From positions 11,606,365-11,670,364 of the forward strand of contig CM028327.1 of the NCBI GenBank assembly GCA_016647705.1: a DNA stretch of 64,000 nt, written 5' to 3'. Source of the DNA: Eucommia ulmoides. Taxonomy: Eukaryota > Streptophyta > Magnoliopsida > Garryales > Eucommiaceae. The notes beneath the pieces are model-generated. The model was given only the letters and a program-made list of their open reading frames with translations. It had not been told where the DNA came from and ran no database searches. Position 1 is the first letter of the stretch. Each line of letters starts with the position of its first letter. Made by a program: the position numbers and the translations under genes. Of the stretch, positions 1-64,000 are shown piece by piece.

Positions 1-382
1 CCTCTAGTAACTGTCTCTGCCATGATCTTTTCCACGTTCCATACTCAACTGCCATAAATGTTGCATGTGTGCCCATTACGGAAAGTTATGCCAATCATAT
101 TCATGCATAGGGAGGGTGGTAGGTTAGGTAACGGTTACCATTGACCTACCATCCTTAAATCTGTTAATTGGGCCTTTATTAGGCGACTTTGCCTCATACC
201 GAATAGGCCCATGCGTGGCTAAGCTGTACTTGGCAGGCCAGACTCTTCATTCTTGGGCTATTAGAGCAGTCGGTCCATTACTTGCTACTGGGTTGTTTCT
301 TCCTAGCCGGACCTCTTAAGCAGCTGCGACCCGCTAATTTATTATCGTCTTTTTCAACTTGCATTTGGGAATTTTTCCCACA
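1..382 (-). repeat. 3' LTR of the Tat-type element (partial)
   Basis: Aligns over its whole visible length with 9183-9540, with a short insertion (about 170-200) absent from the other copy. On the - strand it begins TGTGGGAAAAATTCCC at 382. Its other end lies outside the window. Confidence 0.85.
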
Positions 383-529
383 TAGTTTGCCCTCCTGACC
401 TTCGTGGTGGTTCTTTGAAGCGAAACGTAAGGTCATTCTTTTCCTGTAAGTTCTCATTTTCTCCTACTTTGTTGCTTGATTTTACTGCATTGTATTTTCT
501 CACACTCCCCCAAGCTCTTGATTCTAGTA

Positions 530-955
530 ATGGATTCTACCTCGCCACCTAGTCCGGCCGAGCCCGGTTCTTCATCCATGTTTTTCTTTGAGAGGGCATT
601 ATTAACTGTGACTCGTGCATCTACCAATTTTTCGATGAACTAGGGTGACCATGGGGCAAGCGTTTTCAGGAAGGAATAGCTCGAATCATTTAGGAATACA
701 TTTGAAATTCCTTCTTCGGTTAAAATTAGGGTTTCCTCTGAACATGAATGCCTATATTCCTATAAGGAAGATGAAATATGTTTTTTCGTCTGGATATTTA
801 AATACGGTCTCAAGCTTCCCTTCACTCGATTCCTTCGCAACTTATTCCTCCAATTGAAAATTACCCCAACCCAGTTAGTTCCTCATGGATTTCGCCAAAT
901 TATGGGTGCCCTTGCGCTATCCCTTTCAAACAAGGCACCCTTAACCATAGAAATG

Positions 956-999
<44 letters not shown>

Positions 1000-2933
1000 T
1001 ATGTCATCTCAAATTCCATAAAGATTATGGAAGATTTTATTATTTCACGATAAAACAATATATGTTTCTTACTGACCTTCCACTATCCATAAAGGATTGG
1101 AAGAATTTCTACCTATTCTTCAAAGGTAATTGGGAATTTTCCTATGAGGAGATAGGGCTGCCCCCGATCAAACTACGGCATTGCAATTACTTGAGTAATT
1201 TCCCTTTCTCCATCTTTGTAATTTCTGAGCTTTATCGCCTTTGTGGTATCCTTACCCTTCCACAAATTATTTTGCATAGGTAGGATTGTATGTTAAAGGC
1301 TTCGTTTATTGTAGAAAGTCATCGATCAATTAGGGCAGCTCTTGATACCGGAAGATCGATTTACCAAGAACTGGCTTACAAGCCATGTGCCCCCAAAAAT
1401 GAATATCGATAAAGCTCATGTCTCCCAATTGCATGATTTAGCTTTAGGGAAGAGGAAGAGAGCACCCAAGAAAACCACACAATATGTCGCATCTACCACA
1501 GTTGTCCAGACCGTTGTGGTTCTTCCCCGACCTACTCAACCTCAAAAACCTCAATTTGTCCTTCCCATATCGCCAGGTTCTGATGAGGACTTATAGCCTT
1601 TATGTATAAAACGAAGTGGAATAATGTCCATCCCAGTTGCTAGTTCTCACATCCCGGTCCTGACTGAAATTTGTGGCCTGAAATCGGCTACCCGAGCAGT
1701 TGGGATTCCTATAGTTTGGACTTTTGAGGCCACAACAACTTGTGCTCAACCCATTCTAGCTGCTCCTATGTCTGTAACTGGTACATCTGTAGCTCCAAGC
1801 CTGCTAGGGGCTTCTAAAGAGCAAATATTCCAATTGCAAGAAAGAGGTAGGCTTAACAGTTTCAAATCGTCAACAAATATTTGAGAATGCCATTCGATTT
1901 CTCTACAAGTAGTCCTGGGAGAAAAAGTTGTTCTACAACTGAGAAGTGTAGCCGAGTAGAGCTTTTTCAGTCTCTCGTCTGCGCTTTTCTTCAGGTAATT
2001 TTGAATTTATGTTTGTAATTTGTTTAGTGTGCTGAATGAGATTATGAGTAAGCCTGGGTATGTAGAGCATTCACTTGTCCTTTGCCGTGGCTGGGAGTTC
2101 AAATGATACATCTAAACTAGATGCCCAGCTCTTGCATCAACTGACTGCGTTCAGTCGGTTAGAAAATGATCTTTGAACTCTACAAGAGATGATAGGTTCC
2201 CTTGAAATCTAATTAGCATTGGAGAGGTCTTCAAAAGAACAATCTGAGACTAATTTGCAAACTGCTTGCGCTTAGTATGAGTTTTTTCAAAGAACAATCA
2301 ATCTCTAATCAACGAGAACTCCAGACTCTTATTTGAGGTTAGAAGACTGTCAATTGGGAATTTTACATTGGGAGAAAAACTCAACAAGCAGCAGTCTGAG
2401 CTTGATCTGAAGAAGACAGAGCTGAATGCCAAAACAGATACCCTCCAGCAATCATAAAAAATGAAAAAGTTGGTTTCTGATGAACTGAGCTCTGAGAATA
2501 TTAAAAGCTCAATGTTCGAGGCCAATTAGCAGCCCTGGAGGTAAAGTCCATAGAGTAGGCTATGGCTTTAGCGGACCTGACCGCAGTGGCATAGCAAAAA
2601 AAGATTAAGCATGAGGAGAGGATTAAAAAGATCTTGGAACACTTTGAATAGCTCAAAGAGAGCATTCAACTGGTTGGTTTTCAGTTATATCAAGCATAGG
2701 TGCAACAGGTACATCTTGAGTTGGATCTTGTCTTTTTGGACCAATTTGTGCCTGAAGACAAGGAAGGTCCTAGTTCTATTTTGGTACAACCGCCAAGTGC
2801 AGAACTCCCAATTGTTGGTGCAACAGACCCGTCCCTTCCTCAAAGATTGCCTTTCATTAATCACGCTCAGCTAGACACTGACCAAATCAAGCTCAGTTGC
2901 GAACAGGATCAACCCACCTCTAATCAAGCCTGC
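530..2933 (+). pseudogene. Antisense ORF of the Tat element, Transposase_28-like, 5' part
   Basis: The ATG at 530 opens a frame reading MDSTSPPSPAEPG, soon broken by stops and frameshifts. Translated pieces such as FKYGLKLPFTRF and ITPTQLVPHGFRQIMG (about 790-915) match, from memory, the 'putative gypsy type transposon' (Transposase_28) family, which sits beside plant gypsy gag-pol genes. A 40-base A run at 958-997 interrupts it. The 1340-2700 part is rich in Gln, Glu, Ser and Leu and looks like a decayed coiled coil. The frame reaches the solo LTR at 2934 and resumes after it in the same frame at 4313. It lies opposite to gag. Not functional as it stands. Confidence 0.6.
958..997 (+). repeat. 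Poly(A) run of about 40 bases
   Basis: Uninterrupted A tract inside the antisense ORF. It may be a slippage expansion of a Lys codon run or the tail of a small retrotransposed insert. Confidence 0.95.
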
Positions 2934-4312
2934 TGATATGTGTAATTTATCTATATATTTTCAAATTAGTTTTGGTAGTTTTCGAGTATTATTATAGTAT
3001 TTTAATATATTTTAATTCATTTTTATTTGTTTGTAGGTAAATAAGGTGTTTGGGACAAAAAATGACGAAAACGGTTGAAAAACGAACAATTCGGTAGAAC
3101 GTCAGTGAAAGAATAGTGGAAAACAAGCAAAAAGATCAAATATTCAAGAATGCAGTCCACCGCTGTAACAGTGAAAACCACCGCTGCAGCGATCAATCAA
3201 ACAGAATCTTTCTACCACCACCGCTGCAGCGGTGGCCTCCATCGCTGCAACGGTCAACTGCTAATAGACCTACTGACTTCCCACCGCTGCAGTGGTCTGA
3301 CACTAGCTGGAATAGATATTTTGGGATATTTTGGGATATTTTTGGATCCCTTATGAAATACCCATTTCTCCCTCATAATACCCACGTTTTTTTGGAGTGT
3401 TTTTGGAGCTCCAAGACATATCAACCAAGAGGAGATCACAAATCCAAGAAGAAAAAATGATCTCGGAATAGTTTTAGTAGACATTCTTCAGATAAGGGCT
3501 AATCTCCTTTGTTTCTCTCTTTATTTCTTAGTTTAGTTTGTAGTTTTGTTCATGTTTAGCTTGTATATTGTTGAAAATTGGGTTATGGCCATGTGTACCT
3601 GAACATGTATTGTTTAAGGGTTGATGTATTTCATGAAAACGTGTTTTGAATAAATCGATATTTTGTTAACGATTGTTTATCTTTATCCGACTGTGTTTAC
3701 CATTTTATTACTTCCATTATATGCTTGTTATGATATATTGGTTGGTTTGAGAATATGGGGTTTGACATTTGGGAAAGGTAACCCCAAATTCGGACTGAGG
3801 TTTAAACACAACGTGACGATCTAATGACTCGGGAGATTATTAGAAAGTATGAAATCCGTGAGGTTGGGGCGAGATTCATGTGATCAGTGTCATATAGACG
3901 CTAGATAGGGACGTCGGCGTTGACGCGAAGTCGTATATTCATTCACTTTACACTCGAGAGAGATAGTAAGTGAGATTTCGATACCTACAATGTCGAATAG
4001 TGTGAATGTCGTTGATGTAAATTAGATTGAATCAAACATGATTAAGTGAATAAAGTTAATCCCTAGACAATATTTTCCCATTAACGTCATAGTGGTATTA
4101 TAGTTTAATAATTAATTTAGTTTAGTTGATAATTATTAAAAAAAAAAAAACTAAATTTGAGTCGCCTAGATAAAATTAGGTTATAATAATTGCGGTACTT
4201 AGTGATGATCTAATCCAATTCCTATGGATATGACAACCCTTACTCTTCCTACTATATTAAAACTTGACCCATACACTTGCAGTAAAAGTAGCGACGCATT
4301 ATTCTGCTACCA
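2934..4312 (+). mobile_element. Solo LTR (Athila-type family), 1379 bp
   Basis: Starts TGATATGTGTAATTTATC and ends CTGCTACCA. Flanked by the 5-bp repeats CCTGC (2929-2933) and CTTGC (4313-4317), one mismatch. The same family is present at 47248-48626 on the opposite strand with exactly the same length, where a primer binding site follows it; this fixes both ends. It splits the antisense ORF of the Tat element, so it inserted later. Confidence 0.85.
3150..3296. repeat. Cluster of GC-rich palindromes in the solo LTR
   Basis: Five related motifs of the type CACCGCTGCAGCGGTG lie within about 150 bp. The best is a perfect 18-bp palindrome at 3218-3235 (CCACCGCTGCAGCGGTGG); the others are partial copies (for example CCGCTGCAGCG near 3181 and CACCGCTGCAGTGG near 3282). 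The rest of the LTR is AT-rich. Confidence 0.85.
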
Positions 4313-4593
4313 CTTGCCCTACTCATGAACTTGCTCAACCCACTTCTGCCCAAGCTCAACCTGTCTCCAATCTACTTCACCTTAGCTTCGATCATGCTTG
4401 TCCCATTCCCAACTCAGCTCAGCATGTTATCGTCCAAGCTTAGCTTATCCCTGAACCAATTTAGTTCAGCTCTAGTCTGGCTTTGGTCGCTTCTGACCAA
4501 GTTCAACATCTGCTCAGTGAATTAACTCTAGACGCAATTAACGTCCATGTTGTACCCCTGCCAGATGATGTAGATCAACTGGGCAGTGTTTAA
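4313..4593 (+). pseudogene. Antisense ORF of the Tat element, 3' part
   Basis: Continues the reading frame interrupted at 2933 by the solo LTR: NQAC before the insert, then PTHELAQPTSAQAQP after the duplicated target site. It has an internal stop after HVIVQA and a terminal stop at 4591-4593. Rich in Pro, Gln and Ala. Function unknown. Confidence 0.55.
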
Positions 4594-4785
4594 CTGATCA
4601 GTTGTCTTTCTAATTCCTATTTTCATCAGTTTTGTAAAGATGGTACTTTTAATTATGACTGTCTTTAAACATTCGTCATCTTTAGTCTAGGAAATCGTTG
4701 TCATTTTCCTTTGGCATTGGTTGCTACCATTTCGTATCTGACGTCTTAAATGCTTCGATTAACTGGTGTAACCTTTTTTGTCATT

Positions 4786-5330
4786 TAGTGGGCATTGGTT
4801 TGTCTATTTAAAGCAAAACACTCTTGAGGTTTCTTTATGTTTTCTTCAAGTGTCATCTCTTTTGTTTTCTTCTATTTTCTTCTATCTCGTATTAGCCATG
4901 GCCTCATCATCCTCCGCATCAGACATCTTTGATGTTGTCCAGGCTGACAGGAAGAAGGAGGTCGAACTAGGGTAGCGGTTTCGAATGATGGCTAAGGTTC
5001 TCGATAAGGAGCATCCACGGCTTTGCGCCCTCAAATGGGCCTGTGTTTCACCTTTTTTGTTATTTATTGGGCATTGGTTTGGCTATTTAAAGCCAAACCC
5101 TCTTGAGGTTTCTTTATATTTTCTTCAATTTTCCTCTCTTCTTCTTTTTTCTATTTTCTTCTATCTCGTATTAGCCATGGACTCATCATCCTCCGCATTA
5201 GACATCTTTGATGTTATCCAGGCTGACAAGAAGGAGGAGGTCAAACTAGGGCAGCGGTTTCCAGAGCTTATTATGATGGCTAAGGTTCTCGATGAAGAGC
5301 ATCCACCGCTTCCCGCCCTCGAAGGGGCCT
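4786..5330 (+). repeat. Direct duplication (~270 bp unit) of an ORF 5' region
   Basis: Two adjacent copies, about 4786-5049 and 5062-5330, share the same order: a GGGCATTGGTTTG block, a TATTTAAA TATA-like box, a pyrimidine-rich leader, GCCATGG start context, then codons for M(A/D)SSSSA.DIFDV. The first copy is closed by a stop (TAG at 4973-4975); the second runs into the longer ORF at 5177. Confidence 0.85.
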
Positions 5331-5545
5331 GTGTTGCCTTCGCCTCCCTTGATGCTACCCATTTTTGTGTGGTGTCTCAAATCCATGAACTTTGTAACTG
5401 CCTGAAATTGTCAGAAAAGGAAATTGACGATATGCAAGCCCAAGTCGATCTTCACAAATCCTACAATGACATGCTAAAGATGAAAAGAGACAAACTTTGG
5501 GAGAAGAATGAAAAGAAGAAAGAAAAGATACGCTCTCTAATCTGA
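5177..5545 (+). CDS. Second antisense ORF of the Tat element, coiled-coil protein, 122 aa
   Basis: I do not recognise the family. The start at 5177 is preferred over upstream in-frame codons because it sits in GCCATGG context, about 90 bp after a TATTTAAA box, and because the same start context occurs in the duplicated copy at 4899. Residues 1-60 are acidic and Ser-rich (MDSSSSALDIFDV); residues 75-122 are Lys/Glu-rich with heptad-like spacing, suggesting a short coiled coil. Uninterrupted, unlike its neighbours. Lies antisense to the gag of the surrounding retrotransposon. Could be a non-coding survivor; expression is unknown. Confidence 0.4.
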   Translation: MDSSSSALDIFDVIQADKKEEVKLGQRFPELIMMAKVLDEEHPPLPALEGACVAFASLDATHFCVVSQIHELCNCLKLSEKEIDDMQAQVDLHKSYNDMLKMKRDKLWEKNEKKKEKIRSLI

Positions 5546-6169
5546 GCATTAAATTGGTACGAAGAACGTGACTTCTACCATTCAAACTCAGATTCTAAGG
5601 GTTTAGGTCTTGTGTCTTCTCCCGGATTGGATTAGCGTCAAGCCCTATCTTTTCTCTTTTCTCTTTTCTCTTTTTTTTTTTTGTGTTTTCGTTTCTTGTG
5701 GAAAAGCCTCAAAAGTATTTTTTGAACAGTATGGGCTTATTAGTCACCAAATAAGCTCTTATAATGCTCTTGCAATGGCTCCATCAAATATTGGTAGGAT
5801 TCCTGTAATTGTAAAATCTGATTTATGTTGGAAGAAAGATGTAATGTACCTTCTGATTTCAAGACTTCTCCATTTTTCAAGATTATACCGATGCGGTTGT
5901 TACATATGAAAATTTTGTTTCATATGTCATGTATTAAATGATATGGGATGGATATGGGGCCTGGGCCATCGCATATCGAGTATTGAATTGTGTATTTAAC
6001 TTCACAGACATATCAAAAATAGATGTTTTAGGCGTATTAGTACTCTATTAGTACTCCATAATACTCTTCATGCTCTTCTCCATAACACGCTTAAGTCGTT
6101 AACATGTTATGGATTACCTGAGTCTTCGAGATTTATGGTCGAATTGATCTTAGCATCTTAATTGACGAC
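5546..6169. other. Interior of the Tat element with no recognisable gene
   Basis: Pyrimidine-rich around 5640-5690. A 99-codon + frame (5610-5909) has no recognisable domain. No polymerase homology seen on either strand. Confidence 0.5.
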
Positions 6170-6770
6170 TTGCTCTGGGTAGCTTGGTTTACAAATGAAC
6201 TAATCTAGGCAGTTTAGTTAAGTTAAGCTAGGTCAATTTTAGTGAGCTGAGCTAGGTAATTCTAGTTGCGAACTGGGCTGGGCAGTTTGATTTATGAACG
6301 AACTGATCTAGGCAGTTCGGTCGAGCTGAACTAGGCAACATTTAGTTGAGCTAAGCTAGGTAGCTCTAGTTGTGAACTGGGCTAGGCAGTTTAGTGAACG
6401 AACTGAGCTAGGCAGTTCGGTTGAGTTGAACTAAGCAGCTTTTAGTTGAGTTGAGCTTGGCAGTTCTGGCTGTGAACTGGACTAGGCAGTTCAGTTGATG
6501 AACGAACTCAGCTAGGTAGTTCGATTGAGCTAAACTAGGAAGCTTTAGTTGCGAATTGGGTTGGGCAGTTCGATTTATGAATTAACTGATCTAGGTAGAT
6601 CGGTTAAGCTAAACTAGGATGCCTTTAGTTGAGCTGACCTATGCAGCTTTAATTGAGCTGAGCCAGGCAACTTTGATTGAGCTGAGCTAGGAACCTCTGA
6701 TTGTGGACTGGGCTGGGCAGTTCCATTTATGAACGAACTGATCTAGGCAGTTCAATTGAGTCTTGTTTAT
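6170..6770. repeat. Degenerate tandem repeat array in the Tat element
   Basis: About 600 bp built from the short motifs GAACTGGGCTAGGCAGTT, GAGCTGAACTAGGCA and CTTTAGTTGAGCTGAGCT in alternation. A higher-order unit of roughly 110-120 bp recurs about five times (GAACTGGGCT near 6270, 6375, 6475, 6705). It sits where pol would be expected. Confidence 0.85.
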
Positions 6771-6999
6771 CGTTTCTAAACATAAAATTGATACTTCTTT
6801 GTAAAGCGAAATGGTTTTTATTTCATTGAAGAAAATAGCAAGGGACAATTCTTCCTCTAAACTTGAAACGAAAAATCACAAAACAAAAATCATAAAACAA
6901 AAACTCACTAAAAGGGTCTTTAAAGTAAACTAAATAAGTTAGGTTGTATGATTCCATCTCTGCAGAGCTCATGTCCTTGATCTGGGCTATTGACCTACA

Positions 7000-8905
7000 C
7001 TTCTGCGTTTATGATCACTATATAGCTCTCTTTCCCTTCATGACTATTGTGAAACACTGCCTAGACGTAACCTAGTCTCCTCTGATTATGGTCACCCTGC
7101 CATCTTTCACATACTTAATGCATTGATGGAGAGTTAACGCTACAGCTCCTATTGCATGGAGACAGGGTTGTCCTAGAATAGCATTGTATAGAGATGTAGA
7201 GTCTATCACCATGAACTTGGTAGCTTTGATCACTCCACCTTCATCTTTGTTTGCAGTGACGGATAAGGCATCATAATAAAGGTAAGCTACCCCTTATAAT
7301 CTTCGTCATTGAAAGTGGTCATTGGCCCAGTATTACTGGTTAGAGCCATTACTTCCCCGTAGCATCGCTCCTCTACTACCTCGCGGGCCTTCCTTTTTCG
7401 CTTGCAATTCGACTTTCTAGCATAGGGACTTACTGTGTTTATTATGTAGATGACCCCACGAGTATTGTTCGGGTCATCACTCTTCCTTTCATTGTCGCGA
7501 TTCTTTGAACGAGCTTCACTTCTTGGTCTTTTTCTTTCCCTCGTCCACTCTTGTAGATATCCGCGTCGCTGTCCAATGTCGATCAATCACTTGATCTCCC
7601 CTTAAAGCTCTCGGCAGTTGTCAGTATCATATTCATGATCTTTGTGGAATTACAATACTTGTCCTTGTTCTTGGTAGATTTTGTCAAGGGTTTAGGAGGC
7701 CACTGCATGACCTCATATGATTTGATCTAATGAAGTTTTCGGGAGATTGGCATACGTAAGCCCGATTTGGCTCCTGATGTACCCCTGTTTTTGTCGTTGA
7801 GCTCCTAGGATGCTCTCTCTGCCGATCTGAGGTGTTGTTCTTAATTCTCTAACAACTTGTTTCACCAGTCTTAGGGTTGTCTTTCGTTGCTGATCTGCCT
7901 TCTCGTGCCTATTTAACATCTTCCAGTTTCATATAGGGTTTTGTCTTCTCCATCAACTCAGTCATAGTCTTCGGGGTATGTTTTGTCAACGAATCCTAAA
8001 ATCGACCTGATCTCAGCTCCGAGGTGAATGCATTTATAATAAGGTTTGAATCACAGCCCTCAATGCATGTCAGCTCTTCGTTGAAGTGATTCATGTATTG
8101 ACGTAAAGATTCGGCTTTTTCTTGTCGCAATATTAGCAAGTAGTCAGCACTCTTCATCAGCCTTTGGCACGTAATAAATCGGATGATAAACTACTTTCCA
8201 AAATCCATAAAGGATGGGTAGTAACGAGTTCAGCCACTCCGGGGCTGACCCTTTCAAGGTTGTCGCAAATGCTCTGCACATCGTGGAGTAACCCGTTCCA
8301 TAGATCAATATCAGATGCTTGAATTGTCAAATGTGGTATACCAGATCTATTCTTTCGTCGTACTTCTCAAACTTGGTAGGGTCAAACCTGTTAGACAGTG
8401 GTGCTTCTAGGATGTCTGGGGTGAAGGGCATCTTGGTTCCCCTTAGTGGTGCGTCCAGCTCGTCCATCAATAGATCTCTACCCTCTAGTACTCCACGTCA
8501 CTGATGGAAATCTACCATCTCATTTCAGGTCAGCATCCATGCCCCACCTAGGTAGTTACTCATATCTCTTTAGTCTGTTCGTCCTCCCTGTAACGGATCT
8601 GGAGATTCGGGCAACTCCGTCTGTTCCCCGAAGCTGTTATTAACAGGAGAGAATTGTTGAGCATACTCAGCCATCTGTCTAGCCATCTGCATCATCATCC
8701 CTTCTATGGTAGTGATCTTCTCTATTAGGGCATCAATTCTTGTATCTGCGGTCTGTATTCTAGGGGGAAGAATGGTATGCACTCCACTTGGGGCCTCCAT
8801 ATGTGCTTCTCTGCTTACTCGTGGCGTGACTTCACTGCCCTGGCTCAGACTAATCATTCTTGATCGTAGTTGTCTCATCTCGTTGGTAAACTTCTTTTCA
8901 CTCAT
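7000..8905 (-). pseudogene. gag-protease region of the Tat element, decayed
   Basis: Read on the - strand from the ATG at 8905 (MSEKKFTNEMRQLRSRM), 3 bp past the primer binding site. About 110 codons run open to 8570. After that the homology is scattered over frames: DAPLRGTKMPFTPDILEAPL (8460-8400), the Retrotrans_gag core MCRAFATTLKGSAPEWLNSL near 8280-8220, a basic stretch at 7560-7380, then MTTFNDEDYKG and YNAILGQPCLHAIGA (7320-7130), which resemble the gag-protease junction and aspartic protease region of plant gypsy elements. Many stops and shifts. Non-functional. Confidence 0.75.
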
Positions 8906-8908
8906 TTT

Positions 8909-8924
8909 CCTACAAACGGTGCCA
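8909..8924 (-). other. Primer binding site of the Tat element
   Basis: The - strand reads TGGCACCGTTTGTAGG, two bases after the LTR end. It resembles the TGGCGCCGTTG primer sites of Tat and Athila elements, usually assigned to a tRNA-Asp primer. A second example with the canonical TGGCGCCGTTG lies at 47224-47241. Confidence 0.7.
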
Positions 8925-8926
8925 AA

Positions 8927-9540
8927 TGATGTTGCCAAAAAAAATACCGGGTGCATGTTTCAAGCCCTCACGCATTGGAAACCTCCACAACCAGCGATCT
9001 GACCTATAAAACCTATTAGTTCTATAGGGATGATACCAGTGTGGTGTCGGCCAAAGAACCTCCGGCGTGAGAATAAGGTCAAAATGCTCAAAGATATATC
9101 CAAAACTTTAGAGAGTATTGATTGTAATATTAAGAGTGTTGTCATATTGATACCTCATTCCATGTCGTATATGTAAGTCGTACCTCTAGTAACCGTCTAT
9201 GCCATGATCTCTCCACGTTCCATACTCAACCACCGTAAATGTTGTTTGTGCTCCCATTATAGGAAGTTGCATCAACCACGTTTGTGCATGGGGAGGGTGG
9301 TAGGTGAGGTAACAGTTACCGTCGACCTACCATCCTTAGATCTGTTAATTGGGCCACACCGAATAGGCCCATGTGCAGCTGAGATGCACTTAGCAAGCCA
9401 GACGCTTCATTCTTGGGCTATTAGAGCAATCGATCCATTACTTGCTACTGGGTTGTTTCTTTCAGGTCAGACCTCTTAAGCAGCTCTGACCCGCTATTTC
9501 ACTATCGTCTGCTTTAACCTTCATGCGGGAATTTTCCCCA
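8927..9540 (-). repeat. 5' LTR of the Tat-type element, ~614 bp
   Basis: Right edge (start on the - strand) TGGGGAAAATTCCC at 9540; left edge CATCA just before the primer binding site. Positions 9183-9540 align with 1-382. Confidence 0.8.
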
Positions 9541-9643
9541 TACCACACAAAAAAAAAAAAATTAGGACGTGTATGACACCTATAAATCTTAGCAATGGGG
9601 AGACCCTTCCTTAGGTTACCCCCATATTATCTATGGAAAGTAA
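9541..9643. other. Short spacer between two mobile elements
   Basis: Contains an A run of 14 and nothing else recognisable. Confidence 0.5.
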
Positions 9644-10893
9644 GGGAAAATGCACTTTTAGTCCTTTAAGAATAAGGTGAGTGTTCAAGTGAATTCTAAA
9701 GTTTGTAAGGTGACACACTTGGTCCCTCATATTTTAATTTGGCTTCAATTTGGTTCAATGAAAAATTTCGTTAAAGAAATTGGACGGTTTCTGTTAGTTT
9801 AGGGATAATTTTATTATTTCTCTCATCCATCTCTCTTGATGTCAATATAAAAACAAAGTATAATTTTATTTCATTTGTTTTTTAATTTTTATGAAACAAT
9901 ATTTTTAAAATAATAATTCTTGAAACAATATATTAAATTTTTTAAATAATTCTATAAATTATTTTTAAAAATTATGTAATTATCTATGAAAAAAATTATA
10001 TAAATTTTATGTGAGCCTATTAAAACGTAAAGAATAAGAGAATAAAAAATTATTAAAAAAAATAGAAGAATGAAAAGAATATGAGGAAAGATATGAGAAA
10101 TGAGAATTTCAAATAGCTAAAAATTTATGCCCATCTCTATTGTCCAATTCCAATTTATCCAACGTCCATTCCACTCTGACCACGATCTTGGTTACAACAT
10201 GATGAGTTTCTGTTGGCGACGAAATCCCAGTCAGTCTCTCAAAACGGATGCCCTGGAGCTTTCTTCGATGGGGACGTTAACATCCAATGCGAACAGATGC
10301 CCCAAAACTTTGTTGAAAATGTGGGAAAGTCTCAAAACTTCTTCATGGAATTTCCTCAAACTCCGAGATGAAGTATTTAAGGTTGACAAATTGCTTCATT
10401 CCTTAAGGGTTGACATGTTTCACGTCATTGATCTATCATGCTTGATTAAAGTTCTCTCCCTCAAGATTCTTTTAATGCTCCTTGTTTTCCTGAGTAATTT
10501 GTTCGTGAGCAAACAGATGAGAAAAATAAAATGAAAAAAGAGTATTGAGGACAAGGAAGATATATAATGTTTTTTTTTTTTTTTCCATAAATATATTTAA
10601 ATTTTAAAAATATTGTTTGAAGAAATATTAGAAATTTAAAAAATATAATTTCATAACAAAAATTAAAAAATAATTAAAAACAAAATTACACTTATGTTTT
10701 GATATTTTGATGTCAAGAGAAATGGAAGAGAGAAATAACAAATCACTAAGGAAATCATCATATTTCTTTAACAAAATTTTCTATTGAAACAAATTGAAAC
10801 CAAATTAAAATATAAGAGACCAAATGTGTCAACTCTCCAACTTTAGAGTCACACGAACGCCTGCTAACTTAAGAAATTGAGTGTAATTTTCCC
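9644..10893. mobile_element. MULE with long terminal inverted repeats, possible Pack-MULE
   Basis: The arms at about 9644-9900 and 10640-10893 are inverted copies (both start GGGAAAAT and share GGTGACACACTTGGTCCC/GTTGACACATTTGGTCTC and CATATTTTAATTTGG-type blocks). Nine-bp flanks GGAAAGTAA (9635-9643) and AAAAAGTAA (10894-10902) agree at 7 of 9 positions, the size expected for Mutator-like elements. The core (about 10110-10545) is less AT-rich and open in one + frame for 135 codons (10127-10534), with no transposase similarity. It may be captured host sequence, but I do not recognise it. Confidence 0.7.
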
Positions 10894-11032
10894 AAAAAGT
10901 AATGTACATACGTGTCAAATGTTATATCTTGCCCCTGTCATATGGTAGATGCCTCTTGCAGCCATGGACCATAACAATAGTTATTCCACCATCAATTAAA
11001 GCAACTCCAACAATTCGGCCGTGCTCTCTAAC

Positions 11033-12237
11033 TGTTGGTATAAATGCCGAATTTTCAAGATAAATAATTAAATAACCAAGGAATAAAAAAATTATTAATG
11101 TAAATATTAATTATTCATGTAAAGGCATTAAAAAATAAATTATGAAAATTCTATGATGCAAATTAAGTGAATACTAAATCAGAAATGTGACATTAACGTT
11201 AACGTAATAAAAATAAAGAAGAACAGTGACAGAATGTATTAACATTAATGTAACAGAAACAAAAAAGAACAGTGGCAGAATGTATTAAAACGACGAATTG
11301 AATTAAAGTAGATCGAGGTTAAAGTTTGACTTTATGTCATTAAAACAGATTCACGCCCCCACACTAGTGCTAATGGTTGAATGGATGTCTGTCTCCCAGG
11401 GTACAACGATCTTTAAGTTTTTGGTAAAGGCACTTAAAACCAAAAATTTCGGTAAACTAGACTTGTGCTTGAACTCTCACAAAACTCTAAATGTTCTATG
11501 TTTTTGTGGTGATATGAAGTGATAATGTTGTGTATGAGACGAAATAAAATGAATGACAAGTCTCCTATTTATAGAAGACCAAAAGCCACAATTGAATAGA
11601 TGCAACTTTGGAAAGACATCTGTTCACGTTAATGTTAACGCAAACCGTCACCAACTTTGGAAAGGTACTTGTTCGCGTTAACGTTAACGCGAACAATCAC
11701 CTAATGAACCTTCATGTCTGTTCATTGGTGCTAATTCAAAATTAATGATTAAATAGTTAATTAATAGCTTAACTGCCACTAATTAAATTTTAAACTATTT
11801 TGGCGGGTCAAAATCCAACCCGATTCGGACTGGTCCAAACCAAATCCAAATATGGATTGACTTGTCCCAACCCAAACTCGGCCCAACCCAATTCGAGTTT
11901 GAAAGTTTGATCGTTAGTGACTTGCCTTTGTCCTCAATTTGGAAGTTGATACAAGCTTGAGTTTCTTCTCCACAACCAATGTGGGATAACTACACTTTAC
12001 AACTCAAGTTTTCCCTTTTCAAGTAATGTGGGATAATTCATTCATTTATATCTTAAATCAATTTCAAATGGGTTTCTTTGAGAATTAAAATCTCATTCAT
12101 AACTTAATTATTTTTGGCATATAAATATACTACATTGATCCTCAAACGACGAGGAACGCAACTGAATAATAACCCGATTAATTTATTTAATGGATCTCAC
12201 TTTAATTAATCAATTAAATTAACCAAAAATTCTAACA
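11033..12237 (-). mobile_element. Solo LTR, ~1205 bp, copia-like
   Basis: On the - strand it starts TGTTAGAATTTTTGG and ends CCAACA; it is flanked by a perfect 5-bp duplication CTAAC (11028-11032 and 12238-12242). A - strand CTATAAATAGGAG TATA box lies at about 11561-11573. The TCCCACATTGGTTGTGG block is common in plant copia LTRs. No internal region is attached. Confidence 0.85.
11621..11694. repeat. TTAACG palindromes in the solo LTR
   Basis: A perfect 24-bp palindrome (half-site GTTCGCGTTAAC) at 11671-11694 and a degenerate copy at 11624-11645, in a roughly 50-bp direct duplication (shared CAACTTTGGAAAG). A third related core, TTAACGTTAA, lies at 11193-11202 in the same LTR. Confidence 0.9.
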
Positions 12238-12272
12238 CTAACATCCTAAAATTTAGCAATTTTGATGCCAAA

Positions 12273-12480
12273 ATGAGCTCCAACAATTCAGCCATTATCT
12301 ATGCAATTTTGACACAAATGTTCTACGTTTGCCAATTGGCACAGACAGTACCTGGGCCATATTTAAATGATAGTTTAACATTGGGTTATTTTAGGATTTT
12401 ATTTTAATTTTAAATTATTGTTGTAATTTAATTTAAGTTAAAAAAAATCAAACTACATAAAAAAATACTTATTGGAGCTC
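12273..12480. mobile_element. Possible short MITE
   Basis: Short inverted ends GAGCTCCAACA and (reverse complement) GAGCTCCAATA about 208 bp apart, AT-rich centre, no ORF. A related end lies at 11003-11020. Superfamily not assigned. Confidence 0.4.
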
Positions 12481-12483
12481 TCA

Positions 12484-13192
12484 TTTAAAATAACTAGCGT
12501 ATAACCCGTGCGTTCAGGCACAGGTGTAAAACAAAAAAAACAAAAAAAATGACATAATTTTTTATAGATATAATATTCAACACCTATTTCATTTGATCAA
12601 TAATAACTAATAATCGAGACTAAAATTCTACACCTATTTCATTTTAATATCCATTGAATCAATTTTCGTTTATCATGCACAAAAAACAATCTAATCATTT
12701 TTTTTTTTCAAAAAGTTCTTGAAAAAATAATACAATTTTTTTTAATAATATCTTTTTTTCATCTCTTCATCAATTTGCAAAAATAAAATAAAAATATTCA
12801 CGCTTCATAAATGACCACAAAAATAGGAGAATTGAATTTCAAAACATTAGAAAGAAATTAAAATACACTACTCAATTTACAACTGAACTTTTTAGTCCAC
12901 ATCGAAACTCTATTAGTACGAAAAACACAAACTCCTTTTAGCCAAGTCCTAAATTTTATTAACTTGTGTTTTTTACTAAGAACCAAGATCAAAAGTTCAT
13001 TACCTACAAATTACAAAAATCAGTTGTAGGTAGATTAAATAACAAATAAAATTCAATATTAACAGGATTAAATTATAAAGCGTGGCATTATAATTTTTTT
13101 TGTTCGTAGCTCCTTCCTTCAAATTTCAAGTGATAAAACCAAGACAAAAAGTTCAATGTAGTGAAAAATTTACTCGGGAAAAAACAAACTTG

Positions 13193-13223
<31 letters not shown>

Positions 13224-14017
13224 AAAACAAAAAATGAAACCTGGAAAAGAAAAATAGCAGAAAAAAAAAGGAAAAAGAAACAGAGAAAAAACCATAGCAT
13301 GTGTTTCTGTTAACATTTATGTTTCTCTTCCTAAGAAAACTTTGACCAGAAATAATAATATGAGAATAAATAAAATGTTCGTAAAAATCTGAGAATGTGT
13401 CTTGGAAAATCAAGAAAATTTTTATGAGAACGGGTAAAAAGTTAAATCAGGAACTATGTTGTTAGAAACTTTACCATATTTTATTTCATAACACAAAAGA
13501 TTGTTAAAAACTTCACCTGATTTCATTTCATAACACAAAAGAAAATCTTGTTCTAATTTTTCTTGGAATCTTATTGTGTATTGAGAAAATCTAATTGAAA
13601 TCATTTACTTTAAACAGTCATTGTAACTACAAACTTCAACTTAGTAATTAGGGAAAAAATCAATTAAACATAGCCAAATGTGAGGTAAATGGAAAAGAAA
13701 AAAAAAATCTTTCCATTATGACATAAAATCAAGAATTGGTTACATACTTGTTTTGTGCAGTTTGTCTTCGTCACTCTGTCGGAAAGGAGAAAGTTGGAGG
13801 AGTGACTATGTTTCACCTTGAGCCACTGCCGTCTGATCAAATCTTTAGGGTTAACATGTGCGAAGTTATAAGCAAATAAAAACACACTATTTAAGTAAAC
13901 AGATTAATTGCTTAAAAATGTTAAAAATACAAACAAAAAAATATCAATACTTCGATCATCGTATAATACAAGCCCATGTTTGTTAAAACTGTAATTTAAT
14001 CCCAATCCCATACAGTA
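12484..14017. other. AT-rich stretch without recognisable gene
   Basis: Contains a 30-base A run (13193-13222) and several low-complexity A/T tracts. Short ORFs here are products of these runs. The sentence-like block TATAACCCGTGCGTTCAGG at about 12498 resembles ends of plant repeats but was not assigned. Confidence 0.5.
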
Positions 14018-14267
14018 AGAGCATACTCATGCGTGGAGTTCTTTACCCATTTGGGTCCAAAAAGTTACAAAAATACCAAAATGGATCCCCTTTTAACTTA
14101 TTTACTAAAATGAGTCTTTCCAACTTTGCTACGCCCAATTTGATGATTTTTATTTTTTATTTTTTATTTTTTTAGAAACCGGCTTTATCAAGGCTGGTTT
14201 CTAAAAAAGGGATTGTCACCTTGGTAGCCCCCCACCCCTCATCCCATGCCATCCCCATCCCCATCCG

Positions 14268-14300
<33 letters not shown>

Positions 14301-14320
14301 AAAATTTGTATCATATTTTA

Positions 14321-15150
14321 GGTTGCGTTTAGGTAAGGGATTTGTAAAATGGAAGGATTTCAAAATCTTGGATTTTGAAATACTTCATTTCATAAATTTC
14401 TTATTTGGATAATAGTTTGAGCTAAAGCATTTGAACGTGTAATTTCAACAAATTATGAAACAAAACATAATAGAATTTATGGGAACAAAAACAGAAACCC
14501 ATCGCAAAACACCTTACCAAACCCAAATCCAAGAACAAATTCAACCAAATCTAAGAACAAATTCAAGAAAAACCCAAATTGAAATAGACCAGATCGTTCG
14601 AAATCATTTGTGTTGAAATTGAAATCATTTGTTCATTTTGAAATTGAAATTGTTCGTTCGAAATTGAAATCGTTTGAAATCGAAATCATTTGTTCGAAAT
14701 TGAAATCGTTCATTCGAAATAGAGTTGAAATTAGAACCCTAAATTGAGATGACGACGAACCACGAACCCTCAATTGGAACCCTAATCGTAGTGACGAACG
14801 ACGAACCACCGACGAAGACGACGACGAAAACGAAAACGAAGCTGAAGACAACGAACGAAGAAGACGAAACTGAAGACGACAAACGAAGAATAAGACAACG
14901 CTGAGATGATAAAGAAGACGAAGCTGAAGACCACGAAGCTAAAGACAACGAATGAAGCTAAAGATGAGGAATAAAGGATTTGGCAAATTCAGTCTCTCCC
15001 AAAAGGATTTCCAAATCCTTCATTTGAGGCTTCAAGGGATGTGTGAAATCCACCCCCTCAATATCCAAATAAAGCATTTGCTAAAAGAGGATTTTGAAAT
15101 TCCTTATCCAAATAAAATCCCTTCTAGAAATACCTTACCCAAACACAAGG
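14321..15150. mobile_element. PIF/Harbinger-like nonautonomous element, 830 bp
   Basis: TTA is duplicated at 14318-14320 and 15151-15153. Inverted ends read TTGCGTTTAGGTAAGG and TTGTGTTTGGGTAAGG after the first two bases. The core holds GAAATTGAAATC-type repeats and a GAC/GAA-rich stretch (14745-14950). No transposase. Nested in the inverted-repeat element, just inside its (AT)n tract. Confidence 0.7.
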
Positions 15151-15169
15151 TTATATATTTATTTATAAT

Positions 15170-15211
<42 letters not shown>

Positions 15212-15280
15212 ATTTTAAAATTTGTTTAATATTTTAAAATTTGTATATATAATTTTTAACTTTAAAATATTAAATATTAA

Positions 15281-15396
15281 ATATTAATTAGTTATATATA
15301 CAAATTATATATACAAATTAATTAGTATAATTTGCATATATTTATTCTAATTAATTTGTATATATAATTTGTATATACAAATAACTAATTACTTTG
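15281..15396. repeat. AT-rich palindrome, arms ~40 bp
   Basis: TTAATTAGTTATATATAC and GTATATACAAATAACTAATT bracket inverted TTTGTATATATAATTTG blocks, giving one long possible cruciform. Confidence 0.8.
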
Positions 15397-15507
15397 TATA
15401 TATAATTTTTAATTTTAAAATATTAAATAAATTTTAAAATTAAATTTGATAATCACATCATGAGTTAAGTGAAATTATAATTTCAATTACCCTCCCACCA
15501 CAATTTT

Positions 15508-15829
15508 TTGGGCATTACTCAACCCATTTTTATCCCTTTTTATTATACTATAATAATAATAATAATTTTTTTTTAACAAACTTCAATTTTTCCATGTAGT
15601 CCATACACTACAATAATTTTTTTAAAAGTTCAAATTTATTGTACTATATAATAATGACTATTGTAGTACAATAAAATTGGACTTTTGAAAAATTATAGTG
15701 ACTATTATATAGTCAAAAAAATTATAGTAACTACAATATAGTCCAAAAAATTATAGTGACTATTTTTATAGTACAAAAAATTATTATAATATTATAAAAA
15801 GGGATAAAAATGGGTTCAGTAATGCCCAA
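15508..15829. mobile_element. Hairpin MITE, 322 bp
   Basis: Inverted ends TTGGGCATTACTCAACCCA and TTGGGCATTACTGAACCCA continue for about 40 bp (ATTTTTATCCCTTTTTAT). The interior has four imperfect copies of AAAATTATAGTGACTAT, themselves partly palindromic. No ORF. Confidence 0.75.
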
Positions 15830-15884
15830 ACAAATGGAAGAAACAAACAATTAATATGTATATATATAAAATATGTTTTTTTTG

Positions 15885-15940
15885 GATGGGGACGGGGACG
15901 GGGACGGGGATGGGTGTGGGATGTGGGGGTGGGGGTAGGG
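15885..15940 (+). repeat. G-run tract, G-quadruplex-type
   Basis: Four or more GGGG runs separated by AC (GGGGACGGGGACGGGG), followed by GGGTGTGGG and GGGGGTGGGGG. It is the third arm-like copy of the C-rich part of the element arms. Confidence 0.85.
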
Positions 15941-16273
15941 AAGGCAATTCTAGCCCTGGGAGGTTGATTCCGACCCTCCCAAAGCCGGAATCAATATTAT
16001 TATTTTTTTCAATTTTTTAACAATTTTTTTATAATTAATAACTACTTTTTTTGTCTATTTTTTTTAACAATTTTTCCTAATAAAATTTATTAATGAAAGT
16101 GACACTCACCTTGAAAATTAGGGACTAGTCATGCAATTTTATTAAATTTCAAAACTTCAAACTTCTTAAGATTTGATCAAATTGAAAAAAATTAGGGACC
16201 TAATTTCAAAATTAAAAAAGGGACCAAAGCGGTAATTGCTACAAACATTAAGAGCAAAAACTGTAATTAAATT

Positions 16274-16464
16274 AAAGCATATAGACTATGAAATGATTTA
16301 TATCTCCAATGAAAATTTGGATAAGTATAATTTTGCATTCGGTGGTCCATTTTGGGAGATTTGTTTTATTAAAGCATATAGACTATGAAATGATTTATAT
16401 CTCCAATGAAAGTTTGGATAAGTATAATTTTGCATTCGGTGGTCCATTTTGGGAGATTTGTTTT
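16274..16464 (+). repeat. Direct duplication, 97-bp period
   Basis: Two nearly identical units beginning AAAGCATATAGACTATG at 16274 and 16371. Small ORFs across the junction are duplicates of each other. Confidence 0.95.
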
Positions 16465-17220
16465 TTTGATTTTGGATATTTTTTCGAGATTTAGGCGTGA
16501 CAAACGCCGTAGGCGGTTTGGTCAAGTATTTTTTCAAATAACGTCCGTTTTCACTTTCAATTTTAAATTTGAAGCATTGAGTGATTAAATTTGTAATTTT
16601 CATCGTGAGCGTGCGTTTTATCCCGTTGATACAACTGAAATCTTTGAATGCCATAGTGATGGCTCGGACCCAACTTTTAAATTAGCATTGACGGGGTTGA
16701 GAACTCCGACTTGCTTGGGTTTGGTAATTAACAAAAAATTGTCTATCTGTAATAGAAATAAACCCCAATTTTTTTTTGTACATAAACTGCATTTATAACA
16801 CTACGTAATAAAAATTAGAACACTAAAAATAGACTAGTGATTTTTTATTTTATTTTTTTTAAATAATCGTCAAAAGATGGTCTATCCGTAATAGAAATGA
16901 ACTTAATTTTTTTTTTAGTTATTATTTATAAAAAAAATTAATTATTATTTATAAAAAAAAAAATTAAAAAAATAATATATATATATATATATATATAAAC
17001 GAATGGGGATGGGACGGGGATGCCACTTTTTTTAGAAATGGGCCTTGACAAGGCCCGTAAAAAATTAAAAAATAAAAATAAAAATAAAAATCATGAAATC
17101 GGCTGTGGCAAAGTTGGGAAAATCATTTTAGTAAATAAGTTAAAAAGGTCCCATTTTGGTATTTTTGTAACATTTTGCATCCAACTGGGTAGAGAACTCC
17201 TCATGCGTGTGTGACCTAAG

Positions 17221-17306
17221 CGGCTCGGTGAACTGCATACCACCGAGTTGGAGGAGAAGCTGCTAATTGAAGGCTTCGAGCTATTTCATGAACGAATAGA
17301 GCCCAA
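17221..17306 (+). other. Possible orphan coding end (28 codons then stop)
   Basis: Directly beyond the right arm of the inverted-repeat element the + frame reads RLGELHTTELEEKLL..FELFHERIEPN followed by TGA. It has normal codon composition in an otherwise AT-rich setting, so it looks like the 3' end of a real coding sequence. No matching upstream exon was found on the far side of the element (before 14026). Not recognised; could be chance. Confidence 0.25.
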
Positions 17307-17426
17307 TTGAAACTATATTTCGAGTAAATTTCAAAAATTTCAATATTTTCGGGAAGAATAATTTTCTATTGCTTGGTGTTCTTCAAGAGCAATTCAGGTA
17401 TGTTTCATGATTTCATTCAATTGTTT

Positions 17427-17490
17427 ATGGAGTTGTAACTGCACTATGGAAATTGTACATGGAGTTGTAACTGCACTATGGAAATCTCAT
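17427..17490 (+). repeat. Direct duplication, 32-bp period
   Basis: ATGGAGTTGTAACTGCACT followed by ATGGAAAT occurs twice in tandem. Confidence 0.95.
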
Positions 17491-19559
17491 GATTTTGCTG
17501 TTAATAGCTGTTAGTCAGTCGCGAGCTTGGCAATCCGAAGTTCTCTCATCTTTTCGCTCAATGTAGTTTCTTTCTCTCATCTCCATTTCTCTCGATCGAA
17601 TTATAGTGAAAATGGCAGAAAATAGCCATTTGAGGAGAAAATCCAACCAGAAATCGCTGGAAAAAGATATTGAAAATCTCAGAGATCAATACCTGTTTTG
17701 TGGTGGATTTGAGAAGAAGTTCTGAGATCAAGCAAATATTACAGCCCAAGAAGTTCTGGGTATGATTTCTGTATAAAGAAAATTAGAAACAGATCTGGTC
17801 AATTAGGAACAATCAAACCCAGATCCGGTTGAAGATGGCGGGGGTGGAGGGTCTGGATCTGCCAGCTGCTGGTGTGGGTGTGCAGGGAAGACCGGGAGGC
17901 GGTTAAGGGCTGAGCAGCAAAAGGTAGGCCTGAATGTGAATGACCTAGGGTTCTATTTTGGGAAAACAGCTTGTGTGTGTGAGAGAGAGATAGGGCAGCC
18001 TGAGTGATGCGTCTTGATTACCTAAGAGAAGAGGAAATCGCGAAAGGGGGGAGAGAGAGACGAAGCTGTGGCGAGGCAGGTGGATCCACAACGATGGTGA
18101 CGTTGGCGACAGAAGAGCCCACGATTTCTGGTGGTTGTGGTGGCTGCTGCTACGCCTGCAAAGAAGAGGAAGGCAGAGCGAGAGGGAGCGAAGAAGCTGA
18201 GAGTGAGAGAGAGAGAGGGAGGCGAGAGGTAAATAATTTTAACCTAATTTTTATTTTTCATCTTATAGCTAGGTTAAAGCGATTTAATGGTCCAAAAATA
18301 TCTAGGGGTTTGTCTATGATCCGATGACTGTCTTTGTGTATGAGCTAAGTTATTATATAGGTTCTAAATTAGGTGTGTCATAATGCTAAATACTATTGAT
18401 GTCGCGTAAAATGACACGTCAAATTGTTCAGATGCTCTTAGTTCTTTCACCTTGAGTCACCACCGCTATTCCCACCATCGATGAGTTCGACCTTGCAATG
18501 ATTCACATTCTCTTTCACGAGTTATTATATTTTATTCATTTGTACTATAGATTTGTAATATAGATTTATTCAACTACACCAGGTCTTTAGATTCTCTCGC
18601 TTCTGTTGCTTCAATAAAGGCCTTGGAAATATTCTAGCTTAATCACAATATTTCATTGGACTACACCAGAACTGTTCTCTGCATATTCTGTATGCTTTAT
18701 GGAAGGTTGTTTTTGCTTGTTTCTCATTCATCATTTTATTGAGTTGTTGAATATTGGTGTTGTTCATCATCGCAAATATTTTCTCCAATCTCACCTATAA
18801 TTAGGTTAACAAACTTTATTATTCATTTATGTTCAAAATATGTATTTCCACGGATAGGATGAAGAAAGACTTGAGTTCACCCCTTAATTTATTTACAACA
18901 AAAAGAAAAGGAGCATAATGAGGTAATTTATGTTCAAAATATGTATTTCATCTATTTCTGAGGGCTGTGAAGCCTATTTTGGTTTGCGAATCCAAAACTA
19001 ATAATTCTATTTTTACCCATTCTTAATTTGTTTTTGACACGTCTCTACAACACAGAATTTGAACTTTTTTTGTTCAAAAACAGTTTCTAATTAACATAAA
19101 ACAGTTCGTAGATAGCAAACCGACAGACCCTAAATTTAGTGTCTACCGATTTTGTTCATTATGAGATGAAGCACGGTGCATATGGTAGTACTACACCGCT
19201 TTAGCATTAATCTGTAATCTTGGCACTTCTGATCTTACTTAACTTTGTCTTCTTAATAGATAGATAAGAAACTTGATCAGGTTTCTGATTCTCTCTTTCC
19301 TTTTCTGCATTCAGTTTCTGATTCTGACAGTTTGGCTCTTTTAAGTTTAGCAAATAAGAAATAAATGATGAAGAGGAAAATTTTGGGATTTTTTTTGCAT
19401 GGCTGATGAATATCATGTATCTAGTTGATTTTTCTTAACGTTTTGATGGCTGCTATTTTATGTTACTACGTAAGAAAAGATATTCATGAGATGAATTTAT
19501 GGTACTAATTTCTACAAGAGGCGGGCTATAGTGGACAAGTATGCCAATGATAGATGGCA
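17491..19559. other. No supported gene
   Basis: A GAG/GGA-rich stretch (17990-18240) is open for 107 codons (18004-18327), but its composition is simple repeat and no domain is visible. The 18430-18500 block shares TTCACCTTGAG.CAC with 13815-13835. Otherwise AT-rich non-coding sequence. Confidence 0.5.
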
Positions 19560-20200
19560 CATGGATGTCTCAGTGAGTTGAGTGTCATGCTCAAGACAAC
19601 AAGAAACTTAGCACATACTAATAACATGTTTATTGATGAACAAGTTGCCATACTCTTGCACATTCTTGTACATTATGTCAAAATCAAGTGATAGCATACC
19701 GTTTTATATAGTCCGGTGGGATGATTGGTAATCACTTCTTAATAGGATTGCATGACCAGTTACTCAAGAAGCCCCAGTCAATACTGAAAACCTATGAGAA
19801 ATGGAAATGGTTCAAGGTACTTAATTTTTTAGTGTAGTTTTAGTCAAATTGATGTTATTATCATTTATAAAAAACAATAATTACTTTTTATACATGTATT
19901 TTGTTGGAACCTTAGATGGAACATATATAAGGGTTAGAGTACCACTTGAAGATGAGTCTAGGTTTCGATCGAGGAAAAATGAAATTGCTAATAATGTGTT
20001 AGTAGTATTTTCCCAAGACACATTTTATTTATGTTTATCTGGTTTTGAAGGCTCCGCAGCTGATGGTACAGTTCTGAGAGATGCAATTACTAGGAGGAAT
20101 GAATAAGTTATATACCCTAAAGTAAGAAATCCTATCGGTAAGGAAATTCCTTTATTCCGTCGTGCTTTAGGGTCGATGAAGGAAGACTTGAAGTGAAAAA
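19560..20200 (+). pseudogene. PIF/Harbinger transposase (DDE_Tnp_4) fragment
   Basis: Seen: MFIDEQVAILLHILVHYVK (about 19630-19690), then HDQLLKKPQSIL..YEKWKWFK (19750-19815), a GTACTT..TAG intron-like gap, and GTLDGTYIRVRVPLEDESRFR, NNVLVVFSQDTF, FEGSAADGTVLRDAI (19909-20090). Known: GALDGTYI.V and PGWEGSAADSRVLRDA are hallmark blocks of plant Harbinger transposases; the Asp of LDGT is the first catalytic residue. Stops follow VKIK and ITRRNE, and the C-terminal half (later Asp and Glu) is missing. The intron position between WKWFK and the LDGT block is retained. Dead fragment. Confidence 0.85.
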
Positions 20201-22022
20201 ATGATTTATGTAGAATTAACGAAAATTATGGGATTATCAACATTTGAGAGAGAGAAAGCTTCCAGTGTCCTACTTCAAAATCCAGACTTTATTGACTTAT
20301 ATTGGGGCAATCCCGATGATGAGAGGTGAGAATACGTTCAAAGTATATTGAGAGACGGTCTTTGAAAATTCTTGATGTTCTTTCTTTCCTTTTTTCTCAA
20401 GACTTGGCATGTTTGTGTATGTATGTTTTCTAATTTCTTGTAGACTATGGAGTTGTCATCTTATTTTGTATGTTTGTTCGTTGGGGTTCTATCCTTATTT
20501 AGCCGCTATGTGGAACCTCTATCCATGTATTTGGTTTTATGTTTGAATGTTCTCTTTTCAAGCAAAAAAAAGGTATGTTTTTTAATTGAAGACTTGATTT
20601 CATATGTGCATTCATTCTTGTATTTAATTCCAATAGTAACCAAATATTGGAATGGTAATGGTCATTCTAATCCCACATCCAATCCCTTTTATCACCAAAT
20701 ACAAGAATAGTAATGACCATTTCATTCCAATCCCATATTAATTCCGTTCCATTTCATTTGATTCTTGCATGCCAAACGCAATGCAAGGCGATGTGCAAAA
20801 AGCACCTCTGAGGCGCTTTAGCCAAATTGTGATTTTTTTGCTGTTGGAGTCCTTGGATTGCATGTGCCTTGGATTTCATGACCGTCAATTCGACGATATC
20901 CATTGGAAACCAAAATTGATTAACAGATTGAAAAGAAGAAACCTAACGAAACCATGGATTCAAAAGAAGAAAAAGGTAGAAAAGTTGATAGTAGCTAGCG
21001 GTTATGCTTCTAGGTCCAAAATCCAGCTACATCTTCTTCTCTCTATGTTTTCTGACAACCACCCCATTCTCTCCAAATTGACCACCTCAAACCTTCCTCA
21101 AATCGGATTACAAAAGCATGGGTGAGAGAGAGCGTAGTTCTTTTGAAACAGTAGATCACGATCATAGAATAGCACACGTGCGGGGGCACATGCTCAAAAG
21201 CAACTTTTGTGGCTCTGTCTTTTCGCCAGTGGAATTGCCAAATTTTCTGGTAAATATATTCATCGGTAATTGCTTTGGGTGGTTTTTCTTGCAGTGGTTG
21301 ATTTGTGGTGATGGTGGTCATCTTGGAGTTGGAGATATAATGAAAACAATGATTTGAGGGTGAATATGAAACAGAACAGGGGAGAATGGAAAAACGAGAG
21401 AAGGAAAATGTGACTTGTGATGAAGATGATCCAAAAGGAAAAAAAATGAGAAAAATAAAAAATCAAAAAGGAAGAGGACAAAGTCAACCTGACCCATATT
21501 TGTTAGACCCCCCATCTAAACTGGCATAAATGTAAGTTGTCCTTTGACTTTTTGAGATTTGTTTGTAAAATTAATTGTTGCAATTCACCGGAAATCTCAA
21601 AGGTGGTTAATTGGCAACTCGAAAACAATAGAGGAACAAAGTGGAACTCGCTCAAACCAATTTATGCAAGATTTTAAAACGTGAGAATCAGGTTGTACAT
21701 AATTATGTACTTTTGTTATCGAATGAGAAACTCAACAAGATACTTTATACAAAACTTGCAAATAAAGGATTTCTATCTAGAAATCCCTTTTGGAAATAAA
21801 TTTTAGTGTTGTAAAGTGAAATATAAATGAGTAATTCTTATTAAAGTTGAAGAAGCTCTCAAAATTGTGAAACATGCTAGCACTTTTGGTGACTCGTGAT
21901 GTTGGTACAATTTGCAGAGTAATAGAGACGTACAAATTACTTTGCTATCTCATTGCTAATACAAGTCTTTTTCTCAGAATTTCCCTAACACAAACCAATC
22001 CTCTTGATTGGCTTTGGTCACA
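20201..22022. other. Upstream region of FTA, no other gene supported
   Basis: A MITE-like patch with TGGAATGGTAATGGTCATTC and its inverted partner lies at about 20645-20770. No clear TATA box was found close to the FTA start; the pyrimidine-rich stretch TCTTTTTCTC at 21967 is the nearest leader-like feature. Confidence 0.4.
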
Positions 22023-25000
22023 ATGGATTCAGACGAAGATGATAGAGTCCCACTAAGCCAAAGACCAGAGTGGTTTGACGTGAGGCCAGTCCCGCAAGAT
22101 GATGGCTTGAATCCAGTGGTGCCCATTTCCTACACTAAAGAGTTCTCAGAGACCATGGACTACTTTCGAGCAGCTTACTTGGCCAATGAGCATTCTCCCC
22201 GGACTCTTCAGCTCACGGCCGAAGCCATTAGTCTAAATGCCGGAAATTACTCGGTGAGTTTCTCTCTATGGTTTGAGTTTTGATTGTTGTTCTAGTTGAG
22301 ATAGGTTAGTGTTCAAAGTCGCTGAGAAGAGATTAATTTTTTGTTCGAAGATCAATTAACTAGTTCTCTTGAAAATATTACATATATATTTGAAGAAAAA
22401 TGAAAATGACACAGTCTTTTTTTTTTTTTCAAACATGGTATGCTTTTTGTGGGATTTATGGGTAATTTTAACGTTGCAGTTTATACCATTAAACCTTTTT
22501 TTAGAGTTTTCTTATGAGTCTTGCTTATTATTGTTCTGAAAGAGACGGGAGCTAAAAGTATTAGGTTGAATTTAGATGGAAGGATTTGAAATGAATGGTT
22601 TTTATCATTGGAAAAGTAACACCTTTATTTAGCTATACTATGTAGATTTTAAGGACATGAATATATTCATGTTCAATTCCAAGTAGGAGGTCTGAAATGA
22701 ATTGTTGGAAGAAGTTACTTGAAATCCATCCAATTTATTTAGATTCTATAGTAATTTTTGCTCCATTGAACCTTTTTTTACCACCCAAGTAATTTACGTG
22801 AAGCTTCTTATTGATGCTCTTATAATTTGAGGAGCAATATTTCTCTTATGAAGAAAATATTCAAATCCTATTTTAAAGTCATCCATACAAATAGAGCCTT
22901 AAAAATTTAAAGAGGGCATTATATCTTCACACTCTAATGCAGGAGAGAATTGCTTTTCATTTGAATCCAAAAATATAAATTCAAGAAACTAAGCAAAAAT
23001 ATAATAAAGAAATTTCAAGAGCACAAATGAGTTTTTCTTAGAGCAAATAAGTAAAATTCAATGGGGGAATTATAAATTTAAGGATGATGTATAAATTAAA
23101 GGGGTGCAATTGAATTATTTTCCAAAAAAACTGAAGGCAAAACAAAACTTTCCAAAATGTGAGGGCGAGGACCTTATGTGGCTCCGCTCTTGTCACATTG
23201 AATAGTCAACTTGAATTTAAAGTTGACTAGCCTTTAGATTGTATTTGAGTATGTGTGGATAGTTTTGCATTTGCACATAGTTCAAATTGCACATGGACAT
23301 GCGTTTAAAAACACATGTTCCTTTGAAAACTTGAATAATGCTCAGTGTACATGGATATAGATATATTTACAATTTTCATGTGTCCATTTCTTTCAAATAA
23401 CATACAATGATATAATATTGGCTTGAACTTGAAATGTAATGAAATTTGGAAAGTAGTTCAACCTCCTCCCCCAACATACATACCAAAAAAAAAAAAAGTA
23501 GTAGAATAAGTAGTTCAAGTGTGCAATATTTTCGTTGTTATTTTCTGGGATTTTTGACACGTTGCATCCCTAAAGTTTGACTATTCTCAACTTGGTTTAT
23601 TTGGTTTCGGTTTGAACTCATAGCACCCTAAAATATCCTAATTGTCCCAATTTAGTTTAAATCATTAATCTTGTAACAATTTGGACAGAAAATAGTCACA
23701 CGCCAAGCACTTGTCTGTTTTTAAGAGGTTCTGTGGGCATTTTTAACCGCCTCCTCTCCCCTCTCTCGGTTGTGAGCAGATTAAAGCTAACAATGTGAAG
23801 TGTGTAAGTTTGTTTAAGGGCATGACGGGAATGGATAGAGAAAGTGGGAAAAAGTGGAGGCTGGATAAACTCCGTTGCACGTTACTGTTTGCCGTCCAAA
23901 CTTTTAATGGATTAATGATTTGGATTGAATTGGGATGATTAGGAAACATCAGGGTACAATGTGTTCAATTTGAAACCACATGGATTAAGTGAGATGATGA
24001 TCAAATTTCAGGGATGCAAAGGATAAAAAGCCCTTATTCTTGCCATGATCATGGTACCTTTTTTTTTTTTTTGCAATATTTTAGTTTTATTTCATATTTT
24101 AAATGGGTTTATGCCACTTACCTCTCTTGTTTTTTTACACAATACCACAAGACCTCTTATAATTTGTACACATACAGTTCAACTCCCTTATCATATTTAG
24201 TCAAATACCATTCAATACCATTTCATGTTAGGAATTGCTGAAAATATAATTTTATTGAAAAAATTTCCCTTAAATTAATAAGAATATATTTTATGGCAAA
24301 ATTAACCTTCTATTAAATTCTAAGATACTGAATTGCCCGTATTTTATTTTTTGCTTTTTCCCTGCATTTTTCCCTGTATCATTTTTCTTTTCTCCTTTTA
24401 CTTATTTTTTTCTTTTTTCCATCCTTTTCTTCATCTCCTTAAGCAGCATCCAAACCCCAACCTTAACGCCTCCACTAACGCCGCCACCAACCCCTAATCC
24501 CTTGCCGCCACTAGCAACCCCCAACCCCCCTCAGCTGATGTCATCAGCACTATCTCTTTATTTAAATCCAACGAGCCCATTACCTCCGAGCACCAATCGT
24601 TTGGGATTCTTTTACCGTATCCTCTTCCCCTAATCTCGTCACTGCCATCAGCCCTAATCCCCTCCGCTGGTGCCGAATTCACCCGCTACCCCTGCAAACT
24701 TGAATAGGAGAACAAAAAGGACACAAAAGAAGAAAGTCGCAAATCAAAATTATTTGCTGCGAAAGTTTTTTTTTGGTAAACCAGATCCAAAACTTGTCTT
24801 TATGATGTAATATTTGAAGCTTGATTTGGGGAATATTGGCGCAAAATTGCTTGTGAAGACATTTTTTTTCTGATCATAGGATATTTGGTACCACTGACTC
24901 CTCTAGCCAGTCTCTGGTTATGTTCATGCTTTTCTGATTTTGTTTTGGTGATTAATTTTGTGTTTTTTTGGTTTCAAAAAATATGGTGGATTTTCTGGCG

Positions 25001-28000
25001 AATTTGGTGGAGGCTATGATGATTTACTGGTGGAGTTGAGGTGGTTTACAGTCTGAGTTGGGGGAGTGGCTGTGCTGTAGTGTTTGGAGAGAGGAGCATC
25101 AGAGATGAAGGGGTGAAAACAAAAAAGAAAAAGAAAAACAAAAGAGAAGGAAAAGATAAGAAAAAAAAAATTAAAATTGGTAAAATAGTCATATTTCATA
25201 ATTATGTTTTTTAGTTCTTTTTGTTACTTCAAAATATTCAAAAGTAAGGTTATTTTTGACATTTAATCATAAAAAACTTCGGCCAGGGTGTCCCGTGTTA
25301 TTTTGTCAAAACGTATGGGAGGTATGTGGTATCTTGTAAAATGACATGGGAGGTAGTTGTCGTAAACCCTAATTTAAATTTTGCCTAAATATACTTTCAA
25401 AGAAATTGCAAAGCTTAGATAGTTAAGAAAATAAATAATTATATTTATGAAATTGTAGTGCAGTATGCATAATGATGCATATATTTTCTTGATAATTAAT
25501 TGAATTTGTGAGGGCCCGTTTGGTTGTCTCAATTATCCTATTTTATGAATTATCTTATTTTTGATGAATTGATTTGTATATTTCTTTGTTTACCTAAGAT
25601 AGTCGAATTTACATACTGTTTTCTTGAACAAGAAAATATACAATTGTTTTAGTTTAGTTACTTTTTTAAATTGTAATTTACTTCCATTACACAAGAAAAT
25701 ATCATTTGAACTAGAACTAAAATGGTTTTGCTAGTTAAGTTATCTGTTTTTAACTCTTACAACCAAACACTAATCTATAATCGATCACAATTCCTAAATT
25801 GATTAATTGAAAAATAGTACAATTTGAGGAACAACCAGGCCCTTAGTGGTTGCCCTTAGTAGTAATAATAAAATATGTTCAATGACAATCTAGGAAACAC
25901 AATAAACAGACTTAGAAAACTGAACACAAGATCAAATTCACACCCATGGGATACAAAATCTAATTTGGGCTTCACCCACGGAATTGCTACGACTTCACTA
26001 TATTTAGGGAAGATTTACAATAGTGTACATTGGATGGCCAACCATAGTGTCTTTACTTATCAAAATGTCTTTTGAGTTACATACAATATGTAGAAATATT
26101 CTGATGTGGTCTTGGGCCTAGTGTACTGATAAAGCTCTCCATATCCAATCGTTTTTTTTTTTCCATTATTTGAGTGGGCATGATTAATCGTTGTGGAGGT
26201 GTATCTAAGGGTTAGTTTAGATGAAATTTGTGTAGTGTCTAGTCAGATGGCGACTTACATTTGGCAATTTATGATTTGGAAGATTGGTCCTTGATACCTT
26301 TGCTTTTGATTTATCATTTACTATTCTACAATTTGATTTTGAAGGTGAAGTATGTCAACTAATTTTGTTTTGTTTCTATTTTTTGCATTCTTTGGTTAGC
26401 CCAGGGTATTTCCTGTTTGGCTTTCTGATTAGTAAAGTTTCATTCTCTAGAAAAAAAGATTATGAAGAGGAAGAATGGCTTTTCATCAAATTTCTATTTG
26501 GAAGCACGTGCTTCTTTAATTGGTTTTGGTTTGCATCTTTTTGTTGCCTGGTATATAAGGAGAAAGACATGGCCTTTTCCTGTTCCCTTCCTTTCAATAG
26601 TGTTACTTAGAACTTAGAAGAACTGAATCATTTAAATTCTAAAGAGTAATAGATGGCATGCAAAAAAAAAAAAAAAAAAAAAGCGGGAAAACGGACTGGG
26701 GTGTGATTCTTACCATATATGGCATCCCAATATCTTAGTGGCTCAATGGGATGGAACATATCCTTCTCTTGTTTCATTCCAAAGATCTACCTGACCTTCA
26801 GCTGTCATTGGCATTTCAAAGGGTTTGGGGTAGGAGGGAAGAAGTTTTTTTGAAGAAATTGAAGTATGAAAAGCAAATAACCAGGATAATACTTTTTTGC
26901 TCGTCAGTGAAATGCCATCAACTGCTGTTCTCTACACCAATATGTCAACCTCCCCCTGCCGGAGACTTACATAAGCCTTAATTTGGTCTATCAGGTCTCC
27001 CATCCATTCTGCAATCTTTACCTTCAAATCGGCCCATGCAGCAGGAACAACAGCCAAATCACTCAAGTACCGAAGCATCCCACGAAAATGATATATTGCC
27101 TTGCCCAACAATCCAGAAGATATGGTCTTCAATAAAATCTTTAGCCTCCAAAATATTTTTCCAAACCGAAGAGCACTGACTACCTCTTGTTGAATGTTGA
27201 AGGTTTTTCTCTTTCCATCTTGTATGCATGAATTGAGCCCAAAGACTCTTTCCTCCCTGTATTTCTACCAAACTACACTGAAAATCAAGCACTACATCTG
27301 CAAATCTTCTCACCTCACCCCCAGACCACCTTCATCCACTGTATAAAAACTTTTGCTCCACTCTTCCGATGTAATTTTTTCCCATGATCAGAGATGCCCC
27401 AAAAACTCTGCAAGAATTTGTTCCTGTTCTTTCATGAGAATCATGACCTTAGGAGGCACCAGCTCAGATAACGCATTTGGAGGAATACTAGAATGAACAT
27501 GTTTGATCAATACTAATTTACCCAGCAGATAACCAGTTAGTAGCCCAACCATTCACCTTTAGTCTGATCTGCTGTATCATAGTACAAAAGTAACTCCCCC
27601 ATCCTTCCCAAAAAATGGGATACCCTAGATATGTCAAGGGCCATTCAGCATTTCGGTATCCCATCACATTTGAAATGTTATTTTTCCTAGAAAGAACATA
27701 TTTAATCAATGCTAATTTATCCCCAGCAGATGACCAGTTAGTAGCCCAACCATTGGCCCTTTGTCTGATCTGATCTTCTATATCATAGTAGAAAACTAAC
27801 TCCCCCTTTTCCTTCCCAAAAAATGGGATACCCAAGATATATCAAGGATCATTCAGCATCACAGTATCTCATCACATTGGAAATGTTGTTTTTCCTAGCT
27901 TTAGAAGTTCTCTTAGTCACTGGAAAAGAGCTCTTAGGCTCATTCATCAATTGTCCATATCATTGCTCACACCTTGTTAAGAATTTTTTAATGAGTGAGC

Positions 28001-31000
28001 GATAAGGATTGTTTTCTACTATTGGTGAAGATCACCCTGTCATCAGCAAAAGCAAAGTGTGATATAAGAGGGCAGGGCACAGGGTGAGAGAATACTAAAG
28101 TAGGGTGCAACTATGCAATTTCTTCAAACCTCTTGACATGATTTCCCCAGCAAGAATGAACAAAGCCAGGGACAAGGGATCCCCTTGCCTCTGGAAGAGC
28201 TGAAATACCCTTGAGGTTTATCATTTAAAAAATCTGAAAACTTAGGAGAAGAGATGATTCTCCATGCCAAATCAATAAACACTTCAGAAAATCCAAATTT
28301 TCTAAGCACCCTAATAAAAATAACCAATGCACCCTACATAGGCTTTCGCCATGTCAAGTTTCACCACAACTTTACCCCCTGTTTTTTATTTTTTATTTTT
28401 ATGATTTATTATGCCTAACATCTCCTAAGCCAGTAAAGTATTATCATGAATTACCTTCCCCTTAACAAAAGCACTTCGCTCCAAAGATATCAGTTTTAGG
28501 AGGAATACGAGACAAACTATGAGCTAGGATTTTTGTAATATTTTATGACTAAATTTACACTAACGGATTGGTCTCAATTCAGAACAAGTGCTGGGAGATA
28601 ATACCTTATGCTGCAACACAATCAAAGTGCTAGTAAAGCTTGTGGAAAGATCCTGTGGAGAAAGCTTGAACAGCTGTTACAATATCCTCCTTTATAACAT
28701 CCCAACAATGCTGGAAAAATTCCCCATTAGGCCCATCTGGTCCTGGAGCACTATCTGGAGCTATAGAAAGCACATTAGTCCATACTTCCAAAGGATCAGT
28801 TACTTTATGCGAGCCTTCATTATCCTCCTCAGTAAATAGGTTTGGAATGACTCCCAAAATATCCTCATCAGCTGCAACACTGTTGTTTATCCTTGGTCAG
28901 TTGCTCGGTAAATATCTGAACAATGTGGTTAGGCAACTCAGTTTCTTGATCCTCCCAAGTACCATCATCCTTCTTTGCTTAATGAAGAACCCGCTTTTCT
29001 CTCTTTATGGCAACACTCCCGTGAAAAAACTATGTTAGCATCTCCTTCTTTTAACCATTTACACCAGCCTTTTGTCTTCAAACTATCCTGATGAAGTCTT
29101 ACACTGATTTAGAAATGCAAATGGATCCATCCACTTCAAATAGGGCTCAATAGCCCAATAGCTCAGGGGGCATGAAGATCAGAAGCGAATCTCAGCATAT
29201 TATCCTACAAATCTTTTTATGGCCTAGCTTTGCCCTTGAGGACTAATAATAATGGGCAATCAAACTACGTGTCAATTCCACTTGGACCACCTGCTCACTC
29301 CTAGACAAATTTAACCACATTTCATTCAGCTTTCCACAAGATCCAAATAGTCCCAACTTCATGAAACCGATCCATGAAACCCTAGAATATGCTTCAACTT
29401 ATCCAAATGCTTAAAGCCAACCATTGGTTCTAAAATCTTAACTAGCTTTTTTTTATGTCTTCTCTTAGTTGAGCATCCAGAGATGCCTCTTAATAAGACC
29501 AATAAGGAAATTAATCATTTAGAAATGAAATCAGAAGACCTCTCATAACCGCCTTCTGGACTGTATTCATATGCATGTTTGCATAATTACATTGACGATG
29601 CATAATTTCAATGCAATTATGGTTAATAGAAACTTAAAATATACTAATGTTTTTAACCAGCGTGGATAGTGAATCATTTTGGTCGAACTTGTGCATAGGG
29701 AGTACATTTTTATGCCTAATTGCAGTTTGAGCTAAATTATGTTTCTTATTTCTCATACAAAGCAAAATCCAGAAATCTTCTTAAATGGACCTTTCATGAC
29801 CGTTGGTTGGACTGCATTTATAGGCATGTTTACAGAAGTAGATTCACGATGCACAATTTCCATGCAATTTGACTAATAGAAACTGAAAATATGTTAATGT
29901 TTTTAATCATTGCACATTGTGGATCGTTTTGGTCAAACTTGTGCATACGGAGTACATTTTATGCCTAATTGCAGTGTGAGTTAAGTATATATTTTGGCAT
30001 ATCATCATCCTTTATCAATTACAGTTTTCAGCAACCATTTCAACCAAAATAATAATTAGATCAGCTCGAAAAACAAGGAATAGATTGTCCCAAACGACCA
30101 CACTAGATTGAGGGAATCAGCAAAGTTCCATAAATGACATAAAAGATAAAATAAATTCAGAAAAGGGGGAAATGGAACAGAGCAAGGATATTGAACACCA
30201 AACACAAAAGTCCCGAGCAGCAAAAATAGTAGAACAATGCCGAAAAGTTGAACCAATCAGCAACCCATCACTTCCAATAGCAATGACCATCAAATTTCAA
30301 TACCTATAGAATTTTTTACAACCAAAGGTACCTTGATTGCTGATTGAAAAATCTGGATCCAAAATCGACCTTAAAAAATGGAAACTTGTGTAGAATGGCC
30401 CCCCGATCTTCCACATTTTACTGGGAGGAAGCAAATTGGGAGTGTATTTGGTGCCTTGTGATGCGGACGTCAGCATGGCATCACCAATTCGGATGATGAT
30501 GTCAACACTTAGAATTGTTGTGTTGAACTCCTTTACTTGTTTGTATGTGTATATGGTAGGATCGAATGCTATTGATACCAAGTCGAATTGTAACATTGAG
30601 GATTTCTGATTTTAGGGGAAGTAGCACATAAAAGAGGATTGAAAATAGGAATAAGCAAACTGATTAGATTATCTAGTCTTCACCCTTAACATATTATATG
30701 TGAAAGAGTATTGTGAATGAATATGCTGTGTTAAAGAAAACTTGCAATGTAAATGAACACACGACACACACTTTTGCCCATCCTCAATTTTATTCTGAAT
30801 AACTACATGTTTCAATGTGTATGATTATATCTCATTTATAGTCTTTTTATTTGTGAATTTAACTATCACTCATTTTTCCTTCTTGAACTAGAATCATATC
30901 TTGCCTCTAGTCCCCTTTCAGTAGGTGGAGACCTTTCAATGATTCCTAATGTTTGATAGTGACCTCACACTTCCTTAATTGAATTTTTAGGATTCCGGTT

Positions 31001-34000
31001 TAAAGTATATTCTTCTGTTTCAGGTTTGGCATTTTAGGCGTTTGATACTTGAGGCACTTAATTCCGACTTGAATGAGGAGTTGAACTTTGTTGAGCATGT
31101 TGCTAGTGATAACCCCAAAAACTACCAAATATGGTAAGTTAGTAAATTCAGATTTTTTGTTTTCTCTCAATGTTTATGAACCAATCAATGCTTTAGTATG
31201 GAAAATAGATAGAAACAAGTTGACACGGTTGTTCAGAATTGCTGTTCAAACTACATAATCAGTATTTGCTCCCTTTTTGTCTCCTTATTTGATCTTTAAT
31301 GCTTAATTAGAAGTAAGCAGATACTGAATAGCGAAGCTCGTTTAGAATGTGGTTGGGAGAAGACAGAGAGAAGTGGCCTATGTCTCAATCTATTTGAGGG
31401 TGCTTTGGTGTCTTTCTATTAGAGTTTCCATGTACTGCTTTTTATTTTATTGTAAATTATAAATAGGAGGAGAAGCCACCACTGAAGTCAAGTTGTCTCA
31501 TTATTCTCTAATTATTTCTTTACTTTAACATGGTATCAAGTTCAGGTTCTATTAGGCAATTAATCTCATTAATCTTTTTTTTTCCCATTTCTATCATTTA
31601 AAAAAAGGAAAAGAACAGGGAAAATGCAGCCACCCTAGTCGCAACAAGTGGGTTGTATTTGTAACCCTAGCTGCTGCCCACCACAAACCCCACCACCCAT
31701 TAGATCTGGCCTTCCAGAGCCACCAACCCCATCTTGTTAGATCTGGCCTTCAACAGCCTCTCGCCTAACTGCCGCCGAGCACCATAGCAGCCTCACCACT
31801 GCTTGCAGAAGTCTGCTTCACTTGTTTCAGCCTTTCTTGCCACCAATGATCGTCAATCTCAATCGTCCAGACCAAGATTGAGCCTTGTCATGTCAATCCA
31901 GCCATTTGTTCCCCTTTGCTGGAGTTTCGTCGCGTCATCCTAGCACTGCCGACCTTCACCAGTGCCACCGTGACCCTCGACAACGTCAACTAAACCCTGG
32001 CCGTTCATTTGATTGTTCAACCCTTGCCTTAGGAATATAAAAATAGACCATGTGCATTAATGCCAGTGATTGCATTGCTGATTTCATTCCTAAATTATAG
32101 ATTGCTAATTACCATTTTTGGATTTGTCATTTTTCTGATTTAATTCCTAAATTATAGATTGACACTTACTGCTCATAAATTTGTAATTTTCCAATTAAAA
32201 AATATATACTTTTTCCATTCTGAGTGAAAGATCGAGCATAGAACAAATGTAACTAATATAATTACTTTACAGTTACATTCCTATTGGTCAAATCTATTCA
32301 ATGTAACACAAACTTTTGTAGTAACAAAGTAGAATATAACACAGTAGAATGTCACTAATATCATTAAATTACAGTTACATTCCAATTGGTCAAATCTTTT
32401 AAAAGTGTTTCATATCCAGAAAAAGAATCATTGTTCCCATATTTTTTCTGGATTAATCCATGTAATTACACCCCATAACGACTCTTAATTTAGATCTCCT
32501 ACATTTTAGGAGGCAGTTGAGGATTTTACTGTCAAAAAGGGATAAATGCAGGGTTATAAGAGAGCGGAACTACCTCTCAAGTTACACAAAATTGTGGGTT
32601 TATAAGGGGGCGAAAAGTCCCTATTGGGAGTGGGGGTCAATCTCCCCTAAAAATATATAACATCATATGGGAATATATTTCAAATACTACATGTAATGGA
32701 AAAACTTAAATTATGCTAAATATGTTCCCCTCCCTCCAAAACACTCCAATTGGGAGTGATTCCGAAATGGTGGAAGAAGAGGAAGTGGCTCCAACTTTCC
32801 CCTCCGTTCTTTCAAATCAAGTGGCTGAAATTGTCCATTCCCTCCCCCTTTCTGCCCCGGTTGCAAATCAAGCAGGGAAAATTGCTCCCCTCTCCTTGTG
32901 TCCCCTGGACTTTCCCCCTAAACAAACTTACCAGTTTGAGATCTAGACTTTTGACACTGCCAAAGCCCTAAGTTCTGAAGTCAAAGCCCTTCCAGGAGAC
33001 ATAGCGAGCGGGAAAGGAGCTTACTGTGGTACCATGCGGTCGATGATTGGTAGAGGGCATAGTTACTCTGGGCACTATGGTTGTTGTTGGAGGTGTAGAT
33101 TGGGAGAGCGAGCAGGGTGTTACTGTACTGCACATGTTCTGTTTTTGGAGGGAGGGAGGGATATTATTTGGTTGTGCGATTTTGGGTTTGGGCGGGACAT
33201 TTTTTAGACTGAAGTAAAAATGGTGATTTCTTTAGGCTCATCATCCAAACCATCAATTCTTAGATAAACAAATCTCAACTCTTAATGAAGACACATTTTG
33301 AAACTATTGTGCTTTATTCTAATATATATGAATGATATTGTGTGCGCTAAGTGCACGTGAAGTACAAACTCTTGCTAAAAGAAGCCTTGAGGCCTCGATA
33401 TTAATCAGATTAACAAAACATGCTTTTTGGAGTTATGTCTGCTTTATGGCTGCAATGAGAGTTCTCCTAAACCATATACTGTCTTGTGATCACATGAAGT
33501 CAACTTCTTATTTTCGTAGGCTTATGATTCTTTGATTATACGGCAAATCCTTCAGACACGATGCCTCGATCTAAGTGTAGTTTTTGAGGTCCTTACACTG
33601 TCGGCCTTCTTTTGATCATCTAGAGTAAACGAATTTTTTAAGGCCAAAGCCTGCACGCTGGATCTAATTGTAGTTCGGGGTTTTCAAATTTTATATTCTG
33701 TTTTATGCTCTTAATTTATAATCTGATTGATATTATGCTGGCTAAATATGGCATCAGACTTTATTCAAGTAATATATAAATTAATATCAATAACTCTTGG
33801 CATTTCATCGAAAATCTTCTGATATTGACATGCTATTTACACTCAAAAATGATTTCTTTTAGTAGGCGGTACTCCCTTTGCTTCACGATTGTAATATTGT
33901 TTCTTTTTTGAGTGTCCATGTACTGCCTACTAAAACTTAACCTATTTTTGAAATCTAATCTGCTTTCTGAACGTTACTTCAAGTTATAAAATATTTACAA

Positions 34001-35327
34001 TATTGTGAGCTCTTTCCCACTCTCAGAATAAAGGGAAAACAGTAACTACTGTATGATCCAAAGCCGCTTAAAACTGTTCTAATTCCGAAAGAATATTACT
34101 TAAAACAGAGGGAGTATATGACAAAAAAACATGGTATGGATCTGAGGTGATTGAGTGAGTTGGCAATATGAGAAGAACAAGAACTTGAACCTTTGGAGTT
34201 TGTATGCTCTCCCTATCTATAGCTTTTTAGTTGTACATCCCCCTCCCCCCACCTTTTTTTTTGTGTTTTCTTTTTCTTTTTGGTTTGGGGGGTGGGGGGT
34301 TAGTAGTGTTTTGGATTATTATGATGCAATTGAATTTGGTCAATATTCTTGCAACATATCATTGTAGGCATCACAGGCGGTGGGTCGTTGACAGACTGGG
34401 GGTTGACGCTAGAAGTAGGGAACTTGAGTTTACGAAGAAGATTTTCTCTGTTGATGCCAAGAATTACCATGCCTGGTCCCATAGGCAGGTATGCTGCAGC
34501 ATCCTGTTTCTTCCATTTTTGGAGTCACAGTATGTGATGTTATTCTGTTGTGTCCGTCAATGTAACATGGTTTGCTATTTTAATGGAGCAACGGCTACTA
34601 TATACTCTTAAGACCCATTTCTTTAGCATCTTTAATTATCCAAGTTTGCTTGGATATAATACATAGGTCTGTTCATGCAGTGGGTTCTTCAGGCACTAGG
34701 AGGATGGGAAGGTGAACTTGCCTATTGCCATCAACTCCTCGAAGATGACATTTTTAACAATTCTGCTTGGAATCAGGTACATGAAGAAGGCTTATGTATT
34801 CATTAGATCATAAATGGTGAATGGTTAGGTCTAATTTGTTTCTCCTTTCACAGAGATATTTTGTCATGACAAGATCTCCTCTTCTAGGAAGCTTAGAGGC
34901 CATGAGGGAGTCCGAAGTAAGTTATGCCGTGGAGGCCATTAAAGCGAAACCGGAAAATGAAAGCGCATGGAGATATCTCCGAGGGCTTTACAGAAATGAT
35001 ATACAATTGTTGATAAACAGCCCTGAGGTCGCTTTGATCTGCCTGATGGTGTTGACCGCCCAAAGCAACTATGTGCATGCTCTGAGCCTTCTTTTGGATC
35101 TCGTCTGTCATGGTCTGCAACCAACCCAGGAGTTAAAAACTGCTGTAGACGATTTAACTTCAGAGTCAGATCCAAGGTATATGGAGTTACCGAAAACAAT
35201 TTGCTCCATCTTAGGACGTGTGGACCCAACGAGGGTGAATTATTGGAACTGGCGCAAGTGCACCATCCTTGGTCGGATGGTAGTTCAGTGCGAAAACAGT
35301 GATGGATTGGCTGGTTTAACTCTGTAA
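22023..35327 (+). CDS. FTA: Protein farnesyltransferase/geranylgeranyltransferase type-1 alpha subunit, 5 exons, 343 aa
   Basis: Exons: 22023-22253, 31024-31133, 34368-34488, 34681-34776, 34854-35327; every intron is GT-AG and the phases join without a shift. Role (family knowledge): alpha subunit shared by farnesyltransferase and type-I geranylgeranyltransferase; pairs with either beta subunit to attach a prenyl group to CaaX proteins in the cytosol. Seen: acidic N-terminus ([17 protein letters not shown]), then PFTA repeats: [10 protein letters not shown] (77), NYQIWHHRRWVV (110), [12 protein letters not shown] (146), NSAWNQRYFV (182), [11 protein letters not shown] (about 227). The Lys of DAKNYHAW (residue 145) matches the diphosphate-contacting Lys164 of mammalian FTase alpha. 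The C-terminus keeps RVNYWNWRK. Length fits plant FTA. Introns 1 and 2 are filled with transposons; introns 3 and 4 are 192 and 77 bp. No disabling change seen. Confidence 0.93.
22564..22898. mobile_element. Tourist-like MITE in FTA intron 1, 335 bp
   Basis: TTA duplicated on both sides (22561-22563, 22899-22901). Inverted ends GGTTGAATTTAGATGGA and GGCTCTATTTGTATGGA. No ORF. Confidence 0.65.
23547..24033. mobile_element. MULE-type MITE in FTA intron 1, 487 bp
   Basis: Inverted arms of about 120 bp: GGGATTTTTGACACGTTGC / GGGCTTTTTATCCTTTGC, both continuing CATCCCT.AA.TTTGA and CCTAAT..TCCCAATT. Flanks TTATTTTCT and TTATTCTTG are only a partial 9-bp match. Confidence 0.7.
24105..25370. mobile_element. 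MULE-like element in FTA intron 1, possible Pack-MULE, 1266 bp
   Basis: Inverted ends GGGTTTATGCCACTTACCTC and AGGGTTTACGACAACTACCT; 9-bp flanks ATTTTAAAT and AATTTAAAT (8 of 9). The core at 24440-24700 is C-rich (CCGCCACTAGCAACCCCC) and stands out from the AT-rich intron, as expected of captured gene sequence, but I do not recognise a gene. No transposase. Confidence 0.65.
25512..25842. mobile_element. Harbinger-like MITE in FTA intron 1
   Basis: Ends GGGCCCGTTTGGTTGTCTC and, inverted, GGGCCTGGTTGTTCCTC; flanked by TGA and TTA. AT-rich centre, no ORF. Confidence 0.5.
26934..29440 (-). pseudogene. L1-type LINE reverse transcriptase, 5'-truncated and frameshifted
   Basis: Read leftwards on the - strand: [18 protein letters not shown] (about 28960-28905), [20 protein letters not shown] (28770-28700), [28 protein letters not shown]-like block (28320-28190), [12 protein letters not shown] with the catalytic Asp-Asp pair (28074-28030), [12 protein letters not shown] and [13 protein letters not shown] thumb motifs (27840-27520), [17 protein letters not shown] (27490-27430), then a zinc-knuckle/RVT-like tail [31 protein letters not shown] and [11 protein letters not shown] (27340-27110). 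The endonuclease domain is absent. Order and motifs are those of plant non-LTR retroelements. Lies antisense within FTA intron 1. Confidence 0.85.
27475..27890 (-). repeat. Tandem duplication inside the LINE thumb region
   Basis: Units of about 200 bp at 27475-27690 and 27680-27890 share CAGCAGATAACCAGTTAGTA, CCAACCATT, CCTTCCCAAAAAATGGGATA and CATCACA.TTGAAATGTT. The encoded peptide [16 protein letters not shown] therefore occurs twice in a row. Confidence 0.85.
29545..29990 (+). repeat. Direct duplication, ~245-bp period, in FTA intron 1
   Basis: Two diverged units share GCATGTTT.CA, ATGCA.AATTTC.ATGCAATT, TTAATGTTTTTAA.CA, CATTTTGGTCGAACTTGTGCAT and GGAGTACATTTT. No ORF. Confidence 0.85.
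31340..31542 (+). mobile_element. Copia LTR end with primer binding site, in FTA intron 2
   Basis: A TTATAAATAG box (31458-31467) is followed by an LTR end CTTTAACA at 31530 and, directly adjacent, TGGTATCAAG (31531-31540), the usual initiator-Met-tRNA primer site of Ty1/copia elements. A C-rich leader follows to about 32040. No gag or pol and no second LTR were found. The left LTR edge is unclear. Confidence 0.6.
32041..33869. other. Remainder of FTA intron 2, no gene supported
   Basis: Contains short diverged repeats (CCTAAATTATAGATTG twice near 32090 and 32145) and a less AT-rich patch (32710-33190) with overlapping ORFs of 77 and 73 codons that show no domain. Confidence 0.45.
33872..34114. 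mobile_element. Stowaway-type MITE in FTA intron 2, 243 bp
   Basis: Ends CTCCCTTTGCTTC and, inverted, CTCCCTCTGTTTT, flanked by TA dinucleotides (33870-33871, 34115-34116). This matches the CTCCCTCCGT-type ends of plant Stowaway (Tc1/mariner) MITEs. Confidence 0.8.
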
Positions 35328-36589
35328 AGCCCTGCTGATTCTGAACGTTGAAAGGCCCATTTAGTTGATTTGCTGAATCCAGATTTCCGGAGCTAAAACT
35401 TGTACGGTTTTCCCTTGCTTCTGCAGTAACCACTTGTGAAATGGATCCTTTGCTTCTCCGGTATCCGGAGATGGCAATAATACATTGTGTTGTAGCCGAC
35501 CCTATTTAAGTGAGATAAAGGCTTACTTCTTGTAGTATTGCTGTGTAGGCATTTTTCATGAAAATTTGAAGTTAAATCCATGTTTTCAATCTCGGACATT
35601 ATTTGCTTAGGTTTATTTCTGTGCGTCTTTGTTTGAATAATAATATTATCTATTTTTAATGAAGTTATTATGCAAAAATTGTCTAGATATTTATTTTCAA
35701 TTTGATTACACAATCCTAAAAAAGGGAAAGTACTCCAAATTAACACATTTGGTGGGGGGTTTTTTTTTTTTATTTGTTTATGGTAAGATGTGTTCGGATC
35801 AGTTTATGCGTATTTCGACTAATTATCTCACTAAACAATTTTAAGGTTGATTTTCATACATCAGTCTAGTGCATTCAGGATTAAATTCAAGATTTAATTT
35901 TCGGTATACTCCCAAGAAAGTCAAATACTGGTTGATAAGAAAATGGATACTTCTTCTTTCCAATCGGACTAACACTTCCTAGATAACCTTTGGTATTTTA
36001 TACTGTATCCAGAAAGTATTCCATGTCAAAAATCAAATCAAAATGCTAGTGATATTGAAACGTTACTGCTAGAAGCATTTTAATGCGCTCTGTCGGAAAT
36101 CATTAAGATTGTAATGTTTTTTGAAATATTTCTAAAAAAGAAAGTTGATTTGATTAAAAAAAAAAGTAGGAAAATTTATTGTTTAGTGATAAATTATAAA
36201 AAAGACATTGACTATAATTAAGTCTAAAATTCTCAAAGAAAATATTAAAAAATTTATTTCTCTGTTTATTCTTATTTATAAAATGTGTCATTCTCATAAT
36301 TGCACGAATATTTACTCAATATTTTAGAACAATATTTTTAGCTCACTCAATTCCATGTTTGCTCAAATTTTACTCAAATATTCTATGTGAATATTCATTT
36401 AATATTTCAAATATTCTATATGAATGTTCATTCATTATTTTAAAATACTATTTTAATTCACTCAAATTCATATTCACTTAATGTTTACTAAAAAAATTAT
36501 GAACAATAGTTCACTCAAAATCCACTTAATAAAAATAGTTTACATATCTGTGTCAACATTCACGTATCGTATTCAAGCCTAGAAATGAG
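35328..36589. other. Downstream of FTA, no gene supported
   Basis: Contains the presumed FTA 3' UTR. The 36290-36560 stretch repeats TTCACTCAA/ATATTC motifs. No convincing poly(A) signal could be singled out. Confidence 0.45.
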
Positions 36590-36999
36590 ATGTAACATAT
36601 TAACATTCACGCAAATCAAGAGTTAACAAATGCGTGAATATTTTACAAGAAATCTACAAAAATTAACACGAATATTCAGAGATCTAAAATTTCATAATCT
36701 CAAAATTTTCAAATATGATATAGATGGAACGGTGCACGGTGACCATGGAGAACGGCAAACACAACGGCGAACGACGATTTCTAGATATGGAATTTCCATA
36801 TCTGAAATTCTTAGATCTGGAAATCCAGATTTGAGAGAGAGAGAGAGAGCACGACAAACCCAACGAATGACGATGCGAAAGGAGAAGAACGGCGGAGCAG
36901 AACGGTTTGGCGAATGAAGAAGAACGGCGTACAACGATTAAGCGAACGGAGAAGAATGGTGCGGAGCGGAGCAGATCTGGATCTCTCTCACTGGAATGA

Positions 37000-37044
<45 letters not shown>

Positions 37045-37330
37045 ACGAGTAGAGGAAGACAAATGATGAAGAGGTTTGACAAATTGAGTCCATTTGTTCT
37101 AATGAAAGCCATTGATTTTGCCTATGCAACAGTGAATACACTTCTCTAGAAAGTTGCGGATGAGAGAGAGGCATACGACTGATGTGGGATTAGGTCAGGG
37201 TTTCTCAATTAAATTGGTATAATTGCTTGTTCACATAATTAGTCAACGGTTAAAAGAATATACACTAACGATATTTCACAAAAATATTATATTATAATAT
37301 AATTATTTAAAAATATTTTTTTCTAGACAA
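36590..37330 (-). repeat. Unclassified repeat family, copy 1
   Basis: Shares with 56740-57540 the blocks CTACAAAAATTAACA.GAA, ATTCAGAGATCT, GAGAGAGAGA.CACGACAAAC and, at the far end, ACTATACACTAAC.T.TTTCACAAAA-type sequence. Purine-rich, with GAACGGCG-type words and a (GT)n(GA)n tract. No protein domain recognised on either strand. Confidence 0.6.
37001..37044 (+). repeat. Compound microsatellite (GT)10(GA)12
   Basis: Uninterrupted GT run joined to a GA run. It produces the Ser/Leu- and His/Thr-rich ORFs on the - strand. Confidence 0.97.
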
Positions 37331-37743
37331 ATTTGGTTATTAAATAAAAACCTTTAAAAAAGTATTCCTACTTGAAAATAAAAGTGAAGTAAAAGGAATT
37401 TTTGGAATTAGCCCAAAATTTTGAAAGAAAATTGAAATGGCCACAATCCCAATTTTCTTATTTACAAAACATTATTTAAAAAGAAAAAATTTAAAAATCA
37501 ATTATTATAATAAAAATGTCAAAACTACTCTTAATAAAAACTAAAATTTTCCTAAAAACTAAAACTACACTCTCTCTCTCCATTTGGGCGGCAACGTCCC
37601 AAATCTTGGTCGTCGCTCTCTGTGTATTTGGGTGATTTTTTTATTTATTTTTTATTATGTTATCTTGTTGCGTGTATATTGACACTTACTGAAATTGCTT
37701 GCAATCTATAACATGTAATTTGAGGGAGCAATGAATTGCCTAA
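37331..37743. other. AT-rich spacer without gene
   Basis: Only short A/T runs and a CTCTCTCTCTC tract near 37570 are seen. Confidence 0.5.
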
Positions 37744-38455
37744 GGTGGCGTTTGGTCAGTGTTCCCACTTTTTTGAATCCAACTGGAATGGGTTGGGTTG
37801 AATTGAATTGGGTTGGGTTGAGAATTTTGGGAATAGAATTACGTTTGGTAACGACAATTTTTATTTTGTGCTGAGAACAGAATGTGTTTGGTAACGATTT
37901 TATCCTAAAACTAATTTTTTTTTTTTTTTAATTTTTTTTTTGTTTGGTGGCGGCCAGCCGCTGCCGCCGGCGGAGGTGGCCGGCGACGGTCGCCGGAGGC
38001 AGTGGAAGGACACCGGAGATGGCCGGAGACGGTGGACGATCGCCGGACGGGGGAGGCGGCGGCCGGCGATGGTCGCCGGAGGTAACTGCCGGCAGCGGAA
38101 GGTCGCCGGAGACGGCGGTCGGTCGCCAGAAGGTCGCCGGCCGGCGGCGGCGGCGGCGGCCGGCGATGGTCGCCGGACGGTGGCCGGCGACGGCAGGCAG
38201 CGGCGGGTGGTGGTGGTCGACCGACAGATGAAGTCGAAAGTTGAGAACTTTGAGTTGAGTTTTTTGGGCACAAAAATAAACAACTTTTTTTTGTTTCTGG
38301 TTTCTTTAAGATTTTGAGAATCAATTCCTATTTTTTGGGTTGGGTTAGGTTGGGTTTTGTGCGTTGCCAAACGCATTCCCAACAATCAATCCCTAAATTT
38401 TTGGGTTGGGTTGGGTTGGGTTGGGTTTGGTTGAGAATACTAACCAAACGGGGCC
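37744..38455. mobile_element. PIF/Harbinger-like element with GC-rich core, 712 bp
   Basis: TAA is duplicated at 37741-37743 and 38456-38458. Ends GGTGGCGTTTGGTCAG and, inverted, GGCCCCGTTTGGTTAG. Both subterminal parts repeat GGGTTGGGTTG. The core (37945-38230) is very GC-rich, built on the palindromic words CGCCGGCG, GGTCGCCGGA and GGCCGGCGA in both orientations. It is open in several frames on both strands, which reflects composition rather than coding. The element ends 59 bp beyond the PMEI stop codon. Confidence 0.7.
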
Positions 38456-38514
38456 TAAGTTATTTACGCCATTGATGAACACAAACCAACCTAGAAAAAA
38501 AAAAGTATAATTAT

Positions 38515-39063
38515 TCAGTGCAATTTCCCCTGAATCACAGTCATGATCCCCAGCGCAATCGCCGTCAACTGAAACGTATCGTTGTTCCTCTTCGTCAGCG
38601 GCGACACCACTCCTTCCCTCTCACTGAACCCGTCCTCGCACGTCACCGCCGCATCCATGACGGCGCTCAACTCCACATTCGCGTCGACGAATCGCTTCTC
38701 ATTGTACCTCCTCATCGCCAATTTAACCGAATCAATCCCGTCAGAGTACAACTCCAAGCAATCGCTCAGACACGCCTTCACGTACCGATCGAGTTTCCGA
38801 TGGCGCATCAGCTGTTCGATAAAACATCTGGTGTCGGTGAGGTTGTACCGCGCCAAATGGATCGAGATTGAACAGAGACCGCGGAGGCTCGCGCAACCGC
38901 TCGCCGGCGCCAACTGGAGAGAGGCGGTGCAGTAGTCGGAGACGATTGTGGGGTCGCCGTGAGCGATGGATTTGCAGGTTTGGCGGATGAAGGATTGGGC
39001 GGTTGCTACAGAGAAGAAGAAGAAGAAGAAGAAGAAGAAGGAGTAGTAGCAGTGGGGACTCAT
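38515..39063 (-). CDS. Invertase/pectin methylesterase inhibitor (PMEI) family protein, 182 aa
   Basis: Starts at 39063: an upstream in-frame ATG (39174) lies before the TATA box at 39104-39112 and so cannot be in the transcript. Residues 1-23 form a signal peptide with a nine-Phe run (MSPHCYYSFFF..VATAQS), sending the product to the apoplast. The PMEI fold follows: two Cys in RQTCKSIAHGDPTIVSDYC for the N-terminal hairpin, the SIHLARYN and LSDCLELYSDGID blocks, and Cys in VMDAAVTCEDGF closing the second disulfide with LSDC. Known: family members bind and block pectin methylesterase or invertase; which one cannot be read from sequence. Single exon, usual length, no breaks. Closest neighbour downstream is a Harbinger-like element. 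Confidence 0.88.
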   Translation of the reverse strand: MSPHCYYSFFFFFFFFFSVATAQSFIRQTCKSIAHGDPTIVSDYCTASLQLAPASGCASLRGLCSISIHLARYNLTDTRCFIEQLMRHRKLDRYVKACLSDCLELYSDGIDSVKLAMRRYNEKRFVDANVELSAVMDAAVTCEDGFSEREGVVSPLTKRNNDTFQLTAIALGIMTVIQGKLH

Positions 39064-39103
39064 ACTTTTCTTGTTGGGTTTGTTAAATTTGATGATTCTC
39101 TCG

Positions 39104-39112
39104 CTATTTATA
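39104..39112 (-). promoter_or_regulatory. TATA box of the PMEI gene
   Basis: The - strand reads TATAAATAG, about 41 bp before the ATG at 39063, predicting a very short leader of about 10-20 bases. It settles the choice of start codon. Confidence 0.7.
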
Positions 39113-39381
39113 CTCCCAACTTTTGAGAGGTTTGGTGCACTTCTCAATTCACCCTCTTGGGTAGATTTTGACATACGGGTGATATGTAAAATGCCATGTT
39201 GGTATGTGAAATAACAAGTTTGCCTTTATTCACAATTTATTTACTTGATATTACTTTCCAAAAATAAGTTCAACTAGGATTGTCTATGGACTTTATCCCA
39301 ATAGCGGAGTGAAGTGGCATCCCCTCGTGGCACTCATTTGTACCCCCTCCAATGCAAGGAAAGAATCAAGATAAATATTTG

Positions 39382-39824
39382 GGTAAATTATAAATTTTGT
39401 CCTCCTATTTGTAACGTGTTTTCTATATGACCTTTCAATTTTTTTCTATGCGGTCCTCCTATTTGTACACGATTTTTTATGTGGCATTTTTATAAACAAT
39501 TTGGGGTTAACTTTAATGGATTGTCATCATGTGACTTGCATATGTAGTCCTTCAAGGGCAATCTTTCAAAATTCAACATGGTTTCGGTTCTAAAGTAGGA
39601 GGAAGTTTAGAGAGAGTAGAGGAAAAAGGAAAAACAAAAATTTCTATCCTGGATGGACTGCATGTGCAATGCACATAATAAAAATCAATCAAAGTTAACC
39701 CCAATTATTTATAGAAGGGCCACAAATAAAATCGTATGCAAATAAGAGGGTCACATTGAAAAAAATAAAATTGAGAGACCACATAGAAAATACAAATAGA
39801 AATATAAAAATTGTAATTTGCCCC
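39382..39824. mobile_element. MULE-type MITE, 443 bp
   Basis: Inverted arms of about 145 bp: GGGTAAATTATAAATTTTG / GGGGCAAATTACAATTTTT, sharing TTTCTAT.TG, GACC.TCTTATTTG.A, ACGATTTT and TTGGGGTTAACTTT. The 8-bp flank AAATATTT is perfect on both sides (39374-39381, 39825-39832). No ORF. Lies about 320 bp upstream of the PMEI start. Confidence 0.8.
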
Positions 39825-40230
39825 AAATATTTTCATTTCAATCATTACCGATGTCACACCATTGGCAATTTATATCAATTTAAAGAGGTGATCGAGAGGT
39901 TTATACAAAGAGGTTACCTTTTACGGTGTGATGCAGGAGTGGTCATGGGACATGTTGGACTTTAGCTAAAGTATTAAAAAAAAAAATACTAGGCCCTAGC
40001 CCAGCCCTATCCCATGATCGGACCCTACTTTTATATCCAAACCTGGCCCCACCAAAAAAAAAATCCCAAGCCCTGCCCTATATTTTTTTTTTTTAAATTA
40101 AAAAATTAAAAACGAAAAACATAAAATCAAGCCCGATCCTAAATTTGATCGAGACTGAAAATTAAAACCCAAATCCTAAAAAATAGGGTCGGACTAGGCA
40201 GGCCCCTGGGCCCATGACTACCCCTAGTGT

Positions 40231-40306
40231 GATGAGTAGAGAGACGAACTGAGGAAAGAAAATCCTCATTTGCAAGATAATAAGGGAGATAAAGAATATG
40301 ATCATG
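40231..40306 (+). repeat. Direct repeat, left copy
   Basis: GAGTAGAG..GAAC..GGAAAGAAAATCC and TTTGCAAGAT.ATAA.GG.GAGAT..GAATATGATCAT recur at 50552-50628, on the far side of the nested insertion. Much longer than any target-site duplication. Confidence 0.8.
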
Positions 40307-41447
40307 AGAGGGTGGAGGTATAATTATCAATACCATTCATGGGGATTCACTTTGTTGGCCCAAAAAGCTACTCAAGAGGAGAGTGAATTGAGTAGTTACA
40401 AAAAATTTACAATTAAACACTTAAACACAAATAATTAATTTTGCTTAGTCAATTATTATCTTAATACGCAACGGATATGTATTTAATAATAAGTGCACAC
40501 CCAAACATAATGTAAATAATAAATCAATGCAACACTCAAGAATTTATCCTAATTCAGTCAAGCTAATTTTGCTTACGTCCAGTCCCTTGAACTCCACGGA
40601 GATTCGCAATCTACTAACCTCTTAATTCATTTACCATGTAAGAATCAAACTCTTACAACTCATGATTCTTTTACTGTCTGATAGGTGTAATTTACCTATT
40701 TATTTCCAAACTGAACCTGTTAGTTTTCAAGTATGTTTATTATGTTTTATTACATTTTAATATGTTTTTATATATTTTTGTATAAATCAGGTGTGGGGGG
40801 TGAAAAAGCGTGAAAACGGATTATAAACGTTGCTAATGGTGGCAAAGAATAAGTGAGCCACATCGGATCCTCATAAATATAAGCGTCTAAGATCAGTGGT
40901 GGAATCGCGATTTGAATCTCCAATGGTGACGAATCACAATCGTTGATCCAATCTTGGGTTTCAAGCTTATTCAGATAATCATAGTTGAACTCTCCCAAGC
41001 TCTTTCCGCTCGTTTCCGGCTCCTCACGGTGGCTTTCACTAGGGCTGGCAAAACAGGTATTTACACGATGACACGACACGAGACCGACACGAAATTAGCA
41101 GGTCTAGGTATTGCTTATCAGGTATCGGGTCGTTATCGTGTCAGACCCGATAACCTGATAAGAAATAGTGCAGGTTATCAGGTTGACCTGATAACCCAAT
41201 AGGTTACACGATAAGACACGATAAGAATTTCGTGTATTCAGGTTACACGATAACCTGTGACCCAATAGGTTACACGATAACCTGTTTAATAAATTATTTT
41301 TACACCCCCCAAATTATCAAATATTACAAATTAGTACTTAATATATATAACCACATTTCTCAAACCCTAAGTCCCTAACCCACTTGATAATTCATTTCAT
41401 TTCGCCGTTGCTTGCTCTTGACTGCCGTGACTGCCGTGCTCCCTTCG

Positions 41448-41697
41448 CCACAAGACGACTCCGACGACCGTCGCTGCTCCACAAGACGACTCCGACGACC
41501 GTCGCTGCTCCACAAGACGACGCCGACGACCGTCGTTGCTCCACAAGAGTCACGAGACGACGACCGCCGCTGCTCGTTCCTTCGATTCCAGGTAGATCTG
41601 AGATTCTGAAGTCATATGTTCGATTCCAAGTACATTTGTGATCGATTCCAGGTACATTTGTGATCGATTTCAGGTACATTTGTGATCGATTCCAAAG
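41448..41697 (+). repeat. Two short tandem arrays in the hAT 5' region
   Basis: Three copies of a 33-bp unit CCACAAGACGACTCCGACGA.. (41448-41550), then three or four copies of a 25-bp unit GGTACATTTGTGATCGATTC (41590-41697). Confidence 0.9.
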
Positions 41698-42103
41698 TTG
41701 AAAATACTGAATGCTTACGAAGAGCAACACAGTGATAAACCATAAATAGCACGAAACTGACTAATTGTTCACTACGTTAACTTTGGATATCACTTTTGGG
41801 TTTTGGCCCGGCCTTTCCGGAGATACTGATTTTAGTTTGTTTTTGTTGTTCAAAATGAACTATGGAATTTGGTTGTTATGAAAATTTCACCTTCCTGTGG
41901 TTAAGACTCTTGGGTTCCAATTAATGGTGTAACGGGAAGGATGCAATGGCAGCTCCAGAAATTTGATTGAGAGGGGGCTACAGAAAAAAATAATTTGATT
42001 TAGAGAAATTTATGTATATTATTGAGGGGTTTATAATACATTTTTAGTGTCTTAATTGATTTTTTCATAAATGTTTAGGGCTAGAAGTGTTACTTTTGGA
42101 AAA

Positions 42104-42135
42104 GTGGGGGAGGGGGAGGGGGAGGGGGAGGGGTG
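42104..42135 (+). repeat. (GGGGGA)n tract, G-quadruplex-type
   Basis: Five GGGGG/GGGG runs separated by single A bases, upstream of the captured exon inside the hAT element. Confidence 0.95.
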
Positions 42136-42477
42136 GTTGAATCCACCTTCACTAAAGGGTAGAATTGTAGAGACCCTACTGGAAGGATGATGTCTTCATA
42201 GTTAAACTGCAAAATACAATATTTGCTGCCTTTGGTATTTTTTTTACTCTTATTTGCCTCTCGTGTTTTAACAAACTGATGTCTGCATATTCCCTTCCTG
42301 ATTTACAGCAAGCAAAATTTGCATTTTCGAATGTTTATATTCATTTGATGCATGATTATGCATCTTTCTAGATTTCAGATTTCTTAAAAAGAATTGTTTC
42401 TTAGGGCGAATTAAGTGGAAAAGAAATAAATAGGGTGTTTAATTTACTTTTCCTTTTATCTTTTCTGAAATTTGCAG

Positions 42478-42681
42478 ACAGAGGAAATAGTTAGATTAAA
42501 TGGAATCTACAAAAGGTTACTTTCAAATGCGGGTGTAAAACTATTTGAAGGAGAGGGAAAGATAGTTGGTGCTAATGACGTAGAAGTGACACAACTAGAT
42601 GGCACTAAATTGTGCTATTCGGCAAAACATATCCTTATTGCAACTGGCAGTAGGGCTCAACGTCCACCTATTCCTGGACAG
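42478..42681 (+). pseudogene. Captured exon of cytosolic-type glutathione reductase
   Basis: 68 codons open from [15 protein letters not shown] through [12 protein letters not shown] and [11 protein letters not shown] to [18 protein letters not shown]. Known: this is the segment of plant glutathione reductase (NADPH-dependent reduction of glutathione disulfide) between the FAD-binding and NADPH-binding domains, ending in the ATGSR..(P)IPG motif. The exon keeps a TTTGCAG acceptor and a CAG/GTAGAG donor. No other GR exon is found in the window. It lies wholly inside the hAT element and on the same strand as its transposase. No stop or shift. As a lone exon it cannot make GR; it could be spliced into a transposon transcript. 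Confidence 0.85.
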
Positions 42682-43111
42682 GTAGAGTTTCTGTTTCTGT
42701 TCACATGTGGTACAGTAATCTTTTTCTCTATTTTCATACATGATGCATTCCAATTTCTACTGGAATTTGGCAATTAACTATCCTAACCACATAACCCTTA
42801 TTTGTAGAAGTTCATAGCATGGTTTCTAAGGTGGCGTTTGATTGTTGTTTTTGTTTTTCTCTATTTTCATACAAATTGGAACAGAAACAGAAAAACAGAG
42901 GAAAAAAAGCCTTTCTGTTCTCAATTATAATTCTATTTCTATTTTTCCTTTAGCTTTTTGGAAACCCTTCCAAATTGGAAGGATTTGGATGGGAGGGAGT
43001 GTTTCCTTCCTCATCCTCCTCTTCATTTCATAATGAAACTATTTTCTATTTGGAGAGTTTTTTCTTTTTCTTTTTTTTTTAATTGAGCAAAAGGATATAG
43101 AATTATCGTAA

Positions 43112-43255
43112 GGTCGTGTTTGGTTGTAAGGAATTGGAGCTTCAGAATTGGAATTAGAAATAATTGCATACAAAAAAAAACTTGAGAATTCCCATGCAAT
43201 CATACATTTCTAATTCCAATTCGGAATCTCCAAATCCTTTCAACCAAACACTACC
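43112..43255. mobile_element. Tourist-like MITE inside the hAT element, 144 bp
   Basis: Ends GGTCGTGTTTGGTTG and, inverted, GGTAGTGTTTGGTTG; continuing arms AGGAATTGGAG/AGGATTTGGAG make it nearly a full hairpin. Flanks TAA and AAA. A similar lone end (TAAGGTGGCGTTTGATTG) lies at 42827. Confidence 0.75.
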
Positions 43256-43570
43256 AAAGAAACACATCTTGCACTTCCTGAGAGGCACTTCCTGATAGGG
43301 CTCATGTTCTTGTGCACTGCATGTCGGGGAAAAATAGGTGAGCGTTTTAACAACAAACTGAAGAAATGTTATTTAAAGGACACTTTTAATCAATTTTTAG
43401 ACTAAAGTATAGAACCAACCTGCTATTAGTGTGTTTAGACATAGAACATCGCTAGTCTTTCTACATGATATAACGTTAAATTTCTTTGAATTGGTGAGTG
43501 AAATCCGCATTGGTGATATTTTCTCCACAAATCCGTAATGTTTCTAATTATGTTTTGTAATTACATGTAG

Positions 43571-45953
43571 ATGGATACCATAGATTCAAATAATTTACCA
43601 ATAACGGTGGAAACTGAAAATGATGATGAGTCGCAAGAGGTGGAGGATAATGTCAAAAACAACACAATCGGAAAACGAAAGAGAGTGAAAAGAAGTTCAG
43701 TCTGGAGATTCTTTGTGACAATCAACGAGAAGAATCAAGATGGTAAGCAATTATGTAAGTGTAAGAAATGTGGGAAAACAATGGTCGGTGATAGCCGGTA
43801 TGGTACCGGTAACATGAACCGTCATATTAAATCATGTCCTGGAATCAATTCACAAGATGTAGGACAAATGATATTAGATCACAGTCAAAGCTCACTATCA
43901 ACTAGAAGTCGAAAAATTGATCAAGAGAAATTTCGTGAGTTGTTGATTGCCGCTATTGTCATGCATGATTTACCATTATCGTTTGTTGAGTACAAGGGCA
44001 TACGAGATTTATTATCGTATTTGAATGAGGATGTGGTTCATATCTCTAGAAATACTGCTAAGGCTGATCTTTTCAAAATGCATAAGAGAGAGAAGGTAAA
44101 AGTAAACTACATGTTTGAAAAATGCCCTGGTAGAGTTTGCTTAACCTCTGATATGTGGTCATCCCTCACTACTGATGGCTATGTATGTGTCACAGGGCAT
44201 TTTATTGATAGTGATTGGATTTTACATAAAAGGGTAGTAAGTTTTTGTTGCATGCCACCTCCACATAATGGTGTTTCTATGAGTAAGAAAGCTTATGCTT
44301 TGTTATCTGATTGGGGAATAGATAATAAACTGTTTTCTTTGACTTTGGATAATGCATCATGCAATGATGCGTTTGTGAGAATGTTGACAAGTCAATTGAA
44401 TTTGAGAAACAATCTTTTGTGCAAGGGTGTATTTTTTTCATTTAAGGTGTTGTGCCCACATTCTCAACTTGGTAGTGCAAGATGGTTTAAAAGAAATAAG
44501 TTCATGCATTGAGAAGATTCGTGAGAGTGTGAAATATATTAAAGGGTCACAGGTGAGAAAGCATAAGTTCTTAGAATGTGTGAATTTCTTGTCTTTAAAT
44601 GCTAAGAAAGGTTTACGACAAGATGTTCCTATTCGATGGAATTCAACTTACCTAATGCTTGAAAGTGCATTATATTTTCGTAGTGCATTTTGTCATTTGG
44701 AATTAAGTGACTCTAATTATAAGCATAATCCTTCTGCTTGTGAATGGGAGAAAGGAGAAAAAATTAAGAAGTTCTTGACCCTGTTTTATGATATTACTTG
44801 TCAATTTTCTGGAACGAAGTACCCTACTGCCAATTTGTATTTTCCTTCGGTTTTCATGACCTATTTGACTTTGAGAGAATACAGAAATTCCGATGATGAA
44901 TATATGGTGAATATGGCTATTAAAATGCTTGAGAAATTTGAGAAATATTGGTCGGAGTTTAGTATGATATTGGCTATTGCTGTGATCTTGGATCCTCGAT
45001 ATAAGATTCAATTTGTTGATTTTAGCTACCGAAAACTATATGGGAGTGGTTCAGTTGAGTTCTTGTGTGTCCGAGATAATTTGAATTTGCTTTTTAATGA
45101 ATATATGAAATCTTCTAAGTCTTCGGCCATATCATCCTGTCCCGACAAGTGTAGTGACCAAGGCGACCTCAATGAAAATCTTCTTAGTAAAGAAAATCGA
45201 GATGTATTGAGGGTAAGTTATTAATTTGTATTTTTTCTAAATATTTTTAATTTTTATTGATATCTTAATTTACGTTGATGTTTTTTCTAAATATTTTTAA
45301 TTATAGGAGTTCGATTCTTTTGAAAGTGGTGAATTTGGTTCGGGTGCACAAAAAACTGAATTGGAATTATACTTGGATGAACGAAGAATAGATAGAAATT
45401 CGAAATTGGATATTTTGAAATTTTGGAAAGCGAATCAATTTCGTTATCCAGAACTTTCTTCCATGGCCCGTGATGTGTTGAGCATTCCTGTGTCCACTGT
45501 TGCTTCTGAATCTGCATTTAGTATAAGTGGGAGAGTAATTGATCAACATCGAAGTTCACTCAAGCCTGAAACCGTTGAAGCTTTACTTTGTACCAAAGAT
45601 TGGTTATTTGGGGCTATGGGTAATCTTTTCTTTTTTTGGAGATTATATTTCATTTGAGTTTATATTTGTCTTACAATTATAATTTTATTAGTAATATTTT
45701 TTTTCACAAAAATTTAAATGCAGAAACTGCAAAAGTTCGATTGGACGAACTTACTGAAGACGTTTTGAATTTAGATATCAACAAAGAAGATGCGTCGGTA
45801 ATGTCGCATTCGACTCAATGCTCAAACATTATGCAGGTTTATTGATTTTTTTTCTTGCATTTTGTTACTTATAAAAAATTCATTAATTGTTGAATATTGA
45901 TATTATAAATTGTCTTTCTAAAATATTTTTTTTTTTTTGTTGTACAGGGCTAA
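43571..45953 (+). pseudogene. hAT transposase (BED zinc finger), one frameshift
   Basis: Exons inferred: 43571-45212, 45307-45619, 45724-45837, 45948-45953. BED zinc finger at residues 43-90 (SSVWRFF, C64xxC67, H85, C89); RNase H-like core with D194 in CLTSDMWSS and D260 in LTLDNASCND; RCCAHILNLVVQDGL and RWNSTYLML blocks; C-terminal hAT dimerisation domain YPELSSMARDVLSIPVSTVASESAFS. The start follows a TACATGTAG acceptor-like site, so a 5' intron is likely. Oddity: the frame breaks in a run of seven T at 44432-44438, just before RCCAH; the later exons are open. Known role: cuts and joins the element ends in the nucleus. As read, it would stop at 44512. Confidence 0.88.
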
Positions 45954-46559
45954 GGTGTTTGACAATTGGAAAGTCATTAGTTTATTATGGATCCATTGAC
46001 AATTAATTTAAGATATTCCATATTTGGTGGTGTTATGTGAATGATGTTTGTGTTGGTATTTTTGTTTTTTTTTTTTGTGTGACATTGTAAATGTAATGTT
46101 TGATTTATTTTTTGGTTTGATTTGTTTTGGTTGAAATTGTTTTTTTGTTTTTTGTTTTTTGCTTTTATAATAATTTGTTAAGATGATTTTAAATTAACAG
46201 GTTAGCAGGTCGTTAACGTGTAATGGGTTAGCAGGTCGTTAACATGTAATGGGTAGGTTAATATATAATAGAAACCTATCAGGTCTTATCGTGTCGTGTT
46301 TACCTGATAGGTTTCGTGTCATCGTGTAACACGAAAAATTATCGTGTCGTGTCGTGTCGACACGATAATTTTCGTGTCGTGTTCGTGTTTGGGTAGTCTG
46401 ACACGATAAGCTTATCGTGTCGTGTTCGTGTTTGGGTCTTATCGTGTTTCGTGTTATCGTGTCATGACCTGTTACACGACCTGTTACCTGTTTTGCCAGC
46501 CCTAGCTTTCACTGAATGTGGCTTGTTAATCTCCTAGTTCCATCGTGTCTGACTCGACC

Positions 46560-47110
46560 TCAATAAAATAAATTAGCTAACCGATTTGCGTCTGAAGAGA
46601 TGTTACGGTCATATCGATTTCAAAGCAAATTGTCTCAATATTGTCGAGATGATCTTCATGCTTATTGAGTCGGTCATTTGTTTCCCTCCAAAACGCTTGA
46701 GTCTCCCCAATAAAATCAGCGAATATTTCTTCCATAGCGGGGGAAGACTCAACATATTTCCTTGGTATGTCAATCCATGGCTCCTTAGCGGTGAAAGTAT
46801 CCCTCAAGCTTTGATAACTTGGTGAATAATTCCAATACTGAAAATTGTACTCAGCCATGTCTTCCAATAACTGATAGGCTTCATCCGCAAATAATTGGTC
46901 GAAAGAGGTGGTACCGTTTCCTCTTTCAACCCAATTTCTGGTTGCGGGTAATAACCCATCGAGGAAGTTCAGTAGTTGACACTCCCTTAGGAAACGATGA
47001 TTCGAAAATCGGAACAACAATTTCTTGTATCGATCCCAAGCATCATAAAACGGTTCGGAATCCCATTGAAAAAAAATGCATCAATACTCGTCGATCTAAC
47101 ATCGTCAAGT
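46560..47110 (-). pseudogene. Athila-type gag fragment
   Basis: The - strand reads FYDAWDRYKKLL across the 47050 region, then FLDGLLPATRNWVE and ADEAYQLLEDMAEYNFQYW (147 codons open, 47020-46577), the LLPxTR..EAYELIEEMA-type core typical of Athila gag. The N-terminus is missing: this core begins only about 130 bp after the primer site. It runs into the hAT insertion and has stops beyond 46577. Confidence 0.7.
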
Positions 47111-47223
47111 ACTCTGCATAAGAAATAGAAACAAAACTACAAACAAAAATTATAAACACTAAAAAATGCCTAAATTAAAATCAAGTTATTTACTCACAAT
47201 ATCAACAATAATCTAAAACACAA

Positions 47224-47241
47224 TCCCCAACAACGGCGCCA
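47224..47241 (-). other. Primer binding site of the Athila-type element
   Basis: The - strand reads TGGCGCCGTTGTTGGGGA, six bases after the LTR end at 47248. Canonical for Athila/Tat (tRNA-Asp-type primer). Confidence 0.85.
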
Positions 47242-47247
47242 AAAACT

Positions 47248-48626
47248 TGGTGGCGGAATATTACGTCGCTATTTTCACCGCAAATATACAGGTCAAGTTT
47301 TAGTATAGATGGGAAGAAGTATGGGTTGTCGTATCCACAAGGATTGATTGAGATTATTATCGAGTACCGCGATTGTTATAACCTAACTTTATTTAGGCGA
47401 TAAAAATGAAAGTTATAATTAAGTAATACTAATACTAAGTTAATAAATCTAACTATTCTAATATTATATTGAGATGTTTAGGGAAAAGATTTCCTAGGGA
47501 TTAACTTCGTTTACAAAAACGTGTTTGTAGTTTACAATAACGACATTCAACCTATTCGACAATCTCTGTATCGTAAAGTCATTCGTCACATCTCCTGAGT
47601 ATAAGACGAGTGAATATGCGAATTCGCGTCAATGAAAAAGTCCTCCTCAATGTCTTCACGACACTAGGTCATATAAGTCTTGCCCCAACGTCATTGATTG
47701 TACACTTTCTAACTCCATCCCGGGTTATTAGATCGTCGGGTTATGTTTACCCTAGTCTGAATTCGGGGTTACCTCTCCCGAGTGTCAAACCCCGTATTCT
47801 CTAATTATCTAAACAAGCATAATATCAAAGAATAACGGTAAACACAATCGAAATAGCGAAGAACAACCATTAACGAAACACAACTCAAATAAACAACGAT
47901 TTTATCAAATATATTAATCTCTAGACATAATTTGTTTAGCTCATAGCCATAATTATTTATATAATGAGAAACGAGCTAAACATTCTCAACAAACTACCGA
48001 AGTTAAGAAAATAAAGAGAGAAAAAAAAGCAACTTAGCCGTAGTCCGAAAATTTGCCGCTAAAATCGCTCAACGGTCGCTTCTCCTTATTTGCAACGTGT
48101 TCTTCTCCTTCGGAATTGGTTAACAACACTCCAAAACACTCTCAAAATATTAGGAACCCTAAGGGGTATCCTATGGCCGGGGAGGGGGTTAAAGGAGAAG
48201 AGATGAGATAGGCTTAAATAGGGAGCAAAATATCTAAAAAAATGTGCAGAGTGACAACCGTGACGGTGAGTATGTCGGTTAAACCACGACCTCGATGGTG
48301 GACTCGGCGGTAGGATCAGGGACCTTACTGTTCTTTCACCGCCTCGACGGTGGGTTGTCAGTAACATTTGGTTCTTCTCAGCATATTGACCGCCGCGGTG
48401 GTGGGCTGCTTTTCAGAATTTTGCCTTTATGCTTGTTTTCCCATCGTTCTTCCACCATTCTTGATCCGATTTAATCGTTTATGATCTGTTTTCACGCCTT
48501 TTCACTCCACACACCTAATTTATACAAAAATACATAAAAATATATTAAAATATAATAAAACATAATAAACGTACTCGAAAACTAACAGATTTGGTTTGAA
48601 AATAGATAGGTAAATTACATCTATCA
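47248..48626 (-). repeat. Complete LTR of the Athila-type element, 1379 bp
   Basis: Starts (- strand) TGATAGATGTAATTTACC at 48626 and ends CCGCCACCA at 47248. Same family and same length as 2934-4312. Contains its own variable set of GC-rich part-palindromes at 48250-48405 (for example CACCGCCTCGACGGTG). Confidence 0.85.
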
Positions 48627-49739
48627 TTGTCACAGAATCAACCTTTAAATTTTACCTTTTTCACAGGTCAATGATTACCTTTATCTTTTTACTAGGATAA
48701 AGACTAATCTAACACTCTTTCACTTATCCTTTTCAAAGGGAATGATGAACATTTACAAATTACTCAAAACAATTCAATTGTAGGATGAATCAAAACCTAA
48801 TTCTTTTCAAGGGAAAAGAATATACTAATATTTTTACCAAGATAAAGATCAAACCCTAATCTTTTCCGCAGGAAAAATGATTGAAACCCTAGCTACCCTA
48901 ATTAGACATCATCTCAAACGTGTTTAATTCGCTCAAACTTACAAATACAAAAAATATGAGTTTCTTCCTACAAGGAGCTTCTACCATCTCAATACGAATA
49001 TACTTGATTAATGTCCCGAATAATTACTACATGATAGATACAATGTGAGGCAATTAAAATTTGATTAATAAATAAAGTGAGTAACACAAATTTAGCACGC
49101 AATCAGATAATTAGACAGAAATCGTTTAAAACACATTTTCAGGCTTTTAAGTTTAAAATGATTTTCTAGCAATCTTAAATCAAGCAATCAAGATAAATAT
49201 AACTTTAAAAAGCGAGTAATAAAGTTCAAATGGATCTCACTAGGAAAACACTGAAGACAATGATAATATCACAATTAAAACTCAAGTCGGTGATGCCAAA
49301 GCATTTTAAATCAAGAACTTATAAAGAATCACTCATAGAAATCTCAACAAAAAATTCACTATAATAATAGCTCAAACTGATGTTCTTGATGTTTTATTCG
49401 ATTCTCGCAGGTCTTTATTAATAGACCAATAACTAGCTTTCCAACGGTTAATTTTTCAATATGTCATTAAATGACATTCTAAGACCCTGTATATCATAAC
49501 ATTTCATTATAGGTATGTCTCACTTAAAAATACTCTTTAAAACCCTCTTCTAAGTCCATAAAATTATTCCCAATTTAAAACCACAGGAATATAAAGTATT
49601 AAATCATTTAAATTAAGAGAATCTCAAAATATATGGATCATATCAATAGGGATCACTAAATAAGTTGTTTATATATGAAATACATTAAAATCTCCCAAAT
49701 ATCTTTCTTGGAATCATAAAAAACGGATAGTTTTTTACC

Positions 49740-50130
49740 AAGAGACCAAATCAGCCGATTTCCTGACTGACACAGTCGGTTGACCGACCTGCCCCAATCA
49801 GTTGACCGACCAATGCTAAGGTGAATTTGGTCGTTGGTACTTACACCAGTTGGTTAACCGACCTTGCTAAGTCGGTTAACCGATTGAATTAGTGTCTTCC
49901 CCAATTCTTTCAATTTAGACATTGTTTCATTTATTTGACCGATCCTTCTCATTTGATTCACCAATTGGATCAGTGTGCTCACTTCCTTACCTATTTCAGC
50001 TATTGTTTCAAACGGTTGACTGATTGTGTTTCTCGATTGACCGATTGGATCTGTAGGACTCTATTTTAACTCTCAAAACTCACTGTTTTAATTAGTCGAC
50101 CGATTGCTTTTCTCGGTTGAACGAATGAAC
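49740..50130. repeat. GGTTAACC-type palindrome cluster in the SIRE-like LTR
   Basis: At least eight copies or part-copies of the type (T/C)CGGTTRACCGA: GTCGGTTGACCGAC at 49775-49788, the perfect 12-bp palindrome TCGGTTAACCGA at 49872-49883, and decayed ones to 50125. Confidence 0.85.
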
Positions 50131-50551
50131 CTGAAAACACAACTTTGTATACTTTAAAACATATTTTTCAATAAGCTTAATTATCAAGAGCATTTCACAT
50201 AAGGAGCACATACAATATCTTATTTTAGGATCTTAAACTTGTCACTTCTTATCATGACACACATAAAATTAACTCATTTTAAGTGTCGTGTGTGATCCTA
50301 ATTCGGGTTGCATTAAGAATATATAAATAAATAGTTGTTTTCACCTATTTTTCTTCACCGTCTTCAAAACTCTTCACATCTTTGTCAAGTCCATCTTGCA
50401 GCCTTTATATTTTATTCATTAAATCTTTTTCTTAATCAAATGCACAGAACTATAAATCTGAAATACTCAATAAAACCATTAGTTCTACCAAAAATAATAC
50501 TTAATTGTTCATCAAAACCTTAGATTCAACACACCTTATGTGATTCACCTT

Positions 50552-50628
50552 AGGAGTAGAGGAACCATGGAAAGAAAATCCACCTTTGCAAGATGATAAT
50601 GGAGAGATAGAATATGATCATATTAGGA
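50552..50628 (+). repeat. Direct repeat, right copy
   Basis: Partner of 40231-40306. It begins about 20 bp after the end of the SIRE-like solo LTR. Confidence 0.8.
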
Positions 50629-50848
50629 CAACAATTTTAAAAATAATTTGTAAATAGTATCTTTTTAAATTCTTATTGAGACATATTTTAAAAAATATAT
50701 AATAAAAAATGAAAAATTATCCTAAAAAATATAAAGTAATGGGACAAAATAATTGTCCTTATAAGTTATTGGGATAGACTTTTATGAGACAACTTTTAAT
50801 TATTTCATACTTAATGCGTCCCAAAATAGTATATGTTAGGACAAATTT

Positions 50849-53203
50849 TGTCACACCCCACCTCGGACACCCGTCACCCTGGGGCTGGCGTGACGTCGAC
50901 ACAATATCACCTGGACATCCAATTTTACTTTTAAAACGACACTATGCATACATAACTATATATTATCATATACAAGTCATATACATCCTCTCATATAGGG
51001 GATACACTCTTCCCCAACTATAATAACAACTTAAATATAAAACCATGAACCTCTCACAGAGTTGCCTCAAACAGCTCATCTCAAAAACTCTCACATGACT
51101 CCATCGCATGACTTTACCTAGTGCAAGTAGGAGACTGACTCCTAGCTGTTGTACCTACGAGTGCACTGTCTTCTTAATAAAAACATTTATGTTGGATCAA
51201 GCATGAAACATATAAATATCACAAAGCATAAAGAAAACACCATTTTTCCTGTCACCCAAAAAAAACAACATCTATATTTATAACATCTCAACTAAGCAGT
51301 AAAAATCAGTTAGAACGTCACATCAACCATATAGTATAACGCAACCGAAATAATAGATATATCAACATAAAGGGATACACCAACCCAGTATAAAATAAAA
51401 TATATATAATTGCAAATTTACTCAACTCATTCACCGTATATGACAAACACCACACACTATCACACCACACCACACCCCGGCTAGTCATGTAATTATTTTA
51501 ACCTCACAATCGGGAGTTGCAATGGTACCGTACCACCGGTAGGATATGCCTTCCTAGCGAGACATAACAACGCTCTGTTGGACTATGCCAAGCAGGTAAA
51601 TAACGCTCTACTAGACTATGTCAAGCAGGTGAAAAACGCTATACTGGACTATGCCAAATAGGTGAAACACCGCTCTGCTGGACTATGCCAAGCAGGTGAA
51701 TATCCAACACCAATTTCCACCTCACCTCAATAGCAACAACTCATTTTCACCTCAACAACAACAACTCTGCCCATGATCAACTTCCACCCTTTTAGAAAAA
51801 CAATGAAATCTATAATTTCAGAAACACCCAAAATACGCTTGATCCACGTAAGTTAGAAAATTCATCCAATTTTAAGTGAACACATTTTTCTGTCATATAT
51901 ATATATATAAGAAGACAGTATATTCACCTGGTTATCCGCTTCGAAGACTTTTACCAACTATCCTCTCCTAGTACTCCGGTACCTGCAAACCTAATAGTGA
52001 CAGGGCCTAAATTAATATTTTATGTACAAATGTCCTAATCATGCCATGCAACCACTAATTTCTGTTATTTCTTATTCCCCGCCTTTTATTTTTATTATGA
52101 AATATTACTATTCAACAAGTATTGCTCAGTTACATTTTACTATATCGAATTTATTTATGTGAACGGTTTCGATATTTATTATCGTCATTTTGATATTTTA
52201 AGGTTAGTAATTGAATTTAAAAATCATAAAATTTAATGAGAATCGTTACCCGTTTCGAAACAATTGTCGATTTCCTTTAAAATTCGTTAGTTGATGTTCC
52301 TACTCCTATTGCCTCGGCGAGAAATCCACCGCCGCGGCGAAACGCTTCTACCCTGCTCCAGTTCACCTATTGACGCTCCTCCGCCTAGGCCGTAGATCTT
52401 CCGCCTAGGCGAATACACTCTTCTTCCTTGTTCTGCTCTGTTTTGAAGTTCAGCCGTCACTCTCTCTCTCTCTCCTTACCAACTCTGGCAACCCCCTTCT
52501 ACTAAACGTCCATACACCTACACAATACCCACTGAACACCCACATGCACACTACAACCATTGAACACACATACACAGCAGGAACAACACACACACATGAT
52601 TGACAACTAACCAACTGTAGAAATACACCCCCACACATGCACGTAGCATACACACACGGCGAATTCACGGCACCACTGTCGATAAATAGCAACACACACA
52701 CACAACACATACCCACAACTCCAAACAGAAATAGAGACAACCATATGCCACCAAACTGCGCCATATCACCGGCGATCAAATCACACTATCACATACACCC
52801 ACACACTTCGACGATCAGAAACACATGCTTACACTCACTGGACAGACGGATGACCACTCACATACATCGACACTGTCGATGACAACCGAAACCCACTGCC
52901 AGAACAACCTCCTATCTCTCTTCCCTTCTCTCTCTCGCTTTCTCTGGATTGTTCGTTGATTTCCTACCAACTCATGTATGTGTGTATATATATATATATA
53001 AAGAATGAAATTTACACAATCCTCCCCTCTGTTTTGTTAAGATTTTAATTAAGCCCATTTCTAATATTTGATGTTTTATAAAATTACAAATTAACCCCTC
53101 AAATTTTTAATTAAACAACAAATAACACCATCAACCCCGTCATTTTCGAAATATTTTAAAACGCGACTTCAACTATACGTATATAAGAGATCAGAGTCTT
53201 ACA
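50849..53203. mobile_element. Solo LTR, ~2355 bp, gypsy-type
   Basis: Starts TGTCACACCCC and ends GAGTCTTACA (on the - strand TGTAAGACTC..GGGGTGTGACA). Flanks AATTT and GATTT differ at one base. Contains a four-unit tandem repeat (51565-51705), palindromes CGCCGCGGCG (52330-52339) and CGCCTAGGCG (52402-52411), a CA-rich stretch (52500-52880) and a (TA)n tract. No coding region. The CA-rich ORFs are compositional. Confidence 0.65.
51565..51705 (+). repeat. Tandem repeat, four units of ~38 bp
   Basis: Unit: CGCTCTGCTGGACTATGCC followed by AAGCAGGTGAATAA, with substitutions. Inside the 2.36-kb solo LTR. Confidence 0.95.
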
Positions 53204-54654
53204 GATTTAGTATCGTTAAAAGTAAATTTTGTTGCAGTGACTCATCAAGCCCATGAAGCAAGGGCAAAGTGAAAAGCACCATGATTATCAATTATATTTG
53301 TTGGTGTAAAAAAATGATTAACACCTCAAGTATGGTCTAGTCAGATGACACGTGAATTTTTCTTGCTGAGTTGGAGATGATGCATGCTGGTGATCGGGGT
53401 GCCGAGGTCGGGAATCGCTGGGCTTCTGCTGCTTCAAGATCCAGAGCCATTCTCAGTGAATCTGTTTAGAGGTTTTGAGCTAGGGCTTTGAGCTGTGCTT
53501 GTACAAGGACCTACGGGGGTTGTGCTTAGTGAAATCCTTCCGGCATGAGAGTAGGCGCTAGGGGAAGAAGGCTAAAAAATTCTTTAAAACAAATGAGAAT
53601 CTAATACATGGGGCATGGGGATGCCTAGGTATTTATAGGTGATGAACTCGATTAACACCGTATGATTAGGGGCCTGAGCTTAGTTAATTATCCTAATCCG
53701 GCGAGTGGCCAATGAGTAGGCGCGAAGAGAATTTATGCATCTGGGCTTGGGCTTTGGGGCCATTATAGAGAGTCTATGAGCCGGCCCAAGGCTATTGAGG
53801 AGAATAGGCTTGATCCCTAGTCGACAGATGTGCTAGAATGAGTCGTCGTGCCCCCCTAGCATTGACCCTGGGTAGAAATCTTTACCCAGAACCCAAATAT
53901 AAGTTGAATAGGGCGCATTAGGTAAAGAATCTGAGGAGGGAGTGCTAGGAGAACGAAACTCGAATCCCCGAGCTTGGATCTGGCCTTCAAAGGCTTCAAA
54001 AGACACCATATCGAGTAGGAGCCGCTTGAAGAACCCTGGTCGGAGAAATCAAGTCGGACGTCAGCACAGACGTCTTAGTGGAGAACCCCGATTGGAGAAC
54101 TCTATTTGGATAGCTTTAGTCGGAAAACTTTAGTTGGAGAGCTCTGTTCAAATCCTAAGGTCGAAGCTTGACTGAAGGGTCTACCCTTTGGCATTTACAA
54201 AGCAACGAGTGCTCAGAGGCCGGAGCTCAGATCCTTGGCCCTTTTTCCTCTTCTGTCCTCTGGTAGGAGCTCGGCCAGGTCTTTTGTTTGGAGATCTGTT
54301 CGGAGAGCTCTGGTAGGAAAACTCTGTTGGAGAGCCCTAGTCGGAGAGCTCTATTCAGAGAGCTTTGTTCGTAGAGCTCTGGTCGAAGCTCTGCAAAAAC
54401 TCTATAGATGGGTCTATTTAGTCCTCTTCTATCCCCTGGTCGAAGATCAGGTTCTGAGGTCGAATTTTCCTCAAATCAATATTACTATTGGGAGACTTTT
54501 GGTTGATAGAGGATGCTCTTCAGACATCCTCTCCATTGGGTGGGATATAATTGCCTATCACTGTTGTGATGAACCCTTGTGTGCAGTAATCTGGACCAAA
54601 TTCTTCGTGGTCAACAAGTGTTCCTCGCTTATAACTCCACTATGGGACATCCAA
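53204..54654 (-). other. Retroelement remnant with a TATA box and a degenerate repeat array
   Basis: The - strand ACCTATAAATACC (53629-53641) looks like an LTR promoter. At 54030-54400 the word TCGGAGAGCTCTG and variants (TTGGAGAGCTCTG, TTCGTAGAGCTCTG) recur about ten times. A 172-codon frame over it (54235-54753) is repeat-derived. LTR edges not found. Confidence 0.4.
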
Positions 54655-55657
54655 TGTAATGACCCGATTTTTCCAAGGCCACCACGCGGTTTCTCTCTTT
54701 GGAGAATTAAAATAAAACCAAATGACCAATATCCGACAAATTTCATTCTATAAAGATTTGTGAATTTTTACAATACGACAGCGAAAACCAAATAATCAAT
54801 ATTTCGCCTCATAAAAAAATGGGAAATTTAATGAACTACGGTGATCATTATAATTATCGATTTATCGAGTCAATTTAACAACATGATTAATAAATGCAAT
54901 TATTATAAATTAAATAGAAATTCAAATAAAATTTCTGACGCAGTTTCAATCTCACCGGTCCTGCAATTAAAACTATGGGGTTGTGAGTTAGGGCTCAGTA
55001 GAATTTTAACCCCTTTAATACATGTATCTAATCAAACCCCCAATAAACACATAAACGTGTATCTCACATAATTTTCACATAATACGTACTCACAAATATT
55101 TCATAAAAAATAACAATTATAACCGTAATAGTATAAACCACAAAAAACAAGGAAAGACTAAATACATATATTAAAAGAGTTAGAAATTTTACCTGAAATC
55201 TGAGCCGAAATCCGATCAAAATATTATCTCACTGTTCTTATTATTGTTATTATATTTTTATAATATAACATGTGTTAAGTTTATATATATCATTATAATT
55301 GTGATGACCATTTGTTTCCTTCCTTAATAAAGAAACAAATCTCATCACAATTTAATTAATTTATTATGTAAGTAAGGAAACAAATCTCATCACAATTTAA
55401 TTAATTTATTATTTACTTACATAATGTCCTTCTTAAAATAAAAAAAATAAAAAAATATGAATTATATTTCAAAACTCATAAAAGTATATTTTAAATAACA
55501 CAATAGTCCCAAAATTTTTACAGTTAATTTAAAATTAAAATTTAATCCCCATAAATAATCAAAAATTTATTTATACCATAAATTTTCATAATAACCAAAA
55601 ACTATTAAACTTATGTAAAATAATATTTTCAAAAATATAAATTTTTGGGGTATTATA
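54655..55657 (+). mobile_element. Solo LTR, ~1003 bp, gypsy-type
   Basis: Starts TGTAATGACCCGATTTTTCC and ends GGGGTATTATA (usual end GGGGTATTACA with one change). The 5-bp flank TCCAA is perfect (54650-54654, 55658-55662). Inside, GGAAACAAATCTCATCACAA is duplicated directly (55320-55415) with an inverted partner at 55300, forming a hairpin. Confidence 0.85.
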
Positions 55658-55680
55658 TCCAACTTTCATAGTGTTAAAGG

Positions 55681-56204
55681 TAGGGATAACAATTCAAATC
55701 GAACTAACGTACAATCGAACAAAACCGAACGAACGGTTCAGTTTTGAAATCATCTAAATATTTTTTGTTGCAATTCTAGTTTTGAAATTAGAAACTTAAA
55801 TGATTTTGATTTTGATTTTAGTTTTTGGATAGTAACCATGAAACCGAACAACATAAACAGACCGTGTAACCGATATTTTAGATATATTTTTATGATATAT
55901 ATGCTCTCACTTTTTTATTTAATTATAGTTTAACATCTAGTATATATAAATATTTTTTTATTTACTTACAGTTTAATCTCTGATATATGTTTGTAGGGTT
56001 TTGGTTTTTGTATAAAATTAAAAAAAATTTAACGGTTTTGTGGTTTCGCTATTTTAGTTTTGATTTTGTATAAAATTAAATAGTATAGTTTTAAAACCGT
56101 TTAAAAAACTGAAGATTTTAATTATTAGTTTGGTTTTGATTTTGATATATGTGTAATATTTTTGTTTTTATTTATAGTGAAATCGAACCAAAATGGTACC
56201 CTTA
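55681..56204. mobile_element. Nonautonomous hAT-type element, 524 bp
   Basis: Ends TAGGGATAACAATTC and, inverted, TAAGGGTACCATTTTGG; 8-bp flanks GTTAAAGG (55673-55680) and GCTAAAGG (56205-56212), one mismatch. The interior is rich in AACCGAAC/GGTTTTGATTTTG words in both orientations. No transposase. Confidence 0.65.
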
Positions 56205-56739
56205 GCTAAAGGTGGTTTGCGTTACCTATCACGTGATGAAGTTTCAATTGCACAATCAAATATGAGAGGCGAAGGTGAGGGCCCCATGGCCAGCTCGTTG
56301 CCTATGATGTCCACATATAGAACCCAAGTCATCTATATTGTGATACATCAAAATATTGTGAAGTGCAGAGTTCGTATTGGGACTAATCTTTACTCGGAGT
56401 TCACAAAGCTATTTGAAACAGTTTTTGGAAAATAATTTTAAGAAAAAACTAATAAAAAATATATTATTTAGTCCCCCCCTCCAAAAAAAAAAAAAACAAA
56501 AAACAAAAAACACTATAAAAAAGACTTTCAACCACTTTGACTAAGTTTTCAGTCCCCGAAGATATTTTAGAAAACAACCTTTCTTTGGCCATTATTTTTT
56601 TCTAATTTATATAAAATGTTATTAAGTGAGATACAACAATATTTCAATATATATATACATATAGATAGATAGATAGATAGATAACACTGAAAATTCTAAG
56701 ATCAGCGAAAACAATTAGTGTTAATATTCACCAAATCAC

Positions 56740-57540
56740 ATTCCAGTATGAACATTTACAAAAAGAAAAAAAAAAAAATCTACAAAAATTAACATGAACA
56801 TTCAGAGATCTGAAAATTCCAAATCTAAGTGTGTGAGAGAGAGAGAGAGTGGTGAATGGCGAGCATGACGAGCATGGAGCATGACGAGCACATCAGCGAA
56901 TAGTGAGTTCCAGATTTGAAATTTTTAGATTTGGAAATTTAAATCTGAGAGAGAGAGAGATCACGACAAACGGCGACGACCAAGCACGGCAAGCATGACG
57001 AACGTTGACGACAAGTATGACGAATGGCAACGGCGAGCACGGCGACTAACGATCGACGAACACAAACACAAGCATGAACACGGGGAGCACGATGACGGTC
57101 TTCATGAACATAGCAAGCACGACTAACGATCGACGAACGAGCGCGGGTGACGACGGAAAACACGGTTGACGATCGACGAACACGAACACAACGAGTTCGT
57201 GAATGGCTGTCTTTAGATCTGGAAATTCTAATTTGGACCTTCTCCATTTTGGAAAAATCAAGAGAGGGAGAGAGAGAGACGACGGTTGCAGATGGCAGAG
57301 ATGACAAAAATGGCGAATGAGAAGGAGAAAGTGATGGTATGGCTTACGGCTAATGAAGAGAGAGATGAAAATGGATTGTGAAAATGAAGAGGAAGATTAG
57401 GTTGTGAAACTATGATTTTTTATATTTATATAAGAGTATAAATGTCTTTTCATTAATTTGGTCAATGATCAAAAGACTATACACTAACATTGTTTCACAA
57501 AAGGGTTATATTACAACATAATTGTTCAAAATGATTTTTT
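56740..57540 (-). repeat. Unclassified repeat family, copy 2
   Basis: Diverged partner of 36590-37330. Its purine-rich core is built on ACGAGCA and GACGATCGACGAACA words (56860-57190), with GAGAGAGA runs. No domain recognised. Confidence 0.6.
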
Positions 57541-57599
57541 TTTTTCTTTTATGGATGAAATCTTAAATAAAAACTGCAAAAACTAATTTATTTATTTAT

Positions 57600-60110
57600 T
57601 AAAAACTTGGTTTATCTACTTTGATTAGTACTTGAGGATTGAAGACTTCTTATTAAACTAAATCACGCCGGTAGTACGAGTTCTTTCTATATCCAGTATA
57701 CCACATCAAAGTTTATAAAAAGCATATTTGCGTTATTTGAAACACTTTCAGAAAAAATATTTTTTGAAATCTTATTTATTTTTAAAAAAGAAGATGAGAA
57801 TTTGTATGTGTCGGATTTTGAAAAAGGTTTGGGACGAATTTTTAAAGAAAATAAGTCACCACCTAACATTTAGTTAAAATAGTGTGCTAGATCACTAGGA
57901 TGTTTGAAAATATTTTTTAATTTTTCAAAAGGCCCAAAAGTTTACTCCAACAAATACTCTATCCTATAGATTTGAAAGTTTGGGGATCGATTATGCTCGA
58001 GAATGATGTTAGGCACCTCAAAAACAACCGTTTGAAGATGAGACTCATGTCTAATGAAATTATAATTAATCATAGCCAAATTCTTTGATTTTCTATGTGA
58101 AAAACTTTTAAATTCATTTCTTAATAAATAAAAATGTTTTTATTTACATATTTTAGAAGAAGATATTTCTTTTTGGTTTTTTAAATGTTCCCTCGGTGGC
58201 TAGTTTGGTCCCCTGGGATTTCACATGTGAGATGAATGTGTGTCTACGACAAATGCATCAAAAAAAAAAATCTTCTTCATAGTATAGATGGGCATGCCAT
58301 TGGACAAAAAAACAACAATGAAATCTTTGATATTTTTTCTAGGATTAGAAAACATAGTTTGAGGAAAAATCATCTTTTTTATATTTTCTGAAAGAAACAT
58401 GATTGGAAAATGATTTTTTATTTAATTTTTTTTTGAAAAAAAAAACCATGATTTATTGGAAACATAGTTTTTATTTTCTTTTTTCTTTTTTCTTTTTAAT
58501 TATTTTTAAGAACACATGATTGCTTTGAAACATGATTTTTTTTTTTGAAAAAAACATGATTTTTTGTTTTTCTAAGAAAAAAATATTGTTTTTTATTTTT
58601 ATTTTTTTGGAAAAAACAATGATTTTTCGGAAACATAATTTTTAATTTTTAAAACATTTGTAAAAAAACATGATTGCTTGGAAACATAAGTTCTTAACTT
58701 AAAAATATGATCGGATTTTTTTTTGAGAAAACATGATTTGATTGGAAAATATAATTTTAAGAAAAGTAGTTTTTCTTTGGCTTTAGCAAAATTTGATTAT
58801 TGTAATAAAAAATATCTTCAGACAATTTTGATGCATTTTAAAATACATGTATGGAAGAAATTAAAATCAAATGCCATATTTTGGGATTTTTTTTCCAATT
58901 TAATCTAATTTGAAATTCAAACATGAGGAAGTGTTTTCCTAATATTTTGGGATTTCACTCCATTGGAAAAACCAAAACAACGGTATAAAAAATCTCTCCC
59001 TTAACATTTTTTTATGTAAAAGTAAAATGTTACTTGTCCTCTTGTATAATAAGGAATAAACCATTTTTTTTTTTAGTTTTTTACTTCTCTCTTTTTTTTT
59101 TTTTTTTTTTTCTTGTTTTTCTTTTTGGAATGATAGCAACAATAATTCCGGGAAAAAATAAAATAAACACATGAAATATATAAGAAAAAAAAACTTGGTC
59201 TTTTAACAAAACTTAGGCAACATTATGTAAAATAATTGTATTTTTTATGGTTTCTCATTGTATCTACTTCGCAATCCAACTACCTACTCTTCTTAAAAAA
59301 ATATATTTGAATTTTACAATTTTTATTCTTATGGTATTTCATATTATTCACTACGAAGTCCGATTACACAAGTTCCATAAAAAATATAATTAAATTTAGA
59401 TTTTTTTCCTTTCTTATGGTATTTTATTGTATTCACGAGGGAGTTTAACTACACTGGTACCACAAAGAACTTTATTTTAGTTAAAAAAAAAAAATTATCT
59501 TATTTTATTTTCCTTATTTGGATTTGGTTTTTATTAGAGAAGTATTAAGGGGGAAAGAGGGGAGAGGTGAGGGAGGTTGGAAAAGGGTCATAGGCCAAAT
59601 TTGTGGAACCCAGGATGTCCGAAAACTAGTCAGATGACCAACAGCTAGCTCGTTTGCTTGTTGGACCCTTTAAACCTTTTCTACATGTTTTTTTAATACT
59701 AAAATGCCCCCCTAAACCTATTATATTTAAGTCCACCTCCAAACTTTGTGGGAAAGGTGTCAAATTACTATTAAATGCATATTTCAAATTGAGTCCAATT
59801 TTTATTTATTTTTTGTTATTTAAATTGATGATAAATAAACTGAAATTAGGTAAATTCAACATTCGATTGGAACCGTTAAATATCAATATAAGATAGAAGT
59901 TGCTTGGTGAGTTGAAGAATTTTGAAAATACACCTTGGGGGTAAAAATTGATTTGTTTTCAAACACAAAAACGATATATTTTGAAAATTGCTTCCAATTT
60001 AATCAATTTATCCCCCAAACCAACTTTTTTAGAATTTTAATTTTGATCTCAAAGTTTCCTTTGACTTTTCGAACCTCAAATGGGAATCTAATTCAAAATT
60101 TTCCATAATT
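57600..60110. other. Decayed repeat sequence without gene
   Basis: 58310-58760 is a degenerate array of AAACATGATTTTTTGGAAA-type units, about ten of them. 59220-59480 repeats TTCTTATGGTATTTCATTGTATTCAC roughly every 110 bp, three times. No coding potential seen. Confidence 0.5.
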
Positions 60111-60114
60111 AATT

Positions 60115-60500
60115 TCATTAAAGATCTCAATTTTAAAAATCCGAACACCAATTGGCCCATTTGAATATCGGTTGAAGTTATTGAGAAATCCGATTAAGCC
60201 CCTAAATGATCCAATTTGAAAAATTACTTTAATTGGCTAATTTGGGGCCTAATGTTCCAAAAATAACTTTTACAAACTCTTAATTTTGACCCTGAAATTT
60301 TTCTTTCTTTCCAAACCTTAATTAGAGCTCCGATTCGAGTTTTTCTCGAATTAACCATTATTAAAGATTTAATTGAAAGATTGGAATCAAAATTGATCCA
60401 AATCGATTTAAAGTTGCTCAAAATTTCAATTAAGTCCCTGAACGTTCCAATTTGAAAAATTGTCTCAATTAGCCTACTTGGTGGCCTAATTAGGATTAAA
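60115..60500 (+). repeat. Direct duplication, ~243-bp period
   Basis: Both units run CATTAAAGAT.T.AATT.., CCAATTTGAAAAATT and AATT.GCC.A.TTGG.GGCCTAAT. Probably the inside of an old LTR. Confidence 0.7.
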
Positions 60501-62011
60501 TGACTTGCAATTAGGGGTGTGCAACAGGTTGGGTCAACCTGCCAAACTTGCCCAAACCGCAACATCTTCACCGAAATGCAAACTGCCCATAATAACCCGC
60601 ACATTATTGGACTGTTCACGGTTCAAACTAGCCCAACCCGAATAATATTGATTTGGTCCACGATTTTGGCCCAAACTAACCCAACCTACCCGCCCCATTG
60701 TCTACTCTATAGGTATAAAAATAAAGTTGACATAGGAAACTTATGGTGAAAAAAATTGAATCTCACTATCTAAATTTTAACCATTTTCCAAACATTCCAG
60801 AGTTTCAAGTGGGGGAATCAAATTCAACCCTTTAAATTAAAAACTAGTCATAATTTTCCATATCTTATGTTAAAAAATTTGGTTCAGTTTATTTGATGAG
60901 AAATATAAGCTTAACTAAAATGAGTTCTTGACCAAAAAAATATATTTTAAAAATCTAATTTCTAAAAATATTATTCTTCAAACTTATTTACGAAATCGAA
61001 GTAAAACGCATTTGGGAAATGCGTTTTAAAAAAAAAAAAAAAAATGAAAAGTGCATTTATAAAATGCGTTTATTTGTCCGGAAATAAAAAAAATCAAAAA
61101 TGAAAAAAAATAGAAATGCAGAAAGCTTCTGTGTTTTTAAGCCCCATTTCCCCAACCCTCCTTCTTCTCTTTCATTTACGTTTTCAAACGATTTACAGTA
61201 GAGAGAGAGTTTTTTGCAAACAAATCGTTGTCGCCTCCATTACATGGCATCGTCGCCATGAGTTCTCCGGTTATCTGTGCATTTAGATTAGGTAAGCGGT
61301 TTTTTTTTTTTTTTTTTTGCTTTTGTTTGTGTATATGTGTGTATATATACGTGTATATGTATGTATATATACGTGTGTATATGTATGTGTGTATATATAT
61401 GAAATGTATATATACGGGATTTTTGCATTTTGGTTTATTTCGCGATTTTTCAATTTTTTTGTTTGGAAATGTAGATCTCGGTCCTCTGTTGCCATCACCC
61501 ATTCCTCCGTCGCCGATCTCGCTCCTTCGCTGCCGTCTGTCTCATTTTGGTTAGTAAACCAATTTTTTTATTTATTTTTTCGTAATCTAGATCTATATAA
61601 TTTGGAAATGTAGATGTAGAATAATTTTTTCCCTTTTTTTTTTTTTTTTTTTTTTTTTCCGGTTTTATTTTGTGTGTGTATATATATATATAATTATTTT
61701 TTTTCTTTTGGAAATGTAATTGTAGGTTTATTAGGTTTATGTTTATATATTTCGGTTTTAGTTAGAAATTTATGTTTTGATCTCAATTAGAAATTTTATT
61801 TTCGGTTTAAGAAGGAAATTTATTTATGTTTAGATTTGTGTTTGCTAATTATTAACTATTTAGGTTTGTTTCGTTTTAACGAATGATAATTAAGTTCTAC
61901 AGTTTTATGAGGTTTTAATTGGACAATTTAATTTTTTTTAGTAACATGATTGATAATCATAATAATACCTTACATGTTTTGTTTTGATTTGTGGAATTGT
62001 AATTGTTTGAA
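60501..62011 (+). other. 5' region of the MULE transposase pseudogene
   Basis: A hAT-like end (TAGGGGTGTGCAACAGGTTG at 60513) starts a Pro/Asn-coding patch. The inverted words CGCATTTGGGAAATGCG (61009-61025) may mark the MULE end. 61190-61560 looks like leader exons with introns (GTAAGC at 61294, GTTAGT at 61550). A (GT/TA)n microsatellite covers 61325-61412. T runs at 61300 and 61635. Confidence 0.4.
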
Positions 62012-64000
62012 ATGGAAAATGTTACATTATATCTGTATTGGGGTGGAAAGGTATTGGAAGGAACTGAGTTTGAGGTGTCGTATAGCATGTCTGTGGTCAA
62101 ATCGTTGGATGTTTTTCGGGGGATTACGTTAAACGAATTAATTACGAAATTACGACCTTATATCTTCGAGGATGGAGTTGATGGAACTTTAAAGTTACAT
62201 TGTAGGTTGTCGATAGCTACTATTGGTCATTGGAATTATAGACACATGTTGTATTTAATCGGTGACGACGCGACATTAGACCATGTGCTTCAGTTACCTC
62301 TTAAGGTGCCCTTACTACTTGGTGTTGAGGTGTATGTTGAGGTGGAGCGAGCTTTAGATCACGCTCCAATATTTTCTTCCCAACCTGGTCTTTTTATCCA
62401 ATTTTTAAGTTAAAATTTCAACCCTCATGTTACCGAGTTATCTGAACAATTTTCTTCGTATAATATTCTCATGTTTGACCCCCAAGTTGTTCAATCCAGT
62501 TACACTTACCGATTGCCCTACATTCCTGAAGAATATCATCCTCATACAGTGATTGATCATGATGCAGGCACCAATTTTGCTGCTCCACATTAGCATCATT
62601 CGCCAATTAGTCTATTGCATGACAACAATTGCAGTAGGTATGATGAGAATGTAGAGGGTGGGACGAATACAATCGATAGTTTCCACGATATCGAACAAAC
62701 AGAGTTAGATGGTGCTTTTGCATTAGAGGAAAAGGAGAATGGTGGGGATGAAGATGAAGATATGGATGTCGAGCCGACAAGGGAAGGGAGTGAGAAGTTA
62801 CCGTTGCACAAGGTTTCTTCATTCTATAATCAGTTGGAATGGGGTGATGATGACGATATAGCAAAGTATGATCCAAAGTTGCGAAAGAATTTTTGGACCC
62901 CGAAAATGGATCAATTCAATTGTGGCATGGTCTTTAAGGACAAGAAACATATTCAGAATGTCGTGAAGTATTACCATGTTATGAAAAATAAATATTATTG
63001 TGTAGTGGAGACGAACCTGAAAATTTGGTCCATTAAATGCAAGTATGGTTGCGGGTGGAGAATGCGGGTGACTCTAAAAAAGAGTCACGGAATGTTCCAG
63101 ATTACGCAGTACAACGGACGACGCACGTGTTTCTACAATTATACGGCCTTGGATCATGAAAACTTGGATTTAGATGTCATTTCTGACATGATACTTGGAC
63201 AAGTCGAAGAGGATCCAGAAGTGAAGATGGGTGTTATCATTGCGTCCGTGAAAGAGTCTCGGGGATTCACTATCTCCTACCAAAAGGCTTGGTTGGTTAG
63301 ATCTAAAGCAATCGAGACATTGTTCGGCAATTGGGATGAATTGTATAAAAAGTTGCTGAAATTCATTTCGGCGTTGCAGCACTATAATCCTGGGACAATT
63401 GTCGAATGGAGTATCGTTCCAACTGCTACAGTTGGTTATTCAACATTCGACATGGTATTTTGGGCATTCCAACTTTCTGTGGTGGGATGGAGATATTGTC
63501 GACCTATCCTCACGATTGACGGGACCCATCTGTATGGTAAGTATGAGGAAAAGATCTTGATCGCTATTGGGATGACATTATCCAATAAGTGTTATCCTTC
63601 GGCGTTCACGGTGGTACTGATGGAGGACCACCGCTGTTGGTCCTGGTTTATTTTGATGTTGAAGCGTCATATTGTTAAAGATCGGCTAGATGTCACTTTG
63701 ATATCTAATAGACACACTGACATTATTAGTGCGGCTAGAACTTTATGGATTAATCAATCAAACGAGCCCGCTTGGTATCATCGATTTTGTTTGCGGTATC
63801 TTTGTAGCAATTTTAACATCTTTAAAAATCAACAACTAAAAGATCTTACTTGGAACACGGGTGTTGCAATACAAGTTCGAAAGTACAATGCAATCATGGA
63901 AGAGATTGCAAAAATAAAAGTGGGGGCGTATACGTGGTTGGATAACGTAACCAAAGATAAATAGACCAGGTCACACGATGATGGTAAACGTTGGGGCGTG
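62012..64000 (+). pseudogene. MULE (MuDR-type) transposase, three in-frame stops, cut by window end
   Basis: The ATG at 62012 (MENVTLYLYWGG) opens an N-terminal domain common in plant MURA proteins. One frame then runs to the window end, broken by TAA at 62411, TAG at 62591 and TAG at 63962. After an acidic linker come the MuDR DNA-binding domain (FNCGMVFKDKKHIQNVVKYY, KCKYGCGWRMRV; 62920-63070) and the transposase core ILTIDGTHLYGKY with the first catalytic Asp (63518-63520). The second block reads LISNRHTDI where LISDRH.GI is usual, and FCLRYLCSNF where RHL is usual. After the last stop the frame continues RSHDDGKRWGV, the expected next block. Not functional. Confidence 0.88.

Follow-up and report, generated by a model that had tools for sequence, protein, structure and literature searches.

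Host gene fragments have been reported within several hAT transposons. The grapevine Hatvine-6 hATs share a transposase and terminal inverted repeats (TIRs), and the rest of their sequence, in the passages that characterise the family, often matches genic introns or exons (Benjak et al. 2008, PMC2528002). For maize, the passages of Du et al. (2011, PMC3260210) on capture give two Ds2 and nine Ds-l4 cases and call gene capture rare in hATs. Among animal Pack-TIRs, the frog hAT-N8_XT capture, a 291-bp piece of a 5' UTR, is described as multicopy with distinct target site duplications (TSDs); multicopy cases are counted there as rare (four, 1.4%), and breakpoint microhomology and template-switch models are brought in (PMC8277862). 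Pack-TYPE elements are defined as non-autonomous in the description given by Gisby and Catoni (2022, PMC8903248), whose pipeline, as set out in that description, classes any element that matches a transposase as autonomous before genes are searched for. The route by which cut-and-paste transposons acquire parts of unlinked genes remains under debate, and a review allows, in its discussion of the models, that an undiscovered capture route may exist (PMC13317346).

The locus described here lies in Eucommia ulmoides, in a window of 64,000 nucleotides (the whole stretch of DNA that was analysed; C3:11606365-11670364, contig CM028327.1 of assembly GCA_016647705.1), and was followed through a genome of 946.7 Mb in 391 contigs. 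A preliminary description of the window had proposed that a hAT with its own transposase gene had captured a fragment of a glutathione reductase (GR) gene on the same strand, and the donor gene, the capture borders and sister copies of this element have now been located. In our judgement it is probable that a transposase-coding hAT took up about 1.04 kb of the GR gene, by what was probably template-switch repair, and then transposed to at least six sites. Like Hatvine-6, to which it is likened by description, this is a transposase-coding hAT with a variable gene-derived internal part; here, the GR pieces and those of a second host gene, encoding eIF2alpha, lie before the transposase ATG. Unlike in Hatvine-6, the donor loci and the junctions are resolved, the same capture is present in six insertions, and two host genes are involved. 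Transposase-coding hATs with captured exons are already known, on the published characterisation of Hatvine-6, and the present case is an unusually well resolved one.

The resemblance to the maize Ds2-22 and Ds-l4 elements lies in the hAT ends, the 8-bp duplications and the copied exons and introns, which in maize are described as coming from a gene on another chromosome. Those elements are, by the same description, nonautonomous, whereas the transposase region is retained here. As in the account of frog hAT-N8_XT, hAT-captured host sequence occurs at several sites with distinct TSDs, and as described for Pack-TYPE elements and Pack-hATs, a TIR element with captured coding DNA moves and multiplies; however, all six GR copies keep the transposase region, which sets them apart from the non-autonomous Pack-TYPE class. 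Since the Pack-TYPE pipeline, in its published outline, sets transposase-bearing elements aside, a case like the present one would go uncounted, which suggests that surveys discarding such elements before the gene search will miss captures of this kind. The preliminary description had held that gene capture in plants is reported mostly for MULEs, Helitrons and nonautonomous elements. This is broadly borne out by the rarity in hATs stated in the maize passages, but not for the Hatvine-6 hATs, which are described as coding for transposase. Among the matches listed in the open-licence literature, there was no report of GR capture by a hAT.

The complete GR exon occupies 42478-42681 on the plus strand of the window. 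It is 204 nt long, or 68 codons, free of stops and in phase 0 at both ends, and it has its own acceptor and donor sites, with TTTGCAG before it and GTAGAG after it. The best of 23 families is glutathione-disulfide reductase (TIGR01424, E 1e-19), and Pfam returns Pyr_redox_2 (E 2.3e-8). The first reading, of an open 68-codon GR exon with AG and GT borders, is confirmed. An Azospirillum GR served as the yardstick for locating GR exons; it came from a tblastn search of plasmids. None of the 88 bacterial records found there reached 60% identity, with 53.8% in the best rows. Within the window, this bacterial protein finds the GR exon alone (E 8e-13), two other matches (E 7.6 and 9.9) being noise; flanking GR exons, which the preliminary description had named as a refutation, were looked for in the window and not found. 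A search of IMG/VR for relatives of the exon gave 29 stretches that fit a pattern, none of them confirmed.

The hAT element itself spans 41040-46504 (5465 bp). Its 20-bp TIRs, at 41040-41059 on the plus strand and 46485-46504 on the minus strand, are perfect, as is the 8-bp TSD GCTTTCAC at 41032-41039 and 46505-46512; both the ends and the duplication had been noted before and were found again. With up to three mismatches allowed, the 19-mer end has no occurrence in the window other than these two (0.02 expected). Once joined, the flanks align across the join to each of the 40 scored copies of a repeat, that is, to empty sites, which indicates that the element was inserted into a dispersed repeat and that its borders are right. 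The target (40900-41039 plus 46513-46659) is a high-copy repeat, with 4188 first-look candidates.

From left to right, the native hAT 5' part (41040-41664, plus strand) consists of subterminal repeats and the presumed 5' leader with the start of a leader intron, and it is common to all 12 GR-less relatives that were fetched whole, at 96.5-98.6%, two of which stop slightly earlier (41642 and 41660). Next come an additional 22-bp repeat unit at the left capture junction (41665-41695, plus strand), in which AGT is common with the donor, and the captured GR segment (41696-42727, plus strand). A 20-nt filler (42721-42740, plus strand) leads into native leader-intron sequence (42739-42926, plus strand), followed by an antisense remnant of an eIF2alpha intron (42927-43287, minus strand) and the native 3' part (43294-46504, plus strand). 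The 3' part is common to the GR-less relatives as well, nine of the 12 aligning to the last base, L047 to 46475, and L054 and L055 to 46394.

In a DNA search of the genome with the exon, all seven candidates were scored and all match, six of them at 100% and one at 99%. Six of the seven matches lie in hAT copies; the other, L014, lies in a gene and has additional GR exons to either side. L014 (C3:38271976-38272179) is on the same contig as the window, and its match is at 100%; the window exon thus has the same DNA sequence as one exon of a multi-exon GR gene at another locus. The bacterial GR protein finds eight GR pieces at L014, at E 0.008 or better, and a protein search with the exon adds one match, on C14, at 64% over residues 3-30 only. 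Judged by these alignments, L014 is the donor GR gene. Aligning it to the window, as had been proposed for finding the donor and the capture borders, gives a segment larger than the exon alone: 41696-42727 corresponds to L014:4207-5226 at 98.5%, with a 12-bp difference in repeat number, and otherwise there are only three short matches of 22-36 nt. Between the 10 kb around L014 and the window element, the captured segment and one 22-nt match are all that is common.

When the whole segment is searched against the genome, 14 matches are returned (14 of 14 candidates scored), comprising the same seven and seven partial intronic ones, which lie within query positions 8-427 and do not reach the exon. 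A stretch at C6:5446445-5446685 matches the intron part of the GR segment (query 8-259) at 88% without the exon, and could be an older copy or a repeat. In the GR intron, a GGGGGA run (window 42100-42160, and in L014) varies in repeat number between the donor and the copies.

Sister copies with the same exon, which the preliminary description had proposed to look for, are present as five other hAT insertions: L009 (C51), L010 (C8), L011 and L012 (both C3), and L013 (C10). The window copy and L009-L013 have distinct perfect TSDs (GCTTTCAC, TTCAATAT, TTTTTAAT, CTCGAACT, ATGTCTAT and AGGCCAAG). With six insertions and six different duplications, the captured GR piece has been mobilised together with the element. 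The perfect 8-bp duplication typical of hATs is found in the window copy, in the five other GR copies and in 11 of the 12 GR-less relatives, the exception being L049. A search with the 5' 656 bases of the element gives 40 scored family members among 1194 first-look candidates. Six align over all 656 bases and are the GR copies, and the other 34 stop at or before base 625; because the genome search scores only the best candidates, six is a lower bound. Twelve of these 34 were fetched whole and 22 were not, and in none of the 12 was there a GR exon or an alignment of at least 100 bp to the GR segment. Eleven of them are 4446-4535 bp long, and L053 is 5523 bp.

Over the transposase half, divergence is 0.23-0.49% among the GR copies and 0.55-1.40% between them and the GR-less relatives that were fetched. 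In a tree built on the transposase region, branches within the group are poorly supported; L053, without GR, stands beside L013 at 0.735. Substitutions relative to the donor over the captured segment number three in the window copy, two in L009, three each in L010, L011 and L012, and five in L013. Two of them are common to all six copies, there are length changes besides, and the exon is identical to that of the donor in five of the six. So few differences between copies and donor, and among the copies, indicate that capture and spread were recent; the copies are young, at 2-5 bases from the donor over about 1 kb, length changes aside.

The transposase gene in the window retains its domains, zf-BED (E 1.7e-4), hAT-like_RNase-H (E 5.7e-29) and Dimer_Tnp_hAT (E 2e-34), in three separate reading frames. 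In the predicted gene model, the exon that starts with the ATG and holds the zf-BED domain and the hAT-like RNase-H fold would span 43571-45212, the exon for the hAT C-terminal dimerisation domain 45307-45619, and a further exon 45724-45836, all on the plus strand and the latter two bounded by inferred splice sites; a last short exon would start at 45948 or 45949. An alternative model was replaced; its second coding exon of 312 nt led to false stops close to codon 666. A frameshift lies in the T-run at 44432-44438, where the window has seven T and 17 other copies have six, and it leads to a stop at codon 314. The first reading of this transposase as nearly intact therefore fits the gene and its domains but not the window frame, which is broken by one base. 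In L010, the second coding exon is one base longer, with a stop at codon 565.

The transposase region is retained in all six GR copies, with these one-base frameshifts in two. In the other four (L009, L011, L012 and L013), the transposase frame is open through the exons of the inferred-splice model; L011 and L013 reach the natural stop, and L012 is open through three exons. By the same model, early stops occur in six of the 12 GR-less relatives (L047, L049, L052, L054, L055 and L056). Strings around the two presumed D residues and the E are exact in 17, 17 and 12 of 18 copies, respectively. The E string is present in four of the six GR copies and missing in the window and L010, where it lies behind the frameshift, and in four relatives. 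The D, D and E residues in these strings are the presumed catalytic acidic residues of the hAT transposase. Across 17 copies (the window was omitted for its length, and codons with more than one change were skipped), the first coding exon has 30 synonymous, 57 nonsynonymous and three stop variants, with a pN/pS of 0.46; for five GR copies, the small numbers of four synonymous and five nonsynonymous variants give 0.31. The GR-bearing lineage is, judged by its open frames and young copies, recently amplified and transposase-coding.

The left capture junction is of an identical type in all six copies: native element, the 22-bp repeat unit, then L014:4207, joined at CCAAAGT/TTGAGT with an overlap of AGT. 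The last full repeat unit has variants that set the window copy apart from the other five. Directly after this junction, native element 628-820 is missing in every case. The right junction, by comparison, comes in three types. In type A (the window, L009 and L010), donor sequence runs to 5226 and meets, with a 7-bp overlap, the 20-nt filler, which is an exact copy of native sequence (936-955 of the L045 element); after the filler, the sequence resumes in the element at 821, overlapping by 2 bp, and the same string is found in L009 and L010. In type B (L011 and L012), the donor runs to 5249 and is followed by the element from 487, with a 1-bp overlap, so that the GR piece is flanked on either side by a copy of a 141-bp element stretch (487-627). 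Further along, element 686 is joined to 1362 with a GAA overlap, 687-1361 being deleted, and both joins are present in both copies. In type C (L013), the donor runs to about 5205 and is followed by 93 bp of eIF2alpha sequence as in L053 and then by native element from 1127. Overlaps of 1-3 bp are frequent by chance.

The eIF2alpha sequence belongs to the second captured gene. The GR-less relative L053 (C8:11202471-11209071) contains about 1.2 kb of it in antisense, together with a transposase frame that is open by the same gene model, and two antisense exons match Pfam EIF_2_alpha (E 1.9e-13 and 1.2e-5). A locus on C12, L058, has the same segment at 96% relative to L053, with further exon-like frames on both sides that are recognised as eIF2alpha by eye, and is likely to be the donor. 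L014 and L058 both have further exons outside the captured part (those of L058 by eye), the pattern of transduplication. Five of five candidates match the 93-bp piece of L013, namely L053, the C12 locus, two places on C7 and L013 itself. All three type A copies, the window included, have 361 bp in common with L053 (42927-43287), and L058 aligns to window 42943-43287 (about 345 bp) at 97.7%. That 42927-43287 might be native element sequence was ruled out, since L053 and the eIF2alpha locus hold the same stretch. A MITE-like 50-bp inverted repeat at 43112-43255 is also present in the eIF2alpha locus and was carried along with the capture. The eIF2alpha intron piece is found in three of the six GR copies, and the 93 bp of L013 include exon sequence; in L011 and L012, no eIF2alpha sequence appears in the matches of the 93-bp piece or in the comparisons with L053.

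On C7, at 2521154-2529128, inverted right halves of hATs (L059, L060 and L061) hold eIF2alpha sequence in both orientations about 30 bp apart. There are hAT ends at both outer sides, with no matching 8-bp duplication. A transcript of this inverted pair, if one is made, could form a long hairpin directed at eIF2alpha.

The junctions are most likely explained by a lineage that took up pieces of two host genes through template-switch repair. The receiving element probably had the eIF2alpha piece already, or may have gained it later. While the broken element was being repaired, its strand would have ended at about 627 and jumped to the GR gene by way of a 3-bp match. Part of an intron, the whole exon and the start of the next intron would then have been copied into the presumed leader intron, upstream of the transposase ATG, and a return to the element at 487 would have left 141 bp of element duplicated around the GR piece. 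The resulting ancestor would read element 1-627, GR sequence of 1043 bp, element 487-1008, the eIF2alpha piece and element 1127 to the end. Ordinary cut-and-paste transposition of the hAT type would have brought this GR-bearing element to at least six sites. Meanwhile, repair deletions inside it, leaving small overlaps or filler, would have turned the ancestral right border into three forms. The predicted ancestor, with GR and the whole eIF2alpha piece, is absent among the copies examined, and the model is read from the three derived forms. What the locus offers is that both donors are at hand, the GR junctions are resolved to single bases, there are relatives without the captured piece, and a set of three derived borders can be compared.

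The three right junctions could also have come about if one GR-bearing left half was joined separately to different right halves; under either course, the junctions would be products of repair. A different origin is offered by the Pack-CACTA model, in which two neighbouring hATs flanking the GR exon would have lost their facing ends and moved as a hybrid, taking along the host DNA enclosed by them; the two-neighbour hybrid is among the models described in the review (PMC13317346), and local hopping is sought as support for it in the Pack-TYPE description (PMC8903248). Two overlapping end-truncated copies would be expected to leave the 141-bp duplication of 487-627 seen in L011 and L012, and this duplication alone is compatible with both template switching and a hybrid. 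However, at the donor locus the captured part still lies between other GR exons, with no hAT remains in the 10 kb around it, and a departing hybrid would remove the exon from the donor unless another allele survived. The short overlaps and the templated 20-nt filler of type A also fit repair better. Taken together, a donor without hAT remains, the filler and the flanking duplication favour template-switch repair, and origin as a hybrid is unlikely.

For the present state of the exon, the simplest reading is that it is a passenger in a spreading element. It is improbable that the exon is in use, either as a cassette in the transposase leader or through small RNAs that dampen GR, and that such use drives the spread. 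In favour of use, the exon retains both splice sites that it has in the donor gene, shares its strand with the transposase and has phase 0/0; the transposase ATG at 43571 comes directly after an AG, and owing to the phase, inclusion of the exon would read in frame into the transposase. An in-frame reading has a chance of about 1/3, however. Upstream CAG/GT sites lie at about 552 and 612 of the element, with a third at 634 in the window; with the site at about 612, there is an in-frame ATG 12 codons ahead in all six copies, and with the other sites there is none. Exon identity as a sign of selection was rejected, because the captured introns are almost equally identical, and youth alone explains it in copies that differ from the donor at so few bases (2-5 per about 1 kb). 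The GR piece is also not needed for spread, since 34 of the 40 scored family members are without it. A chimeric transcript or a regulatory siRNA against GR, as raised in the preliminary description, is possible. It is similarly improbable that the hAT is a serial exon collector, whose leader intron takes splice-ready host exons before AG/ATG and fuses them in frame by cassette inclusion; if it were, the fusion could affect the output of transposase or shield the element from silencing.

An assembly artefact or collapsed repeats would be in keeping with the one-base frameshifts in the window and L010, which could be sequencing errors, but is very hard to reconcile with six copies on four contigs (C3, C8, C10 and C51), with different TSDs and three border types. 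That the GR exon arrived in a separate later nested insertion, or belongs to a local GR gene hit by hAT pieces, is rejected with near certainty on the junctions and the single GR exon: the window element is longer than 11 of the 12 relatives (5465 bp compared with 4446-4535 bp), but the borders of the GR piece join native element sequence and show no foreign element ends or duplication, native 628-820 is replaced and not interrupted, the left junction is identical at six sites with different TSDs, and no second GR exon was located in the window.

Close to the right end of the element, a minus-strand open reading frame at 46577-47080 appears gag-like by eye, and Pfam assigns it to no family. 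To the left of the element, a PMEI-type gene (plant invertase/pectin methylesterase inhibitor) is encoded at 38515-39225 on the minus strand (Pfam E 2.3e-26).
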